This document shows, in pieces, positions 1 to 58,334 of a stretch of 58,334 nt of DNA (its first letter is position 1; each line of letters opens with the position of its first letter). The notes below the pieces were generated by a model. The model did no database searches. It was not told the origin of the DNA and saw nothing but the letters and a program-made list of their open reading frames with translations. The DNA is taken from positions 1 through 58,334 of the forward strand of contig CALVCT010000065.1 in assembly GCA_944326055.1 (NCBI GenBank), in the 5' to 3' direction. This DNA is from an uncultured Erysipelotrichaceae bacterium. GTDB lineage: Bacteria; Bacillota_I; Bacilli_A; Erysipelotrichales; Erysipelotrichaceae. Position numbers and translations under genes: made by a program.

Positions 1-54
<54 letters not shown>

Positions 55-101
55 CTAGTTATGTAATAGAGAACTTATTCTTAGACAATAAGAACTTTTA
101 T

Positions 102-154
102 AAAGCACCCATCATCTTAGATATGTGCCCATATCTATAGAAAGGGCGCTTTTT
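102..154 (+). terminator. Probable rho-independent terminator of an upstream gene
   Basis: An arm at 102-110 (AAAGCACCC) pairs with GGGCGCTTT at 144-152 with one mismatch and runs into T residues. Inside lies a second stem, AGATATG (119-125) with CATATCT (130-136). It probably ends a transcript from the left of the window, just before the surface protein gene. The outer stem is imperfect. Confidence 0.55.
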
Positions 155-188
155 AGTGTTCTTACATCTTAAAAAAGGAGGATGGAGT

Positions 189-809
189 ATGAAGAGAAAG
201 ATGCTTACGATAGCAATCTCGATTATGATGATCTTTGCGGCTTTTGTGCCTATTGTTGCTGAAGGCAATGGCGAAGAAAGCACAACTGATCAACAACCTG
301 CTATTATAGATACGATTAATGACTATGCCGGCGACAATATCGAGAATGACGATGAAGTACAGCTGAAGGATGAACCCATTATCTCAGACGATGCAATGGG
401 CGATTATGTAAATGATGGTGAAGTCATTGTTAAAAATGACGAACAACCTGAAGAAGTCACGGCAGAACCTACGCAAGAAACAGAAGTTGGCGGTGAAGAT
501 ATAGAGAATGAAACGGTAATAGATGATTCAACCAAGGCTGTAACAGTGACAAAATCCAAAGATGAAACATATGTAAAGTCGTATTCTACAATAAATGGAG
601 CAATCGCTGAAATTGCAGAATATCAGAGGGACGAGAATCCTGATGTTTATACCATAAAATTGAATAGCGATATCAAAGAGGACGTTGTTATTCCAAAAAA
701 TAGAAACATAACCATAGATCTAAACGGTCACAGAATAACAAATGTAAGTGATCATACGATAACTAATAATAGTTCTAGAGCGAAATTAATGATAACGGTA
801 CACTTAAGA
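189..809 (+). pseudogene. 5' part of a disrupted secreted surface protein gene
   Basis: The start at 189 has a strong ribosome site (AAGGAGG, about 175-181). The product begins with a signal peptide: MKRK, then a hydrophobic stretch ending near VPIVAEG. A long acidic low-complexity segment rich in Asp, Glu, Asn and Thr follows. The fragment ends with a repeat of the type ITIDLNGH, which is also found in the downstream part of the gene. The open frame stops at 810-812. Shifting frame near 786-790 gives NDNGTLK, which joins in frame to the sequence right of the insertion element. There is therefore a small deletion or insertion here, separate from the IS insertion. The gene is broken twice and the original was probably a protein of about 1,250 residues. 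Confidence 0.85.
804..809. repeat. Target-site duplication, left copy (TTAAGA)
   Basis: TTAAGA at 804-809 is repeated at 3007-3012 on the other side of the insertion element. Removing 810-3006 and one copy gives the in-frame reading GTLKNTQIGEVYIDF across the junction, which supports this duplication and the element boundaries. Six bases lies in the usual IS21-family range. Confidence 0.85.
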
Positions 810-846
810 TAACCAATTTAGATCACATGAATTACCAAAATTGGTA
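810..846. repeat. IS left terminal inverted repeat
   Basis: Begins TAACCAATTTAGATCAC and ends with the palindrome-containing TACCAAAATTGGTA. It aligns with the reverse complement of 2968-3006, which begins TTAACCAATATAGATCGTG, with several mismatches and a few gaps. Confidence 0.75.
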
Positions 847-919
847 AATTAACACGATCCGAAAAGGTTATCTTTTTTAATAGCTTATATTATCCTAGAC
901 TCCGAAAGGAGTTTAGATA

Positions 920-2146
920 ATGGAATTAAACTTAATAGGAGAATTAAGGTTTATGAAAGAAACAGGAATCAAGCCGAATTACAGTGATCTAGAGCGACGC
1001 TATGGTGTTGATCGCCACTTCATCAAGTTGTGCTTTGAACTTGGTAAAGTACCAGATAGGAAAAAGAGGATCTATACAAGCATATGGGATCCCTATGAGG
1101 AAGAGATACGAGAGCTTTTAAGGAAGACGGGTACATATAAGATGTCAGTCTATCAATATCTCAAAAATAAGTATAAAGACTTACCAGGCGCATATAACAG
1201 TTTTAAAGCCTATACAAGGCGCAAAGGTATCATGGTAGTCAAATGTACTAAAGCTCACGTTTTATTCGAGACAGAGCCAGGAGAGCAGTTACAGTTTGAT
1301 TGGAAAGAAGACTTAAAGATCACACTTAAAAATGGTGAAGTGATAGAGTTCAATGTCTTCAGTGCTACACTTGGCTATTCAAGAGAACACATCTTCATCT
1401 TCTCGTTTTACCGCACGTTAGATGATGCGATAAGATGTATGATCGAGGTATTTAAAAGGATCGGTGGTGTTACTAAAGAAGCTCTGACCGATAATATGGC
1501 AGCGATCGTATCGATAACGAAAGATGGCAAGAAAGTCCAGCCACGCTTTAAAGCCCTTATGAAAGATCTTGGAGTCAAATTAAAACTAGCGAAAGTCAAA
1601 AGTCCTGAGACGAAAGGCAAATGTGAAAGTGCGAATCGTTTCGTCAATTGGTTAAGACCTTATGATGGTGAGCTTGAAAGCGTTGATGAACTTATCGATG
1701 TGATCGAGAATGTCATCACATCGCAATGTAATACTGAGATCAATCAATCGACTAAGATCCCACCAGTCACGTTATTCAGGAAAGAAAAAGAATACCTATC
1801 ACCGATCGGTAACCAAAGCTTACTTGAAACTCATCTTCATGAACACATAAGAGTACAAGTACCATCAACACTATTGGTCAACTATAAAGGGAATAGGTAT
1901 TCAGTGCCCAAAGATCACATTGGCGGATATGTCGATATCTATCCGATCAATGATCAGATCTACATCTATCACCGAAGTGATCTTATAGCTATCCATAATA
2001 TATCACAATCTAGGATCAACTACGATAAAGATCACTATATAGATGGTCTACGATCATCAATGAGATACGCTGGTGCTGATATCGAAGAGATGGCAGAGAG
2101 AAACTTAAAAAGATTAGCTAATATCGATAAGGAACGAAGACTATGA
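920..2146 (+). CDS. istA: IS21-family transposase IstA
   Basis: This 408-residue DDE transposase cuts and joins the ends of the insertion element. The N-terminal 60 residues hold a helix-turn-helix region (YGVDRHFIKLCFELGKVPD) for end binding. The RNase H-like core follows: first Asp in QLQFDWKEDL (about residue 127), second Asp in ALTDNMAAI, and the Glu in SPETKGKCESANRFVNW. A beta-barrel-type C-terminal region ends the protein. The start has a ribosome site (GAAAGGAG, about 905-912). Its stop overlaps the istB start as ATGA, the usual coupling in this family. All three catalytic residues are present and the length is normal, so it looks functional. Confidence 0.95.
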   Translation: MELNLIGELRFMKETGIKPNYSDLERRYGVDRHFIKLCFELGKVPDRKKRIYTSIWDPYEEEIRELLRKTGTYKMSVYQYLKNKYKDLPGAYNSFKAYTRRKGIMVVKCTKAHVLFETEPGEQLQFDWKEDLKITLKNGEVIEFNVFSATLGYSREHIFIFSFYRTLDDAIRCMIEVFKRIGGVTKEALTDNMAAIVSITKDGKKVQPRFKALMKDLGVKLKLAKVKSPETKGKCESANRFVNWLRPYDGELESVDELIDVIENVITSQCNTEINQSTKIPPVTLFRKEKEYLSPIGNQSLLETHLHEHIRVQVPSTLLVNYKGNRYSVPKDHIGGYVDIYPINDQIYIYHRSDLIAIHNISQSRINYDKDHYIDGLRSSMRYAGADIEEMAERNLKRLANIDKERRL

Positions 2147-2892
2147 CTAATTATAATAAGCTTTTAAACAATCTTGAATATCTAGATCTCTTAGCGATCA
2201 AAGACAGTATCCCAGCCTATCTTAATATGATCACAAGTGATCAAAAGACCGTCGTTGACGCTTTATATGAATTAAGTGAAAAAGAGCTCGACTTAAGGCA
2301 TAAAAGAGCGATATCAGCCTGTGTCAAAACAGCTGGCTTCCCTTTTTATAAGACGATCGATGACTTTGACTTCAACTTCCAACCAAGCGTTGATCGTGCT
2401 AAGATAAGTGATCTATTATCATTGAGATTCATCGAAAATAAAGAGAATGTCCTATTCCTTGGATCGTCAGGTGTAGGCAAGACCCATCTAGCTACAGCCA
2501 TTGGGATCGAAGCTGCCAAGAATAGATGCAGCACTCATTTCTATACCTTCCAAGATCTCATCGAACAATTGAAAAGAGCTGAATCTGAAGGGAGACTAGA
2601 AAGACGACTAAAGATGATCGATCGTTATAAGTTACTTATCATTGATGAGATCGGCTATGTCAATTTCGATAGATCTTCCGCTAATTTATTCTTTCAACTG
2701 ATATCAAGAAGATATGAAGATCGATCGACGATCATAACCACTAATCAAAGCTTGTCTAAATGGTCGAGCATCTTTCAAGATCCAGTGATAGCTAACGCTA
2801 TCCTTGATCGATTACTGCATCATTCGCATATCATCAATATCGTAGGTCAATCATACCGAATGAAGGATGTGATCGACATGATCGATGAATGA
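2143..2892 (+). CDS. istB: IS21-family helper ATPase IstB
   Basis: This 249-residue AAA+ ATPase, related to DnaC, works with IstA in target selection and strand transfer. It has an N-terminal helical domain, Walker A GSSGVGKTHLA (about residues 107-117), Walker B LLIIDEIGYV, and the sensor region IITTNQSLSKW. Length and motifs are normal for the family. Translation is probably coupled to istA through the 4-base overlap. A perfect palindrome follows the stop codon. Confidence 0.95.
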   Translation: MTNYNKLLNNLEYLDLLAIKDSIPAYLNMITSDQKTVVDALYELSEKELDLRHKRAISACVKTAGFPFYKTIDDFDFNFQPSVDRAKISDLLSLRFIENKENVLFLGSSGVGKTHLATAIGIEAAKNRCSTHFYTFQDLIEQLKRAESEGRLERRLKMIDRYKLLIIDEIGYVNFDRSSANLFFQLISRRYEDRSTIITTNQSLSKWSSIFQDPVIANAILDRLLHHSHIINIVGQSYRMKDVIDMIDE

Positions 2893-2897
2893 GCGCC

Positions 2898-2935
2898 TCA
2901 TCCTTACACCTTAGATATCTAAGGTGTAAGGATGA
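2898..2935. terminator. Perfect 38-bp palindrome after istB
   Basis: The 19-base arm starting TCATCCTTACACC is followed with no spacer by its exact reverse complement, centred on GATATC. In RNA it forms a very stable hairpin just after the istB stop. No T-run follows, so as a rho-independent terminator it is atypical. It may block read-through into or out of the element, or protect the 3' end of the transposase mRNA. Confidence 0.6.
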
Positions 2936-2967
2936 TAAATGAATGCATAAATATAGATCGTATCATA

Positions 2968-3006
2968 TACCAAAATTGGTAAAATAACACGATCTATATT
3001 GGTTAA
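2968..3006. repeat. IS right terminal inverted repeat
   Basis: The reverse complement begins TTAACCAATATAGATCGTG and aligns with the left end at 810-846. A direct copy of the left inner motif ACCAAAATTGGTAAA followed by TAACACGATC sits at 2969-2993, so each end carries two related binding motifs. Confidence 0.75.
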
Positions 3007-3012
3007 TTAAGA
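3007..3012. repeat. Target-site duplication, right copy (TTAAGA)
   Basis: Identical to 804-809. The host reading frame resumes here as K-N-T-Q-I-G-E-V and continues open to 6161. Confidence 0.85.
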
Positions 3013-6000
3013 ATACCCAAATTGGTGAAGTTTATATTGACTTTATCAAATTAATAGATAGTTCTTCTTCTAAAGCTGGAGTTGTTGATAACATTAGCCA
3101 TGCAAAAGCAGCAGTGTATAACAATATCAACTCAACTATAACTTTATCTGCAGGAACTTATTTAAGATCTCAAGAAAGTAGTGTTAGCGGTGAAGACGAT
3201 GGTGGCAATTCGTACTATGTTTTAAAGAATTTTGGAACTATGAAAATAAATGGTACCACTGTTGTTAAGTTTTCTGATTCAAATAGCGGATTTTATTCAA
3301 GCTTGATTGGAAATGGATGGCAAGACAGTACAAAAGCTGAAAATGGCAGTAATGAGCCAAAGCCAAGTGAAGGCAACCATAAAGCTACACTAAATATCGA
3401 AAGTGGGAATTTCTATGGTGGTAAAATTGTCGTTAAAAATGACGATTACGGAGTTTTAAAAATTACCGGTGGTAACATTGAACAAAAGACCGAAAGCTAT
3501 TATGCCGTTTTCAACGCCAATTCGGCAACGGTTTCTGGTGGTACGATAATCTCCGAGAATGGCGTTGCTATTGGCAACAATCATTACGACGGCGAAGCTA
3601 ATGCCGGTTCAATAACTATTTCTGGCGGTACATTCAGCTCTGGAAAACGTGTAATCGATACTAATGATGGCAGTAAACTAGAAATTACTGGTGGAAGCTT
3701 TTATAGTACTAGTGAAGAATCTTATCTCATCAATGCAACTGAAGGATCTGCGGTATCGATCAGTGGCGGAACTTTCAAATGCGATGATAATAAATTATCT
3801 AATAAAACAAACATCTTCAAGGAAGGATACGCTCCACAAAAAGGGGACAATGGAGATCTTATTATTAAAGAGGACCCTAATGAATCTGAAGCAAAAGTAG
3901 AAGATATTGACGGAAATGTAAAATATTACTTATCGTTGAGTTCAGCTTTAAGCAACGCAACAAATGGCAGCACCATAACGCTGTTAAAAGATGTCACTCT
4001 AACAAAAAGCGTTTCATCTAAGAATTACGGTATAACATTAGATATGAACGGGTATAGTATCGATGGCTCCTCTGTTAAAGCTGGTAATTCTGTTATTAAA
4101 CTAGGAACTAACTATGGTGCAAAACCTACTGAAGGTATGGACAACACTATGACCATTATCAATCACAAAAATACTGGTGGTGAGATCAAAGGAGATATAC
4201 CGGTTGAGTTTAGACCTGGCAACAGTAAGTTTGAACTACCTGCTGATATTAAGGGGAATGTGAAACTCATTTCAACATCCGGGAAAGATCCTATTGTTCT
4301 AGGGTCATCTGCTTATTTGCTATATACAGATAGTAACGCTTCATATTTTACAAACGGGATGTTCAAGGTAACGGGTGAAGATGGCACTGAAAGGATTTAT
4401 GGTTCATATGCAAATGCGGCAAAGAAAGCTTTTGATCATAATATAACGCTATTGAATGATTATATTGGCAATGATTCTATCTCATCTGGTAGCGCATCCA
4501 CCACACTTGATCTTAATGGTCACACATATCATTACAACGGTTCAGATGTTGCGATAGATATAAATTATCCTAATGTCAAACTTACGATCAAAAACGGCAC
4601 TATCATTTCTAATGGAGATGGTGTACACCTTATAGGCGCTGGTTCTGGTAGTGATCAAGAGAATAATCGATCTATAGTTATGGATAATGTAGATCTAACT
4701 GTAAATGGAGATTACGGAATAATTACCAATGGAACAGAAGAAAATAATAACATTGAATTGATTGATTCAACATTAACTGTTGAAAATGGCCATGGTATCT
4801 ACTTCCCAAGCTCAGGAACAGTAAGAATAGATAATTCTAAAATAGATGCTAAATATGTCGGTGTACAAATGTGCGCTGGTAACTTGCACATCACGGGCGA
4901 AGAAACATCTATTAGCACTACAAGCGAATCTATTTCAAAAACAGAAAATGACGGTGCGATTAGTGATGGCGCTGCAATATCTATCGTTAAACGAGATGGC
5001 TACAAAAAGCTTGAAACAGTGGTTATCGAAAATGGCACATTTACATCTGAAAAGAGTGAAGCTATAAAGACTTATACATTTAATAACAATGATAAGACAG
5101 AGGGAGAATGGTCTGATTCTAGTAATACAGTCGATATCAAAGGTGGATCATATTCCGACATATCACCAATCAAAAATCTCTCTAGTGACGCAGAAATAGA
5201 TATTATGCTACATAATGATGTTGAACTGTCTGATGGAGAAGTGATAAATATCCCTTCGACATCGAAAGTGTCAATTGATCTAAACGGTCACAACATAGAA
5301 GCGGAAAATACTAACGATCCCTCTATAAAAGTCTATGGAGAGCTTGATCTATTGAACAGCAGTACACAAGGAAAGGCTAATGTTAAGGTATTAATCGCTG
5401 AAGATGGTTGTTTAAACTACGATGCAAGAATCATTGACCAAGATAATATAATCGTCGATAATACTTCGTACCTCATTTCTTCGCTCGTAAAGAATGATGT
5501 TGACGGTGTAACTATCGATCAAAGTGAAATTGTGAAGATAAGAACTGCGATAGAAAATTTAATCAATGATAATAAATATGATGGACTTAAGTTCGATGAT
5601 CCATCTGCTTTAAGTGAAATAAAAGCTGCTCATAATGACGGCTCAAGCATCTGGATCGAAATCGAGATATCGAACGACGTCGATAGTGAAGCAAAGGATT
5701 CTATCTTAAGAAAATATCCAAGTTCTAGCAAATTCTTTGATATATCCATCTATGTCGTTGTTGTTGATGATGATAAAAATACGGCAAAGTATAAGGTTGA
5801 TCAATTGCCTTCTAAAGTATACTTTGATGTCGAGATTTCTGAGGAGATGGAAAAAGAAGATCGAGACTATTATGTGGTGAGAGAACATAATGGGAGTATT
5901 GATAAGATCGGATATCTTAGAGACCTTGATCAAGATGGAAAACTAGAATTATCATCGGATCGATTCTCAGTTTACGCTATTGCATATGAAACGATTGTAG

Positions 6001-6161
6001 AGAATAACGATCGCCCATCATACCGTCCATCATCACCATCAAAAGATCTACCATCTAATACTAAAGAGTGTCAGAAAGAATTCGGTGATGAATATATCTG
6101 GTCAGATGAATATGATGCATGTGTCATCAAGTTCATGATCGTAGATACAAGCACTAGATAA
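3013..6161 (+). pseudogene. 3' part of the disrupted beta-helix surface protein gene
   Basis: The frame is open from the IS junction to 6161. The first plausible internal start is GTG at 3114, with no ribosome site, so the fragment is probably not translated as a separate protein. It encodes many short beta-strand repeats of the form SGGTF or TGGSF and repeated DLNGH or DMNGY motifs, a pattern of pectate-lyase-like right-handed beta-helix adhesins. A C-terminal beta-sandwich-like segment (YYVVREHNGSIDKIGYL) and a short Pro/Ser linker follow, ending with ECQKEFGDEYIW. No LPXTG sorting signal or terminal membrane helix is seen, so the attachment mode is unknown. Codon use is AT-rich and ATT/GTT-leaning, unlike neighbouring core genes, which suggests recent acquisition or weak selection. 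Confidence 0.85.
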
Positions 6162-6178
6162 TAGAACTATCTTATGAT

Positions 6179-6206
6179 GAAGGCTCTTTGGGGCCTTCTT
6201 TTTTTG
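6179..6206 (+). terminator. Rho-independent terminator
   Basis: GAAGGC (6179-6184) pairs with GCCTTC (6193-6198) around an 8-base loop, followed by a run of seven T. It ends the surface protein gene transcript. Confidence 0.85.
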
Positions 6207-6211
6207 TTTCA

Positions 6212-6220
6212 TGGTATTAT
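6212..6220 (+). promoter_or_regulatory. Extended -10 promoter of the small membrane protein gene
   Basis: TGGTATTAT fits an extended -10 box (TGn plus TATTAT). Transcription would start near 6227, ahead of the ribosome site AGAGGG at 6231-6236. Confidence 0.45.
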
Positions 6221-6241
6221 ATTGCATGTAGAGGGAATACT

Positions 6242-6748
6242 ATGAAAAATAAGATCGTGATCATACTTGTTATCGTGTTTTGGGTATTTGTCATTGGCGT
6301 CTTAGTTTTGCCAAACCTTTATCATGAAGAAGATGCGGTTATAGAAGTAAGAGCTAGTGAAGTAAGTCGTGATGAGAGTATCACGATGCTTTTTGAAGCG
6401 GACATTACTTTTCCTAGTAAGCCTTTCTTTTGGACGACTAATACTTTTGAATTATCTTGGTCAGATGATTTCACGCCTTATGAAGCTGTGCTATATGCTT
6501 ATTATGGAGATAAGGTCATTACATATGATCGATATGAAGTTGTTGGTTTTGATGAGACGAGTGGTGTGACGTATGGAGATATCAAAAGTCGTGATGGCTT
6601 TGATGCATTAAGTAAAGTTGAGATAAGAGCCTACGCAAAAAAGTATGATACAGGCCAAAAAGGGACAGCTGTTGCTGTCTTGAATTATCACTATAATTAT
6701 CTCTTAAAGAATGGTTCAAGGGCTGCAGATCGCTATTTTGAATACTAG
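6242..6748 (+). CDS. Membrane-anchored protein of unknown function
   Basis: A 168-residue protein with one N-terminal transmembrane helix (IVIILVIVFWVFVIGVLVL, about residues 4-22) after a short basic start. A mostly beta-rich extracellular part of about 140 residues follows. It contains the segment FEADITFPSKPFFWTTNTF, which resembles a small Ig-like or carbohydrate-binding fold, but I do not recognise a family. The start at 6242 is preferred over an upstream in-frame start because AGAGGG lies 5 bases before it. It stands alone between a terminator and the promoter of the protease gene. Confidence 0.75.
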   Translation: MKNKIVIILVIVFWVFVIGVLVLPNLYHEEDAVIEVRASEVSRDESITMLFEADITFPSKPFFWTTNTFELSWSDDFTPYEAVLYAYYGDKVITYDRYEVVGFDETSGVTYGDIKSRDGFDALSKVEIRAYAKKYDTGQKGTAVAVLNYHYNYLLKNGSRAADRYFEY

Positions 6749-6787
6749 AGCTCTAGCTTAATTCTTTGACTTTTATAGCCTAGAGCT
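6749..6787 (+). terminator. Weak hairpin between two genes
   Basis: AGCTCTAG (6749-6756) pairs with CTAGAGCT (6780-6787) across a 23-base loop. It is followed by TTATC rather than a strong T-run. It may act as a weak terminator of the preceding gene. It overlaps the -35 box and spacer of the next promoter. Confidence 0.35.
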
Positions 6788-6794
6788 TTATCAT
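6766..6794 (+). promoter_or_regulatory. Sigma-A promoter of the S41 protease operon, leaderless
   Basis: TTGACT (6766-6771), a 17-base spacer and TATCAT (6789-6794). The start codon follows after 7 bases, so transcription would begin at or next to the ATG at 6802. No Shine-Dalgarno is present. Confidence 0.7.
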
Positions 6795-6801
6795 AAAACT
6801 C

Positions 6802-8328
6802 ATGGAAAATGAAGTTAAGGAAATAGATACAGAAAAGAAAGAAGATGAAGTGATACGCATCAAGCTCAAAAAGCAGATGCTTAGATCTGAACGTGAAGAA
6901 AAGAAGAAGAAACGCACCAGTTTCTTCTATAAGATCATCATCGTTATCGTGGCTCTTTTTTTAGTCTTTGAAGGTGGAGTTCTACTTGGTTCATATCGTT
7001 TCAATATGAAGCCTTCGCAAGAGTTTGACACAGGTAAATTTGAAGAGATCGCCTATTATTTTGAAAACTATTGGCTGTATGCTGATGAGCATGAAGATCT
7101 AGTCAGTACATTATATGATCAAGCTCTTTATGGGATGACGACTTTTGCGGATGATCCATATACGACATATGCTAGTAAAGAAGAGATGGATGAATATAAT
7201 AGTTCACTCAATGTCGAATTTGTCGGTATCGGTGTTACTTATCGCTTAGCGACCTCAGGTTTTGTCATCACACAAGTCTATGAAGGATCACCAGCTTCTG
7301 ATGCTGGGCTTATGGCTGGTGATATCATCAAGTCTGTCAATGGTGAGAGCTGTTCGGGTATGGTCAATACGGACCTACAGAATATCGTTTTAGGTGAAGA
7401 TGGGTCAGAAGTGGACCTAGCGATCATGCGTGATGGCGAGATGCTTGATATCACGGTCTATCGTGGTGATGTCGACAGCAGTGTCTATGTCTATCCTGTC
7501 GATGATGTGTTAGTCATGGAGCTCTATTCTTTTGGTCTTGATACTTATGAAGATTGTAAAGCTTACCTTGAGGAGTATCGCGATTATCATAAACTTATCT
7601 TAGATCTTAGAGATAATGGTGGTGGCTATGCTTCTGCTGTTGAAGATATCGCTGGGCTTTTCATGCCAAAGAACTCTGTCGTCATGCGAGAAGTCGATAA
7701 AGATGGCACAGAATATGTCTCGACAGTCAAGGTCGATAGTTACTTTGATAATATCGAAGAGATCGTCATCTTGACGAATGCTAATACGGCTAGTGCTGCC
7801 GAAGTTTTGACGATGGCTTTAAAAGAAAATCATCCAAATGCTGTCTCACTTGGTAAGACGACCTATGGTAAAGGTGTCGTTCAATCATTGCTCACTTTAT
7901 CTGACGGTTCGACTTTAAGACTCACCTCGATGTATTGGCAAAGCCCTAATGGTAATTCGATCCATGAGATTGGTATCACACCAGATTATGAAGTTGAACT
8001 TGATAGTGTCTATACGGAGGTCTTCTATCCATTAGAAGAAGGTACGACTTATGCGATCGATACGGTCAGTGAATACACAAGACTCATTCAAGATGCTTTA
8101 GTCTTTATGGGCTATGATATAAGAAATGATGGCTATTTTGATGAAGATACACTTGAGGCGATCAATGATCTATTGTCTCAAAGAGGTCTTGATACTGTTG
8201 AAGTCTTAGATACAGAGACATATGAATATATCGTCTCATGTATGTATACACTAGCATTCTCTGATCAAAGTTTGGATGATCAATTCATGAGTGCGATGAT
8301 GTTGCTAGGAGAAGCAAATGAAGGCTAA
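6802..8328 (+). CDS. S41-family C-terminal processing peptidase with PDZ domain
   Basis: This 508-residue protein is a CtpA-type serine protease. It has a charged cytoplasmic tail of about 45 residues, one transmembrane helix (FYKIIIVIVALFLVFEGG), an extracellular PDZ domain (EFVGIGVTYR to AIMRDG) and the S41 core. The catalytic Ser is in ANTASAAE (about residue 331) and the Lys in TTYGKGVVQ (about 357). The last 90 residues, LIQDALVFMGYDIRNDGYFD onward, look like a peptidoglycan-binding domain, as in many Gram-positive CtpA proteins. It probably processes exported or cell-wall proteins. The gene heads an operon with the PHP and uvrB genes. It has no ribosome site, in line with a leaderless mRNA. 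Confidence 0.93.
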   Translation: MENEVKEIDTEKKEDEVIRIKLKKQMLRSEREEKKKKRTSFFYKIIIVIVALFLVFEGGVLLGSYRFNMKPSQEFDTGKFEEIAYYFENYWLYADEHEDLVSTLYDQALYGMTTFADDPYTTYASKEEMDEYNSSLNVEFVGIGVTYRLATSGFVITQVYEGSPASDAGLMAGDIIKSVNGESCSGMVNTDLQNIVLGEDGSEVDLAIMRDGEMLDITVYRGDVDSSVYVYPVDDVLVMELYSFGLDTYEDCKAYLEEYRDYHKLILDLRDNGGGYASAVEDIAGLFMPKNSVVMREVDKDGTEYVSTVKVDSYFDNIEEIVILTNANTASAAEVLTMALKENHPNAVSLGKTTYGKGVVQSLLTLSDGSTLRLTSMYWQSPNGNSIHEIGITPDYEVELDSVYTEVFYPLEEGTTYAIDTVSEYTRLIQDALVFMGYDIRNDGYFDEDTLEAINDLLSQRGLDTVEVLDTETYEYIVSCMYTLAFSDQSLDDQFMSAMMLLGEANEG

Positions 8329-9103
8329 TTATCATACACATACAAAACGTTGTAAGCACGCGCAAGGCGAAGATGAAGAATATGTCTTGAGTGCTATCGA
8401 GAATGGTTATGAAGTATTAGGTTTCTCTGATCATACGCCTTGGGCTTATAAAGAGCCCTTTTCGTCGAATACGAGGATGGATCTTGATATGATCGAAGAC
8501 TATGTCATATCGATCAGAGAGCTTAAAGAGAAATATGCTTCTAAGATCGAGATCTTGCTTGGTCTTGAATGTGAGTATTTCCCAGAGTATATGGACTCAC
8601 TTAAAGAGATGATCAAAAAGTATGATATCGATTATATCATCTTTGGTAATCACTTCTATAAGACTGACGAGTATCGTGAGTATTATGGTCGTGTCTGTAG
8701 TGATGATATCTATATGGAACGCTATCTTATGGGAGCGATCGAAGGACTAAAAACGGGCCTTTACTCTTATCTTTGTCATCCTGATGTCTTCATGCGTGCA
8801 AGGAGAGTCTTTGATGATGTTGCTAGAGATATCTCATATAAGATCTGTCGCTATGCCAAAGAGAATGATGTCTTACTTGAATATAATCTTGAAGGTATGC
8901 GCATCGAAGATGAAGGAAGAGAAGCACATTATCCTTGTGCTGGATTTTGGAAGATCGCATCGGAAGTTGGAAACAAAGCTATCATCGGTGTCGATGCTCA
9001 TCGTCCAGATTCTTTAGCTACTGATCATTATCGTAGTATCGCTAAAAAGCGTCTATCTGATCTATCTATCGAGGTGGTAGATGAGCTACCATTTAAGTTT
9101 TGA
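8318..9103 (+). CDS. PHP-domain phosphatase, HisJ (histidinol-phosphatase) family
   Basis: A 261-residue PHP-superfamily metal-dependent phosphoesterase. The metal-binding residues appear in the family order: [12 protein letters not shown] at the N-terminus, [33 protein letters not shown] and [10 protein letters not shown]. HisJ enzymes hydrolyse L-histidinol phosphate, but no histidine biosynthesis gene is nearby, so the real substrate could be another sugar or amino alcohol phosphate. The start overlaps the protease gene by 11 bases, with GGAGAAG before it. The operon context with a protease and UvrB gives no pathway clue. Confidence 0.85.
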
Positions 9104-11075
9104 TATGCAGAAGTTTGAATTAGTCGCACCTTTCAAGCCGACAGGCGATCAGCCAGAAGCTATCGACAAGCTGACACAGGGCATCATCGATGGGAAGAAA
9201 TATCAAGTCCTACTTGGTGCTACTGGTACAGGTAAGACCTTTACGATCGCTAATGTCATCGCTAAAGTCAATAAGCCGACACTGGTCTTTGCCCACAATA
9301 AGACTCTAGCTGGTCAATTGTATTCAGAATTCAAAGAGCTCTTTCCGAAAAATCGCGTAGAGTATTTTGTCTCGAACTTCGATTATTATCAACCAGAAGC
9401 TTATCTCCCTAAGACTGACACATATATCGAAAAGAGTGCGATGACCAATGATGAGATCGATATGCTCAGAATGAGTGCTTATAATTCGCTTTTAGAAAGA
9501 AGAGATACGATCGTCGTAGCTTCTGTCGCTTGTATCTATGCTTCAAGTGATCCTAAGAGTTATCACGATATGTTCTTCACACTAAAGGTCGGTGATATGA
9601 TCGACAGGCAGGATCTCATCAAAAAGCTCGTCGCACGCCAATATAAGCGAAATGATATAGATCAGCTAAGATCGACTTTCAGAGTCAAAGGAGATACGAT
9701 CGAAGTCGTACCGGGCTATACTGATCAATTCATCATCCGTATCGAGATGTATGATGATGAGATCGAAAGGATCACGGAGATCGATCCGCTGACTAAAGAA
9801 GTCTTAAATGGTTATCTTGTCTACAATTTCTTTCCAGCTACAGGTTATGCACGTGATCAAAGAGATATCTTTAGGGCTTGTGATTCGATCGAAAAAGAAT
9901 TAGAAGAGCGTCTTGCCTATTTTGAAAAAGAAGATAAACCTTTGGAGAAAGAACGTCTCGAACAAAGAACGCGCTATGATCTTGAATCACTTAGAGAATT
10001 CGGGATCTGCAGTGGTATCGAGAACTATTCAGCACATATCGATGGAAGATATCATCATGAACGTCCTTTCAATCTCTTTGATTATTTTCCAGATGATTTC
10101 TTACTGGTGGTCGATGAATCACATGTCTCCTTACCACAGATACGCGGTATGTATCACGGGGACAGATCGCGCAAAGAGACCCTGGTGGAATATGGTTTTC
10201 GTCTTCCTAGTGCCTTAGATAATCGTCCTATGACTTTTGATGAGTTCATGGAAGTCACCGATCAGAGCATCTATGTCAGTGCGACACCTGGCGATTTTGA
10301 GCTTGACAAGGTACATGGAGAAGTCATTGAGCAGATCATCAGACCGACAGGTCTTTTAGATCCTAATATCGAAGTGCGTCCGACTTTAGGGCAGATCGAT
10401 GATATCTTGGAGGAGATCAAAGCTAATATCCAAAAAGATGAAAGGACACTGATCACGACACTCACGGTCAAGATGGCTGAAGATCTCACGGACTTCTTAA
10501 AGAAACAAGATCTAAAAGTCGCTTATCTTCATCATGAGACGAAGACTTTAGAGCGTACAGAGATCATTACTGAACTTAGAAAGGGCACTTATGATGTCTT
10601 AGTTGGTATCAACCTTTTGCGTGAAGGGCTCGATATTCCTGAAGTATCTTTGATCCTGATACTCGATGCGGATAAAGAAGGTTTTTTGCGCTCGGAAAGA
10701 TCACTTATCCAAACGATAGGAAGGGCTGCCAGAAATGCTCAGGGGCGTGTCATCATGTATGGTGATACGATAACTGACTCGATGCAAAAAGCGATCGCTG
10801 AGACAAAAAGAAGACGTTTGATCCAAGAGGCTTATAACGAAAAGCATCACATCACACCAACGACGATCAAAAAAGAGATCCGTGAACCTATCCATGGTAA
10901 AGAGACTAAAGAGATGGCTAAGAAGTTCATGAAGAAGAAGGTCCATACGAAGAAAGATCGTGATGAGCTGATAGCTTCCTTGACTAAGGAGATGAAGGCA
11001 GCAGCTAAAGCGATGGAATTTGAAAAAGCGGCTGAGCTCAGGGATATGATACTTGAATTAAAAGCTGATAGTTAG
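9081..11075 (+). CDS. uvrB: Excinuclease ABC subunit UvrB
   Basis: UvrB is the damage-verifying helicase-like subunit of nucleotide excision repair. This copy is 664 residues, the normal length. Seen motifs: Walker A GATGTGKT (about 46-53), the damage-probing beta-hairpin region [17 protein letters not shown], Walker B region [16 protein letters not shown], the QTIGRAARN helicase motif VI region, and a C-terminal UVR domain ([13 protein letters not shown]) that contacts UvrC. The start at 9081 is chosen because GAGG sits 6 bases before it; this overlaps the preceding gene by 23 bases and adds eight residues before the usual [10 protein letters not shown]. The alternative start at 9105 has no ribosome site. 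uvrA is not next to it, unlike in Bacillus. Confidence 0.97.
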
Positions 11076-11077
11076 TG

Positions 11078-11086
11078 TGTTATAAT
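11078..11086 (+). promoter_or_regulatory. Extended -10 promoter of rapZ, leaderless
   Basis: TGTTATAAT is a perfect extended -10 box. Exactly 6 bases (CAAGAT) separate TATAAT from the ATG at 11093, so the mRNA probably starts at the start codon. No convincing -35 box is visible. The box lies just after the uvrB stop codon. Confidence 0.75.
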
Positions 11087-11092
11087 CAAGAT

Positions 11093-11935
11093 ATGACAAA
11101 AGATATCGTCTTAGTAAGTGGTCTATCGGGAGCTGGTAAGACCAGCGTCTCAAATGTCTTAGAAGATCTAGGTTATCTTTGTATAGATCAATTTCCAGCG
11201 GAATTATTAAAAGAGCTCGTCGATCTTATCGAAAACGACAACAGCCATAAATATGATAAAGTGGCGATCACTGTCAGTATCGATGATCTCGACAATTATT
11301 TTATAGTGCTCGATAACTTACATGTGAATGCTAAGTTGGTCTTACTTGATGCGGATGAGGAAGTCATCCTCAATCGTTATAAATTCACTCGTCGCCTACA
11401 TCCGCTTCTACTTACGAATAAAGCCAATACGCTTGAAGAAGCTTATATGATCGAAAAGGATATCTTGGATCGTTATGCTGAGAAGTTTGAAGTCATCGAT
11501 ACTAGTGATATGGGACAATATGAGCTAAAGAAAGATATCGAAGAACTTTTATGCATCGACAATCACTATCGTTTCACACTTTCTTTTGAATCTTTTGGTT
11601 ATAAAAGAGGTTTGCCTATGGATGCGGATATCGTGATCGACACGCGCTTTTTAGACAATCCTTTCTATGATGAGAGACTCAAGAAACTAAATGGAAATGA
11701 TAAAGAAGTATATGACTATGTGATAGATAACCAAAAGACGAAAGAATATCTTTCGATCATCGTAACATATCTTGACCATATCTTTAAAGAATATGTCAAA
11801 GAAGGCAAGCGTCATCTGACGATCGCGATCGGCTGTACAGGTGGTCAACACCGTAGCGTCAGTGTCACTAATTGGTTGTATGCCCATTATAAGGATACTT
11901 ACTCGTGCCTCAAGTCACATCGGGAGCTATCATGA
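11093..11935 (+). CDS. rapZ: RapZ/YvcJ-family nucleotide-binding adaptor protein
   Basis: A 280-residue P-loop protein of the RapZ (YvcJ) family. Walker A is SGLSGAGKTSVSN near the N-terminus, followed by EDLGYLCIDQFP. The C-terminal domain carries the family signature IAIGCTGGQHRSVS. In Escherichia coli RapZ guides decay of the small RNA GlmZ and so controls amino sugar synthesis; in Bacillus YvcJ binds GTP and affects competence. The start at 11093 fits the leaderless promoter; an upstream in-frame ATG at 11075 lies before the -10 box. The gene overlaps yvcK by ATGA, giving the conserved rapZ-yvcK-whiA order. Confidence 0.93.
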   Translation: MTKDIVLVSGLSGAGKTSVSNVLEDLGYLCIDQFPAELLKELVDLIENDNSHKYDKVAITVSIDDLDNYFIVLDNLHVNAKLVLLDADEEVILNRYKFTRRLHPLLLTNKANTLEEAYMIEKDILDRYAEKFEVIDTSDMGQYELKKDIEELLCIDNHYRFTLSFESFGYKRGLPMDADIVIDTRFLDNPFYDERLKKLNGNDKEVYDYVIDNQKTKEYLSIIVTYLDHIFKEYVKEGKRHLTIAIGCTGGQHRSVSVTNWLYAHYKDTYSCLKSHRELS

Positions 11936-12879
11936 AGAAGATCGTCGTCATCGGTGGTGGACATGGTCAATCGACGATCTTAAAAGGTATCAAAGAGATC
12001 GAAGATGTCGCTATCTCAGCGATCGTTACAGTCGCTGACGATGGTGGTTCTACTGGTCGTATCCGCTCACTCTATAATATCCCAGCCATGGGAGATATCC
12101 GCAATGTCTTATTAGCGCTAAGGACTAAAGATAATTTTATCTCTGATCTTTTGGCTTATCGTTTCTCATCAGCACTCTATAGTGATGACTTTGATATCAT
12201 CGGTCATAATCTAGGTAATCTTATGATGACGGCTCTAACGGATACTGAAGGGTCTTTTCTAAAAGCGATCACCACCTTGAAGGAGGCTTTGGGAGTCAAA
12301 GCAGAGATCATACCTTCATCACTAGATATCATAACTTTATATGCGAAGATGGATGATGATACGATCGTCAAAGGTGAAGCAAATATCCCAAGTTATAATC
12401 ACCACATCAAGAAAGTCTTCTATGACAAAGAACCTGAAGCTACGGATAGTGCGATAAAAGCTATACTCGACGCTGATCTTTTGGTCTATGGTATCGGTAG
12501 TGTCTATACGTCGATCATCCCTAATATCATCATCCCAAAGATCAAAGAAGCGATAGCGAAGACCAAAGCCTACAAAGTCTACTTCGCAAACTGCATGACG
12601 CAAAATAACGAGACTTTCGACTATGATCTTAAAGATCACGTCGAAGCGATGATGGAACATGGGGCTAAGATCGATCTTGTGGTCAAGCATGACGACGTCA
12701 TCCCAAGTGCGATCAAAGAGCGTTATCTTCTTGAGAATTCTATCGAAGTCATCGATCATCATGATCTTGATATCGAAGTCATGCCTTATGACTTATTAGA
12801 CTTCTCTAGAAATCTCGTGCGTCATGACCCATATAAGATCAAAGCAGTGACAGAGAAGATCATAAAGGAGCGCCTTTGA
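11932..12879 (+). CDS. yvcK: Gluconeogenesis factor YvcK
   Basis: A 315-residue member of the YvcK/CofD-like family, which binds UDP-sugars in Bacillus and is needed for cell shape and growth on gluconeogenic carbon sources. The N-terminal glycine-rich loop is VIGGGHGQSTILKG. The family segments VADDGGSTGRIR, MGDIRNVLLAL and IGHNLGNLMMTALT follow. A second phospho-dependent ligand region is GIGSVYTSIIPN. The start at 11932 overlaps the rapZ stop (ATGA), so translation is coupled. Confidence 0.95.
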   Translation: MKKIVVIGGGHGQSTILKGIKEIEDVAISAIVTVADDGGSTGRIRSLYNIPAMGDIRNVLLALRTKDNFISDLLAYRFSSALYSDDFDIIGHNLGNLMMTALTDTEGSFLKAITTLKEALGVKAEIIPSSLDIITLYAKMDDDTIVKGEANIPSYNHHIKKVFYDKEPEATDSAIKAILDADLLVYGIGSVYTSIIPNIIIPKIKEAIAKTKAYKVYFANCMTQNNETFDYDLKDHVEAMMEHGAKIDLVVKHDDVIPSAIKERYLLENSIEVIDHHDLDIEVMPYDLLDFSRNLVRHDPYKIKAVTEKIIKERL

Positions 12880-13814
12880 TGTCTTTTACGACAGAGATAA
12901 AAAAAGAGATCTCAAAAAATGAGCTCAAAGATCATTGTCTGAGAGCAGAGCTCAGTGCTCTGATCCAATTGACCAGTAGCATCCAGATCTCAAATGGGTC
13001 ACTAGACTTACTTATCAGGACCGAGAGTCCTATCACTGCTGGACGCATCAAAGTCCTACTTAAGGAGAGATATCAAGATCTGGATCATGAACTAGTCGTC
13101 ATGCAGAAGACGAATCTCAGAAAGAACAATATCTATCTTTTGACTGTAAGAAAAAGAGCCAACGAGATCCTATCGGATCTAGGTCTCTATAACACTAAAG
13201 GCTTACTTTTAGAGCACCCGCTTTATCACATCATCCAAAAGGATTGTTGTGCTAGAGCTTATTTGGCAGGCGCTTTCTTGGCTTTTGGCTCATGTAACGA
13301 TCCTTCAAAAAGTGATTATCACTTAGAGATCTCTTTTATGAGTATCAACCATGCTCAATTTACGATCAAACTCTTGTCACGTTTTATGATCGAAGCTAAG
13401 TTTACAAAAAGACGTAACAAATTCGTCGTCTATGTCAAGAAGGCTGATGACATCTCTGATTTTCTTAGGTGCGTAGGTGCATCTGAGTCGCTGATGAAGT
13501 TTGAGGATGCTCGCATCCAAAGAGACTTCACTAATAGTATCGTCCGTCTCAACAATTGTGAGATCGCAAATGAGATGAAGTCGCTTAAAGCTTCAGCAGA
13601 ACAGATCACTGATATGGAGAAGATCATCAAGAGCCCAAGATATGAAGTGTTGGATGAAAAACTCAAGAAAGTCATTGAATTAAGACTTACTGATCGTGAT
13701 CTTTCACTTAGCGAACTATGTGTGAGATACGAAGAAAGATATGGTGAAAAGATCTCAAAATCTGGACTCAAACATCGTTTAGTCAAGATACACGAGATCG
13801 CGAAAGGAATGTAA
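12879..13814 (+). CDS. whiA: DNA-binding protein WhiA
   Basis: A 311-residue WhiA homologue. WhiA combines a degenerate LAGLIDADG homing-endonuclease-like domain with a C-terminal helix-turn-helix. It affects cell division and chromosome segregation in Bacillus and is a sporulation regulator in Streptomyces. The first domain shows CCARAYLAGAFLAFGSCNDPS and HLEISFMSINHAQF. The C-terminal part, ELRLTDRDLSLSELCVRYEE, is the DNA-binding helix-turn-helix. The ATG at 12879 overlaps the yvcK stop by one base and has AAGGAG 8 bases before it; an upstream TTG is rejected for that reason. Confidence 0.95.
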   Translation: MSFTTEIKKEISKNELKDHCLRAELSALIQLTSSIQISNGSLDLLIRTESPITAGRIKVLLKERYQDLDHELVVMQKTNLRKNNIYLLTVRKRANEILSDLGLYNTKGLLLEHPLYHIIQKDCCARAYLAGAFLAFGSCNDPSKSDYHLEISFMSINHAQFTIKLLSRFMIEAKFTKRRNKFVVYVKKADDISDFLRCVGASESLMKFEDARIQRDFTNSIVRLNNCEIANEMKSLKASAEQITDMEKIIKSPRYEVLDEKLKKVIELRLTDRDLSLSELCVRYEERYGEKISKSGLKHRLVKIHEIAKGM

Positions 13815-13815
13815 G

Positions 13816-14070
13816 ATGCAAGATACAAGATCTTTACTTTATTGGATCTTTACGATCCTCATCGTGTGGTTACTTTGGCCACTTATCAAGTGGCTGATCA
13901 TCATCGTTATCGTTGCTGCTTTAGCTATCTTTATCTTGGCACGTCTTAAAAGGAAAGATGAGCCTGAGCACATCGAAAGATATGATGCTAGAAAACCAAA
14001 AGACAGTGACGTGATCGATGTCGATTTCAAGATAAAGGATGATGAAGATGATACGTCTAACGACCGATAA
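13816..14070 (+). CDS. Small membrane protein of unknown function
   Basis: An 84-residue protein with two closely spaced hydrophobic segments near the N-terminus (LLYWIFTILIVWLLWPL and WLIIIVIVAALAIFILA) and a charged Asp/Lys-rich tail. It follows whiA by one base and overlaps the next gene, so it is part of the rapZ-yvcK-whiA operon. This position is taken by crh in Bacillus, but the protein has no resemblance to Crh. I do not recognise a family. Confidence 0.75.
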   Translation: MQDTRSLLYWIFTILIVWLLWPLIKWLIIIVIVAALAIFILARLKRKDEPEHIERYDARKPKDSDVIDVDFKIKDDEDDTSNDR

Positions 14071-14941
14071 AGAGAAAGCTAAATTATGTGAGCTCGCAAA
14101 GAGCGTGAAACTATCTTATGCTGAAGCTGATTTCAGCATCGATGATGGTTCTTTGTATTATGCTTATTTTGATGATGAGGATATCCTAGCATATATCAAG
14201 GCTCGTCCACTGACGCTTAAATTAAAAAACCACTTCTTAAAGGTGTCTCTTCTTGATGACGTCGTCATCTTGGATGAAGATAAAAAGATCGAAGAAGAAC
14301 TGATCATGGCAACTATCGATATGTTAGAGCACAGTGAACTTATATCACTAGTCAAGACATCAAGACCCCAGCTTTATCTTCATCACGGTTTTAAACATCT
14401 TTATCCGCGCTATCTTTACTTTTTTGATAAGTATAGTTTCAGAATGGATGATACCAGTGATATAAAGCCACTTGTTGATCCTGTGGCGATGCTTGAAGTA
14501 TATGCCAAGATGATGCGCAGTTTTGATGGCTTTGAAGTCAGAGATGTACATTTCTATGAGAAGAAGATCGAAGCGCTCAAGGTCAGGGACACTGGTATCT
14601 TTGCGGTCTATGATAGCTATGATCATTTACGTGCTTATTTCTCACTTACTTTAGGCACTGATGTCGCAATGATCGATGAAGTCGTCTATCTTTCACTTGA
14701 GGCTCTCAATAAAGCTATCTCTTATGCCCTCAAGTATGCGCCTTCAGTCATCGTCAAGACGTCAGTCTATGAGGATCTGACGCGTGTCTATCCAGAAATA
14801 AAAAAAGAGCGCGCCAGTTATGTCTTAGCGCGTCTTGATCATAAAGAGCTCTTCGATAAGCTATATGGCACAGATATCGATGGGATATATAAAGCTTTGA
14901 CGCTTGCTGGTAGACCACTTTGGTTCAATGATCTAAGGTAA
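14048..14941 (+). CDS. GNAT-like acetyltransferase, putative
   Basis: A protein of about 297 residues with two similar alpha/beta halves. The first half has the GNAT-like order: a beta strand ILAYIKARPL, then LKVSLLDDVVILDEDKKIEEELIMATID, then LYLHHGFKHLYPRYLYFF, which resembles the end of a GNAT fold. The second half (FEVRDVHFYEKKIEAL to MIDEVVYLS) looks like another such fold, as in Eis-like tandem GNAT proteins. Substrate unknown. Three ATGs are possible (14039, 14042, 14048); 14048 is chosen because AAAGG at 14034-14038 is well spaced for it. It is the last gene of the operon. Confidence 0.6.
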   Translation: MIRLTTDKEKAKLCELAKSVKLSYAEADFSIDDGSLYYAYFDDEDILAYIKARPLTLKLKNHFLKVSLLDDVVILDEDKKIEEELIMATIDMLEHSELISLVKTSRPQLYLHHGFKHLYPRYLYFFDKYSFRMDDTSDIKPLVDPVAMLEVYAKMMRSFDGFEVRDVHFYEKKIEALKVRDTGIFAVYDSYDHLRAYFSLTLGTDVAMIDEVVYLSLEALNKAISYALKYAPSVIVKTSVYEDLTRVYPEIKKERASYVLARLDHKELFDKLYGTDIDGIYKALTLAGRPLWFNDLR

Positions 14942-14965
14942 GCGAGCAAAAAAGTTTTTATATCG

Positions 14966-15743
14966 TCAGATGATACCTTTACTTGCGAGGTAATGATAGA
15001 TACCATCATCTGCGACATCACCACAGATATCATCAGCACAGGCTTTGACATCAGAAGTCGCATTGGCCATGGCTACGCCATGTCCGACGATCTTCAACAT
15101 CTTGATATCGTTTCTGCCATCGCCAAAGGCCATTACCTCATCTTCTTTTATATCATAATGTTCCAAGATCTTTTTGATGCCTCGCCCTTTGCCGCTAGTC
15201 ACTGTAATGATATCGACGGCTCTATCCCACCAGGCAGTTATCTTAGCTTTTTTCACACCATCTAAAAGCTTGGCATACTGATCCTTTGTCGCTCCTACCA
15301 TCATTTGGTAGACGTCATCGTTTTTAGCGATGTCATCAAACTCATCACTGATGTAGGACCTGCCATTTGCGAAGGCATAATAGGCAATAAGATCTTCGTC
15401 TTGACCATTAGATATGGTGATCTTGTCAGTGGCGATCGATAATGGTCGACCGATCTTGGTGGCGTTTTTGATGATCTTGAGGACATCTTCTTTGGTATCG
15501 CGTCACTTAAGATCTTCTTTCCAGAACTCGTAAAACAATATGAGCCATTGAACGTCAGATAAGCATCGAACTCGATCTTAGAAAACTGAGTGAGTTGTAC
15601 TGGTGAGCGTCCGGTAGCGATACAGATGATGATACCTTCGTCTTTTAAAGTTTTAGAGTCTTTTCCATGCGGCAAGTCATCGACTTAGTCTGCATATCGA
15701 CGATGGTGCCATCGATGTCAAAAAAGATGATCTTTATTGACAT
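14966..15743 (-). pseudogene. HAD-superfamily (Cof-type) phosphatase, frameshifted twice
   Basis: Read from 15743 leftwards, the gene starts MSIKIIFFDIDGTIVDMQTK, with HAD motif I (DIDGT). It loses frame near 15666-15680, continues in a second frame through motif II (IATGRSPVQ) to about 15496, then loses one base after SDAIPK and continues in a third frame to the end. That last part holds motif IV (FGDGRNDIKML) and a normal C-terminus at 14966. Reading across both breaks restores a full Cof-type sugar phosphate or nucleotide phosphatase of about 255 residues. The start follows the creatininase stop by one base, so they were one operon. Either a decaying gene or local sequencing errors. Confidence 0.85.
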
Positions 15744-15744
15744 A

Positions 15745-16620
15745 TCACTTGTATGGGATACCGTTATCTAGGTGCGTGAAGCGCTTGATGATGTCGTCAT
15801 TGACCGCTTCATCTAGGGCATCTAAAAGATCTAAGAAATGCTTAGGATCGAATCTTTCGATAAGATCATAAAGTGATCTAAGACCTCTTTCTCCTCTTTC
15901 TTCTCTTTCTTTTTCTGATGTCGAATATTCAAGACCGCCATGTTCTTCAAGTTCAGCATAATATGAACCAAAACCACCAGTCGAAAAGTTCAGTTTATGC
16001 AGGTCTTTTTTAAACCACTGTTTTTGGTTCCCTTCCTTGCGTTTAGCTAAGAAAGCTTCTTTGTCAAAGTCTTTGATGACAGGGATATACTCTAACTGAT
16101 GCATGATCTTATATGCTCCATAGATGAGATCATTGATATCATCCATCATATCACCACTACCCTGCCAGCCATTTTCTTTTGCGATCTTTATAGCATGAGG
16201 AAGATCGATGTGCAAGATCGGGTTGTGAGTAGCATGGAAGAAATCCATACAGACGGAATTGATCGTTAGATATGCGGGGCCATGGGCACTGATCATGACG
16301 ATCTTTTTAAATCCTAGCTTATATACAGCATAGATCAATGCCAAAAGATAATCATAGCCAGCTTTGATAGAGATGTTGATGGTGCTTCTTCCGATAGCTG
16401 TCGCTCCTGCATGAAAGTAGGGCAGATTGATGAGAGCTAAGCCATCTGCTTTTTCAGCCATAGCTAGTGCTACACCTTCAGTCAAGATGCTTTCACAATC
16501 GACTGGTAATTGTCCATGAAGTTCCGTGACTCCAATGCCGATAAACAAAGTATCGCCACCTCGATCAAGATATTCTGTTATTTCTTGATCAGTACATTTA
16601 TTGTAGATCCTTGTACGCAT
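15745..16620 (-). CDS. Creatininase-family amidohydrolase
   Basis: A 291-residue protein of the creatininase / creatinine amidohydrolase superfamily, which includes MftE and FAPy deformylases. Metal-ligand motifs: GIGVTELHGQLPVDCES (Glu, His and Asp) near residue 30-45, YFHAGATAIGRSTINIS, and MISAHGPAYLT near the middle. Family members are metal-dependent ring- or amide-opening hydrolases; the substrate here is unknown. AAGGAG lies just upstream of the start. It shares a minus-strand run with the HAD pseudogene downstream and is separated from the DUF362 gene upstream by a terminator. Confidence 0.85.
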   Translation of the reverse strand: MRTRIYNKCTDQEITEYLDRGGDTLFIGIGVTELHGQLPVDCESILTEGVALAMAEKADGLALINLPYFHAGATAIGRSTINISIKAGYDYLLALIYAVYKLGFKKIVMISAHGPAYLTINSVCMDFFHATHNPILHIDLPHAIKIAKENGWQGSGDMMDDINDLIYGAYKIMHQLEYIPVIKDFDKEAFLAKRKEGNQKQWFKKDLHKLNFSTGGFGSYYAELEEHGGLEYSTSEKEREERGERGLRSLYDLIERFDPKHFLDLLDALDEAVNDDIIKRFTHLDNGIPYK

Positions 16621-16666
16621 AAAACTCCTTCTTTACATAAAGTTGATATTGGATGATCGTTGAATG

Positions 16667-16717
16667 AAAAAGATGCAAGCAAAGTCTATGTTTACTCAGA
16701 CTTTCTCGCATCTTTTT
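16667..16717 (-). terminator. Terminator of the DUF362 gene
   Basis: On the minus strand an arm AGATGCGAGAAAGTCT pairs with AGACTTTGCTTGCATCT over a loop of about 10 bases, followed by a T-run. The stem has an internal mismatch region. A-runs on the other side let it work in both directions. Confidence 0.8.
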
Positions 16718-16720
16718 AAA

Positions 16721-17713
16721 CTATTCAGTGAATGGAACGACGTCTTTTACAGCTTCTTTCGCATCGATCTCTACTTCATCATGATCAAGATCGATCAGTG
16801 TGTATAAGTCATTGCCCATACCAAGTTCTTTCATATATGTGAGTTGTCTTAGACCATGTCTTGACTCCATCCTTTCAACTAAGGCATGATGATCTTCTTC
16901 TTTCATCGCATAGACCAGATCGACTGATGCTTGGTCGATAGCTAAGATATCAAGAGAAGCCAAGATACCGACGTTCGGTGTGACGACAGGTGCTGCTGCT
17001 GTACCTTCACAATCACAAGAAACTGACATGTTGCGCATGACATTGATGAAGGCGATATGTGGATCGAAGTGGTCGACGACAGCTTTAGCACTCTCCATCA
17101 TCCTCTCCATGAATTCCTCTTTACGGATGTCCCACATATCAGGAGAACCTGGTGTCGTATGGATCATCTTTTTGCCGATACGGCCATCAGCACAACCGAT
17201 ACCGATATTCTTAGCACTGCCACCAAAGCCGCCTTGTGTATGACCCTTGAAGTGTGTCAAGACTAAAAGGGAGTCATAGTTGGTGATATTTTTGCCCATC
17301 GTCATGTGATCGAACCATTTGCCACCCTTGACTTCAAGATCGACAGTGCCATCTTCATCCATGATATCGACAGGGCAGAAAGTCCAGCCATTGACTTTCA
17401 GTGTTTCACGATGATCTTCTGTTGTATAGCGATCTCCTTCATAATAAGTATTCGTCTCAACGATCGTCCCGTTAGGTATCTCATCTTTGATCAGAGTCTC
17501 GACCCAAGGACGAGGGATGATATTTGGGCCATGTTTCTCGCCTGTATGCAGTTTGATCGCGATCTTGCCTTCTAAAACAGAGCTGATCTTTTCATAGATC
17601 TTCTTAAGTCCTGCACTCGAAAGATCACGTGTGAAATAGACGACAGACTTAGCGCCTTCACGTTTGTCATAAGGGATGTAGACTTCACCATTTTTTCCTG
17701 GTACTTTTTCCAT
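16721..17713 (-). CDS. DUF362 domain protein
   Basis: A 330-residue protein matching the DUF362 family, found in many anaerobes and often fused to ferredoxin domains. Family-like segments are KLHTGEKHGPNIIPRPWV near the N-terminus, LLVLTHFKGHTQGGFGGSAKNIGIG in the centre (quoted here only as landmark, about residues 160-185), and LASLDILAIDQASVDLV near the C-terminus. No ferredoxin cysteine cluster is present. Function unknown. The start at 17713 is chosen because TCCTCC lies immediately upstream on this strand; a much longer upstream frame contains the promoter and is not coding. Confidence 0.85.
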   Translation of the reverse strand: MEKVPGKNGEVYIPYDKREGAKSVVYFTRDLSSAGLKKIYEKISSVLEGKIAIKLHTGEKHGPNIIPRPWVETLIKDEIPNGTIVETNTYYEGDRYTTEDHRETLKVNGWTFCPVDIMDEDGTVDLEVKGGKWFDHMTMGKNITNYDSLLVLTHFKGHTQGGFGGSAKNIGIGCADGRIGKKMIHTTPGSPDMWDIRKEEFMERMMESAKAVVDHFDPHIAFINVMRNMSVSCDCEGTAAAPVVTPNVGILASLDILAIDQASVDLVYAMKEEDHHALVERMESRHGLRQLTYMKELGMGNDLYTLIDLDHDEVEIDAKEAVKDVVPFTE

Positions 17714-17736
17714 ATGCTCCTCCTTTTGATGTCTAT

Positions 17737-17764
17737 ATTTTAATACTCTGTGATCATAAGTTAA
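17737..17764 (-). promoter_or_regulatory. Putative promoter of the DUF362 gene
   Basis: On the minus strand TTAACT (17764-17759), a 16-base spacer and TAAAAT (17742-17737). The ribosome site and start codon follow about 20 bases later. The -35 box is imperfect. Confidence 0.5.
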
Positions 17765-17825
17765 AGATAAAAATGACAGTATGTCGATATTTATGGCTAT
17801 CTTTAAAATAGAGATAAAAAAGCTG

Positions 17826-17854
17826 TTGACATTCAGATGATGAATGATTAAAAT
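17826..17854 (+). promoter_or_regulatory. Sigma-A promoter of the marR-ABC exporter operon
   Basis: TTGACA (17826-17831), 17-base spacer, TAAAAT (17849-17854), very close to consensus. The leader is short and contains the ribosome site AAAGGAGG before the start at 17885. Confidence 0.85.
17830..17846. promoter_or_regulatory. Candidate MarR operator between -35 and -10
   Basis: The inverted repeat CATTCA-GATGA-TGAATG lies inside the promoter spacer and overlaps the -35 box. A dimer bound here would block RNA polymerase. Position and symmetry suggest autoregulation by the MarR protein encoded next; this is inference. Confidence 0.55.
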
Positions 17855-17884
17855 GTTCAAAGCCTAACAAAAAAAGGAGGGCAT

Positions 17885-18319
17885 ATGTGCAAAAAAAAGA
17901 TAGGTTTTGAAATAGTCGGGACAGCAAATGCTATGCGACGTAAGACCTTTGAAGAGATGCGCGATATCGAGATCGCTGATGGTCCAACTAACATGCAGCA
18001 CTGGTTCTTGATCTATATCTGGCATCATAGAGATAGTGATGTCCACCAAAAAGACCTTGAAGTGAACTTTCGTTTGCGCCGTAGTACGACCACTGAGATC
18101 TTAAAAGCGATGGAGAAGAAAGGTCTAGTCATGCGCAGTGTCTCTGACAAAGATAAGCGCTCAAGACGTATCGAGCTTACTGAAAAAGCTATCGAGCTCT
18201 GTATGATGGAAGATAAAAAGATCATCGAGCTTGAGGCAAAGATGGCAGAGGGCTTGAGCGATGAAGAGGTAGAGACCTTATTTAAGATCTTGCACAAGAT
18301 CCAAAAAAACTTAGAGTGA
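17885..18319 (+). CDS. MarR-family transcriptional regulator
   Basis: A 144-residue winged helix-turn-helix regulator. The DNA-binding region is DVHQKDLEVNFRLRRSTTTE followed by the wing ILKAMEKKGLVMRSVSDKDKRSRR (about residues 50-95), a standard MarR layout. The N-terminal and C-terminal helices form the dimer interface. It is the first gene of an operon with two ABC exporter half-subunits, the usual arrangement for a drug- or metabolite-responsive repressor of its own exporter. Confidence 0.92.
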   Translation: MCKKKIGFEIVGTANAMRRKTFEEMRDIEIADGPTNMQHWFLIYIWHHRDSDVHQKDLEVNFRLRRSTTTEILKAMEKKGLVMRSVSDKDKRSRRIELTEKAIELCMMEDKKIIELEAKMAEGLSDEEVETLFKILHKIQKNLE

Positions 18320-18335
18320 AAAGGAGGTAGTATCA

Positions 18336-20090
18336 ATGAATGTCATCAAGACACTACTTGCACAAGTCAAACAATACAAGACTGTATCGATCTTGACACC
18401 GATCTTTACTGCCTTAGAAGTATTCATGGAGATCTTGATCCCTTTTGTCATCTCAGCGATCATCGATAAAGGTATCGAAGCTGGAGATATGCAGAATGTC
18501 TACTTCTATGGTTCGATCATGGTGGTCTTAGCGATCTTGAGTCTTGTGTTTGGTATCTTAGCAGGGCGTTTTGCATCAACAGCATCTACAGGTTTTGCGG
18601 CCAATCTAAGAGATGCGATGTATGAGAACATCCAAAATTATTCTTTTTCTAATATCGATAAATATTCGACAGCTGGTCTTGTCACACGTATGACGACTGA
18701 TGTTACAAACGTTCAAAATGCTTATCAGATGTGTATGCGTATAGCCGTAAGATCGCCACTCACTCTGATCTGCTCTTTGGCGATGGCGATCGTCATCTCA
18801 CTTGATCTGAGCTTTGTGTATTTTATTGCGATGGTCTTTTTAGGTATCGCACTCATGTTCATAATGTCAAAGACGACCAAGATCTTCTCACTTGCCTTTA
18901 AACAATACGACGCTGTAAATGCAGATGTCCAAGAGAACGTCACAGCGATCAGAGTCGTCAAGGCGTTCGTCAGAGAGAAGTTTGAGACGGCCAAGTTCAA
19001 TAAGTCGGCTAGAAGATTGTACGATCTCTTTGTCAAAGCTGAATCTATCTTAGCTTTCAATGGCCCGATCATGATGTTGACGATATATGGATGTATGATC
19101 GCTATCTCTTGGTTTGGTGCCAAATTCGTCGTTTCTGGAAGCCTGACGACTGGTGAGCTTACAAGTATGTTCTCTTATATCATGAACATCCTTATGAGCT
19201 TGATGATGTTGTCGATGATCTTCGTCATGATCTCGATGTCGACAGCTAGTGCTAGACGTATCGCTGAAGTCTTGAATGAAAAGTCAGATATCGCCGATCC
19301 AAAAGATCCGATCTTAGAGATCAAAGATGGTTCGATCGAGTTTGATAACGTCTTCTTTGCTTATAAACATGGTGGTACAGGTGAAGATACGCTCAAAGAT
19401 CTGACTTTCAAGATCGAAAGTGGTGAGACGATAGGGTTAGTTGGAGGTACAGGTTCTGGTAAATCTTCACTTGTAAATCTCATATCACGACTTTATGATG
19501 TCTCCTCTGGTTCAGTCAAGGTCGGTGGCCATGATGTCAGAAGTTATGACCTTGAAGCTTTACGTGATGCCGTATCTGTCGTCTTACAAAAGAACGTGCT
19601 CTTCAGTGGTACGATCTTAGACAATCTTCGTTGGGGAAATGAAGATGCTAGTGAAGAGGAATGTATCGAAGCATGTCGTTTAGCCTGTGCTGATGACTTC
19701 ATCCAATCATTCCCTGATAAGTATGAGACTTGGATCGAGCAGGGCGGTACTAATGTCTCTGGTGGCCAAAAACAGAGGCTCTGTATCGCTAGAGCTCTGC
19801 TTAAAAAGCCAAAGATCTTGATCTTAGATGATAGTACTAGTGCCGTCGATACGGCGACTGATGCGAAGATCCGTGAGGCCTTTGCGACGAAGATCCCTGA
19901 TACGACAAAGATCATCATCGCTCAACGTGTGACATCAGTCAAAGACGCTGACAGGATCATCGTCCTCAAAGATGGCGAGATCAATGGCATCGGCACCCAT
20001 GATGAATTAGTCGAGAATAACCCGATCTATAAAGAGATGTATGAAACGCAGACCCAAGGCGGTGGCGATTTCGATGAAGGAGGTGACTAA
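18336..20090 (+). CDS. ABC exporter half-transporter, degenerate-site subunit
   Basis: A 584-residue ABC multidrug-type exporter with an N-terminal six-helix membrane domain and a C-terminal ATPase domain. Walker A is GGTGSGKSS (about residue 370), the signature VSGGQKQRL and Walker B ILILDDSTSAVD. The catalytic Glu after Walker B is Asp, and the H-loop His is Gln (IIIAQRVTSV). Both changes are known from the subunit that carries the non-hydrolysing site in heterodimeric exporters such as BmrC or LmrC. The partner is the next gene. AAGGAGG precedes the start. Confidence 0.93.
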   Translation: MNVIKTLLAQVKQYKTVSILTPIFTALEVFMEILIPFVISAIIDKGIEAGDMQNVYFYGSIMVVLAILSLVFGILAGRFASTASTGFAANLRDAMYENIQNYSFSNIDKYSTAGLVTRMTTDVTNVQNAYQMCMRIAVRSPLTLICSLAMAIVISLDLSFVYFIAMVFLGIALMFIMSKTTKIFSLAFKQYDAVNADVQENVTAIRVVKAFVREKFETAKFNKSARRLYDLFVKAESILAFNGPIMMLTIYGCMIAISWFGAKFVVSGSLTTGELTSMFSYIMNILMSLMMLSMIFVMISMSTASARRIAEVLNEKSDIADPKDPILEIKDGSIEFDNVFFAYKHGGTGEDTLKDLTFKIESGETIGLVGGTGSGKSSLVNLISRLYDVSSGSVKVGGHDVRSYDLEALRDAVSVVLQKNVLFSGTILDNLRWGNEDASEEECIEACRLACADDFIQSFPDKYETWIEQGGTNVSGGQKQRLCIARALLKKPKILILDDSTSAVDTATDAKIREAFATKIPDTTKIIIAQRVTSVKDADRIIVLKDGEINGIGTHDELVENNPIYKEMYETQTQGGGDFDEGGD

Positions 20091-20091
20091 G

Positions 20092-21996
20092 ATGACAAGA
20101 ATGCCAAAAGGTCGTGTAACGATGGAATTTGATATGAAAAGACAGACGAAAGTCTTAGGACAGGTCTTGCGCTATATGCTCAAGAACTACAAGTTCTCTT
20201 TTCTTGTCGTCGTCATCTGTATCATCGCTAGTGCTTTGTGTACATTACAAGGCATGTTGTTTACACAAGCCCTGATCGATGACTACATCACACCGATGTT
20301 GAAGAGTGGAGTCTTCGAGGCTGGTCCACTACTTGGTGGTCTATCACGTATGGCTTTCTTCTATGTCATCGGTATCATCTGCTCATATACTTATAACCGT
20401 ATCATGGTCAATGTTGGACAGGGTACGATGTTGCGACTGAGGGAGGAGCTCTTTACACATATGGAGTCTTTACCTATCAGATATTTTGACACCCACGCTC
20501 ATGGCGATATCATGAGTATCTATACCAATGATGTCGATACTTTAAGACAACTCATGTCGCAAAGTATCCCTAACCTCATCAACAGCGTCTTTACGATGAT
20601 CTCAAGTTATATCAGTATGATCATCTTAGATATTCCACTAACGATCATTACTTTCCTCATGACCTGTCTCATGCTCTTTACGATGACGAAGATGAGTGCA
20701 AGATCAGCTCGCTATTTTACGGCTCAACAGCGCTCTCTTGGAAAAGTCAATGGCTATATCGAAGAGATGATGGATGGACAGAAAGTCGTCAAAGTCTTCA
20801 ATCATGAAGAGAAAGCGATCGCTGATTTCAAAAAGCTCAATGAAGAACTTAGGGCAGCATCTGAGAAAGCTAATAAGATCTCTAATACAGTCATGCCTAT
20901 CAATGGTAACTTAGCCAATATCAACTATGTCATCTGTGCTGTTGTTGGTGCGATGTTAGCACTGAGTGGATTCACTTCACTTACTTTAGGAACACTAGTA
21001 TCATTCCTTACATTATCACGTAATGCGACACAGCCTGTCGGTCAGATCTCACAACAAGTCAACTTCGTCGTCATGGCGACAGCTGGTGCTGAGCGTATCT
21101 TCAGGATGTTAGAAGAGAAGCCAGAAGTCGATGATGGCTATGTCGAGCTTGTCAATATCAAAGAGCACAAAGATGGCACGATCGAAGAGACAGATGAGAA
21201 GACCAATGTCTGGGCTTGGAAACATCCACACAAGGCTGATGGTACGATCACTTATAAGAAGTTAGAGGGCGATATCGTCTTCGATGATGTAGATTTTGGC
21301 TATACAGATGAAAAGATCGTCTTACACAATATCAAGATGTATGCGACACCTGGCCAAAAGATCGCTTTTGTCGGTTCGACTGGTGCTGGTAAGACGACTA
21401 TCACAAATCTCATCAACCGCTTCTATGATATCCAAGATGGTAAGATCAGATACGATGGTATCAATATCAATAAGATCAAGAAAGACGATCTTAGAAGGTC
21501 ACTGGGCATGGTCTTACAAGACACGCACTTGTTTACAGGAACGATCATGGAAAACATCCGCTATGGACGTTTGGATGCGAGCGATGCGGAATGTATAGCG
21601 GCCGCAAAACTTGCGAATGCCCATGGTTTCATCAAGCGTCTGCCTGAAGGTTATGACACGATCATCTCACACGATGGTTCTAACTTGTCACAAGGTCAAA
21701 GACAGCTGATCGCTATCGCTAGAGCTGCTGTTGCTGATCCACCAGTACTCATCTTGGATGAAGCGACATCCAGTATCGATACTCGTACAGAGACTCTAGT
21801 CCAAGAGGGCATGGATTGCCTTATGAATGGGCGTACTTCTTTCGTCATCGCTCATAGACTATCAACAGTCAAGAATGCTGACTGTATCATGGTCCTTGAA
21901 CAGGGACGTATCATAGAACGTGGTACACATGATGAACTCATCGAACAGAAAGGACGCTATTATCAGCTATATACTGGCAATAAAGTCGGTGGATGA
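20092..21996 (+). CDS. ABC exporter half-transporter, catalytic subunit
   Basis: A 634-residue exporter with six membrane helices and an ATPase domain: Walker A GSTGAGKTT, signature LSQGQRQL, Walker B VLILDEATSSID with the catalytic Glu, and H-loop His in VIAHRLSTV. These canonical Walker B and H-loop residues complement the degenerate ones in the preceding subunit. An insertion of about 40 charged residues (ELVNIKEHKDGTIEETDEK region) sits between membrane and ATPase domains. The ATG at 20092 has AAGGAGGTGA just before it and follows the previous stop by one base; an earlier in-frame start inside the preceding gene is rejected. Confidence 0.93.
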   Translation: MTRMPKGRVTMEFDMKRQTKVLGQVLRYMLKNYKFSFLVVVICIIASALCTLQGMLFTQALIDDYITPMLKSGVFEAGPLLGGLSRMAFFYVIGIICSYTYNRIMVNVGQGTMLRLREELFTHMESLPIRYFDTHAHGDIMSIYTNDVDTLRQLMSQSIPNLINSVFTMISSYISMIILDIPLTIITFLMTCLMLFTMTKMSARSARYFTAQQRSLGKVNGYIEEMMDGQKVVKVFNHEEKAIADFKKLNEELRAASEKANKISNTVMPINGNLANINYVICAVVGAMLALSGFTSLTLGTLVSFLTLSRNATQPVGQISQQVNFVVMATAGAERIFRMLEEKPEVDDGYVELVNIKEHKDGTIEETDEKTNVWAWKHPHKADGTITYKKLEGDIVFDDVDFGYTDEKIVLHNIKMYATPGQKIAFVGSTGAGKTTITNLINRFYDIQDGKIRYDGININKIKKDDLRRSLGMVLQDTHLFTGTIMENIRYGRLDASDAECIAAAKLANAHGFIKRLPEGYDTIISHDGSNLSQGQRQLIAIARAAVADPPVLILDEATSSIDTRTETLVQEGMDCLMNGRTSFVIAHRLSTVKNADCIMVLEQGRIIERGTHDELIEQKGRYYQLYTGNKVGG

Positions 21997-22017
21997 TAAT
22001 ATAAAACTTGATTATTT

Positions 22018-22050
22018 AAAAAGGTCAGCGATAAGCTGGCCTTTATTATT
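22018..22050. terminator. Bidirectional terminator
   Basis: AAAGGTCAGC pairs with GCTGGCCTTT around GATAA, with a T-rich 3' flank on the plus strand and a T-run on the minus strand. It serves the exporter operon and the convergent coiled-coil gene, and overlaps the last bases of the latter. Confidence 0.85.
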
Positions 22051-22594
22051 TATCTTGATCTTCGACTTTAAGTAGTTTCTTAAGGGCGCTGACACCTTTT
22101 TCAGCGATGTTGACAGTGGCTACTTTAGCCTTAGCGATGACTTCTTTCGTCTCTGGTTTAGACATATAGTCTTCGATCTGAGCGTAGATCGAAGCTGAGA
22201 CTTCTTTGATCGAGGAGACCATCTCTTTGACTTCGTCATTAGATCTTATCTCATCAAAAGTGTCTTGGATCTTCTTTGATGCGTCTTTAAGCATCTCATC
22301 ATGTCTAGATAGTTCGACAGCCTCGTCTATCTTCATCTTGGTATAGGCTACAGCACTATCGCACTTCTCCTTGACTTGATCTAAGAAAGCTTCAAATTCT
22401 TGATCGTGAGGCACCTTTTGAGCTGTATCCTCGACTTTTGTGACGACATCAGCGATAACTTTTAGTGATCTGTGAGCTATCGCATCGATCTTCTCCTTTA
22501 TATCATGGGGCATATCGTTCTTACGCATTTCAGCATATGTCTTTATCTCATCTAGTTTCTCATTAAGATGATCGAGTGTTTCATTAAGTAACAT
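22046..22594 (-). CDS. Coiled-coil (amphipathic helical) protein of unknown function
   Basis: A 182-residue, almost entirely helical protein rich in Lys, Glu, Asp and Ala with heptad-like spacing. No signal peptide or membrane helix is seen. It resembles apolipoprotein-like, YtxH- or LEA-type stress proteins in composition, without a match I can name. The start has AAGGAGAGAGAAG directly upstream. It is monocistronic between a promoter and a terminator. Confidence 0.7.
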   Translation of the reverse strand: MLLNETLDHLNEKLDEIKTYAEMRKNDMPHDIKEKIDAIAHRSLKVIADVVTKVEDTAQKVPHDQEFEAFLDQVKEKCDSAVAYTKMKIDEAVELSRHDEMLKDASKKIQDTFDEIRSNDEVKEMVSSIKEVSASIYAQIEDYMSKPETKEVIAKAKVATVNIAEKGVSALKKLLKVEDQDK

Positions 22595-22621
22595 CTTCTC
22601 TCTCCTTTCAACAGTAGACTA

Positions 22622-22651
22622 ATGATACATTATTTTATCGACGAGGGTAAA
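22622..22651 (-). promoter_or_regulatory. Putative promoter of the coiled-coil gene
   Basis: On the minus strand TTTACC (22651-22646), 18-base spacer, TATCAT (22627-22622), followed by the ribosome site and start at 22594. Confidence 0.45.
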
Positions 22652-22754
22652 CTTACTTCAGTATCTTTTCATCATTTTTTCATCTTGAAGGTATTGTATT
22701 GGATATGAAAAAAGAATATCATTTTTTCCATAGTAGAAATACGAGGAGACGTTT

Positions 22755-23525
22755 ATGAGTATTTTCAATTACTTGAGCCATGAGATGAGTGGTGAAAACT
22801 GCCGTTATAATGGCTATTTGAAAGAGTACATCCTAAGGTTCGATCAGAGTGACGAAGAGTATGCTTTTCTTAAGGGCATCCTTGAAGAAAGAGGCGACAT
22901 CAAAGTCATCATCGACTATCAAATACTACTAGTGGAAGGATCGATATCGAATATGATCATTCGCTATCGCGATGTGACCAAGCTTGAAAGGCAAGCCCTC
23001 ATCTGCCCATATATCTTCTATGATAGAGAAGATACATTATCTAAAGCTGTCATCGTCACCGATGACTATCTCACAGCTCTTGGCTTTTATTATGTAGCTA
23101 CAGAACAGGGAGCTTTCATGAACCAATACAAGAACTATATCGTCGCTATCGATAGGGATGATGCTAGGGAAGTGATGCATGATCTATTTAAAGAGAAGGC
23201 TAGTATCACGCAAAGGAGTTATGACGCAAAGTTTGTTCCGGATTTCGATACGCTGTTTATGAAAGCTAAAGAGAAGGCTGATGCATTAGGTGTGAATGCT
23301 AAAGAGATGCTCAGGGAAGCTACAGACAAACAAGCTATGATCAGATATCTTGTCACGACCTGGTTCCTATTAAAGAAAGTCGTCTATGTTCGCTATATGG
23401 TCGATAAAGAGATGTTGATGAAAAGACATGATGGCGACAATAAACGTCAAAGATCGATGGCTAGACAATGTGCTAACGATATCCGCTTTATTTCGATCTC
23501 AGATCTTTGGGGCATGGAGAGATGA
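22755..23525 (+). CDS. Protein of unknown function
   Basis: A 256-residue soluble protein with mixed alpha/beta character. The region VIVTDDYLTALGFYYVATEQGAF and the hydrophobic segment YLVTTWFLLKKVVYV near the C-terminus are the most distinctive parts, but I recognise no family. GAGGAGA lies 5 to 11 bases before the ATG. It is flanked by a terminator downstream and has no clear operon partner. Confidence 0.7.
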   Translation: MSIFNYLSHEMSGENCRYNGYLKEYILRFDQSDEEYAFLKGILEERGDIKVIIDYQILLVEGSISNMIIRYRDVTKLERQALICPYIFYDREDTLSKAVIVTDDYLTALGFYYVATEQGAFMNQYKNYIVAIDRDDAREVMHDLFKEKASITQRSYDAKFVPDFDTLFMKAKEKADALGVNAKEMLREATDKQAMIRYLVTTWFLLKKVVYVRYMVDKEMLMKRHDGDNKRQRSMARQCANDIRFISISDLWGMER

Positions 23526-23549
23526 ACAGAAGCCGGCGCTTCTGTTTTT
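23526..23549 (+). terminator. Rho-independent terminator
   Basis: ACAGAAGC (23526-23533) pairs perfectly with GCTTCTGT (23538-23545) around CGGC, followed by TTTTC. Confidence 0.9.
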
Positions 23550-23590
23550 CATATGAAGAGTCACTAATTAGTTCTTTATGGCCGAGATTA

Positions 23591-23599
23591 TGTTAGAAT
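23591..23599 (+). promoter_or_regulatory. Extended -10 promoter of the XpaC-AAA operon, leaderless
   Basis: TGTTAGAAT is an extended -10 box. Exactly 6 bases separate it from the ATG at 23606. There is no Shine-Dalgarno before this start. Confidence 0.65.
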
Positions 23600-23605
23600 T
23601 ATGCC

Positions 23606-24562
23606 ATGGCTAGATATAAGGGCAGAAGGCCAGTACGTAGTGGTGGTTCGATATTCGGTTTTTTCATAGCTTTCATCATCATCGCCAATATCCTTGACGG
23701 CTTTTTCTTTGTGGCGCCACTTATACCTATCGTCTTTGTCATCTTTATCATCTATATGATATCTAAAAATAAGAATAGTACAAATGAGGTGCGCTATACT
23801 CGCTCTGATTTCAAAAACATGCGCACAAGAGAACCAAAAGTAAATGTCGATACAGCGGCGATCGATGAGAAACTCAAAGAGTATTTCAAAGATAATTATC
23901 GTCTACCTGTCTATGACGATATCTATCTTGTCACAAAAAGTGGCGATTATGAGAAGCTTACAGATCTAACGATCTATAAAGGTGAAGAATATATCATGAC
24001 GCTCAAAGAATTCAAAGATCGCTATCAGAGCACTTATGATGAGATCGTGAAGTTACTTGATACTTTCGCAAAGACAGTAAAAGAAGAAGTGAAGACTGAA
24101 ACAAAGAAAGAGACAAGGAAGCTTTCAAAAGCACAAAGCTATATCAGTGAGATCAATTCACTAAATGTCGATATCCAAAAAGAAGAGATCAAAAGCGGTC
24201 TTTATCAGACTTGTGCTTTGCTCAAACAGATCGATCTTTCTGCAGATCAAAATGATGACGATAAGATACATAAACTATATGACTATTATCTGCCGATACT
24301 CTTAAAGATCTTAAAGAATTATCGGACACTCTTAGAAGTATCAAAAGGTTCAGACGATTTTAAGGAATGTGAGTCACAACTCATCAAGACGATCGTTTTG
24401 ATCAACGAAGCGCTCAAGACGATCAATGAATCACTACATGAGGATGACTACATGGATCTGTCAGCGGATATCACGACTTTACAATCACTGCTAAAGAAAG
24501 ATGGATTGGTACGCTCTGGCACTATATATGAAGGAAGTGGAGAAGATGGCAAGCAAGGATAA
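23606..24562 (+). CDS. XpaC-like membrane protein (5-bromo-4-chloroindolyl phosphate hydrolysis family)
   Basis: A 318-residue protein with two N-terminal transmembrane helices (FFIAFIIIANILDGFFFV and LIPIVFVIFIIYMI) and a long cytoplasmic helical domain. The C-terminal part (YLPILLKILKNYRTLLEV and ADITTLQSLLKKDGL) resembles the XpaC/Halogen_Hydrol family of Bacillus, named for an X-phos phenotype but of unknown real function and in Bacillus encoded beside a TelA-like protein. The match is by pattern only. A middle region, KLTDLTIYKGEEYIMTLKEF, has no family I recognise. First gene of a tight operon with a helical protein and a tandem AAA protein. Confidence 0.6.
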   Translation: MARYKGRRPVRSGGSIFGFFIAFIIIANILDGFFFVAPLIPIVFVIFIIYMISKNKNSTNEVRYTRSDFKNMRTREPKVNVDTAAIDEKLKEYFKDNYRLPVYDDIYLVTKSGDYEKLTDLTIYKGEEYIMTLKEFKDRYQSTYDEIVKLLDTFAKTVKEEVKTETKKETRKLSKAQSYISEINSLNVDIQKEEIKSGLYQTCALLKQIDLSADQNDDDKIHKLYDYYLPILLKILKNYRTLLEVSKGSDDFKECESQLIKTIVLINEALKTINESLHEDDYMDLSADITTLQSLLKKDGLVRSGTIYEGSGEDGKQG

Positions 24563-25061
24563 GTTCCAAGAGATCGACAAGATGTTCGATGAACTACAAA
24601 AAGCTAACGATGAGACAGTCGATAGCCTTAAGAATAAGCTTTCTAGCGATCAAGACCTCTTGTCATTTAAGAATACAGCAGGGAAGAAAGCAGCGTATCT
24701 CAAAAGGCCATCTTTACCACGTCTTGTACCAAAGACCGTCAAGACCCGCCTTGATATCTTTCTTTATTGTATGAAGAATGTCGATTATGGCGAGGATAAT
24801 GTAAGATCTTATGTCGATGGGCATCTAGCTGCACTCAATAAGTATCTAGAACAGGCTTCATTCAACCAAACGAATCTCGAAGTCGTCTATGGTACGCTAT
24901 ATGATGAACTAAAGAAGATGCAAAAAGCTTCCAAAGATGATCTTTATGATAAAGGATATGCGGATGGACTCAGCTATGTCGATCAAGCATTACGTCGTTC
25001 AAAAGATGTGATGGCTAAGAATATCAACGACATCTTAAAGAAGGAGCTAGCTGATGAATAA
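24546..25061 (+). CDS. Helical protein of unknown function
   Basis: A 171-residue soluble protein predicted to be almost all alpha-helix, with no membrane segment. It overlaps the preceding gene by 17 bases and the following AAA gene by 8 bases, so the three are translationally linked and probably act together. The start at 24546 has TGGAGAAG directly upstream. Its position suggests an adaptor between the membrane protein and the ATPase; that is inference. Confidence 0.75.
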   Translation: MASKDKFQEIDKMFDELQKANDETVDSLKNKLSSDQDLLSFKNTAGKKAAYLKRPSLPRLVPKTVKTRLDIFLYCMKNVDYGEDNVRSYVDGHLAALNKYLEQASFNQTNLEVVYGTLYDELKKMQKASKDDLYDKGYADGLSYVDQALRRSKDVMAKNINDILKKELADE

Positions 25062-27069
25062 AGAAAAAGAGCGTCTGATGGAAGAACTCTTCGGCAAGAA
25101 AAGAGACCTTGATATAACTAAGGTCGATGTCATCAAAGATACAGACGATGCCTTGAGTCGGATCATCAAGATCAATGAAGAGAACCTCAAAGAACTAAAA
25201 GAGATAGTGCCACAAAAGACGATCGAAAGGATCGACAGAGAAGTGGCCAAAGATTTTGATCTAGCTAGTTTTAAAGAAGATATCAAAAAAGATTACGATA
25301 TAAAAGATGAGACAGTCGAAGTCTTGGATGTGAGAGATTCAAAGGAGATCTTCGATAGAGTAACTGAAGAAGTCAAAGAAGTCATCATCGGACAAGATGA
25401 AGCGATAACAGAGCTCGTCATGGCATTTAGAAGGCCATATCTCAAAGGTAAAGACCTTTTAAAGATCGAGACCTCGATCATCATTTCAGGACATAGAGGC
25501 AGTGGTCGTCACCTTTTAGTGAAGACGCTTAGTGAGAGTCTTAAAAGGCATGGACTGATCACGATGTCTGGCTATAGTACGATCGATATGACACGCTATA
25601 CGTCGCCATCAAAAGAGACACTTTTCTTACAAGATCTTTATGTGGCTTTAAATGATGCGAAAGATATCATCGTCATTGAAGGAAATGAGAGCGCTCATCC
25701 TGTTTTTGCAAGGATGTTGGCAGAGCTGACAGTCAAAGGATCTTTGACTCTAGGCAAGCGTTATGTCTTTTCAAAAAACCAGCTAGTCGATGCAGGTGAG
25801 GGTCTGAATAAAGGTGTCATCGATAAACTTGACGGCAACGATAAAGTCCTCATCTACCTCACACAAGACAAGCCAGAGCGCTTAGCTGATATCTATGGCA
25901 AAGCTTTCATGGATGCGATATCTGATATCATCAGGATGGGACATCTTGCGAAAAGTGAAGTCAAGGCTATCACAGAACTCTTACTTTCAAGATTATATGA
26001 GCGTTGTCTTGATCGTCTAGCGATCAAGATCGACATCAAAGATAGTCTTAAGAATTATATCGCTGATTCCTATGATGAAGATGATGGTGTCTTTTCGATA
26101 TCGAAGCTTATCGATAAGATCTATGAAGAGATCGTCGATATCGCTTTAAGACATAAAGACATCCGTTTCTTAGAACTTGAGCGTAAAGATACGATCACTT
26201 ATGAGATCGATGGTAAAAGATATGACCTTGAGCTTGAGGATGACGATATCAAGAAAGAAAGAGAAGCTATCCAAAAAGAGCTCGATGAGATCGTAGGGCT
26301 TTCTAAAGTCAAAGAATACCTTAAAAGTCTAGAAGATCATGTTTTAGTCTCGAAGATCAGAAAAGCTAAGGGACTAAAGAGTGCTGAAGTCACAAAACAC
26401 ATGATCTTTACTGGTAATCCTGGTACAGGTAAGACGACGATCGCTCGTTTGATATCACGACTTCTCAAATCTGTCGGCATCTTAAGACAAGGACATCTTG
26501 TAGAAGTGACAAGAGCCGATCTTGTCGCAAAGTATGTCGGACAGACTGCGCCATTAACTACAGAGGTCATCGAGAGCGCTCTAGGCGGTGTCTTGTTTAT
26601 CGATGAAGCGTATAGCCTTTATCGCGGGAAAGATGATGCGTTCGGTCTTGAAGCGATCGATACGCTGGTCAAGGGGATGGAAGATCATCGTGATGATCTT
26701 GTCGTCATTCTAGCGGGTTATTCAAAAGAGATGGAAGAGTTCTTGAAAGCTAATTCAGGACTCAAGTCACGCTTTCCTAATATCATCCATTTCGATGATT
26801 ATACAGCAGATGAATTACTAGCTATCTCTTTATCGATCGCTAGATCTAAAGATTATAGGATAGCTGATGAAGCGATGAGTGCGCTTAAAACTTACTATGC
26901 CAAAGTCCAGGCTCGAAAAGATGTCGTCAGTGGCAATGGGCGTATGGCTCGCAATATGGTCGAAGAAGCTATCCTCAATCAGGCAAGGCGTATCTTGCAT
27001 GATGAGAAAGCAGAGATCGACTTGCTCATAAAAGAGGATTTTGTATTTGGAGATGAAGATGAAACTTAA
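25054..27069 (+). CDS. Tandem AAA+ ATPase: degenerate ClpB-like domain plus SpoVK/CbbX-like domain
   Basis: A 671-residue protein with two AAA+ modules. The first (about 100-300) resembles the second ring domain of Clp/HSP100 proteins (VIIGQDEAITELVMAFRRP), but its P-loop reads GHRGSGRH with the Walker Lys replaced, so it probably cannot hydrolyse ATP. The second (about 410-671) is a complete SpoVK/CbbX (CbxX/CfqX) domain: IVGLSKVKEYLKSLEDHV, Walker A GNPGTGKT (about 454-461), VGQTAPLT, Walker B VLFIDEAYSL (about 515) and the arginine-finger region LKSRFPN. SpoVK-type ATPases remodel protein complexes. The N-terminal 90 residues are charged and helical. It probably works with the two preceding gene products. 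Confidence 0.85.
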   Translation: MNKEKERLMEELFGKKRDLDITKVDVIKDTDDALSRIIKINEENLKELKEIVPQKTIERIDREVAKDFDLASFKEDIKKDYDIKDETVEVLDVRDSKEIFDRVTEEVKEVIIGQDEAITELVMAFRRPYLKGKDLLKIETSIIISGHRGSGRHLLVKTLSESLKRHGLITMSGYSTIDMTRYTSPSKETLFLQDLYVALNDAKDIIVIEGNESAHPVFARMLAELTVKGSLTLGKRYVFSKNQLVDAGEGLNKGVIDKLDGNDKVLIYLTQDKPERLADIYGKAFMDAISDIIRMGHLAKSEVKAITELLLSRLYERCLDRLAIKIDIKDSLKNYIADSYDEDDGVFSISKLIDKIYEEIVDIALRHKDIRFLELERKDTITYEIDGKRYDLELEDDDIKKEREAIQKELDEIVGLSKVKEYLKSLEDHVLVSKIRKAKGLKSAEVTKHMIFTGNPGTGKTTIARLISRLLKSVGILRQGHLVEVTRADLVAKYVGQTAPLTTEVIESALGGVLFIDEAYSLYRGKDDAFGLEAIDTLVKGMEDHRDDLVVILAGYSKEMEEFLKANSGLKSRFPNIIHFDDYTADELLAISLSIARSKDYRIADEAMSALKTYYAKVQARKDVVSGNGRMARNMVEEAILNQARRILHDEKAEIDLLIKEDFVFGDEDET

Positions 27070-27250
27070 GTTCAGTATTGGCTTACTAGCTATCAATATC
27101 ATCATATTATTGTTGGATTTCTTGTTTGTATCATCACTCAATGATGTGATCGTCTACGCTTCCTTGATCTGGGTCATGGTGTCGACACCGATCTTACTCT
27201 ATCTTGCGATGCGCTCAGTTAGAGAAAGGATAGAAAAAGATGCTAAGTGA
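27059..27250 (+). CDS. Small two-helix membrane protein
   Basis: A 63-residue protein with two transmembrane helices (IGLLAINIIILLLDFLFV and VYASLIWVMVSTPILLYLA) and a short charged tail. It overlaps the AAA gene by 11 bases and mnmE by 11 bases. GGAG at 27049-27052 supports the start at 27059. No family recognised; similar mini membrane proteins often tune partner membrane proteins. Confidence 0.65.
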   Translation: MKLKFSIGLLAINIIILLLDFLFVSSLNDVIVYASLIWVMVSTPILLYLAMRSVRERIEKDAK

Positions 27251-28565
27251 TACGATCGTTGCGATCTCTACAGCCATCAATAAAGGAGCTATCGCTATCG
27301 TTAGGCTCTCTGGCGATGAAGCGATCGAGATCGTCGATCGGATCTTTTCAAAAGACTTGACGAAAGCCGAGTCTAATACAGTTACTTATGGTCATATCAA
27401 AGATGGTGATGAGATCATCGATGAAGTCTTGGTCACTGTCTTTAGAGCACCGCATACTTATACGAAGGAAGATATCGTGGAGATCAATACTCATGGTGGT
27501 ATCTATGTCACACGCAAAGTCTTGAATCTTTGTCTTGCTAAAGGCGCAAGGTTAGCTTTGAATGGCGAGTTTACTAAACGTGCTTATCTCAATGGGCGTA
27601 TCGATCTTGCAAAGGCCGAAGCGATCAATGATCTGATCTTAGCTGATGATGAAGTGAAACACAAAAGTGCGATAAGAGCTCTAGATGGCAGTATCGATCG
27701 ACTCATCGACCCTTTATTAGAAGAAGTGATGGAGGTCATTGGGACGATCGAAGTCAATATCGATTATCCTGAATATGATGATGTGAAAGTCATCAATCAT
27801 GATGAACTGATACCTCACCTTGAAGATTGGCTAAGACGTACAAACGAGATGATCACTAAAGCTGAGCGTTTTAGAGTGATCAAGGATGGACTTAGGACAG
27901 CGATCATTGGTAAGCCTAATGTCGGTAAGTCATCATTACTCAATGCGCTGATCAAAAAAGACAAGGCTATCGTCACTGATATTGCTGGGACGACAAGAGA
28001 TCTCGTTGAAGACACGATCGATCTTGGTAATGTCACATTGCACCTTATCGATACGGCTGGCATTAGAAAAAGTCAAGATGTCGTTGAGAAGATCGGTATC
28101 GAAAGATCGATCAAAGCAGCCAAGGAAGCTGATCTAGTGATCTTAGTCCTAGATGCTTCAAAAGAGATCGATGATGAAGACAGGGCGCTGATGGAGCTTA
28201 TTAAAGATAAGCGTCATCTTATCGTCTTTAACAAGACTGATATCAAAGAAGTCAGTGATGGCTTAGCGATCAGTGCTATAAGTGGCGATGTGGAAAGACT
28301 TGTCAAAGTACTCAATGACGAGTTTCAAGATGACAGGGCTCTGATCGATGAAGATGTGCTCAATAATGAGCGGCAGATCGCTTTGATGAAAAAAGCTCGT
28401 GACATCTTTATGGAACTTGATCAAGAAGCTAAGAATGAGACAGCTTTAGATCTATTGTCTAGTGAACTATATAGTGCTTATCATACGTTGAGTTTGATAA
28501 GTGGTAAAGATTATGAAGATGATCTTATCGATCACCTCTTTCGCAATTTCTGTTTAGGTAAATAA
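27240..28565 (+). CDS. mnmE: tRNA modification GTPase MnmE
   Basis: A 441-residue MnmE (TrmE/ThdF). With MnmG it installs the carboxymethylaminomethyl group on the wobble uridine of several tRNAs. The N-terminal folate-binding dimerisation domain begins DTIVAISTAINKGAIAIVRL. The GTPase domain has G1 GKPNVGKS (224-231), G2 GTTRD (250-254), G3 DTAG (271-274) and G4 NKTD. The C-terminus ends FCLGK with the conserved Cys. AAAGGA precedes the start. It heads the conserved run mnmE-tatD-rnmV-rsmA-ispE here; mnmG is not in the window. Confidence 0.97.
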   Translation: MLSDTIVAISTAINKGAIAIVRLSGDEAIEIVDRIFSKDLTKAESNTVTYGHIKDGDEIIDEVLVTVFRAPHTYTKEDIVEINTHGGIYVTRKVLNLCLAKGARLALNGEFTKRAYLNGRIDLAKAEAINDLILADDEVKHKSAIRALDGSIDRLIDPLLEEVMEVIGTIEVNIDYPEYDDVKVINHDELIPHLEDWLRRTNEMITKAERFRVIKDGLRTAIIGKPNVGKSSLLNALIKKDKAIVTDIAGTTRDLVEDTIDLGNVTLHLIDTAGIRKSQDVVEKIGIERSIKAAKEADLVILVLDASKEIDDEDRALMELIKDKRHLIVFNKTDIKEVSDGLAISAISGDVERLVKVLNDEFQDDRALIDEDVLNNERQIALMKKARDIFMELDQEAKNETALDLLSSELYSAYHTLSLISGKDYEDDLIDHLFRNFCLGK

Positions 28566-28566
28566 G

Positions 28567-29340
28567 ATGCAAGGTTATATCGATTCACATACACATATCA
28601 CAAATGAAGCTCTTGATGTCTCTGAATATCTGAAGGATATCGAAAAAGCAAAAGAAGAGGGGCTAGAGAAGTCGCTTTTGGTCTATACAGAGAAAGAAGA
28701 GCTAAAGAGTTACGATCTTCTTAAAGGCGATCATTATTTCGATTTTGCAGCAGGGATCTTCCCAACTTATGCGGATAGATATAAGGAAGATGATCTTAAA
28801 GCTTTAGAAGCTCTTCTTACAAAAGAAGGCTTTGTTGCGCTAGGCGAGATCGGACTTGACTATCATTGGGCCAAAAAGATCAAAGATCTTCAGAAAGAGC
28901 TTTTTATCAAGCAGATAGAACTTGCTAATAAGCTTGATCTTCCTGTTATCATCCATACACGAGAAGCAATGGGTGATACTTATGAGATCTTAAAGGCTCA
29001 TGAGGTCAAAAAAAAGGGCGTCATCCATTGTTTCTCTGGCTCAAAAGAGATGGCACTTGAATTCATCAAGCTTGGTTTCTATATCGCTTTTGGTGGTACT
29101 TTGACCTATAAAAACAACGTCCAAGGTGTAAGGGCACTTGAAGCGATCGATCTTGACTATCTGCTTTGTGAGACGGATGCGCCATATCTTACACCTGTCC
29201 CCCTGCGTGGCAAAAGAAATGAGACAGCTAATGTCCGATATGTCTATAAGTTCATCGCTGAGCATTTAGATATCAAAGAAGAAGAGTTGATCGCTAGAGT
29301 CAAAAACAACTATAAAAGGCTCTTTTTGAGGTCGAGATGA
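28567..29340 (+). CDS. TatD-family metal-dependent DNase
   Basis: A 257-residue TatD (YabD) family hydrolase, a TIM-barrel metal enzyme with 3'-5' nuclease activity in studied members. Metal ligands: IDSHTHI at the N-terminus, GEIGLDYHW (Glu), VIIHTRE, IHCFSGS and the final CETDAPYLTP (Asp). Length is normal. It lies one base after mnmE and overlaps rnmV by ATGA, as in many Bacillota where tatD-rnmV-rsmA are linked. Confidence 0.95.
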   Translation: MQGYIDSHTHITNEALDVSEYLKDIEKAKEEGLEKSLLVYTEKEELKSYDLLKGDHYFDFAAGIFPTYADRYKEDDLKALEALLTKEGFVALGEIGLDYHWAKKIKDLQKELFIKQIELANKLDLPVIIHTREAMGDTYEILKAHEVKKKGVIHCFSGSKEMALEFIKLGFYIAFGGTLTYKNNVQGVRALEAIDLDYLLCETDAPYLTPVPLRGKRNETANVRYVYKFIAEHLDIKEEELIARVKNNYKRLFLRSR

Positions 29341-29861
29341 TCAAAGAAGTCATCGTAGTCGAAGGTAAAAATGACGCTGCTAAGCTAAGTAGATATTTCG
29401 ATGCAGAAACGATCATCACAGGTGGTCTTTCTATCGACGATCAAACGATCGAACTCATAAGAGAAGCGGCTAAAAAAAGAGGTGTGATCCTACTTCTGGA
29501 TCCAGATCGACCAGGTGAGATCATCCGCTCTAAGATCAATGCAGCGATACCAGGACTCAAAAACGCCTTCATCTTCAAAAAAGACGCCAGGACAAAAAGA
29601 AAAGTCGGCGTCGAACATGCCTCTAAAGAAGTGCTCAATGAAGCTTTAGAGAACCTTGTCACATATGGAAAGATAGAAGAAGGACTTACAAGTAAAGATA
29701 TGGTCGAACTGGGACTTATCGGTTCAAAAGAAAGAAGGATGATCGTTTCTGGTCACTATCATCTTGGAGAATGCAATGCCAAGACACTAAGGAAGCGATT
29801 AGCGATGTTAGGTGTGAAAAGAGCAGAGCTTGAAAGGATATTAGATGGATACGATAGCTAA
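29337..29861 (+). CDS. rnmV: Ribonuclease M5
   Basis: A 174-residue TOPRIM-domain nuclease that matures 5S rRNA. The TOPRIM motifs are EVIVVEGKNDAAKL (catalytic Glu) and LLLDPDRPGEIIR (DxD). The C-terminal half holds the 5S-rRNA-binding part. The start overlaps the tatD stop by 4 bases and the end overlaps rsmA by 17 bases. No rRNA is present in this window. Confidence 0.95.
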   Translation: MIKEVIVVEGKNDAAKLSRYFDAETIITGGLSIDDQTIELIREAAKKRGVILLLDPDRPGEIIRSKINAAIPGLKNAFIFKKDARTKRKVGVEHASKEVLNEALENLVTYGKIEEGLTSKDMVELGLIGSKERRMIVSGHYHLGECNAKTLRKRLAMLGVKRAELERILDGYDS

Positions 29862-30678
29862 GCCGACGATGACAAAAGAGATCTTGGAGCGCTATGGCCT
29901 TAAAGCTGATAAGCGTTTTGGCCAGAATTTTTTGATCGATCCCAATACAGTAGAAAAGATCGCGATGAATGCGTGTGATGAAGAGCTGGTCACGATCGAG
30001 ATCGGACCAGGCATCGGTTCTCTCACGCAATATCTAGCACGCTATTCAAAAAAGGTCTACGCTCATGAGATCGATAAGCGTCTTATCGAGGTGCTAGAAG
30101 ATATCTTCAAAGATGAAGAGAAGATAAAGATCGTTCCAGGCGATTTTCTTAAATGTGACTTGTCTTTGATGCCCTATCATGACGCAAAGATCAATGTCTG
30201 CAGCAACCTTCCCTACTACATCACGACGCCAGTGCTATTTAAGATATTTGAAAGCGACCTTGATATCAAAAAGATCACCGTCATGGTCCAAAAGGAAGTA
30301 GCTGAGCGTTTTGTCGCTAAGCCTGACACAGAAGATTATTCTGCGCTTTCTGTGATCGTGCAATATCTTTTTGACACTAAACTGCTGATGAACGTGTCGC
30401 GTAAAGTCTTTGATCCAATGCCCAAGGTCGACAGTGCCGTCGTGACTTTCACACCGAAGATCAAAGATGAAGATATCGTTGAGAAAGACTTCTTCGATCT
30501 TATAAAAGCTTCTTTCAAACAAAGACGCAAGACCCTTAAAAACAATCTCACTAGCGCCTATAAAGGAAAAGACATCGATAAGATGATCGCTGAAGCTGGC
30601 TTAAAAGCGACTGTCAGGGCCCAAGAGCTGACGATCGAAGATTTTAAACATCTATATGGAGGGATCTATGAGACTTAG
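29845..30678 (+). CDS. rsmA: 16S rRNA dimethyladenosine transferase KsgA
   Basis: A 277-residue methyltransferase that dimethylates two adjacent adenines in the terminal helix of 16S rRNA. It has the family N-terminus RFGQNFLIDPNTVEKI, SAM motif I EIGPGIGSLT, acidic motif II VYAHEIDKRLIEVLE and catalytic motif IV NLPYYITTPV. A C-terminal helical domain includes SFKQRRKTLKNNL. Good ribosome site (GAAAGGA). Overlaps ispE by 11 bases. Confidence 0.97.
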   Translation: MDTIAKPTMTKEILERYGLKADKRFGQNFLIDPNTVEKIAMNACDEELVTIEIGPGIGSLTQYLARYSKKVYAHEIDKRLIEVLEDIFKDEEKIKIVPGDFLKCDLSLMPYHDAKINVCSNLPYYITTPVLFKIFESDLDIKKITVMVQKEVAERFVAKPDTEDYSALSVIVQYLFDTKLLMNVSRKVFDPMPKVDSAVVTFTPKIKDEDIVEKDFFDLIKASFKQRRKTLKNNLTSAYKGKDIDKMIAEAGLKATVRAQELTIEDFKHLYGGIYET

Positions 30679-31522
30679 AGCATATGCCAAGATCAATATC
30701 GGTCTTGATGTCAAAGGAAAAAGAGACGATGGTTATCATGAACTTGATATGATCATGGCACCGATCAATTTCTATGATGAGATCGATATCGAAGTCGCTG
30801 AAAAGATGAGTCTTACTTCTAATCAGCGCTATATCGATAGTAATCCAGATAATTCGATACTCAAGACCGTAAAAGTCATGCGTGAACGTTATGGCTTTAA
30901 AGAAAACTTTGATATCAAACTAAAAAAGCACATCCCGACACAGGGTGGTCTAGCTGGTGGTTCAGCTGATGCGGCTGCGATCATCAAAGGCATCAAGAGT
31001 CTGTTGGATATACCGATGACACTTGATGATATGCGCGATATCTGTTTGAAGATCGGTTCAGATGAGTATTTCTGTCTTTTAGGCAAAGTCGCAAGAGTCA
31101 GTGGTACAGGTGAGATCATTGAACCTTTTACTAATGGCATCAAGATGGGCATCTTACTTGTCAAGCCTTGGCATGGTGTCTCGACAAAAGCAGCTTTTGA
31201 AAAGCTCGATCTTTTGAGCTGTGATCATCCTGATATCGGTAAGATCAAAAGAGCGTTAGTTGAAGATAATTATGATCTCTTGTGTCATTCGATCGGCAAT
31301 AGTCTTGAAGAGCCTTCTTTCAAGATCAGACCTGAGATCAAAAAAGCAAAAGAGAAGCTCTTGCGCTATGGTATGGATGCTGCTCTTATGAGCGGTAGTG
31401 GATCTACAGTCTTCGGTATTACACAAAACACACGCAAGCTCGATGAAGTTATGGACATCATGAAACAACAGCGCTATTTTGTAAGAAAAGTCCACATCTA
31501 TGAAGATCCGCTCATTATTTAA
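30668..31522 (+). CDS. ispE: 4-diphosphocytidyl-2-C-methyl-D-erythritol kinase IspE
   Basis: A 284-residue GHMP kinase of the non-mevalonate (MEP) isoprenoid pathway. N-terminal motif RAYAKINIGLDVKGKRDDGYH, ATP-binding glycine-rich loop TQGGLAGGSADAAA, and C-terminal motif ALMSGSGSTVFG. The ATG at 30668 has GGAGGG upstream; an in-frame ATG at 30656 lies before that site. Its presence implies the organism makes isoprenoids by the MEP route. In Bacillus ispE is separated from ksgA by yabG, veg and sspF; here they touch. Confidence 0.96.
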   Translation: MRLRAYAKINIGLDVKGKRDDGYHELDMIMAPINFYDEIDIEVAEKMSLTSNQRYIDSNPDNSILKTVKVMRERYGFKENFDIKLKKHIPTQGGLAGGSADAAAIIKGIKSLLDIPMTLDDMRDICLKIGSDEYFCLLGKVARVSGTGEIIEPFTNGIKMGILLVKPWHGVSTKAAFEKLDLLSCDHPDIGKIKRALVEDNYDLLCHSIGNSLEEPSFKIRPEIKKAKEKLLRYGMDAALMSGSGSTVFGITQNTRKLDEVMDIMKQQRYFVRKVHIYEDPLII

Positions 31523-31611
31523 AAGAGTTTAAACGTTTATCGGCTTGCTAAAAGGGTCTTCTTTACTAACTATGGCTTTTAACTTAGAGCTCGAAGATGT
31601 TCAAAAGATGA

Positions 31612-31617
31612 TATAAT
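31612..31617 (+). promoter_or_regulatory. Extended -10 promoter of glmU-prs, leaderless
   Basis: TATAAT preceded by TGA makes an extended -10 element (TGATATAAT, 31609-31617). Six bases (GTCCCT) separate it from the ATG at 31624. No Shine-Dalgarno is present. Confidence 0.75.
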
Positions 31618-31623
31618 GTCCCT

Positions 31624-32718
31624 ATGAAAAGCGCAGTTATTATCTTAGAGGAAAAGAAGGCCTTGAAGAAAGCTCTGCTTCCTGTCTTAGATAGAAGAGT
31701 CATCGACCTTGTGGTCCATGAACTATATGAGGCTGGTGCTCATGATGTCTATGTCGTATGTGATAAAGATCTAGATATCAAAGCTAAAGTCACTAAGGAT
31801 CTATACGGAGCGATCGAGCTTATCGGGCTTGACAGTGAACTCATCGTCATCGATGATGTCTATCCTTTCTTAGATGAAGGAGATTATAAGAAATTATATG
31901 CCCATGACAGGGCTCTTATTAAAGGTACGAAGATCATCAAGATCGATACGAAAGAACTGACTGAATTAAAGTCACTAGAACTTGATACGGTCGAGGTAGA
32001 AGAAGATAGATTGGCTGATATCTTAGATCCTAAAGCCTATCGTCGATATAGAGATGATCTTAAAGAGCGCATCTTAGATTATCATGAAGCAAATGGTGTC
32101 ATCTTATTAGACAGAGACAGGACTTTTATCGGCCCTGATGCCAGGATCGAGGAGGGGGTCGTCATTGAAGGTGATACACATATCTATGGTGATACGCTCA
32201 TCCTTAAAGGTACAAAGATCACTAGTGGATCGTATATCGAAGATAGCGAGATCGGAAATGATGATGTGATAATCTCATCACGGATCATCGACTCTAAAGT
32301 CCATGATCGAAATACGATAGGACCATATGCACATCTAAGGATGCATACAGAAGTCTTTAATGATACACGTATCGGTAACTTCGTTGAATTCAAGAATACA
32401 CGCTTTGATGATGGATCACGCTGTGCCCATCTTACTTATCTTGGTGATTGTACAGTCGGCAAAGACGTCAATATCGGATGTGGTGTCGTTACCGTCAATT
32501 ATGATGGAAAACACAAGAACCATACTTATATCGCTGATCATGCCTTTATCGGCTCCAATGCGAATCTCGTAGCGCCGATCACGATCGGCGAGTATGCCTT
32601 AGTGGCAGCTGGTAGTACTGTGACTAAAGACGTGCCAGATAAAGACATGGCTATAGCCAGACCTTTTGAGACTTATAAGAAAGGTTATGGATATACATAT
32701 ATCAAGAAGGAGAAATAG
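31624..32718 (+). CDS. glmU: GlmU-like protein with degenerate uridylyltransferase domain
   Basis: A 364-residue protein, about 90 shorter than usual GlmU. The C-terminal left-handed beta-helix acetyltransferase is complete: RIGNFVEFKNTRF, AHLTYLGDCTVG with the catalytic His, VTVNYDGKHKNHT, and ITIGEYALVAAGSTVTKDVP. The N-terminal pyrophosphorylase half is reduced: the nucleotide-binding loop LAAGxGTRM is absent (here VIILEEKKALKKALLPVLD), and only vestiges such as VIDDVYPFLDEG remain. It probably still acetylates glucosamine-1-phosphate but not make UDP-GlcNAc. Context with prs downstream matches Bacillus glmU-prs, so this is the orthologue and not a paralogue. Confidence 0.85.
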   Translation: MKSAVIILEEKKALKKALLPVLDRRVIDLVVHELYEAGAHDVYVVCDKDLDIKAKVTKDLYGAIELIGLDSELIVIDDVYPFLDEGDYKKLYAHDRALIKGTKIIKIDTKELTELKSLELDTVEVEEDRLADILDPKAYRRYRDDLKERILDYHEANGVILLDRDRTFIGPDARIEEGVVIEGDTHIYGDTLILKGTKITSGSYIEDSEIGNDDVIISSRIIDSKVHDRNTIGPYAHLRMHTEVFNDTRIGNFVEFKNTRFDDGSRCAHLTYLGDCTVGKDVNIGCGVVTVNYDGKHKNHTYIADHAFIGSNANLVAPITIGEYALVAAGSTVTKDVPDKDMAIARPFETYKKGYGYTYIKKEK

Positions 32719-32723
32719 AGAAG

Positions 32724-33695
32724 ATGAATGAAACGATGGTTTTTGCATTGACGGCTAATATCGATCTTGTCAATGAGATCTGCGATTATCTCAGTCTCTC
32801 ACCAGGCAAGATCTCAGTCAAACACTTCGCAGATGGCGAGATCTTAGTCGAGCCAGAAGAGACAGTACGTGGTAAGAAAGTCTATGTTGTACAAAGCACA
32901 TGTAATCCAGTCACCGAAAGATTGATGGAACTACTTGTCTGTGTCGATGCGCTCAAGAGAGCCTCAGCAGGTTCTATCACCTGCATCATGCCTTACTATG
33001 GCTATGCAAGACAAGACAGAAAAGCTCGTCCTAGACAACCGATCACTGCTAAACTCGTCGCTGATCTTCTGGAAGCAGCTGGAGCCAATCGTGTCGTCAC
33101 GATCGATCTTCACGCTACGCAGATCCAAGGTTTCTTCAACTTCCCTACAGATGACCTCACTTGCATTCCGATGATGGCTTATCACTATAAACATAGTGGT
33201 ATCGATCTTTCAAATACAGTAGCTGTTTCGCCAGATCATGGAGGAACGACTAGAGCTCGTCGTTTAGCGGATGCTTTAGGGATTCCACTGGCGATCATCG
33301 ATAAGCGACGTCCAAGACCTAATGTTTGTGAAGCGACCAGTGTCATCGGTGATGTCGTCGATAAAGATGTCATCGTTGTCGATGATATCTGTGATACAGC
33401 TGGCTCTTTAGTTGCTGCATGCAATATCTTACGTGATAAAGGCGCAAGAGATATCTATGTCGCTGTTACACATGGCGTATTTTCTGGCAGTGCTGCAGAA
33501 AACATCCAGAACTCACCGATCAAGAAGATGTTGATAACGAATACGATACCATTATCACAAGACTTCAAAGAAAAGTGTGATAAAGTCGAAGTGTTATCGG
33601 TCGGCAAATTACTAGCGCGCATCATCGCTGCTATCTCAAACCATCAACCAGTATCTGAGATCTATGATCTGATGTATAACGACAATAAAGATTGA
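32724..33695 (+). CDS. prs: Ribose-phosphate pyrophosphokinase (PRPP synthetase)
   Basis: A 323-residue enzyme making PRPP from ribose-5-phosphate and ATP for nucleotide, His and Trp synthesis. Motifs: ISVKHFADGEILVEPEETVRG, MPYYGYARQDRKARPRQPIT (ATP flexible loop), IDLHATQIQGFF, VSPDHGGTTRAR and the PRPP loop VIVVDDICDTAGSLV. Five bases after glmU, with AAGGAG upstream. Full length. Confidence 0.97.
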   Translation: MNETMVFALTANIDLVNEICDYLSLSPGKISVKHFADGEILVEPEETVRGKKVYVVQSTCNPVTERLMELLVCVDALKRASAGSITCIMPYYGYARQDRKARPRQPITAKLVADLLEAAGANRVVTIDLHATQIQGFFNFPTDDLTCIPMMAYHYKHSGIDLSNTVAVSPDHGGTTRARRLADALGIPLAIIDKRRPRPNVCEATSVIGDVVDKDVIVVDDICDTAGSLVAACNILRDKGARDIYVAVTHGVFSGSAAENIQNSPIKKMLITNTIPLSQDFKEKCDKVEVLSVGKLLARIIAAISNHQPVSEIYDLMYNDNKD

Positions 33696-33720
33696 TCTCA
33701 GTCATTGAAATATCCTTAAG

Positions 33721-33749
33721 AAGACCAGCTGCAAGCTTGGTCTTTTTAA
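33721..33749 (+). terminator. Rho-independent terminator after prs
   Basis: AAGACCAGCT pairs with AAGCTTGGTCTT with a bulged base, followed by TTTTTAAAT. Confidence 0.8.
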
Positions 33750-33765
33750 ATAAAAAAAGAAAGCA

Positions 33766-34041
33766 CTAAGCTTTCTCTTGTGAAGAGCGGCGTCCTTTTG
33801 ATGCAAGCTTTTCTTCTAGTGCTTTGATCTTCAAGTCTTGATCTTCGATCATCTTCTTTAAAGTCGTGAAGTCATCCTCTGGTGTCTTATCATCTTTTAA
33901 GATCTTATCGAGCTTCATGTCGATATTTTTGAAGTTCTTTTCATAGGTCTTAGTCTGATAGAGGATCACGACGATGACGAGGATGATGAAAAGGACGAAG
34001 AATAGTCCATCATCGAACAACATATTCAAGAATCTGTGCAT
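33766..34041 (-). CDS. Small single-pass membrane protein with coiled coil
   Basis: A 91-residue protein. An N-terminal transmembrane helix (LFFVLFIILVIVVILY) is followed by a charged coiled-coil region (TTLKKMIEDQDLKIKALEEKL) and a basic end. GGAGGTAATG is the ribosome site. Family not recognised. It is convergent with prs and divergent from pstS. Confidence 0.7.
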   Translation of the reverse strand: MHRFLNMLFDDGLFFVLFIILVIVVILYQTKTYEKNFKNIDMKLDKILKDDKTPEDDFTTLKKMIEDQDLKIKALEEKLASKGRRSSQEKA

Positions 34042-34133
34042 ACATTACCTCCATTTGTTTTCATCTTAGTCCTTGTTTATTAAAGTATCATTAAAATAGT
34101 CGATATTTGATAGTTTCAGCGATCTTAGACCAT

Positions 34134-34150
34134 TTAACATAGATTTAACA
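34134..34150 (+). promoter_or_regulatory. PhoP-box-like direct repeat upstream of pstS
   Basis: TTAACA at 34134-34139 and again at 34145-34150, an exact 11-base period. This matches the PhoP binding pattern known from Bacillus (TTAACA repeats every 11 bases), placed upstream of the pstS -10 box. The PhoP-like regulator is encoded in the same operon. Confidence 0.75.
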
Positions 34151-34181
34151 TACATGGAATTTGTTTTTAACAATCCTCTTA

Positions 34182-34187
34182 TACAAT
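34182..34187 (+). promoter_or_regulatory. -10 box of the pst-pho operon
   Basis: TACAAT, with no good -35 box 17 bases upstream (ATTTGT), as expected of an activator-dependent promoter. The PhoP-box-like repeat lies just upstream. Confidence 0.6.
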
Positions 34188-34214
34188 GTGCTCGTAAAAA
34201 AGAGGAGATTTAAG

Positions 34215-35156
34215 ATGAAAAAGATTTTTACACTATTAGTAGCAGTTGTAATGATGATCACTCTTACAGCTTGCCAAGGTACTGGTGGTACTACGACAGA
34301 GGGAACTGAAGGTGGTACGACATCAAGTACGATCAATGTTTATACACGTGATGCATCAAGTGGCACAAGAGAAGCATTTGAAGATGCGATCGGTCTTGGT
34401 GAAGATCTAACAGATGCAGCTTCAGAAGTTTCAAGTAATGGTGATATGGCTACTCGTGTCGGTCAAGATCCAAACGGTATCGGCTATGTCTCATTAACGA
34501 CAGATTTTGAAGCAAATAACGTCAAACCTTTGAGTTTCGAAGGTGTTGAAGCTAGTAATGAAACAGTCTTAGATGGCTCTTACCTCATGCAAAGACCATT
34601 TAAATATATGACAAGAGCTTCTGGTGATTTCGAATCAGATGATAAAGAACAGCTTGTTGCAGCATTCATCGCTTATATCACAGAATCAACAGAAGGACTC
34701 ACAGTCGTTTCTGAAGCAGGTGGTATCGTCGATATGACTAATGCTAGACCTTGGTCAGAGATCGCTGCTGAATATCCAGTATTAAATAACGATAACTCAG
34801 GTATCACGATCAGAACAGGTGGTTCGACATCAGTAGAGAAAGTTGTCGAAGCTGCTCTACAAGCTTTCCAACCTCTTGCTGGTAACGTTCAATATGCTAT
34901 GTCACAATCAGGTTCAGGTGATGCTCAACCAAGGACATTAGGAGATGAGAAAGATGGTCCTAATGCAGTAGATATCGGTTTCACATCACGTGAGTTCAAA
35001 GATGACGAAGATGTAAGTGGAGCTATGGTCCAAGGCGAGATGTGTAAAGATGCTGTTGTCATCATCGTTGAAGCTAATAACGCTAAAACAGACATCACAG
35101 CTTCAGAAGCTTACGATATCTTCAGTGGCGCTAAGACGACATTCGATGCTGAATAA
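34215..35156 (+). CDS. pstS: Phosphate-binding lipoprotein PstS, circularly permuted order
   Basis: A 313-residue lipoprotein that captures phosphate for the PstCAB importer. The signal peptide ends with lipobox LTAC (Cys20). Phosphate-contact motifs are present but in swapped order: DASSGTREAFEDAIG (around residue 45), then QDPNGIGYVSL and GSYLMQRPFKYMTR come first, and GGSTSVEKVVEAALQAFQ (around residue 203), QSGSGDAQPR and DIGFTSREFKDDE come last. In classical PstS the GSTSV and SRE segments are N-terminal. Start 34215 has GAGGAG upstream; an earlier in-frame start is rejected because it lies before the -10 box. Confidence 0.9.
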   Translation: MKKIFTLLVAVVMMITLTACQGTGGTTTEGTEGGTTSSTINVYTRDASSGTREAFEDAIGLGEDLTDAASEVSSNGDMATRVGQDPNGIGYVSLTTDFEANNVKPLSFEGVEASNETVLDGSYLMQRPFKYMTRASGDFESDDKEQLVAAFIAYITESTEGLTVVSEAGGIVDMTNARPWSEIAAEYPVLNNDNSGITIRTGGSTSVEKVVEAALQAFQPLAGNVQYAMSQSGSGDAQPRTLGDEKDGPNAVDIGFTSREFKDDEDVSGAMVQGEMCKDAVVIIVEANNAKTDITASEAYDIFSGAKTTFDAE

Positions 35157-35161
35157 GTCTT

Positions 35162-36085
35162 ATGTTCGCTGATGCTAAACGCATAAGACGAAACAAGACA
35201 CTGGACAAGATATTCCGCTATCTCTTCTTAGGGATGGCGGTTTTGTCTGCTAGTTTCATCGTCATCATCGTCTTATTCATATTCTTAAAGGGTATAGCAC
35301 CTTTCTTGCCAGGCTATGAGTATGGTCAAGTCGATCTTATCAGCTTCCTTACAGGATCGGTCTATCGACAAGACCAAGCGACTTATGGTGTCGGATTCAT
35401 CGTCATCAATACTCTTATCTGCTCATTTCTGGCGCTATTACTATCTTTCCCGCTATCAGTCCTTACGGCCTTATTTATCGCTAAGATAGCTCCTAAGAAG
35501 CTGGGAGCAGCGATGCAGAGCGTCATTGAATTACTTGCTAGTGTACCTAGTGTCGTCTTTGGTATCTTCGCAAGTGGTGTCATCACAGCCATCGTTCGCT
35601 ATCTAGCTTCAATGATGGGCATCTCGACTTTTGGTGGATCATCATTACTTGCAGTCATCATCCTGCTGGCTATCATGATCTTTCCAACGCTCACATCGAT
35701 GTCGATCACGGCGATCAAGGCTGTCGATCCTGATCTTGAAAGTGCTTCTTTAGCACTTGGAGCGACCAAGACACAGACGAATTTCAAAGTCGTGCTCACA
35801 GCTGCAAAGTCTGGTATCTTTGCAGGAGCGATATTAGGTCTTGGTAGGGCTTTTGGTGAGGCGACTGCTGTTTCGATGGTCGCTGGCAACAAGTTATTTG
35901 GACCAACGATCGATCTATTTGATATCACAAGGACTTTAACAAGTACGATTCTAACAGGTCTTAAAGAGACGACAGGTCTTGACTATGACATCAGGTTCTC
36001 TGTTGGTCTTGTTCTTATTGCGGTCATCTTCGTTTCAAACTGGATCTTGAACCAAGTTAAGAAAAGGATAGGTAACCAAGTATGA
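35162..36085 (+). CDS. pstC: Phosphate ABC transporter permease PstC
   Basis: A 307-residue inner membrane permease with six hydrophobic segments and the ABC-coupling EAA-type loop ASLALGATKTQTNFKVVLTA. The region ELLASVPSVVFGIFASG is typical of PstC. It sits 5 bases after pstS and overlaps pstA by 4 bases. There is no good Shine-Dalgarno before the start (AATAAGTCTT), so it may rely on coupling. Confidence 0.95.
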   Translation: MFADAKRIRRNKTLDKIFRYLFLGMAVLSASFIVIIVLFIFLKGIAPFLPGYEYGQVDLISFLTGSVYRQDQATYGVGFIVINTLICSFLALLLSFPLSVLTALFIAKIAPKKLGAAMQSVIELLASVPSVVFGIFASGVITAIVRYLASMMGISTFGGSSLLAVIILLAIMIFPTLTSMSITAIKAVDPDLESASLALGATKTQTNFKVVLTAAKSGIFAGAILGLGRAFGEATAVSMVAGNKLFGPTIDLFDITRTLTSTILTGLKETTGLDYDIRFSVGLVLIAVIFVSNWILNQVKKRIGNQV

Positions 36086-37290
36086 GTCGTAAGTTCAAAG
36101 ATGGAATACTCAATGGATTGACCTATATCTCTAGTATCATCGGCGTCTTGATCTTAGGCTCGATCATGGTCTATCTTATCGTTACTGGTGCTTCTAGTAT
36201 CAATTGGCATCTATTGAGCAGTGATTATTATGTCGAGACAGCTAATGCCGCAGTAAATGAAGACTATGTCTATGAAGCTCCAGGTGCCTACAGTGGAGAA
36301 GGCTATTATTCAAAGAAATGGGGCGTAGCCTTTGAGGATATCGTGACAGCTCATAAAGATGAAGAGATCCAAGTCACATATGTCGATCCTAACTCACCAT
36401 TCAACCATATGTATTCGACTGTCGCAGGCGATGATAATGCGGCTATCTCCTTGACAGTCGGTAATACGATGCAGAATATCTACTATATCGATAGTGCGAC
36501 GGGCGAGCAAGTTTATCTCTCGCAAGGTTCGATGGAGAGCGCTGAAAACCTCGTTAGTGTCCTTGACGAGGCAGAATCGATCGTCTCTGTCAACTTCCAG
36601 AGCTTAGGTGGTGGCATACGTGGATCTATCGTTTCAACACTTTATCTCATACTCATCTCGCTACTAATATCCTTACCTATCGGTATCGGAGCAGCGATCT
36701 ACTTACACGAGTATGCAGCCAAGACCAAGATAAACAGTCTCATCCGTCAGGGTATCGATACTTTGACTGGTGTTCCTAGTATCATCTATGGTCTGATGGG
36801 CGTTACGGTCCTTTTCCCAGTCACCCAAGCCTTCGGTGCTACCAGTACTTCGATCTTGCTTGGTGGTCTTACTCTCGCGATCATCTTGCTTCCAACGATC
36901 ATTTCATCAACAGAGGAAGCACTCATCGTCGTACCACAGAGCTTACGTGATGGTTCTTTGTCACTTGGTGCCACTAAGTCGCAGACGATCTTCAAAGTCG
37001 TCCTGCCTTGTGCGATCAATGGTATCCTTACAGGTGTATTATTAGGCATCGGTCGTGTCATCGGTGAATCGGCTGCCTTAGTGTATACGACAAGTACTGT
37101 CATCAATGACAATCCAACGATCTTGTCACAAGGTACTTCACTAGCACTCATGATCTGGTCGATCATGTCTGGTGAACAACCAAACTATGAGTTAGCCAGT
37201 GCTATCTCACTCATCATCTTGATCATCGTCTTTGTGATCAATTTAGTCGTCAAACTCATCGGCAAGCGTCTCGCTAAGTCGTTCCAATAG
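36082..37290 (+). CDS. pstA: Phosphate ABC transporter permease PstA with extracellular insertion
   Basis: A 402-residue PstA, about 100 residues longer than usual. After the first membrane helix (IIGVLILGSIMVYLIV), a polar segment of about 120 residues (residues 50-170), including YEAPGAYSGEGYYSKKWGVA, precedes the standard core. The core shows TLTGVPSIIYGLMG and the coupling loop DGSLSLGATKSQTIFKVVL. By topology the extra segment would lie outside the membrane, near the PstS docking face. It overlaps pstC by ATGA. Confidence 0.93.
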   Translation: MSRKFKDGILNGLTYISSIIGVLILGSIMVYLIVTGASSINWHLLSSDYYVETANAAVNEDYVYEAPGAYSGEGYYSKKWGVAFEDIVTAHKDEEIQVTYVDPNSPFNHMYSTVAGDDNAAISLTVGNTMQNIYYIDSATGEQVYLSQGSMESAENLVSVLDEAESIVSVNFQSLGGGIRGSIVSTLYLILISLLISLPIGIGAAIYLHEYAAKTKINSLIRQGIDTLTGVPSIIYGLMGVTVLFPVTQAFGATSTSILLGGLTLAIILLPTIISSTEEALIVVPQSLRDGSLSLGATKSQTIFKVVLPCAINGILTGVLLGIGRVIGESAALVYTTSTVINDNPTILSQGTSLALMIWSIMSGEQPNYELASAISLIILIIVFVINLVVKLIGKRLAKSFQ

Positions 37291-37302
37291 GAGATATAGA
37301 AA

Positions 37303-38058
37303 ATGGAAAAATGTTTTGAAGTTAGGGATCTAAACTTATTTTATGGAGAGAAACAAGCTCTCAAAGATATCAATCTCGATATCTACAAGAACAACGTCAC
37401 AGCTCTGATCGGTCCATCAGGTTGTGGTAAATCGACTTTCCTTCGTTGTCTTGATAGGATGAACGATCTTGTGGAAGGATGTAAAGTCGTTGGTCAGATC
37501 ACAAAAGATGGTATCGATGTCAACAGCGATAAACAGGATGTCGTCGATCTTAGGACGAAGGTCGGTATGGTCTTCCAAAAACCTAATCCTTTCCCGATGT
37601 CGATCTTCGATAATATCGCTTATGGTCCAAGATGCCAAGGTCTTAAGGACAAAAAGAAGCTTGAAGAGATCGTCATCAAATCTCTAAAAGATGTCGCTCT
37701 TTATGATGAAGTCAAAGATCGTCTAAGAGATAGTGCAATGGGCTTATCCGGTGGCCAACAACAACGTCTTTGTATCGCAAGATGTATTGCGATGGCACCA
37801 GAAGTCATCCTCATGGATGAGCCAACGAGTGCTCTTGATCCTATCTCTACCAGCAAGATCGAAGACCTAGTATTAGAACTAAAAAAAGATTATACTATAG
37901 TCATCGTTACACACAATATGCAGCAAGCTGCACGTATTTCAGATTATACAGCGTTCTTCTTACTTGGCGAGATGGTCGAGATCGATAAGACAGATGTCAT
38001 CTTCTCTAAGCCAAGTGATCAAAGGACAGAAAATTATATTACAGGAAGGTTCGGATGA
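37303..38058 (+). CDS. pstB: Phosphate ABC transporter ATPase PstB
   Basis: A 251-residue ATPase: Walker [11 protein letters not shown]-loop [16 protein letters not shown], signature LSGGQQQRL, Walker [15 protein letters not shown]-loop VTHNM. The PNPFPMSI stretch is diagnostic for PstB. AGGAGA precedes the start. phoU starts within its stop codon. Confidence 0.97.
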
Positions 38059-38693
38059 TGCGTGAGAAGTTTATAAATGAATTGAACAAACTCAATACCG
38101 ATCTCATCAATATGGGGTCGATGTGTGAAGAAGCTATCAGTGCTGTCTATTCGCAGATCAAGTCAGGTGTCTTTGATCAAGAAGTATACAACAGGACTGA
38201 TGAGCTAGAAAAAGCGACAGATACTAAAGAGAAGCAGATCGAGTCAGCATGTCTCAAACTGATCTTCTCACAACAGCCAGTGGCATCAGACTTAAGGCTC
38301 ATTTCTGCCGTCCTCAAGATGGTGTCAGACTTAGAAAGGATCGCTGACCAGACCTTTGATATCGCTGATCTTTTTAAAGAGTTCCAAAATCCACTGCTGA
38401 TCAAAGAAACAGCGCTTAAAGATATGTGTAAAGTCGTCTCAACGATGGTCAGAGACAGCGTCGATTCTTTCGTCAAGAAGGATACAGAGTTAGCTGAAGA
38501 AGTCTTAGAACGTGATCAGAAAGTCAATGAGTGCTTCACAGAAGTCAAAAAAGAAGTCGTCAAGTTCATCACAGACAGTGATGGTGAAGGTGAGTCGATC
38601 GTCGATATCTTGATGATCGCAAAATACTTAGAAAGGATCGGCGACCATAGTACCAATATCGCTGAATCGGTCATCTTCGCCGTCAACGGTTGA
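38055..38693 (+). CDS. phoU: Phosphate signalling protein PhoU
   Basis: A 212-residue all-helical protein with two PhoU repeats. The conserved metal-binding segments are [21 protein letters not shown] in the first and [16 protein letters not shown] in the second. PhoU links the Pst transporter to the PhoR kinase to report phosphate. It overlaps pstB by 4 bases. Confidence 0.95.
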
Positions 38694-38697
38694 AAAG

Positions 38698-39369
38698 ATG
38701 ATCTACATCTTAGAAGATGATAGTGGTATCCAAAGATTGATAATGTATTCATTATCTAAAGAGGGCATGGAGAATGCTGGCTTTGATAAGCCAAGTGATT
38801 TCTATGATGCTTTAGGTAAAAAAGTTCCAGACTTGATCTTACTTGATATCATGTTGCCACAAGAAGATGGCTTGTCGATACTTAAGCGTCTTAAAGCTGA
38901 TACGCGCTATAAGGACATCCCTATCATCATGATCACCGCAAAAGATACGGAAGTCGATAAAGTCTTAGGATTAGATCTTGGAGCCGATGACTATATCGCA
39001 AAACCGTTTGGTGTCATGGAACTGATCGCTAGGATCAAAGCTGTCTTGCGCCGCGTGAGAAAAGATGAAGAACAAGATATCATCATCTATCGAGATATCA
39101 CGATCTCGAAAGCACAAAGGACGATCAAAGTGGCAGATAAAGATATCTCTTTGACGAAGAAGGAATTCGATATCTTAGTGATGTTGATGAATAGGCCGGG
39201 AGTCGTTTTTACGCGTGATGAGATCATCAATAATGTCTGGGGCTATGAATTTGAAGATTCAAGTCGGACAGTAGATGTCCATATCCGCACGCTCAGATCG
39301 AAGCTAGGCGAAGCTCAAAGCTATATCGAGACGGTACGCGGAATAGGCTATAAAGCCAAGGAGATATGA
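38698..39369 (+). CDS. phoP: OmpR-family response regulator (PhoP/PhoB type)
   Basis: A 223-residue regulator. Receiver domain: acidic pocket ILEDD, phosphoacceptor Asp50 in LILLDIMLP, Thr in IMITAKD and Lys in YIAKPFG. A winged helix DNA-binding domain follows (LTKKEFDILVMLMNRPG, DVHIRTLRSKLGE, VRGIGYKA). By operon position it should bind the TTAACA repeats upstream of pstS. No clear ribosome site between phoU and this gene (4 bases gap). Confidence 0.93.
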   Translation: MIYILEDDSGIQRLIMYSLSKEGMENAGFDKPSDFYDALGKKVPDLILLDIMLPQEDGLSILKRLKADTRYKDIPIIMITAKDTEVDKVLGLDLGADDYIAKPFGVMELIARIKAVLRRVRKDEEQDIIIYRDITISKAQRTIKVADKDISLTKKEFDILVMLMNRPGVVFTRDEIINNVWGYEFEDSSRTVDVHIRTLRSKLGEAQSYIETVRGIGYKAKEI

Positions 39370-39370
39370 T

Positions 39371-41026
39371 ATGACCAACAAGATCTTTCGCAATATCGTT
39401 GTCTGTGTCTTATTATCAAGTGTCGTCATCTTAGGTCTCTTTTTCAACGTCTTATATGACGAGTTTCTAAATAATACAGAAGCCAATCTTAAAGAAGAAG
39501 TCACACTTTTAGAAAAAGGCGTTGAGCTTGAAGGTATCGCTTATTTTGATGATGCCAATATCAACCAAAGAGTGACGATCATCGCTGCAGACGGTACAGT
39601 GCTCTATGATAATCACACGAATGCTTCAGCATTAGAAGATCACAGTGATCGTGAAGAGGTCATCGAAGCTTTGAATACTGGCTGGGGTGAAGCTCGTCGC
39701 TATTCAGAGTCGATAGGTGAGCAGAGCATCTATGTCGCTAAGCTCTTGGGTAATGGCGATATCCTTCGTATATCCACTAATACAAGCAGTACGACGACAC
39801 TTTTACTTCGCATGTCGACCCATATCTTATGGATCGTCATCATCGTTTTATTGATGACGTTCTTTATCGCTGATTGTCTAGCTAAGAAGATCGTAAAGCC
39901 GATCAACGATATCGATCTTGAAGCTATCGATGCGATCGCGCCTTATAAAGAGTTGACACCACTTTATACGAAGCTTTTAAAACAAGAATACACGATCAAA
40001 GAACAGATCGATGAACTGAATAAAAGGCAAGATGAATTCAAGCTCGTCATCCAGAACATGTCAGAAGCGATCATTCTCATCAACAAGGATGCGACGATCC
40101 TCATGTATAATGATGCGACGCTCACTCTGTTTGATCTAAACGATCTTGATGTAGGTGATAGTGTGTATGAGGTCTATCGCTCACAAGACTTTATGAAGGC
40201 GATCGACGATGTCTTGTCTGGCCATAAACAAGATCTCAAGATCGATCACAAAGACCGTGTCTACAATGTCATCATGGGACCTGTCAAAAATGATGATCAA
40301 AGTATTGCAGGAGCGACAGTCATTGCTTTTGACATCACACAAAAAGAGATGCAAGAAGTCATGCGTCAGGAGTTCAGTGCTAATGTCTCACATGAATTGA
40401 AGACGCCACTAACAACGATCAGTGGTTTCGCTGAGATCATGAAGAATGGTCTTGTCGAGGATTCTGATGTCAAAGATGTCGCTAGTAATATCTATGATGA
40501 AGCACAGAGGCTCATAAAACTTATCGAAGATATCATTCACTTATCTAGTCTAGATACTGATAAGAAGTTAGAAGAAGATGAAGACGTCGACCTTAATGAA
40601 CTTGTAAGAGATATCTTTGAACATTTTAAAAGTGCTGCTATAAAGCGTGATATCACTTTGACTTTAAGTGGTGAAGAGATCGTTTATCATGGTAACTACA
40701 GTATCTTAGAAGAGATGATCTCTAATCTTGTCGATAATGCGATCAAGTATGGCAATGAACACGGTCATGTGGAAGTCGTGTTATCTAAGACTAGTGCTGA
40801 AGTGCTCATCAAAGTGATCGACGATGGTATCGGTATCCCTGCCGGGTCAAAAGAGCGTATCTTTGAAAGATTCTATCGAGTCGATAAATCAAGATCAAAG
40901 GAACTTGGTGGTACTGGACTAGGTCTTTCGATCGTCAAACACGCTGCCCGCTATCACGGTGGCCATGTGCGCGTCGAATCATCGACTAAAGGTTCGACCT
41001 TTATAGTCGACTTACCACTAGTTTAA
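39371..41026 (+). CDS. phoR: Sensor histidine kinase (PhoR type)
   Basis: A 551-residue membrane kinase: N-terminal helix, extracellular segment of about 120 residues (to TTTLLLRM), second helix HILWIVIIVLLMTFFIADCL, a PAS-like domain (FKLVIQNMSEAIILINKDAT), and the HisKA phosphoacceptor His341 in NVSHELKTPLTT. The catalytic domain has N box DNAIKYG, G1 DDGIGIP and G2 GGTGLGLSIV. One base after the regulator gene. By family and context it senses phosphate through PhoU and Pst. Confidence 0.94.
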   Translation: MTNKIFRNIVVCVLLSSVVILGLFFNVLYDEFLNNTEANLKEEVTLLEKGVELEGIAYFDDANINQRVTIIAADGTVLYDNHTNASALEDHSDREEVIEALNTGWGEARRYSESIGEQSIYVAKLLGNGDILRISTNTSSTTTLLLRMSTHILWIVIIVLLMTFFIADCLAKKIVKPINDIDLEAIDAIAPYKELTPLYTKLLKQEYTIKEQIDELNKRQDEFKLVIQNMSEAIILINKDATILMYNDATLTLFDLNDLDVGDSVYEVYRSQDFMKAIDDVLSGHKQDLKIDHKDRVYNVIMGPVKNDDQSIAGATVIAFDITQKEMQEVMRQEFSANVSHELKTPLTTISGFAEIMKNGLVEDSDVKDVASNIYDEAQRLIKLIEDIIHLSSLDTDKKLEEDEDVDLNELVRDIFEHFKSAAIKRDITLTLSGEEIVYHGNYSILEEMISNLVDNAIKYGNEHGHVEVVLSKTSAEVLIKVIDDGIGIPAGSKERIFERFYRVDKSRSKELGGTGLGLSIVKHAARYHGGHVRVESSTKGSTFIVDLPLV

Positions 41027-41030
41027 TAAA

Positions 41031-41067
41031 AAAGATGGATGGTCTATGATCATCCATCTTTATCATT
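41031..41067. terminator. Bidirectional terminator between phoR and addA
   Basis: AAAGATGGATG (41031-41041) pairs perfectly with CATCCATCTTT (41051-41061) over a 9-base loop. The plus side continues ATCATTTT; on the minus strand a T-rich tract follows directly, so it is stronger for addA. Confidence 0.9.
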
Positions 41068-44000
41068 TTATAGTCTGATGAAACGAGCTAAATGAAGACT
41101 ATAGATATAAGTTTCAATAGGTCTATCGAACTTCTTCTTTAGGATCTTTTGATAAGTCATCAGTTGGTCGTCATATCTTTCGATAAACTGGTCTTCATCA
41201 TCTAAGGCATCAGTCTTGTAGTCGATGAGGATGACTTTATCATTCAAGATAGAGACGAAGTCCATGATACCATCGATAGTTCTATCATCTCTAAGGTAGA
41301 AAGGCACTTCGCGATAGACTGTGCCTTTTTTCGCTTCTTTTATAAGAGGATCTTTCAAGAAACATTCGATCGCCTCTTTTTCCTTTAGACTTAGATCTTG
41401 TGGTAAGACTGGTGTATCAAGATCGATATGTTCTAAAAGTTCATGCATCTTCGTGCCATAGCTCATGGCTCTATTATCCAAGAACAGAGTGATATGGCTA
41501 CTATGTTTCGAAGGTTTGATGACTTCTTTTTTATCTTTTTGGATATAGCGAGATCTTGATGTATGAGCGATCTCTATCTTTTTGGGATATGGCATCTCAT
41601 CTTTGATCATGAAATGACGTTTGATGGTGAAATGTGCCAGCTTATCTTCTAAAGATAAAAGATAAGAAGTGAAACCTTTGCGGGCTTTGATCATCACATC
41701 GATATCATCATAAGTCTCGACTTCTTTGATCGCATCGACGATGATGAGCTCTCTTTTGGCTCTTGTCGTCGCAACGTAGAATAGTCGGCTGTATTCTTTA
41801 AGATCTTCGATACTGTTTTTTACCTTGATCGCCTTGCGTCTTAAAGTCTCGTAGATCTGTCTTTTATCATTGACTCTGATCTTGAGTCCTAGTCCGAACT
41901 TTTTATCGAAGATGACAGGATCACGGGTCTCTTTAAGCAAGTTTGACGATTGACCATAGATGATGACAGTATCGAATTGGAGACCTTTAGAATGATGGAT
42001 GGTCATGACTTTCACGACATCGGCATCCTTACTGATGGCGAAGGCCGAGTCACCTTTTTTGATGTCTAAGATAGCTTCGATATACTCTAGGATCTTAAAG
42101 ATAGTCATCATCTTATTAGTAGCGACATCTTCGATCAGCATATCCAGATCAGCCTTCTCATTATCTGGCAGGCTATCATAGAAGCCATCTATCTCATAGA
42201 TGAATGAAAGAAGACTAAAGATATCACCATCTATAAGTGTACTTTTTGCCTGTGCTAGATCTTCTTTGAATCGATCTGGTAGCTTTGTAAAGTCAGGTGT
42301 GATCTTTATGAGATCATCATCACTAAGGCCATAAAGACTGCGCAAAGTCGCGACAAGGGCTATCTTATCATCATTATCTTCTAGAAGTGTTAGATAAGCT
42401 TTGATGACCTCGATCGGATAAGTATCGAGATATCCACTGGAATCTTCCATGAAATAAGGAATATTCGATCTGTCTAGGGCTTTTTTGATCTCGATCTTTT
42501 CAGTATGTGATCTAACTAAGACGCAGATATCTTTAAAAGGCGTGCCTTTATCATGGCGATCTTTGATGACAGAAGCTAGTAATCTCGCTTTTTTAGTGAC
42601 AAGTCGTTCTGTATCTTCTTTATCTTGGATGAAAAGTTCAAATGAGATCGGTACATTGTCTTCACTTTGGCTACTATTACCGACGTTTTGCGCATCAGCT
42701 TCTGAGAAGTCGTTGCCCATCAGGATCTTAAAGAGACTATTATTGAAATCGATGATCGAGCTCTTTGAACGATAGTTTTCTTTGATATCGATGACTTCAA
42801 AGTTTGCATCATCTCTGATCGAGCGCATGATATCAGGACGCGCACTGCGGAAGCGATAGATGGATTGTTTGATGTCACCAACGATGAAGAGATCTTTATC
42901 AGCTATCGCACTAGCGATCGCATATTGGATACTACTGGTATCTTGAAATTCATCGATCATGATCTCTTTATAGCGTTCTTTTAAGATCTTAGCGACTTTA
43001 CCATCATCTTTCTTTAAGATCTCGTAGGCAAAATGTTCAAGATCATCGAAGTCTAGACATTCATTTTCGCGCTTTATCAATCGATATTCTAAGAGGTAGC
43101 GCTTTGTGATATCAAGAAGATAGTTTGCATATTGTCTTGTATAGTCTTCATACTTGATCATCGTCTGCTCTTTTAGTAGCTCTTTAGCTAGATCTTTATA
43201 GATGCTTTCTAAAGACTTTCTGAGCTTCTTGTATTTTTCATCTTTACTATTGGCTTTTGGAAGATCGGAAGTCATGACGATCCTTTCGATAAGCATACTA
43301 TAACTCAACTTATCATCTAAGAGCATCTCTAGTTCTTTGATACGCTCTTTAAGATCGTCACGCTTTGCATATTCATCGATCTTTATGATCCTTTCATATA
43401 CTCCTTTCGCTTGTTTGATCGCATCATAAAGGTTCAAACGATAGAGATCTAAGATACCATCGTCGATGTCTTCAAGGTTTTTGATCTGCTTATCTTGGTG
43501 CATATCATCAAGCCATAAAAGAGGATCGACACTTGTCATCGCTGTGTCGTAGATCTTCCTTATCGTCTTTTTGAAATCTTCAAAGGAGAAAGTCTCTGAG
43601 CTTAGTGCTTTTGTGAGATCCAAGAAGCGTTCTTTGTCTTTTTCTATCTCTTCTTTGATGATCTTTTCTAAGACGATATCACTGAGTTCTTTCTCTTTAG
43701 CGCTATCGATGATCGTTTCTGTCATCTTTTTCGTTAGTCCGATAGTATAGTAATAGTTTTTGATGATCGATAGACAAAAAGAGTGGATGGTCGAAATATC
43801 CGCACTATCTAAAGCAGCGATCTGTCTTTGTAAAAAATCTGTGTCACCATCATCATTACTTTTAGCTTTCATAAGACTTTGGCGCAGGCGATCTTTGATC
43901 TCACTGGCAGCAGCTTCCGTGAAGGTCATAGCTACGATCTCATCAAGAGCTAGTCCATCTTTGATGATGCGCTTTAATAGCCGTTTTACAAGGACTGTCG

Positions 44001-44082
44001 TCTTACCAGCACCAGCCGAGGCAAATACGACAAGGTCAGTCCCTTGCATATCGACAGCTTTTTGTTGAGTCTCATTCAGCAT
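41068..44082 (-). CDS. addA: Helicase-nuclease AddA (RexA)
   Basis: A 1,004-residue UvrD-type helicase with a C-terminal nuclease that resects double-strand breaks with AddB. Motifs: Q-motif LNETQQKAVD, Walker A ASAGAGKTTVLVKRLL, Walker B region MIDEFQDTSSIQY, VGDIKQSIYRFRSARPD, helicase motif V MTIHHSKGLQFDTVI and motif VI YVATTRAKRELI. The RecB-like nuclease is GIMDFVSILNDKVILIDYKTD. It is about 200 residues shorter than Bacillus AddA. GGAGG precedes the start, and it overlaps addB by 11 bases. Confidence 0.95.
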   Translation of the reverse strand: MLNETQQKAVDMQGTDLVVFASAGAGKTTVLVKRLLKRIIKDGLALDEIVAMTFTEAAASEIKDRLRQSLMKAKSNDDGDTDFLQRQIAALDSADISTIHSFCLSIIKNYYYTIGLTKKMTETIIDSAKEKELSDIVLEKIIKEEIEKDKERFLDLTKALSSETFSFEDFKKTIRKIYDTAMTSVDPLLWLDDMHQDKQIKNLEDIDDGILDLYRLNLYDAIKQAKGVYERIIKIDEYAKRDDLKERIKELEMLLDDKLSYSMLIERIVMTSDLPKANSKDEKYKKLRKSLESIYKDLAKELLKEQTMIKYEDYTRQYANYLLDITKRYLLEYRLIKRENECLDFDDLEHFAYEILKKDDGKVAKILKERYKEIMIDEFQDTSSIQYAIASAIADKDLFIVGDIKQSIYRFRSARPDIMRSIRDDANFEVIDIKENYRSKSSIIDFNNSLFKILMGNDFSEADAQNVGNSSQSEDNVPISFELFIQDKEDTERLVTKKARLLASVIKDRHDKGTPFKDICVLVRSHTEKIEIKKALDRSNIPYFMEDSSGYLDTYPIEVIKAYLTLLEDNDDKIALVATLRSLYGLSDDDLIKITPDFTKLPDRFKEDLAQAKSTLIDGDIFSLLSFIYEIDGFYDSLPDNEKADLDMLIEDVATNKMMTIFKILEYIEAILDIKKGDSAFAISKDADVVKVMTIHHSKGLQFDTVIIYGQSSNLLKETRDPVIFDKKFGLGLKIRVNDKRQIYETLRRKAIKVKNSIEDLKEYSRLFYVATTRAKRELIIVDAIKEVETYDDIDVMIKARKGFTSYLLSLEDKLAHFTIKRHFMIKDEMPYPKKIEIAHTSRSRYIQKDKKEVIKPSKHSSHITLFLDNRAMSYGTKMHELLEHIDLDTPVLPQDLSLKEKEAIECFLKDPLIKEAKKGTVYREVPFYLRDDRTIDGIMDFVSILNDKVILIDYKTDALDDEDQFIERYDDQLMTYQKILKKKFDRPIETYIYSLHLARFIRL

Positions 44083-46582
44083 CTTTTACCTCCATCGCGA
44101 TATCGACATCAGCTACTTTTTCATTGCGCGTGTCGTAATTGCCTTTGAAATGACAGATCGTTTGATAATTACAATATGTACAAGCGCCACTTCTTGGTGA
44201 AAGTGAGATATCACCATCTTTAAGATGTTTATAAAGGTAGCGATAGACTTCTTCAAGTAGCTCTGTCGCTTTATTTATATCGGCTGTATGTCTCTTGTCG
44301 TAGCCATCTGTTATCTTGCCAGCGATATATCTATTTCCTTTATCAAGTTCTTTCATATCGTCAAAGATGAGCCCAGTGAACTTATGGGCCTTGAGGAACT
44401 CTTCATCAAGAGTCTTTGTTGGGTCTTGTTCGATCAGACCTTTTGTAGAGTACTTAAAATCATCGATCTTGAGTGGCGGATGCTTGATGTTGACATATAG
44501 ACAAGCCGCTGCTTCAAGATGACTTATGAGTCTATACATGACTGTGTAGGTCAAAAGTTGCAGTTTCTCACCTTTGGCGATCGCTTCTTTTGATAGGGTA
44601 TGATCGCTCGTCTTATAATCTAAGATCCTAAAATATCGAGGTTCTTCTTTTTCTTTGCGGACATCGATACGATCGATATAGCCATTGATATGTACTTTGG
44701 CATCACTACTATCTAAAAAGGTCTCATCGATGTGATATTCATTATCTGCTGGCTCATAATCAGTATTCTTTTCGATATCATCCAAGACCTGTAGTTCAAG
44801 TTCAAGGTTTTGGGCGATCTTATTGATGAGGATAGTTATCTCTTCTTTTCTTTTTGGATAGATGAGTTCAAGTATCTCGTGGTAGTGATCGAGGACTCTA
44901 GTTACTGTCGCTTCATAGCCATTTGTATATTCTTTCCCCTTATCTTTGATCAACTCTTCCATCACTTTATGGAAGATCGTTCCAGTCATCGCAGCATCAA
45001 GATCGCTCGTCTTTGGCTCATAGAGTTTGAGCGCTCTTTTGAGGAAGTAGGAATATGGGCACCTGAACCAGCTCTCAAAAGAAGAGATCGAACCTTTGAG
45101 CGCTTCGTCTTCAAAGAAGATCGTACTATCTTTTAATTTTAGATCGTAATCGATCTTACGATCAGTGATAGAGGCAAGCCTAAAGTCGACATCTGGTAGT
45201 TTTTTGAATCTTTCATCATAGATCAGGGCTTTACCATCAAGTGTACTTTCAGCCAAGACGAAAGTTGTCGTGTCACATGCACTGAAGAACTTAAAGTGTT
45301 CTATGTAGTCGCTATAGCGTTTGGCAAGTGCTGGATAGTCAGTCTTCTCAAGAGCTTTTTCATCAAGGAAGCCTTCTTTCACTTTAAAGTCAGGATAGAC
45401 TTCACTATTGGGATCCAAGACAAAGAGCTGTTTTTTTCTTATCGTGCTTTTATGAAGATCAAAGATCTTGATGCCATCTTGATCATCCTCATAAGTCAAA
45501 GCCTCTAGCTCCTGTCTTAAAAGATCGAAGGACTCATTTAGATGATCCTTATGCGCTTCGATGATCTTTTTGATCATCAGACTCTCTTTGTCATCTTTGG
45601 CTATCGTTTCAAAAGATAAGATGATCGCCTCTTTTAAAGAGCCACAGCCTTTGATCTTTTCAAGCAGAGGTAGATAGTTCATATGTGCTCTCTCAGCTCT
45701 TTTTTCAAGTTCTTTATAATAACTTAGGCTTTGATCTTCGATGTCTTTGAAGCGATCTAATCCTTTAAGCTCGATCTTTTCTGTATGATCTGAAAGATAG
45801 GTACAAAGAGCTTTCTTGTCTTCTACTTCTAAGATGTCAAGATCGACGACTTGCCGATAGGAAAGTGGTGTAAAGTCACGCCATAGATCGATAAGAGCTA
45901 AAAGACGCTTAGCTTTCATACTATCAGTGATCGCATCAGCCATCTTATAAGGGAGGCCATAGCGCTTTAGTGTCACTTTTATAAGTGGCATATTACTCTT
46001 AGATGTACAGATGGCACAGTCTTTTGGCTCATAGCCTTCATCTATGATGATCTGTGCGATCGATTCGATACCACTTCGAACGTTGAGTGTGTCAAGCTTC
46101 TTTAGGTCATGGTTTAAAAGACTTGGAAGATCAAGGTAAGTAGCACCATGATCTAACATACGCTTTAAAATATCTTTTATAGGTTCTTCATAGTAAGCAT
46201 CGACGATCTTCACATCACTGAAGTCAGATCTTAAAAGATCATCGAGTTTAGAGGTGTCATAAGATCCTACTTCTTTGAGCAGTTTTTTATAATCATCGAT
46301 GATATCTAAGCTATCGATGTCTATGTGATAGTAATCGATGAGTTTTCGATCATTTATGAGATCTTTTAGGAAACTAAGATCATTTAATGAATTCTTAAGA
46401 TCTTTTAGATCGAGCTTTATGAGCTTCTTGTATATCTCGTAGATGTCGATATCATAAGGGACTAGACTATCGATATAGGCAGAAGGTGTCAGCACTTTAC
46501 TTGCGAAAAGTAAGCCATCTTCTTTCACTAAGTAGTCGATCACATCGTCGATCAGATCATATGGTGCAATATATATCGTCAT
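44072..46582 (-). CDS. addB: AddB/RexB nuclease subunit, compact form
   Basis: An 836-residue AddB, around 300 shorter than typical. The N-terminus lacks the Walker A of Bacillus AddB, as RexB proteins do. The C-terminal nuclease has IDRIDVRKEKEEPRYFRILD followed by YKTSD with the catalytic Asp and Lys. The iron-sulfur Cys set is recognisable: SWFRCPYSYFLKR and later CTYCNYQTIC. The start at 46582 is chosen because TATAAT ends 6 bases before it; another in-frame ATG 18 bases upstream lies inside the promoter. With addA it repairs DNA breaks by making 3' single strands for RecA. Confidence 0.9.
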   Translation of the reverse strand: MTIYIAPYDLIDDVIDYLVKEDGLLFASKVLTPSAYIDSLVPYDIDIYEIYKKLIKLDLKDLKNSLNDLSFLKDLINDRKLIDYYHIDIDSLDIIDDYKKLLKEVGSYDTSKLDDLLRSDFSDVKIVDAYYEEPIKDILKRMLDHGATYLDLPSLLNHDLKKLDTLNVRSGIESIAQIIIDEGYEPKDCAICTSKSNMPLIKVTLKRYGLPYKMADAITDSMKAKRLLALIDLWRDFTPLSYRQVVDLDILEVEDKKALCTYLSDHTEKIELKGLDRFKDIEDQSLSYYKELEKRAERAHMNYLPLLEKIKGCGSLKEAIILSFETIAKDDKESLMIKKIIEAHKDHLNESFDLLRQELEALTYEDDQDGIKIFDLHKSTIRKKQLFVLDPNSEVYPDFKVKEGFLDEKALEKTDYPALAKRYSDYIEHFKFFSACDTTTFVLAESTLDGKALIYDERFKKLPDVDFRLASITDRKIDYDLKLKDSTIFFEDEALKGSISSFESWFRCPYSYFLKRALKLYEPKTSDLDAAMTGTIFHKVMEELIKDKGKEYTNGYEATVTRVLDHYHEILELIYPKRKEEITILINKIAQNLELELQVLDDIEKNTDYEPADNEYHIDETFLDSSDAKVHINGYIDRIDVRKEKEEPRYFRILDYKTSDHTLSKEAIAKGEKLQLLTYTVMYRLISHLEAAACLYVNIKHPPLKIDDFKYSTKGLIEQDPTKTLDEEFLKAHKFTGLIFDDMKELDKGNRYIAGKITDGYDKRHTADINKATELLEEVYRYLYKHLKDGDISLSPRSGACTYCNYQTICHFKGNYDTRNEKVADVDIAMEVKDAE

Positions 46583-46588
46583 AGCTAT

Positions 46589-46594
46589 ATTATA
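46589..46594 (-). promoter_or_regulatory. -10 promoter of addBA, leaderless
   Basis: TATAAT on the minus strand (46594-46589) followed by 6 bases (ATAGCT) and the ATG at 46582. No Shine-Dalgarno and no clear -35 box. Confidence 0.7.
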
Positions 46595-46696
46595 ATTCAT
46601 CTGGCTTTCTAATAGATGAAAAAGCTACTTGAGATATAGATCAGTCAAAGATCTTACACTGAGTAAAGAATAAAACTGAGCAAATATCTTTTGATG

Positions 46697-46705
46697 TGAT
46701 AAAAT
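46697..46705 (+). promoter_or_regulatory. Extended -10 promoter of gpmI
   Basis: TGATAAAAT (46697-46705). Transcription would start near 46712, before AAGGAGG and the ATG at 46731. Confidence 0.5.
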
Positions 46706-46730
46706 TGACATATCGAGAAGGAGGAAATAT

Positions 46731-48299
46731 ATGGAGAAGAAACCAGTCGTATTAGTCGTTATGGATGGTGTCGGTATCTCAGCAAATAGTGAAGGCAATG
46801 CCGTCAAGAACGCTTATACGCCAACATTAGATCATCTGTGGGCTACATGTCCTCATACAGCGATCAAAGCTCATGGTACAGCTGTTGGACTACCTAGTGA
46901 TAGTGATATGGGCAATAGTGAGGTCGGTCATAACGCTATTGGATGTGGTCAGATCTACTCACAGGGTGCTAAGCTCGTCAATGAGTCGATCGCTAGTGGT
47001 AGGATCTATGAAAGTGAGACATGGAAGAGTTTAGCTGATAATGCGAAGGGACATACTTTACATTTCTTAGGCCTTTTATCTGATGGCAATGTCCACTCTA
47101 ATATCAGCCATTTAAAAGCTATGATCACTGAGGCGAAAAAAGAGGGCATCACTAGAGTCCGCGTCCACGCTCTTATGGATGGACGCGATGTCCCTGAGAC
47201 TTCAGGATTACAGTATATCGATGAGATCGAAGCTCATATGGCTTCACTCAATGACGATACTTTTGATGCGCGTATCGCTTCTGGTGGTGGTCGTATGTAT
47301 ATCACGATGGACCGCTATGAATCTAACTGGGAGATGGTCAAACGTGGTTGGGACACGCATGTCTTAGGTATTGGAAGACACTTTAAGAGTGCTACTGAAG
47401 CTATCGAGACTTACAGGAAAGAGCTTGGCGTCAATGACCAGGATCTACATGAGTTCGTCATCGTCGATGAGAATGATAAGCCAGTAGGTACGATCGAAGA
47501 TCATGATTCAGTCATCCTTTATAACTTCCGTGGCGATAGAGCGATAGAGATCTCAAGAGCCTTCGATGAAGATGATTTCAAACACTTTGATAGAGTAAGA
47601 AGACCTGATGTCTATTATGCGGGTATGTTAGAGTATGATGGAGATCTGCATATCCCAAAACATTATCTTGTCGATCCACCTTCAATCAAAGAAACGATGA
47701 GTGAGTATCTTGTCAAGTATGGTATCAAGTCATATGCGATCTCTGAGACACAGAAGTTTGGTCACGTCACTTATTTCTGGAACGGCAACCGTTCTGAGAA
47801 GTTCTCTGATGAACTTGAGACTTGGGTAGAGATAAAGAGTGACGTCATTCCTTTTGAACAACGTCCTTGGATGAAAGCTGCAGAGATCACAGATAAGCTC
47901 TGTGAGGCGATCGAAAAAGACGAGAACTCCTTCTATCGTGTCAACTTCCCAAATGGCGATATGGTCGGACATACAGGTAATTATGAAGCGACGATCATCG
48001 GTGTTGAAGCAGTCGATCTCTGTCTCAAGAGGATCATTGAAGCTTGTGATAAAGTCGGTGCAACGCTGATCATCACAGCCGATCATGGTAACGCGGATGA
48101 GATGTATGAGAAGCGTAAGAAAGAAACTGATCCGATCAAACCAAAGACATCACATACGCTTTCACCTGTTCCATTCATCATCTATGGTAGAGATGTCAAG
48201 ATCAAAGAAGGTAATTTCGGCCTCAGCAATATCGCTGCGACAGTCTTCACTCTGTTAGGACTTGAGATACCAGATTCTTGGAACGAAAGTATGATCTAA
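46731..48299 (+). CDS. gpmI: 2,3-bisphosphoglycerate-independent phosphoglycerate mutase
   Basis: A 522-residue glycolytic enzyme converting 3- and 2-phosphoglycerate with two manganese ions. N-terminal metal site VVLVVMDGVGIS; the phosphoserine nucleophile is in DSDMGNSEVGHNAIG (about Ser63); HALMDGRDVPETSG; later metal ligands in NFPNGDMVGHTG and LIITADHGNADEM. AGAAGGAGG precedes the start. Stands alone with its own promoter and terminator. Confidence 0.97.
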   Translation: MEKKPVVLVVMDGVGISANSEGNAVKNAYTPTLDHLWATCPHTAIKAHGTAVGLPSDSDMGNSEVGHNAIGCGQIYSQGAKLVNESIASGRIYESETWKSLADNAKGHTLHFLGLLSDGNVHSNISHLKAMITEAKKEGITRVRVHALMDGRDVPETSGLQYIDEIEAHMASLNDDTFDARIASGGGRMYITMDRYESNWEMVKRGWDTHVLGIGRHFKSATEAIETYRKELGVNDQDLHEFVIVDENDKPVGTIEDHDSVILYNFRGDRAIEISRAFDEDDFKHFDRVRRPDVYYAGMLEYDGDLHIPKHYLVDPPSIKETMSEYLVKYGIKSYAISETQKFGHVTYFWNGNRSEKFSDELETWVEIKSDVIPFEQRPWMKAAEITDKLCEAIEKDENSFYRVNFPNGDMVGHTGNYEATIIGVEAVDLCLKRIIEACDKVGATLIITADHGNADEMYEKRKKETDPIKPKTSHTLSPVPFIIYGRDVKIKEGNFGLSNIAATVFTLLGLEIPDSWNESMI

Positions 48300-48302
48300 T
48301 AT

Positions 48303-48329
48303 AAAGGCACAGCTCAGGCTGTGTCTTTA
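48303..48329. terminator. Bidirectional terminator after gpmI
   Basis: AAAGGCACAGC pairs with GCTGTGTCTTT around TCAG (one mismatch), with T-rich flanks on both strands. Serves gpmI and the convergent membrane protein gene. Confidence 0.85.
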
Positions 48330-48959
48330 TTTAATAAGTCTATTATCGTCGATGAAACTTTCTGCAGCTTTAATTAGAAAGTTCTTTCTTTTGGTCTTGT
48401 AGTAAGAGATGATGGATGCGATGATGATAAGTCCGCCTAAGAAACAGACGATCATATCAGTCATCGTATCATAGACACCTTCACTGGCATTATTGATCGC
48501 ATCATTGCCAAAGAAGACCAAAAGGGCAAATTCAAAACATTCCCATAAAAAAGCGATGAAGGAGTTGAGACCCAAGACATAAGTCGTAGCGATAAAAAGA
48601 GAACGCTTGTCTTTTATCGATGGATCTTTTTTAAGATAGACATAGATGAGATAGATGAAAAAGGCGATGAGGATACCACTTGTAAAATGTAATATCTGAT
48701 CAAAGTAAGTGAAGCTATAAAAACCAAAGATATTACCACCTATCATCGCAGCCATGACGAAGATATCATAAGCGATGATCATATAGTCATTGAACTTGAG
48801 CTTGACGATATATGATACACAATATGGTAAAAACGGCATGATCGCTGCAAGTAATAAATAACCTAAACGTCCGATATCTTCATAGAGTCGAAGATAGAAT
48901 AAAGCGATGATAAGTGTAAGATAGAAGATCGTAAGGACGAGATATTTTAATTTCTTCAT
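48327..48959 (-). CDS. Polytopic membrane protein (DUF2238-like)
   Basis: A 210-residue protein with about six hydrophobic helices. Polar residues within or near helices, HFTSGILIAFFIYL, LWECFEFALLV and YDTMTDMIVCFLGG, resemble the conserved His, Glu and Asp pattern of DUF2238 membrane proteins. The resemblance is by pattern only. The start at 48959 is chosen because TATACT lies exactly 6 bases upstream and the longer frame would overlap the divergent gene; no Shine-Dalgarno, so leaderless. Confidence 0.7.
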   Translation of the reverse strand: MKKLKYLVLTIFYLTLIIALFYLRLYEDIGRLGYLLLAAIMPFLPYCVSYIVKLKFNDYMIIAYDIFVMAAMIGGNIFGFYSFTYFDQILHFTSGILIAFFIYLIYVYLKKDPSIKDKRSLFIATTYVLGLNSFIAFLWECFEFALLVFFGNDAINNASEGVYDTMTDMIVCFLGGLIIIASIISYYKTKRKNFLIKAAESFIDDNRLIK

Positions 48960-48965
48960 AAACTT

Positions 48966-48975
48966 AGTATACAAT
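48966..48975. promoter_or_regulatory. Overlapping divergent leaderless promoters
   Basis: The minus-strand -10 box TATACT (48971-48966) is 6 bases from the start at 48959. The plus-strand -10 box TACAAT (48970-48975) is 6 bases from the GTG at 48982. The two boxes share two base pairs, so both promoters cannot be occupied at once. Confidence 0.65.
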
Positions 48976-48981
48976 AGACGT

Positions 48982-50241
48982 GTGGAAAGATTAAAGAGGA
49001 CCTTGGCTGACATCGTCTCGATCGTTGCTTCTTTGGCGCTTTTAGCTGTCGGCGTCATCTTCATCTTAGAAGCTAGTATGGGGCTCACAGTGACTTGGCT
49101 TCTTTTAGTCATCTTTTTAGCGATCATGACCATCGCCAATATCATCTCTGTGATCATCAAGAAAAGAGCCTTCAAAGAAGGTATCATCTATGCTTTAGCA
49201 CACTTTTTGATCTTGGCTCTAGTCCTTCTCTATCCATCGCTTTATGTTGGTTTTGTCGGTCTTACGACAGGCCTTTATGCTTTGCTTAATAGTGTCGTTT
49301 ATTTTGTTGATTATCATTTGGCGCGCAAAGATCATATCAAAGGTATCTTTTCGAAGTTCGTCACTTCAGTGCTTTATTTTTTGGCTGCTCTAGTCTTATT
49401 TATCGTACCAAACAAAAGCTCTGCCATCATCTTCATCGTTTCCGGTATCTATCTGATCATCGCTGCCATCATCCATCTTTTAGAGTCGATACTCGATATC
49501 GTCGATCGTCGTTTTAATGTTTCTTTATCCTTGCCTATCATCTTTGGAGCACTATTACCTCCACGTGTCTATCTCAAACAGATAAAGACGATCGATCAAG
49601 ACGAGCGTGTCATCAGTGATGTCAAAGACAATCCTCAAGCACCACTTGAGATCTTCATCTATCTACGTGATGGCTTGTTTGAAAGTTTGGGCCATGTCGA
49701 TATTGCGTATGATGGCGTAGTCTATTCTTATGGTCTGCATGATCCTAAAGCCCGCAAGATCTTTGGCAGTGCAGGTGATGGCGTCTTGATCAGAGTCGAT
49801 CGCGATCCTTTTATGGAAAACTGTCTTAAATCAGGTAAGACGATCGTTTTAGATTTCAAACTTGAACCAGATGAAAAAGAAATGGCGATCATCAAGGGCA
49901 GGATAGATGAGCTCATGAAAGACACGATACCTTTTGCGTGTGACGCCAAGATCGAAGAAGAACTAGGGGAGCCAATGGATGCTCAGGACTATATCAGCGA
50001 TGTCTATCGTGATACACATTGTGAGCTATACAAATTCAAAAAAGGCCGTTTCAAAACTTATTTCGTTTTTACGACTAATTGTGTGTTGCTGGCGGATCAT
50101 CTAGTCCGCAATAAAGAGATCGACCTTCTCAATATGTCGGGTATCATCACCCCTGGCAACTACCTCAATTTCTTATATTCCCTCTACTTAAAAGAAGATT
50201 CGATCGTTAAAGATCTCGTCGTCATGAAAAAGAAAGACTGA
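48982..50241 (+). CDS. Membrane protein with DUF308-like N-terminus and permuted papain-like C-terminus
   Basis: A 419-residue protein starting at GTG, fixed by the -10 box 6 bases upstream. The first 185 residues hold six or so membrane helices, resembling HdeD/DUF308. The C-terminal 220 residues are soluble. They show ESLGHVDIAYDGVVYSYG (His238) and later FTTNCVLLADHLV (Cys367) and GIITPGNYLNFLY. A His motif before the Cys is the order of permuted papain-like (NlpC/P60-like, LRAT/YiiX) enzymes, so this may be a membrane-tethered peptidase, amidase or acyltransferase. Biochemical role unknown; the family assignment is inference. Confidence 0.7.
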   Translation: MERLKRTLADIVSIVASLALLAVGVIFILEASMGLTVTWLLLVIFLAIMTIANIISVIIKKRAFKEGIIYALAHFLILALVLLYPSLYVGFVGLTTGLYALLNSVVYFVDYHLARKDHIKGIFSKFVTSVLYFLAALVLFIVPNKSSAIIFIVSGIYLIIAAIIHLLESILDIVDRRFNVSLSLPIIFGALLPPRVYLKQIKTIDQDERVISDVKDNPQAPLEIFIYLRDGLFESLGHVDIAYDGVVYSYGLHDPKARKIFGSAGDGVLIRVDRDPFMENCLKSGKTIVLDFKLEPDEKEMAIIKGRIDELMKDTIPFACDAKIEEELGEPMDAQDYISDVYRDTHCELYKFKKGRFKTYFVFTTNCVLLADHLVRNKEIDLLNMSGIITPGNYLNFLYSLYLKEDSIVKDLVVMKKKD

Positions 50242-50261
50242 TCATTTCTTTTTGATCAGTC
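50236..50261 (-). terminator. Terminator inside a convergent gene end
   Basis: GACTGATCA pairs perfectly with TGATCAGTC across 8 bases. On the minus strand a T-rich run (TTTCTTTTTC) follows, so it ends the minus-strand gene 50760-50242. The stem includes the stop codons of both convergent genes, and the T-run lies in the last codons of the plus-strand gene. Confidence 0.75.
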
Positions 50262-50760
50262 CTTGACGAGCTAGGTAGCTTTTTACTTTATCAAGATCGT
50301 TAGCTTTCTTAAAACCGGAGATCTTGATGTACATGAACTCATTACGTCCAAAAAGTAAGATCATCAACTTCTTAGTTAAGATGACTTTATAGATGTCTTT
50401 GTATTCCAACTTATAGTAATTGTCTTGTGTCTCATTATCGACTTTGAGATAGAGATCGAAAAATTGGATATCTAAGACCTGCTTGTTTGTATGGTGTTTC
50501 TTTTTTAGTCTTATAAGCCAGATCAAAGCTCTTAATAGAGGCCATAAGATACAGACCCACGCACTAAGCAAGATTAAAGCTGTCCCTAAGATCATTGCTT
50601 GTAAGTTGAGGATCAATAGATCAAAATTCGCTATCGTATAACCGATAAAGAAGATGCACATGAAGAGATAGAAGATGCTCAAAAATCTGTGTGACAAGAT
50701 ATTGCCTTTGACGATATCGAGATAAGTCAGTTCTGTTTTGTTTATAACTTTTGCTTCCAT
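50242..50760 (-). CDS. Two-helix membrane protein with C-terminal YcxB-like region
   Basis: A 172-residue protein: short N-terminal cytoplasmic part, two hydrophobic helices (FLSIFYLFMCIFFIGYTIA and AMILGTALILLSAWVCILW), a basic stretch and a beta-rich cytoplasmic domain with YYKLEYKDIYKVILTKKLMI. The pattern resembles YcxB-like proteins of unknown function. Start 50760 is chosen from the TATAAT box 7 bases upstream; it lacks a ribosome site. Confidence 0.7.
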   Translation of the reverse strand: MEAKVINKTELTYLDIVKGNILSHRFLSIFYLFMCIFFIGYTIANFDLLILNLQAMILGTALILLSAWVCILWPLLRALIWLIRLKKKHHTNKQVLDIQFFDLYLKVDNETQDNYYKLEYKDIYKVILTKKLMILLFGRNEFMYIKISGFKKANDLDKVKSYLARQGLIKKK

Positions 50761-50767
50761 AGTGGAT

Positions 50768-50773
50768 ATTATA
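50768..50773 (-). promoter_or_regulatory. -10 promoter of the YcxB-like gene, leaderless
   Basis: TATAAT on the minus strand (50773-50768), 7 bases before the ATG at 50760. Confidence 0.65.
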
Positions 50774-50782
50774 ATCAAATAT

Positions 50783-50811
50783 TTGGCGTCTTACACTAAA
50801 AATCGTATAAT
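50783..50811 (+). promoter_or_regulatory. Promoter of the Nudix-tmk-holB-ricT-rsmI operon, leaderless
   Basis: TTGGCG (50783-50788), 17-base spacer, TATAAT (50806-50811), then 6 bases (AGACGC) to the ATG at 50818. No ribosome site. Confidence 0.75.
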
Positions 50812-50817
50812 AGACGC

Positions 50818-51342
50818 ATGGAAAGAACACTAGACAGTAAAAAGATCTATGAAGGCAAAGTCGTTAGATTGAAGCTTGATGATGTCATCTTAGATGATGG
50901 TACTAAGACGAAAAGAGAAGTCGTGATCCATCATGGTGGTGCTTGTATCGCTGTGAGGTCCAAAGATGACAAGTATTATATGGTAAGGCAATATCGCTAT
51001 GCCCAAGGTATGGAGATGTTGGAGTTTTGTGCCGGAAAGCTCGAAGAAGCGGAAGATCCGAAAGATGCGGTGATAAGAGAAGCTAATGAAGAGCTCGGCG
51101 TAAGTGTCAGAGATGTCAAAGAATACGGTTTTATGGTACCGACATGTGGTTATTCCTCTGAGCGCATCTATCTATATAGCGCCATTGAAGATGGTCAGAT
51201 CGGTCAGCATTTAGACGCTGATGAAAGGCTTGATATCGTCAAGTTTAGTTTAGAGGAGATAGAAGAGATGATCGCAAGTGGGAAGATCGTCGATGCTAAG
51301 ACGATCTGCCTCATCTATCATCTAAAGAAGGAAGTGAGATAA
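50818..51342 (+). CDS. Nudix hydrolase, ADP-ribose pyrophosphatase type
   Basis: A 174-residue Nudix protein. The Nudix box reads GKLEEAEDPKDAVIREANEE followed by LGV, a full match to GX5EX7REUXEEXGU. The preceding MVRQYRYAQGMEMLEFCAG is typical of ADP-ribose pyrophosphatases (NudF). It probably splits ADP-ribose to AMP and ribose-5-phosphate. First gene of an operon to rsmI; its stop overlaps the next start by one base. Confidence 0.92.
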   Translation: MERTLDSKKIYEGKVVRLKLDDVILDDGTKTKREVVIHHGGACIAVRSKDDKYYMVRQYRYAQGMEMLEFCAGKLEEAEDPKDAVIREANEELGVSVRDVKEYGFMVPTCGYSSERIYLYSAIEDGQIGQHLDADERLDIVKFSLEEIEEMIASGKIVDAKTICLIYHLKKEVR

Positions 51343-51638
51343 TGACAGAAAAGATCGAGATCAGAGAATTAGAAGGAATACTTAAAGATAGAGAAGTCAA
51401 AGAGCCTATCGTTTTGTTAAGCGATGGCAAAGAAGTAGCTGCTTTGATCAGTTTGGATGATCTAGCACTCTTAAATGAAGTGAATGCTGAGCTAGAGATG
51501 ACATTGCCAAATATCGATGTCAAGATCATGACTGATCAAAACTTACATCTTGATTATGAAGTATATGAGAAGCTTAGAGATCAATTACTCAAGTCTTTTG
51601 AAGCCGTCTTTGCGCCAAAAGTGGAGAAGATGAATTGA
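51342..51638 (+). CDS. Small protein of unknown function, Phd-like N-terminus possible
   Basis: A 98-residue protein with no membrane segment. The segment EPIVLLSDGKEVAALISLDD resembles the beta-strand core of Phd/YefM antitoxins, with an acidic helical tail. No toxin-like gene is adjacent, so an antitoxin role is doubtful. Bacillus has the cyclic-di-AMP receptor gene darA (yaaQ) between tmk and holB, and this protein is neither in that place nor like it. It overlaps tmk by one base. Confidence 0.6.
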   Translation: MTEKIEIRELEGILKDREVKEPIVLLSDGKEVAALISLDDLALLNEVNAELEMTLPNIDVKIMTDQNLHLDYEVYEKLRDQLLKSFEAVFAPKVEKMN

Positions 51639-52264
51639 TGGAAAGGGGACTTTTCGTCACACTTGAAGGACCTGATGGTTCAGGAAAATCTACGATCGCA
51701 CCACTACTAGCTAAAAGGCTCATAGATGACGGTGTCGATCTTGTCTTGACGCGTGAGCCAGGTGGTGTCAAGATCTCGGAAGATATCAGATCTATAATCT
51801 TAGATCCAAAGAATATAACGATGGATGCCAAGACTGAGGCACTACTCTATGCCGCAGCACGCCGCCAACATCTCATCGAGAAGGTCTTACCAGCACTTAC
51901 TGATGGCAAACTTGTCTTGTGTGAGCGTTTCATCGATTCGTCTTTAGCTTATCAAGGCTATGGACGGAAGATCGGTTTTGATCAAGTCTATGATCTCAAT
52001 ATGTTTGCGATCGAAGAGCACATGCCAGATCTGACGATCTATTTCGATATCGATGAGAAGACGGGACTTGAAAGGATAGAAAAACATCGGAAAGATAAGG
52101 ACCGTTTGGATAGCGAGTCACTTGCTTTTCATAGCGCTGTCCATGAAGGTTATAAAGAAGTCTTACGTCGCTTTAAAGAACGTATCATCATCATCGATGC
52201 CTCAAGATCGATCGAAGAGGTGACACAAGCTGCTTATCAGGTACTGAAGGATAATCTATGCTAG
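51638..52264 (+). CDS. tmk: Thymidylate kinase
   Basis: A 208-residue kinase converting dTMP to dTDP. P-loop LEGPDGSGKSTI at the N-terminus, DR(E)-type motif VLTREPGGVKISE, LLYAAARRQHLIEKV, VLCERFIDSSLAYQG and the LID region. The ATG at 51638 overlaps the previous stop; an upstream TTG is rejected. GGAGAAG is the ribosome site. Confidence 0.96.
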   Translation: MERGLFVTLEGPDGSGKSTIAPLLAKRLIDDGVDLVLTREPGGVKISEDIRSIILDPKNITMDAKTEALLYAAARRQHLIEKVLPALTDGKLVLCERFIDSSLAYQGYGRKIGFDQVYDLNMFAIEEHMPDLTIYFDIDEKTGLERIEKHRKDKDRLDSESLAFHSAVHEGYKEVLRRFKERIIIIDASRSIEEVTQAAYQVLKDNLC

Positions 52265-53229
52265 AGGAGCTCAAAAAGCGCCAAAAGAGAGTTTATCGTA
52301 TCCTAGAGAGTGCTTTAAAAAACGATCGTCTCAGTCACTTCTATCTTCTAGCTGGGGCTGAAGACCCTCTTAAGCTTGACACGGCTTTTCTTTTAGCTTC
52401 AAGCATCCTTGAAGAAAGAAGAGATTTTTCTTTGGAAAGTTCGAATACTTTAAGGCGCATGAAAGAGGGCAATCACTTCGACTTTTGCTTTGTCGATGGT
52501 TCAAAGGAAAGCATCAAAAAAGAGATGATCGAGGATGTCTTTTCAAGATTCCAAAAGACAGGTCTTGAATCAAAAAGACGTGTATTACTTATCAGAGATG
52601 TTGAGAACTCAAGACCGATAGTATCTAATATGTTGTTGAAGTTTATCGAAGAGCCAAAGGCCGAAGTCTATGTCATCATCGTCACTGATGCGCTCGATAG
52701 TGTGCTCATGACGATCAGATCACGTGCCCAGATCATCAAATTCGATCGACAGGATGAAGAGTATCTTATGGAACGTTATAAAGAGGCTGGTTATGATGTA
52801 TTAGATGCTTATCTATTAAGCAAGATCACGGCAGAATTTCAAACGATCGATGATGAAGCATTCATGAGGGCGAAAGATGTCGTGTATAAGACGATAGAAA
52901 CACTTGATGATGTCGAATATCTTGAGATCATGTACCAAAAGGAAGTCTATAGCTATATGAAGTCGAAGACGACTGAACATTTCAAGGCTTTCTTGAACAT
53001 GTATCTTAAGATCTTAAGGACATACCTAGACGATAGTCTTGCAGACAGTCCGATCACAGATGAAGTATATTGCGATGATCTAAAGATCTTGAAAGCTCAT
53101 GAGCCAAGTAAGCTACTTGAGGAAGTCTTAGATATTTTAAGCAAAACTGATTATAATTATGACAGAAGATCTCTGATGGATAAGTTAGCTTATCGCATCG
53201 TCAAGATATCGAAAGGAGACAAAGAATGA
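52258..53229 (+). CDS. holB: DNA polymerase III delta' subunit
   Basis: A 323-residue clamp-loader subunit. The N-terminus matches HolB (LKNDRLSHFYLLAG) but the P-loop position reads AGAEDPLKLDTA and so does not bind ATP, as expected for delta'. Further on come VEDVENSRP-like RDVENSRPIVSNMLLKFIEEP and VLMTIRSRAQIIKF. The zinc-binding cysteines of many delta' proteins are absent. It overlaps tmk by 7 bases and ricT by 4. Confidence 0.9.
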   Translation: MLEELKKRQKRVYRILESALKNDRLSHFYLLAGAEDPLKLDTAFLLASSILEERRDFSLESSNTLRRMKEGNHFDFCFVDGSKESIKKEMIEDVFSRFQKTGLESKRRVLLIRDVENSRPIVSNMLLKFIEEPKAEVYVIIVTDALDSVLMTIRSRAQIIKFDRQDEEYLMERYKEAGYDVLDAYLLSKITAEFQTIDDEAFMRAKDVVYKTIETLDDVEYLEIMYQKEVYSYMKSKTTEHFKAFLNMYLKILRTYLDDSLADSPITDEVYCDDLKILKAHEPSKLLEEVLDILSKTDYNYDRRSLMDKLAYRIVKISKGDKE

Positions 53230-54131
53230 TCGATCTAAATATCGATGAGGCGATCATCATCGAAAAGAAAGAGACTGATATCGATATATATGAAGTAGAC
53301 GTCCGCTCTGAAGCGACTGGACGCCATAAAGCTTATATGACGACTGACGCCACGATCAAAAAGGGCGATATGGTCGTTTGTGAGAGTGAATATGGTGGTG
53401 ATTTTGGTTTTTGTGTTTCAGATCTAAGGGATGTCACTTCAGAAGATCTCAAGATGATCGAGCGCAAAGCGACCAAAGAAGATCTTGAAGCTTATCGGAT
53501 CAATGAGGAAGAAGCTAAGAAAGCTTTGGAGTTCTGCAAGGCAGAGGCTAAAAAGTTAGAACTCGATATGCATCTGGTCATGGCACAATATACCCTTGAT
53601 CGCTCCAAGCTCACTTTCATCTATACTGCTGATGAGCGCGTCGATTTCCGCGAATTACTAAAGGTATTGGCTTTCAATTTCCACTGCCGTATCGAACTAA
53701 GACAGATCGGAGCCCGTGATAAGGCGAAGATCGTGAAGGGTGTCGGGCCTTGTGGTAGAGAATTGTGTTGTGGTAAGTTCATCAATGATTTTGATATGGT
53801 CTCGATCAATATGGCTAAGAACCAATTGTTAGCGCTGAATATCCAAAAGCTCTCAGGTCATTGTGGCAAGCTTATGTGTTGTCTCAAATTTGAGGATGAG
53901 GCTTATAAAGAGCTTAGAGAGGGACTGCCAAAGATCAATGCATCTATCGAATATGAAGGTGAGAACTATCGAGTCACATCGATGAATGTCATCGCTAAGA
54001 CAGCTAAATTAGAGAATCGTGAAAATGCTATTTATATAACACTGGATGACTTACTCTCTAAGGGTCATCTTATCCAAAAGAAACCAAAAAAAGAGGTCAA
54101 GAGTGAAACGCCAGAAGAGCTTTCAGAATGA
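53226..54131 (+). CDS. ricT: PSP1-domain protein RicT (YaaT)
   Basis: A 301-residue PSP1-domain protein. In Bacillus RicT with RicA and RicF forms an iron-sulfur complex that aids RNase Y mRNA processing and affects biofilm, competence and sporulation. The Cys-rich cluster is clear: VGPCGRELCCGKF and GHCGKLMCCLKFED, which hold the iron-sulfur site. Position after holB is conserved. Confidence 0.94.
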   Translation: MIDLNIDEAIIIEKKETDIDIYEVDVRSEATGRHKAYMTTDATIKKGDMVVCESEYGGDFGFCVSDLRDVTSEDLKMIERKATKEDLEAYRINEEEAKKALEFCKAEAKKLELDMHLVMAQYTLDRSKLTFIYTADERVDFRELLKVLAFNFHCRIELRQIGARDKAKIVKGVGPCGRELCCGKFINDFDMVSINMAKNQLLALNIQKLSGHCGKLMCCLKFEDEAYKELREGLPKINASIEYEGENYRVTSMNVIAKTAKLENRENAIYITLDDLLSKGHLIQKKPKKEVKSETPEELSE

Positions 54132-54963
54132 GAATCCAACGCTCTATCTCATCGCCACGCCGATAGGTAATCTCAATGAGTTTTCGACAAGAGCGATATC
54201 GATCTTAAAAGAGGTCGATATCGTAGCTTGTGAAGACACGAGAGTGACCAAGTCGCTTTTTGAACATTTCGATATCGAAGCACGGCTTTTGGCATATCAT
54301 AATTTCAATGAAAAAGAGAGCACCAATGGACTTATAGAATTATTGTGTAAAGGTAACGATATCGCACTGGTCTCGGATGCGGGCTATCCTTTAGTCTCAG
54401 ACCCTGGCTATAATATCGTCCACAGTGCCATTGAACATGGCTTCAATGTCGTGACGATCTCTGGACCTAGTGCTGGTCTACATGCGCTCGTTGCTTCTGG
54501 ACTCGATGTGCGTCATTATCTCTTTTATGGCTTTTTAAGTGATAAGAAGGGCAAAGCAAAAGCGGAACTTGAAGCACTCGCAACCTTTCCTTATACGATG
54601 ATCTTCTATGAAGCACCACATCGCTTGAAAGAGAGCCTTAAGCTCATGTATGAAGTCTTAGGTGAAAGAAAAGCTTGCATCGCTAGGGAGCTCACAAAGA
54701 TCCATGAAGAATATATCCGTGGCACTTTAAGAGAGTTTTTGGATCTTGAAGAGCTCAAGGGGGAGATCGTCATTCTGATTGAAGGATATGTAAAAGAAGA
54801 AGCGATCGATCAAAAGAAGATCGAGATCATGTTAGGAGAGCTCATCAGTGAAGGAATGTCCAGTAAAGATGCGATCAAAAAAGTCTCTAAGGATAGCGGT
54901 ATCTCTAAGAACGATATCTATCGTCTTTATCTTGAGAGCCAAAAAAGCAAAATTCCATCTTGA
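54103..54963 (+). CDS. rsmI: 16S rRNA cytidine-2'-O-methyltransferase RsmI
   Basis: A 286-residue tetrapyrrole-methylase-fold enzyme that methylates the ribose of C1402 in 16S rRNA. Motifs: LYLIATPIGNLNEFSTRA, CEDTRVTKSL, YHNFNEKES, ALVSDAGYPLVSDPGY and ISGPSAGLHALVASG. The start is GTG at 54103, with AGAGG 6 bases upstream; an ATG at 54046 has no ribosome site. It overlaps ricT by 29 bases. yabA and the trmN6/yazA genes found between ricT and rsmI in Bacillus are missing. Confidence 0.94.
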   Translation: MKRQKSFQNENPTLYLIATPIGNLNEFSTRAISILKEVDIVACEDTRVTKSLFEHFDIEARLLAYHNFNEKESTNGLIELLCKGNDIALVSDAGYPLVSDPGYNIVHSAIEHGFNVVTISGPSAGLHALVASGLDVRHYLFYGFLSDKKGKAKAELEALATFPYTMIFYEAPHRLKESLKLMYEVLGERKACIARELTKIHEEYIRGTLREFLDLEELKGEIVILIEGYVKEEAIDQKKIEIMLGELISEGMSSKDAIKKVSKDSGISKNDIYRLYLESQKSKIPS

Positions 54964-54989
54964 CTCTTATAGTCTAAATCTGCTATTAT
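54960..54989 (+). promoter_or_regulatory. tRNA operon promoter
   Basis: TTGACT (54960-54965), 18-base spacer, TATTAT (54984-54989). The -35 box overlaps the rsmI stop codon. Start of transcription near 54996. Confidence 0.65.
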
Positions 54990-55020
54990 TACTGAGCGCT
55001 TGATAAAGTGTGGTCAGTAT

Positions 55021-55097
<77 letters not shown>

Positions 55098-55122
55098 TCA
55101 TTTTATCAAGTTGGATATACAT

Positions 55123-55198
55123 GGGGCATTAGCTCAGCTGGGAGAGCGCCTGCTTTGCACGCAGGAGGTCAGCGGTTCGATCCCGCTATGCTCCACCA
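55123..55198 (+). tRNA. tRNA-Ala (anticodon TGC)
   Basis: Cloverleaf: acceptor GGGGCAT with ATGCTCC, anticodon stem CCTGC/GCAGG with loop TTTGCAC, T-loop GGTTCGATCCC, encoded CCA. The Ile-Ala pair is usual inside rRNA spacers but here stands alone. Confidence 0.97.
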
Positions 55199-55209
55199 TG
55201 TAGTAATAT

Positions 55210-55231
55210 AAGCCCGATATGGGCTTTTTTT
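55210..55231 (+). terminator. tRNA operon terminator
   Basis: AAGCCC (55210-55215) pairs with GGGCTT (55221-55226) followed by a T-run. Confidence 0.88.
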
Positions 55232-55246
55232 GAAGGGAAGATATTT

Positions 55247-55630
55247 ATGAAAAGATTCTTACAAGAGTTCAAGACCTTCGCTATGCGTGGCAATGTCCTA
55301 GATATGGCAGTAGGTATCATCATCGGTGGTGCTTTCACTTCGATCGTCAATAGCCTAGTCAATGATGTGTTTACACCTGTTATCGGTGTCATAACTGGTG
55401 GCATCGATTTCTCATCACTGTCTTTCGGCATAGGTGGCGCCCAGATCATGATCGGCAATTTCATCAATGCCGTGATCAGTTTCTTACTAGTGGCTTTTTG
55501 TGTCTTTATCCTTATGAAGTCTGTCAATACTTTGATGCACAAGAAAGCGCAAGAGGCTGCTCCACCTGCTAAAGCGGCAGATGTCGTCGTCTTAGAAGAG
55601 ATTAGAGATCTATTAAAAGAAAAGAAATAA
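55247..55630 (+). CDS. mscL: Large-conductance mechanosensitive channel MscL
   Basis: A 127-residue channel that releases solutes on osmotic downshock. N-terminal FKTFAMRGNVLDMAVGIIIG followed by helix 1, an extracellular loop of about 35 residues, helix 2 (NAVISFLLVAFCVFILMKSV) and a charged C-terminal helix. AAGGGAAG is the ribosome site. Normal length. Confidence 0.96.
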   Translation: MKRFLQEFKTFAMRGNVLDMAVGIIIGGAFTSIVNSLVNDVFTPVIGVITGGIDFSSLSFGIGGAQIMIGNFINAVISFLLVAFCVFILMKSVNTLMHKKAQEAAPPAKAADVVVLEEIRDLLKEKK

Positions 55631-55651
55631 AAAGTCAGATCGCTCTGACTT
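55624..55651 (-). terminator. Terminator of the amino acid ABC operon
   Basis: On the minus strand AAGTCAGA pairs with TCTGACTT around GCGA, then TTTATTTC. It overlaps the stop of the ATPase gene by two bases. Confidence 0.8.
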
Positions 55652-56384
55652 AGATATTAAGGCTCGCTAGGAATTGGCGAGTCCTTTCTTTTTTAGGGTG
55701 TTCGAAGATCTCACTGGCTGTACCAAATTCACTGATCACGCCTTCACTCATGAAAGCTACTTTATGTGAGACATCTTTCGCAAAGCGCATCTCATGTGTG
55801 ACGATCATCATCGTTAGACCATCGTCTGCCAGATCTTTGATGACACGTAAGACTTCATTGACCATCTCTGGATCAAGTGCGCTGGTCGGTTCATCAAAGA
55901 GGATGATCTCAGGCGACATCGAAAGGGCTCTAGCGATGGCGACGCGCTGTTTTTGACCACCAGAGAGCTTACGGACATCAGCGTGCATAAAGTCTTGCAT
56001 ACCGACGCGTTTGAGGTTGTGGATAGCTATTTCCTTTGCTTCATCTTTTGATCTTTTAAGAACTTTGATCTGACCTAAGGTCAGGTTGCCTAAGACATCA
56101 TAGTTATTGAAGAGATTGAAGCTTTGAAAGACCATATTGACATGACTGCGATATGAATTCACATCGAAGCCTTTAGCTAAGATATCTTGGTCTTTGAAAT
56201 AGATATGGCCACTGTCGGGGTATTCAAGTAAGTTCACACAACGAAGGAGCGTCGATTTACCTGACCCACTGCTACCGATGATAGTCATGACTTCACCTTT
56301 GTACAATTTTAGATCGATACCTTTTAGGACGTGTTGTCCCTCGAAACCTTTCTTGAGTCCTTCTATCTTTATCATTTCTTGCAT
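55650..56384 (-). CDS. Amino acid ABC transporter ATPase, probably lysine
   Basis: A 244-residue GlnQ/ArtP-type ATPase: Walker [11 protein letters not shown]-loop [12 protein letters not shown], signature LSGGQKQRV, Walker [14 protein letters not shown]-loop VTHEM. The start at 56384 has GTGAGGT upstream and lies 7 bases after the permease stop. Third gene of the operon under the lysine riboswitch, so the substrate is probably lysine or a similar basic amino acid. Confidence 0.93.
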
Positions 56385-56391
56385 AGTTACC

Positions 56392-57114
56392 TCACGAGCA
56401 CATTTCGACATGTGCCTTAGCTAAGCCCATCTTTCTTTCAAAAAGATTAAGAGCTAAAGAAGCTAATGACGTCAGTAGTAGATATAAGAGTGCTGTAATC
56501 AAATATGTTTCGATAAACTGCATATTACTGCCAGCGATCGAAGTCGTCTGGAAGAAGAGCTCTGTAATAGGCAGAACATTGAGCATCGAACTGTCTTTGA
56601 TATTGACGATCAGCTGATTACCGATAGAAGGGAAGCTGTTTCTTATCGCCTGTGGCAAGATGATATAAAGCAAGGTCTGGACATTACTGAGCCCAAGTGA
56701 GCGACTCGCTTCTTTTTGTCCTTTGTCGATCGCTCCAATACCTGAACGTATGATCTCAGCCATATAAGCACCGGTATTGATCGCAATGATCACCAAGCCA
56801 GCTTCTAAGTGCGTCCAATGGAAGATATCTCTAAAGAAATAGTAGAAGAAGATGGCCTGGACCATCATTGGTGTACCACGGAAGACGAAGATATAAAAGC
56901 GGATGATGAGTTCAGCGATCTTCTTGATCACTTTGACTGGTTCGCTGTCCGTCTTTTCGATCTTGATCGCTCTAATGCCGCTGACGAGAAGTCCGATGAT
57001 AAGTCCAAAGACAGTGCCGACGATCGCAAAGAGAACTGTCATCATGACGCCATACATGAAGCTATCGAAGTTCTCGATGAAGATCTCAAAGGATCTGACA
57101 AGATCGATATTCAT
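56392..57114 (-). CDS. Amino acid ABC transporter permease, probably lysine
   Basis: A 240-residue permease of the polar amino acid (HisM/GlnP) family with five to six helices, the [15 protein letters not shown] segment and the coupling loop [29 protein letters not shown] is the ribosome site. It follows the binding-protein gene by one base. Confidence 0.93.
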
Positions 57115-57115
57115 C

Positions 57116-57931
57116 TTATTCTCCTACTGGTTGGTTTTCTGTAGCTTGAGCCATCAGTTCGGCACGTGTATCTTCATCGATCGCCGCTAATGCTTCTTCG
57201 ATCGCTTCAAACATCTCAGTGCCACGACTTCCTTCTTTAAGTCCGATGGAGACTGTCGTATCAGCTTCGAAACCATGACCTTCTTCAAATGTGATGTATG
57301 TGAGGTCAGGATTAGCACTGACGATCCCTTCAGCGACCGCTACTTCAGCTGTGATACCATCCACATCACCAGTCTGTAGAGCTAAGACCATTTCAGGGTA
57401 TGTCGATCTGGCAGTCTCATGGATGACGCCTTCGATCTGATCGATGACAGAATCGTAGTTCGTATTCATCTGACCGACGACGCGTTTGCCACTGAAATCT
57501 TGGATATCTGTATAGCTAGCTTCCTCAGAATCTGCTCTAACGATCATGATCATGCCATGAGAATCATAATATGGTGATGTGAAGTCGATGCCTTCTTCTC
57601 TTTCTTCATCAGCCGTCATACCAGCGATGATCGCATCGATCTCACCTTCATCTAAAGCGACACCAAGACCATTCCAAGCTATTCTTCTAACTTCTAGCTC
57701 TTGGCCTAAGGCATCAGCTATCCTTTGAGAGATCATGACATCATAGCCATCACAATAGCCTCCTTCGATCTCAACGGATGTATCAGTCATCTCTGATACT
57801 TGATAGTTAAATGGTGCATATGCACATTCCATACCGACAGTGAAGACGCCGTCATCTTCATTAGTTGTACTTTCTGTGCCACAAGCACTCAGCATAAGGG
57901 CACACATGATGATACTGATGATCTTTTTCAT
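57116..57931 (-). CDS. Amino acid-binding lipoprotein, probably lysine
   Basis: A 271-residue solute-binding protein with a lipobox (LSAC, Cys17). Family-3 features are AYAPFNYQ, GGYCDGYDVMISQRIADALG, EIDAIIAGMTADEEREEGID and FTSPYYDSHGM. AAGGAGG is the ribosome site and is the first site after the riboswitch terminator. The lysine-type ligand is inferred from the riboswitch and not from the binding pocket. Confidence 0.92.
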   Translation of the reverse strand: MKKIISIIMCALMLSACGTESTTNEDDGVFTVGMECAYAPFNYQVSEMTDTSVEIEGGYCDGYDVMISQRIADALGQELEVRRIAWNGLGVALDEGEIDAIIAGMTADEEREEGIDFTSPYYDSHGMIMIVRADSEEASYTDIQDFSGKRVVGQMNTNYDSVIDQIEGVIHETARSTYPEMVLALQTGDVDGITAEVAVAEGIVSANPDLTYITFEEGHGFEADTTVSIGLKEGSRGTEMFEAIEEALAAIDEDTRAELMAQATENQPVGE

Positions 57932-57950
57932 TTCTTTTCCTCCTTAAAGT

Positions 57951-57977
57951 AAAAATCATATGCTATAACACATATGA
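57951..57977 (-). terminator. Riboswitch-controlled terminator hairpin
   Basis: On the minus strand TCATATG pairs with CATATGA over the loop TGTTATAG, followed by TTTTT. The loop and the right arm contain GTTATAGC (57969-57962), which can instead pair with GCTATAAC at 58002-57995, the 3' strand of the riboswitch closing stem. Forming that pairing would break this terminator. Confidence 0.8.
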
Positions 57978-57996
57978 CTTCTTTAAAGAGTATGGT

Positions 57997-58149
57997 TATA
58001 GCGCCTCTACGATAGTAGGAGTGTCATAAGTATTTCCTATGACCCCACATATAGGTCATGCCTGCCTATATGTTCGGCGATGATTACCTTTCATACAGTT
58101 CTCAGCTTGCCAGCTCCCTGTATTACTCATCTGCATCGCTACCTCTATA
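57997..58149 (-). ncRNA. Lysine riboswitch (L box) aptamer
   Basis: Minus-strand leader between promoter and lipoprotein gene. Conserved L-box blocks are present in order: AGAGGTAGCG, GATGAGTA, GAAAGGTAA, ATCATCGCCGAA and the stem TATAGGCAGGCATGACCTATA. A closing stem P1 forms from TATAG at the 5' end and CTATA at the 3' end. Lysine riboswitches bind L-lysine and turn off lysine synthesis or uptake genes. Identification is by comparison with remembered consensus, not by a covariance search. Confidence 0.88.
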
Positions 58150-58165
58150 TAATTTTTACGAGTGG

Positions 58166-58194
58166 ATTATTGCACAGTTAGCCACGTGTGTCAA
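58166..58194 (-). promoter_or_regulatory. Promoter of the lysine-riboswitch operon
   Basis: TTGACA (58194-58189), 17-base spacer, AATAAT (58171-58166) on the minus strand. Transcription would start near 58159, just before the aptamer. Confidence 0.8.
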
Positions 58195-58203
58195 ATACAT
58201 TTT

Positions 58204-58262
58204 AAAAAAAGGGGGTGTTTCAAAACCCTAGATGAAAATCTGGGTTTAGAAACCCTCTTTTT
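58204..58262. terminator. Large bidirectional hairpin
   Basis: GGGGGTGTTTC pairs with GAAACCCTC near the ends, with an inner pair AAACCCTAGAT and ATCTGGGTTT. Runs of A before and T after let it work on both strands. It separates the lysine operon promoter from the next region. Confidence 0.65.
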
Positions 58263-58283
58263 TGTTGGTTTTGATCGATAAAT

Positions 58284-58319
58284 AAAAAAAGAGGCCCGGG
58301 TGATTAGTACCCGAAGCCT
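58284..58319 (-). terminator. Terminator of a gene beyond the right edge
   Basis: On the minus strand GGCTTCGGGT pairs with ACCCGGGCC around ACTAATC (one mismatch region), then seven T. It would end a minus-strand transcript coming from the right of the window. Confidence 0.75.
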
Positions 58320-58334
58320 AAATTCCAGTAAAAT

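Follow-up and report, generated by a model that had tools for sequence, protein, structure and literature searches.

Along the window, i.e. the whole stretch of 58,334 nucleotides that was analysed, the genes mnmE-tatD-rnmV-ksgA-ispE-glmU-prs followed one another, all except glmU being named by eye from their sequence. In relatives, prs (also named by sequence) likewise lay after glmU. The ispE-glmU-prs order agreed with the earlier note, which had called the gene a glmU orthologue from its position before prs. The same window contained a rapZ-glmR-whiA locus (11075–13814), which that note had missed. The features are collected in Table 1.

Table 1. Features of the glmU and glmR loci, and the 3PNN-family gene located elsewhere in the genome.
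Feature	Position	Strand	Basis
rapZ, 5' neighbour of glmR	11075..11935	+	sequence search of locus
GlmR/YvcK orthologue, 315 aa, rival candidate uridyltransferase	11932..12879	+	TIGR01826, residues D36, D37, N198
whiA-like gene, 3' of glmR	12876..13814	+	position and sequence
ispE-like gene, 5' of glmU	30656..31522	+	named by sequence, not family search
TATAAT six bases before glmU start codon	31612..31617	+	same spacing in G002, G004, G008
glmU orthologue, predicted acetyltransferase-only form, 364 aa	31624..32718	+	ORF, profile and PDB matches, motifs, alignment
Uridylyltransferase-domain remnant (residues 1-144), without nucleotide loop and most substrate motifs	31624..32055	+	motifs, alignment, dN/dS, model
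Left-handed beta-helix acetyltransferase domain (residues 146-364)	32059..32715	+	profiles, PDB matches, motifs, alignment
prs, ribose-phosphate pyrophosphokinase by sequence, conserved neighbour	32724..33695	+	sequence and relatives' loci
3PNN-family nucleotidyltransferase, 297 aa	G000:C11:23290-24180	-	PF00483 above cut-off, PDB 3pnn match

The 364-aa protein matched GlmU profiles only with its C-terminal half. PRK14354 (NCBIfam) gave 263.9 bits against a cut-off of 450, with profile positions 223–445 aligned to residues ~133–355, and TIGR01173 gave 245 bits against a cut-off of 366.85, again over the C-terminal half of the model only. Matches to GlmU structures in the PDB started at residues 141–173, and a Pfam search of the protein returned no nucleotidyltransferase above the cut-off. 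In an alignment of 52 genomes, the acetyltransferase motifs HLRMHT, NFVEFKN, HLTYLGD and TVNYDG were intact. The beta-helix residues R239, E255, K257, H269, Y272, N283, N292, Y293 and K298 were invariant with full-length GlmUs. The acetyltransferase beta-helix was thus complete, as the earlier note had stated.

Intact GlmUs of the family measured ~450–486 aa and had all nucleotidyltransferase (NTase) motifs; in the same alignment most of them kept MAAGKGTRM, QLGTGHA, GDxP, YGR, IVEF, EINTG and GxND. In the window GlmU and its genus, by contrast, MAAGKGTRM, QLGTGHA, YGRV, IVEFKD, EINTGIY and VAGVND were deleted or replaced. The N-terminal domain was ~88–90 aa shorter than in full-length GlmU, leaving a remnant of ~145 residues. 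Both the shortfall of about 90 residues and the loss of the LAAGxGTRM loop had been noted earlier from the window, and most substrate motifs proved to be gone as well. With bifunctional GlmU (TIGR01173/PRK14354; S. pneumoniae 1hm0, 4aaw; S. aureus 9dqf) the window protein shared the position before prs and the intact beta-helix acetyltransferase, but it differed in its N-terminal domain, which was ~90 aa shorter and without the nucleotide loop and most ligand motifs, and it scored far under the family cut-offs. From these sequence features, the window GlmU is very probably acetyltransferase-only.

The remnant was not free to drift. In three close pairs its dN was 1.6 to 3 times that of the beta-helix, and Nei-Gojobori dN/dS was 0.18–0.22 for the remnant vs 0.09–0.21 for the beta-helix, with synonymous sites near saturation and the ratios therefore rough. 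The remnant evolves faster than the beta-helix yet under purifying selection, and is a retained module rather than junk, kept perhaps for folding or trimer packing. An AlphaFold2 model of medium confidence (pLDDT 68.5) resembled GlmU in its fold but had a shortened core of the nucleotidyltransferase type; it provides no argument for or against a nucleotide site. If the remnant had rebuilt its site, it could itself still transfer uridylyl groups. The purifying selection, the part of the fold retained in the model, and a lysine matching K25 and a DD close to D105, which may persist according to the alignment, would fit such a site. However, the regions of the LAAGxGTRM loop, Q76/GTGHA, YGR, E154, N169 and N227 are all missing, and M1, D23, Y80 and P81 alone were invariant across the remnants of ten sequences. 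We regard a rebuilt site as highly improbable.

The same form of GlmU was present in all nine genomes of the genus (47–61% identity to the window protein) and in G064 of a sister genus (about 40% identity). Judged by its relatives and gene content, the window organism would belong to Bacillota. These were ten separate assemblies with the same architecture and open frames throughout. The N-terminal MKSAVIIL aligned with the normal GlmU N-terminus, so the NTase losses are internal, and a missed start or a frameshift is excluded. A split gene with the NTase next door was also rejected, as no NTase ORF was found beside beta-helix-only genes. The window genome is a draft of 81 contigs (98.5% complete, not closed), which could favour an error of assembly or sequencing, or a decaying pseudogene, as the origin of the short GlmU. 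Such an origin is refuted by the conservation of the form in nine genus genomes, and the dN/dS values well below 1 in both GlmU parts speak against a pseudogene.

We searched 273 family genomes, incomplete assemblies included, with profiles of intact GlmU and of the NTase alone. Intact GlmU was found in about 95 genomes and an NTase with a shortened or missing beta-helix in ~96. Another 36, among them those of the window's genus, matched the beta-helix but showed no recognisable NTase; in the remaining 46 neither half was matched. The GlmU halves were thus lost independently and in both directions. By these profile matches, the acetyltransferase-only loss is recurrent in the family and not unique to the window genome, which widens the case of domain loss in peptidoglycan precursor synthesis that had been proposed for the window. 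Most relatives that seemed to have no GlmU keep the NTase half. Shortened versions varied in extent: G032 encoded a 374-aa GlmU, and G054, G018, G020, G049 and G065 encoded a beta-helix alone (214–249 aa) with no adjoining NTase gene. In genus g3 (G010, G067) the protein was of similar length to the window GlmU, and the acetyltransferase motifs were altered as well.

Altered acetyltransferase motifs were seen in L066 (G010), L033 (G067) and L080 (G040), where HLRMHT was replaced by II-DNC or IIEDDS and HLTYLGD by HNVYLGN. In these full-length or nearly full-length GlmUs both halves may be inactive. The mirror loss was observed at G029:C35, G038:C107, G055:C69 and G009:C12 and in most of genera g32, g24, g48, g2 and g30: the uridylyltransferase was kept and most of the beta-helix was gone, the match covering about positions 1–330 of 451. 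In G029, G254 and G143, in-frame stops lay inside the match. A natural loss of one half is also known from Rickettsia, whose GlmU has no acetyltransferase domain (PMC5615194). The half lost there is the opposite of that lost in the window GlmU, and the NTase-only forms in other genera of the family are comparable to it.

Loss of the same half was found outside the family. In a scan of a genome collection, Ruminiclostridium hungatei, R. sufflavum and a Eubacterium MAG (L134, L139, L138) encoded a GlmU of 395–400 aa (395–399 aa in the two Ruminiclostridium species) which, like that of the window, lay before prs and combined an intact beta-helix with a shortened, loop-less NTase. Two of these three hosts are cultured. 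Their remnant sequence differed from that of the window GlmU, so the loss in Clostridia was probably independent. In two further MAGs (L141, Clostridia; L133, Christensenellaceae, at a contig end), a beta-helix gene without NTase domain lay beside a glmM-like gene. Among open-access papers, our literature search turned up neither a described acetyltransferase-only GlmU nor a function assigned to 3PNN.

All nine genus genomes encoded GlmM above the cut-off and MurG, although the MurG match was partial in G002 and below the curated cut-off in five of the nine. UDP-GlcNAc would thus be needed in the genus, and with an acetyltransferase-only GlmU a separate protein would perform the uridylyl transfer. 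The earlier note had reasoned that the last step must be made by another enzyme, and the lost nucleotide site together with the retained acetyltransferase supports this prediction.

Profile and domain searches of the window genome recovered no intact GlmU, no second GlmU-type NTase and no PF01704 domain, so a eukaryote-type UAP pyrophosphorylase was rejected as the replacement. Among 118 relatives, the sole protein above the PF01704 cut-off was L083 (G060:C47:3540-4514, 129 bits), in a genome with an intact GlmU. A PF12804 search of the window genome yielded no additional candidate. PF00483 was found in three of its proteins; two adjacent ones of the glycogen type (GlgC/GlgD-type, contig C68) were excluded, being taken for ADP-glucose enzymes, and the third was the 3PNN-family protein. 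A motif scan of separate genome stretches (about 1.0 Mb) detected no further AAGxGxR protein. Motif searches covering about 73% of the genome did not pick up glmS or murA; neither gene can be called absent on that basis. Salvage through an N-acetylhexosamine 1-kinase (NahK) was discarded for the genus, as the kinase was absent from its nine genomes. Of the substitutes proposed in the earlier note, a second pyrophosphorylase of the UAP or GlmU type was therefore not found, and two candidates for a separate uridylyltransferase, the 3PNN protein and GlmR/YvcK, were present.

The 297-aa protein matched PDB 3pnn over its full length (254 bits, residues 1–296). This structural-genomics entry from P. 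gingivalis is named only 'conserved domain protein'; the window genome's candidate is a full-length member of the family, and its role as a uridylyltransferase is one that we infer, as the entry names no function. The nucleotide-binding residues of 3PNN were invariant in 50 sequences. In three genomes of a neighbouring family (G093, G097, G099), 3PNN was fused to an N-acetylhexosamine 1-kinase, a relative of 4wh1 (42% class, E 3.5e-96), and in eight more genomes it adjoined the kinase. The fusion proteins (L085, L086 and L087, respectively) were 652–675 aa long and are likely one-protein salvage enzymes converting HexNAc to UDP-HexNAc. Ten or more genera of the family carried the cluster 3PNN-TraB-cdaA-cdaR-glmM (TraB, cdaA and cdaR named by sequence), and in several more it was seen as far as cdaA or cdaR, where the examined stretch ends. 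The window genome retained TraB-cdaA-cdaR-glmM intact on contig C4, and its 3PNN gene lay beside maf on contig C11. The NahK fusion and the glmM cluster point to N-acetylhexosamine-1-phosphate as the 3PNN substrate. Since NahK is absent from the genus, the substrate there would come from GlmU.

Co-occurrence gave the 3PNN protein mild support at most. No enrichment of 3PNN with NTase loss was detected over all 273 genomes (p 0.44). In genomes at least 90% complete and with a beta-helix present, a subset picked after the 273-genome test had shown nothing, 3PNN occurred in 22/22 beta-helix-only vs 54/66 intact-GlmU genomes (p 0.024, ignoring phylogeny). 3PNN is also frequent in genomes that have an intact GlmU. 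In a 3PNN tree, which takes in only genomes with 3PNN, the NTase-less genera around the window's genus fell into one supported clade of 13, and the tree requires the NTase state to have changed four times or more. G278, G279, G280, G006, G223 and G047 showed no GlmU NTase that could be recognised and no 3PNN protein; G006 belongs to the same genus as the window and is 87% complete. The searches for GlmU and 3PNN gave no candidate in G024 and G063, which were not counted as evidence.

The window GlmR scored 310 bits to TIGR01826 (cut-off 196), and its D36, D37 and N198 are the equivalents of D40, D41 and N198 of Listeria GlmR, whose triple mutation lowered activity about 100-fold (PMC10128056). 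Purified GlmR of Listeria, S. aureus and B. subtilis forms UDP-GlcNAc in vitro (PMC10128056), and B. subtilis was inferred to depend on GlmR activity on one medium (PMC13046274). Given the conserved residues and the activity of its orthologues, GlmR may take over the missing step or contribute to it. As the main UDP-GlcNAc synthase beside an acetyltransferase-only GlmU, with the 3PNN protein serving another sugar, it would better fit the few NTase-less genomes without 3PNN (G006, G278–G280, G223). However, GlmR is reported as accessory, and it is described as strongly conserved across both Firmicutes and Actinobacteria (PMC10128056); GlmR alone thus leaves a lineage-restricted loss unexplained. 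Furthermore, 3PNN and not GlmR sits near glmM and NahK, and the nucleotide-loop-like stretch of the window GlmR reads GGGHGQS, not GGGTGLS. A main role for GlmR is less likely than not, but GlmR is a strong contender or partner beside the 3PNN protein. In Listeria and B. subtilis, GlmR acts beside an intact GlmU, whereas the GlmU of the window organism has no uridylyltransferase site; the lineage offers a case in nature for asking if GlmR can serve as the main rather than an accessory UDP-GlcNAc synthase.

A third source, either another unrecognised enzyme or the uptake of a preformed intermediate, would be compatible with an assembly that is 98.5% complete and not closed, and with the few NTase-less genomes, such as G047, that have neither 3PNN nor GlmU. 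Two adequate candidates are present, though, and the PF00483, PF12804 and PF01704 searches revealed no further one; it would be unusual for a free-living bacterium that builds a wall to take up UDP-sugars. We consider this source improbable.

We favour the 3PNN protein over GlmR as the main UDP-GlcNAc-forming enzyme, with a probability of roughly 0.55; every activity and the division of labour are ones that we infer. GlmU would act as a monofunctional glucosamine-1-phosphate N-acetyltransferase (GlcN-1-P + acetyl-CoA -> GlcNAc-1-P), and a separate protein, most likely the 297-aa 3PNN protein, would convert GlcNAc-1-P and UTP to UDP-GlcNAc and PPi, with GlmR/YvcK as a backup or partner. Another supplier of UDP-GlcNAc would have relaxed selection on the N-terminal domain of GlmU, which would then have decayed to a remnant in the window's genus and its sisters and vanished fully in others. 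Against a main role for 3PNN, the protein could serve glucose-1-P, and G006, G278–G280 and G223 have neither NTase nor 3PNN. We give even odds to the broader proposal that the 3PNN family comprises dedicated HexNAc-1-phosphate uridylyltransferases which are widespread and relieved GlmU of its uridylyltransferase domain several times in one bacterial family, the route being GlmM – acetyltransferase-only GlmU – 3PNN. A nucleotidyltransferase family that has a solved structure but no name would then gain a proposed function.

GlmU is generally seen as an essential enzyme in which two steps are fused, and efforts are under way to target it with antibiotics. A lineage living without the uridylyltransferase half would mean that this half is replaceable, and the candidates described here point to the replacement. 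The two-way dismemberment of GlmU within one family also makes it possible to compare how fusion and fission of domains have evolved in cell-wall synthesis.

In the window genome (G000) and in G002, G004 and G008 (loci L007–L009), TATAAT lay six bases 5' of the glmU start and no Shine-Dalgarno sequence was seen; the TATAAT pattern alone was not rarer than chance in the window. The spacing suggests a leaderless start, with a possible switch to leaderless translation inside the genus. Other members of the genus had a GGAGG-type site before glmU.
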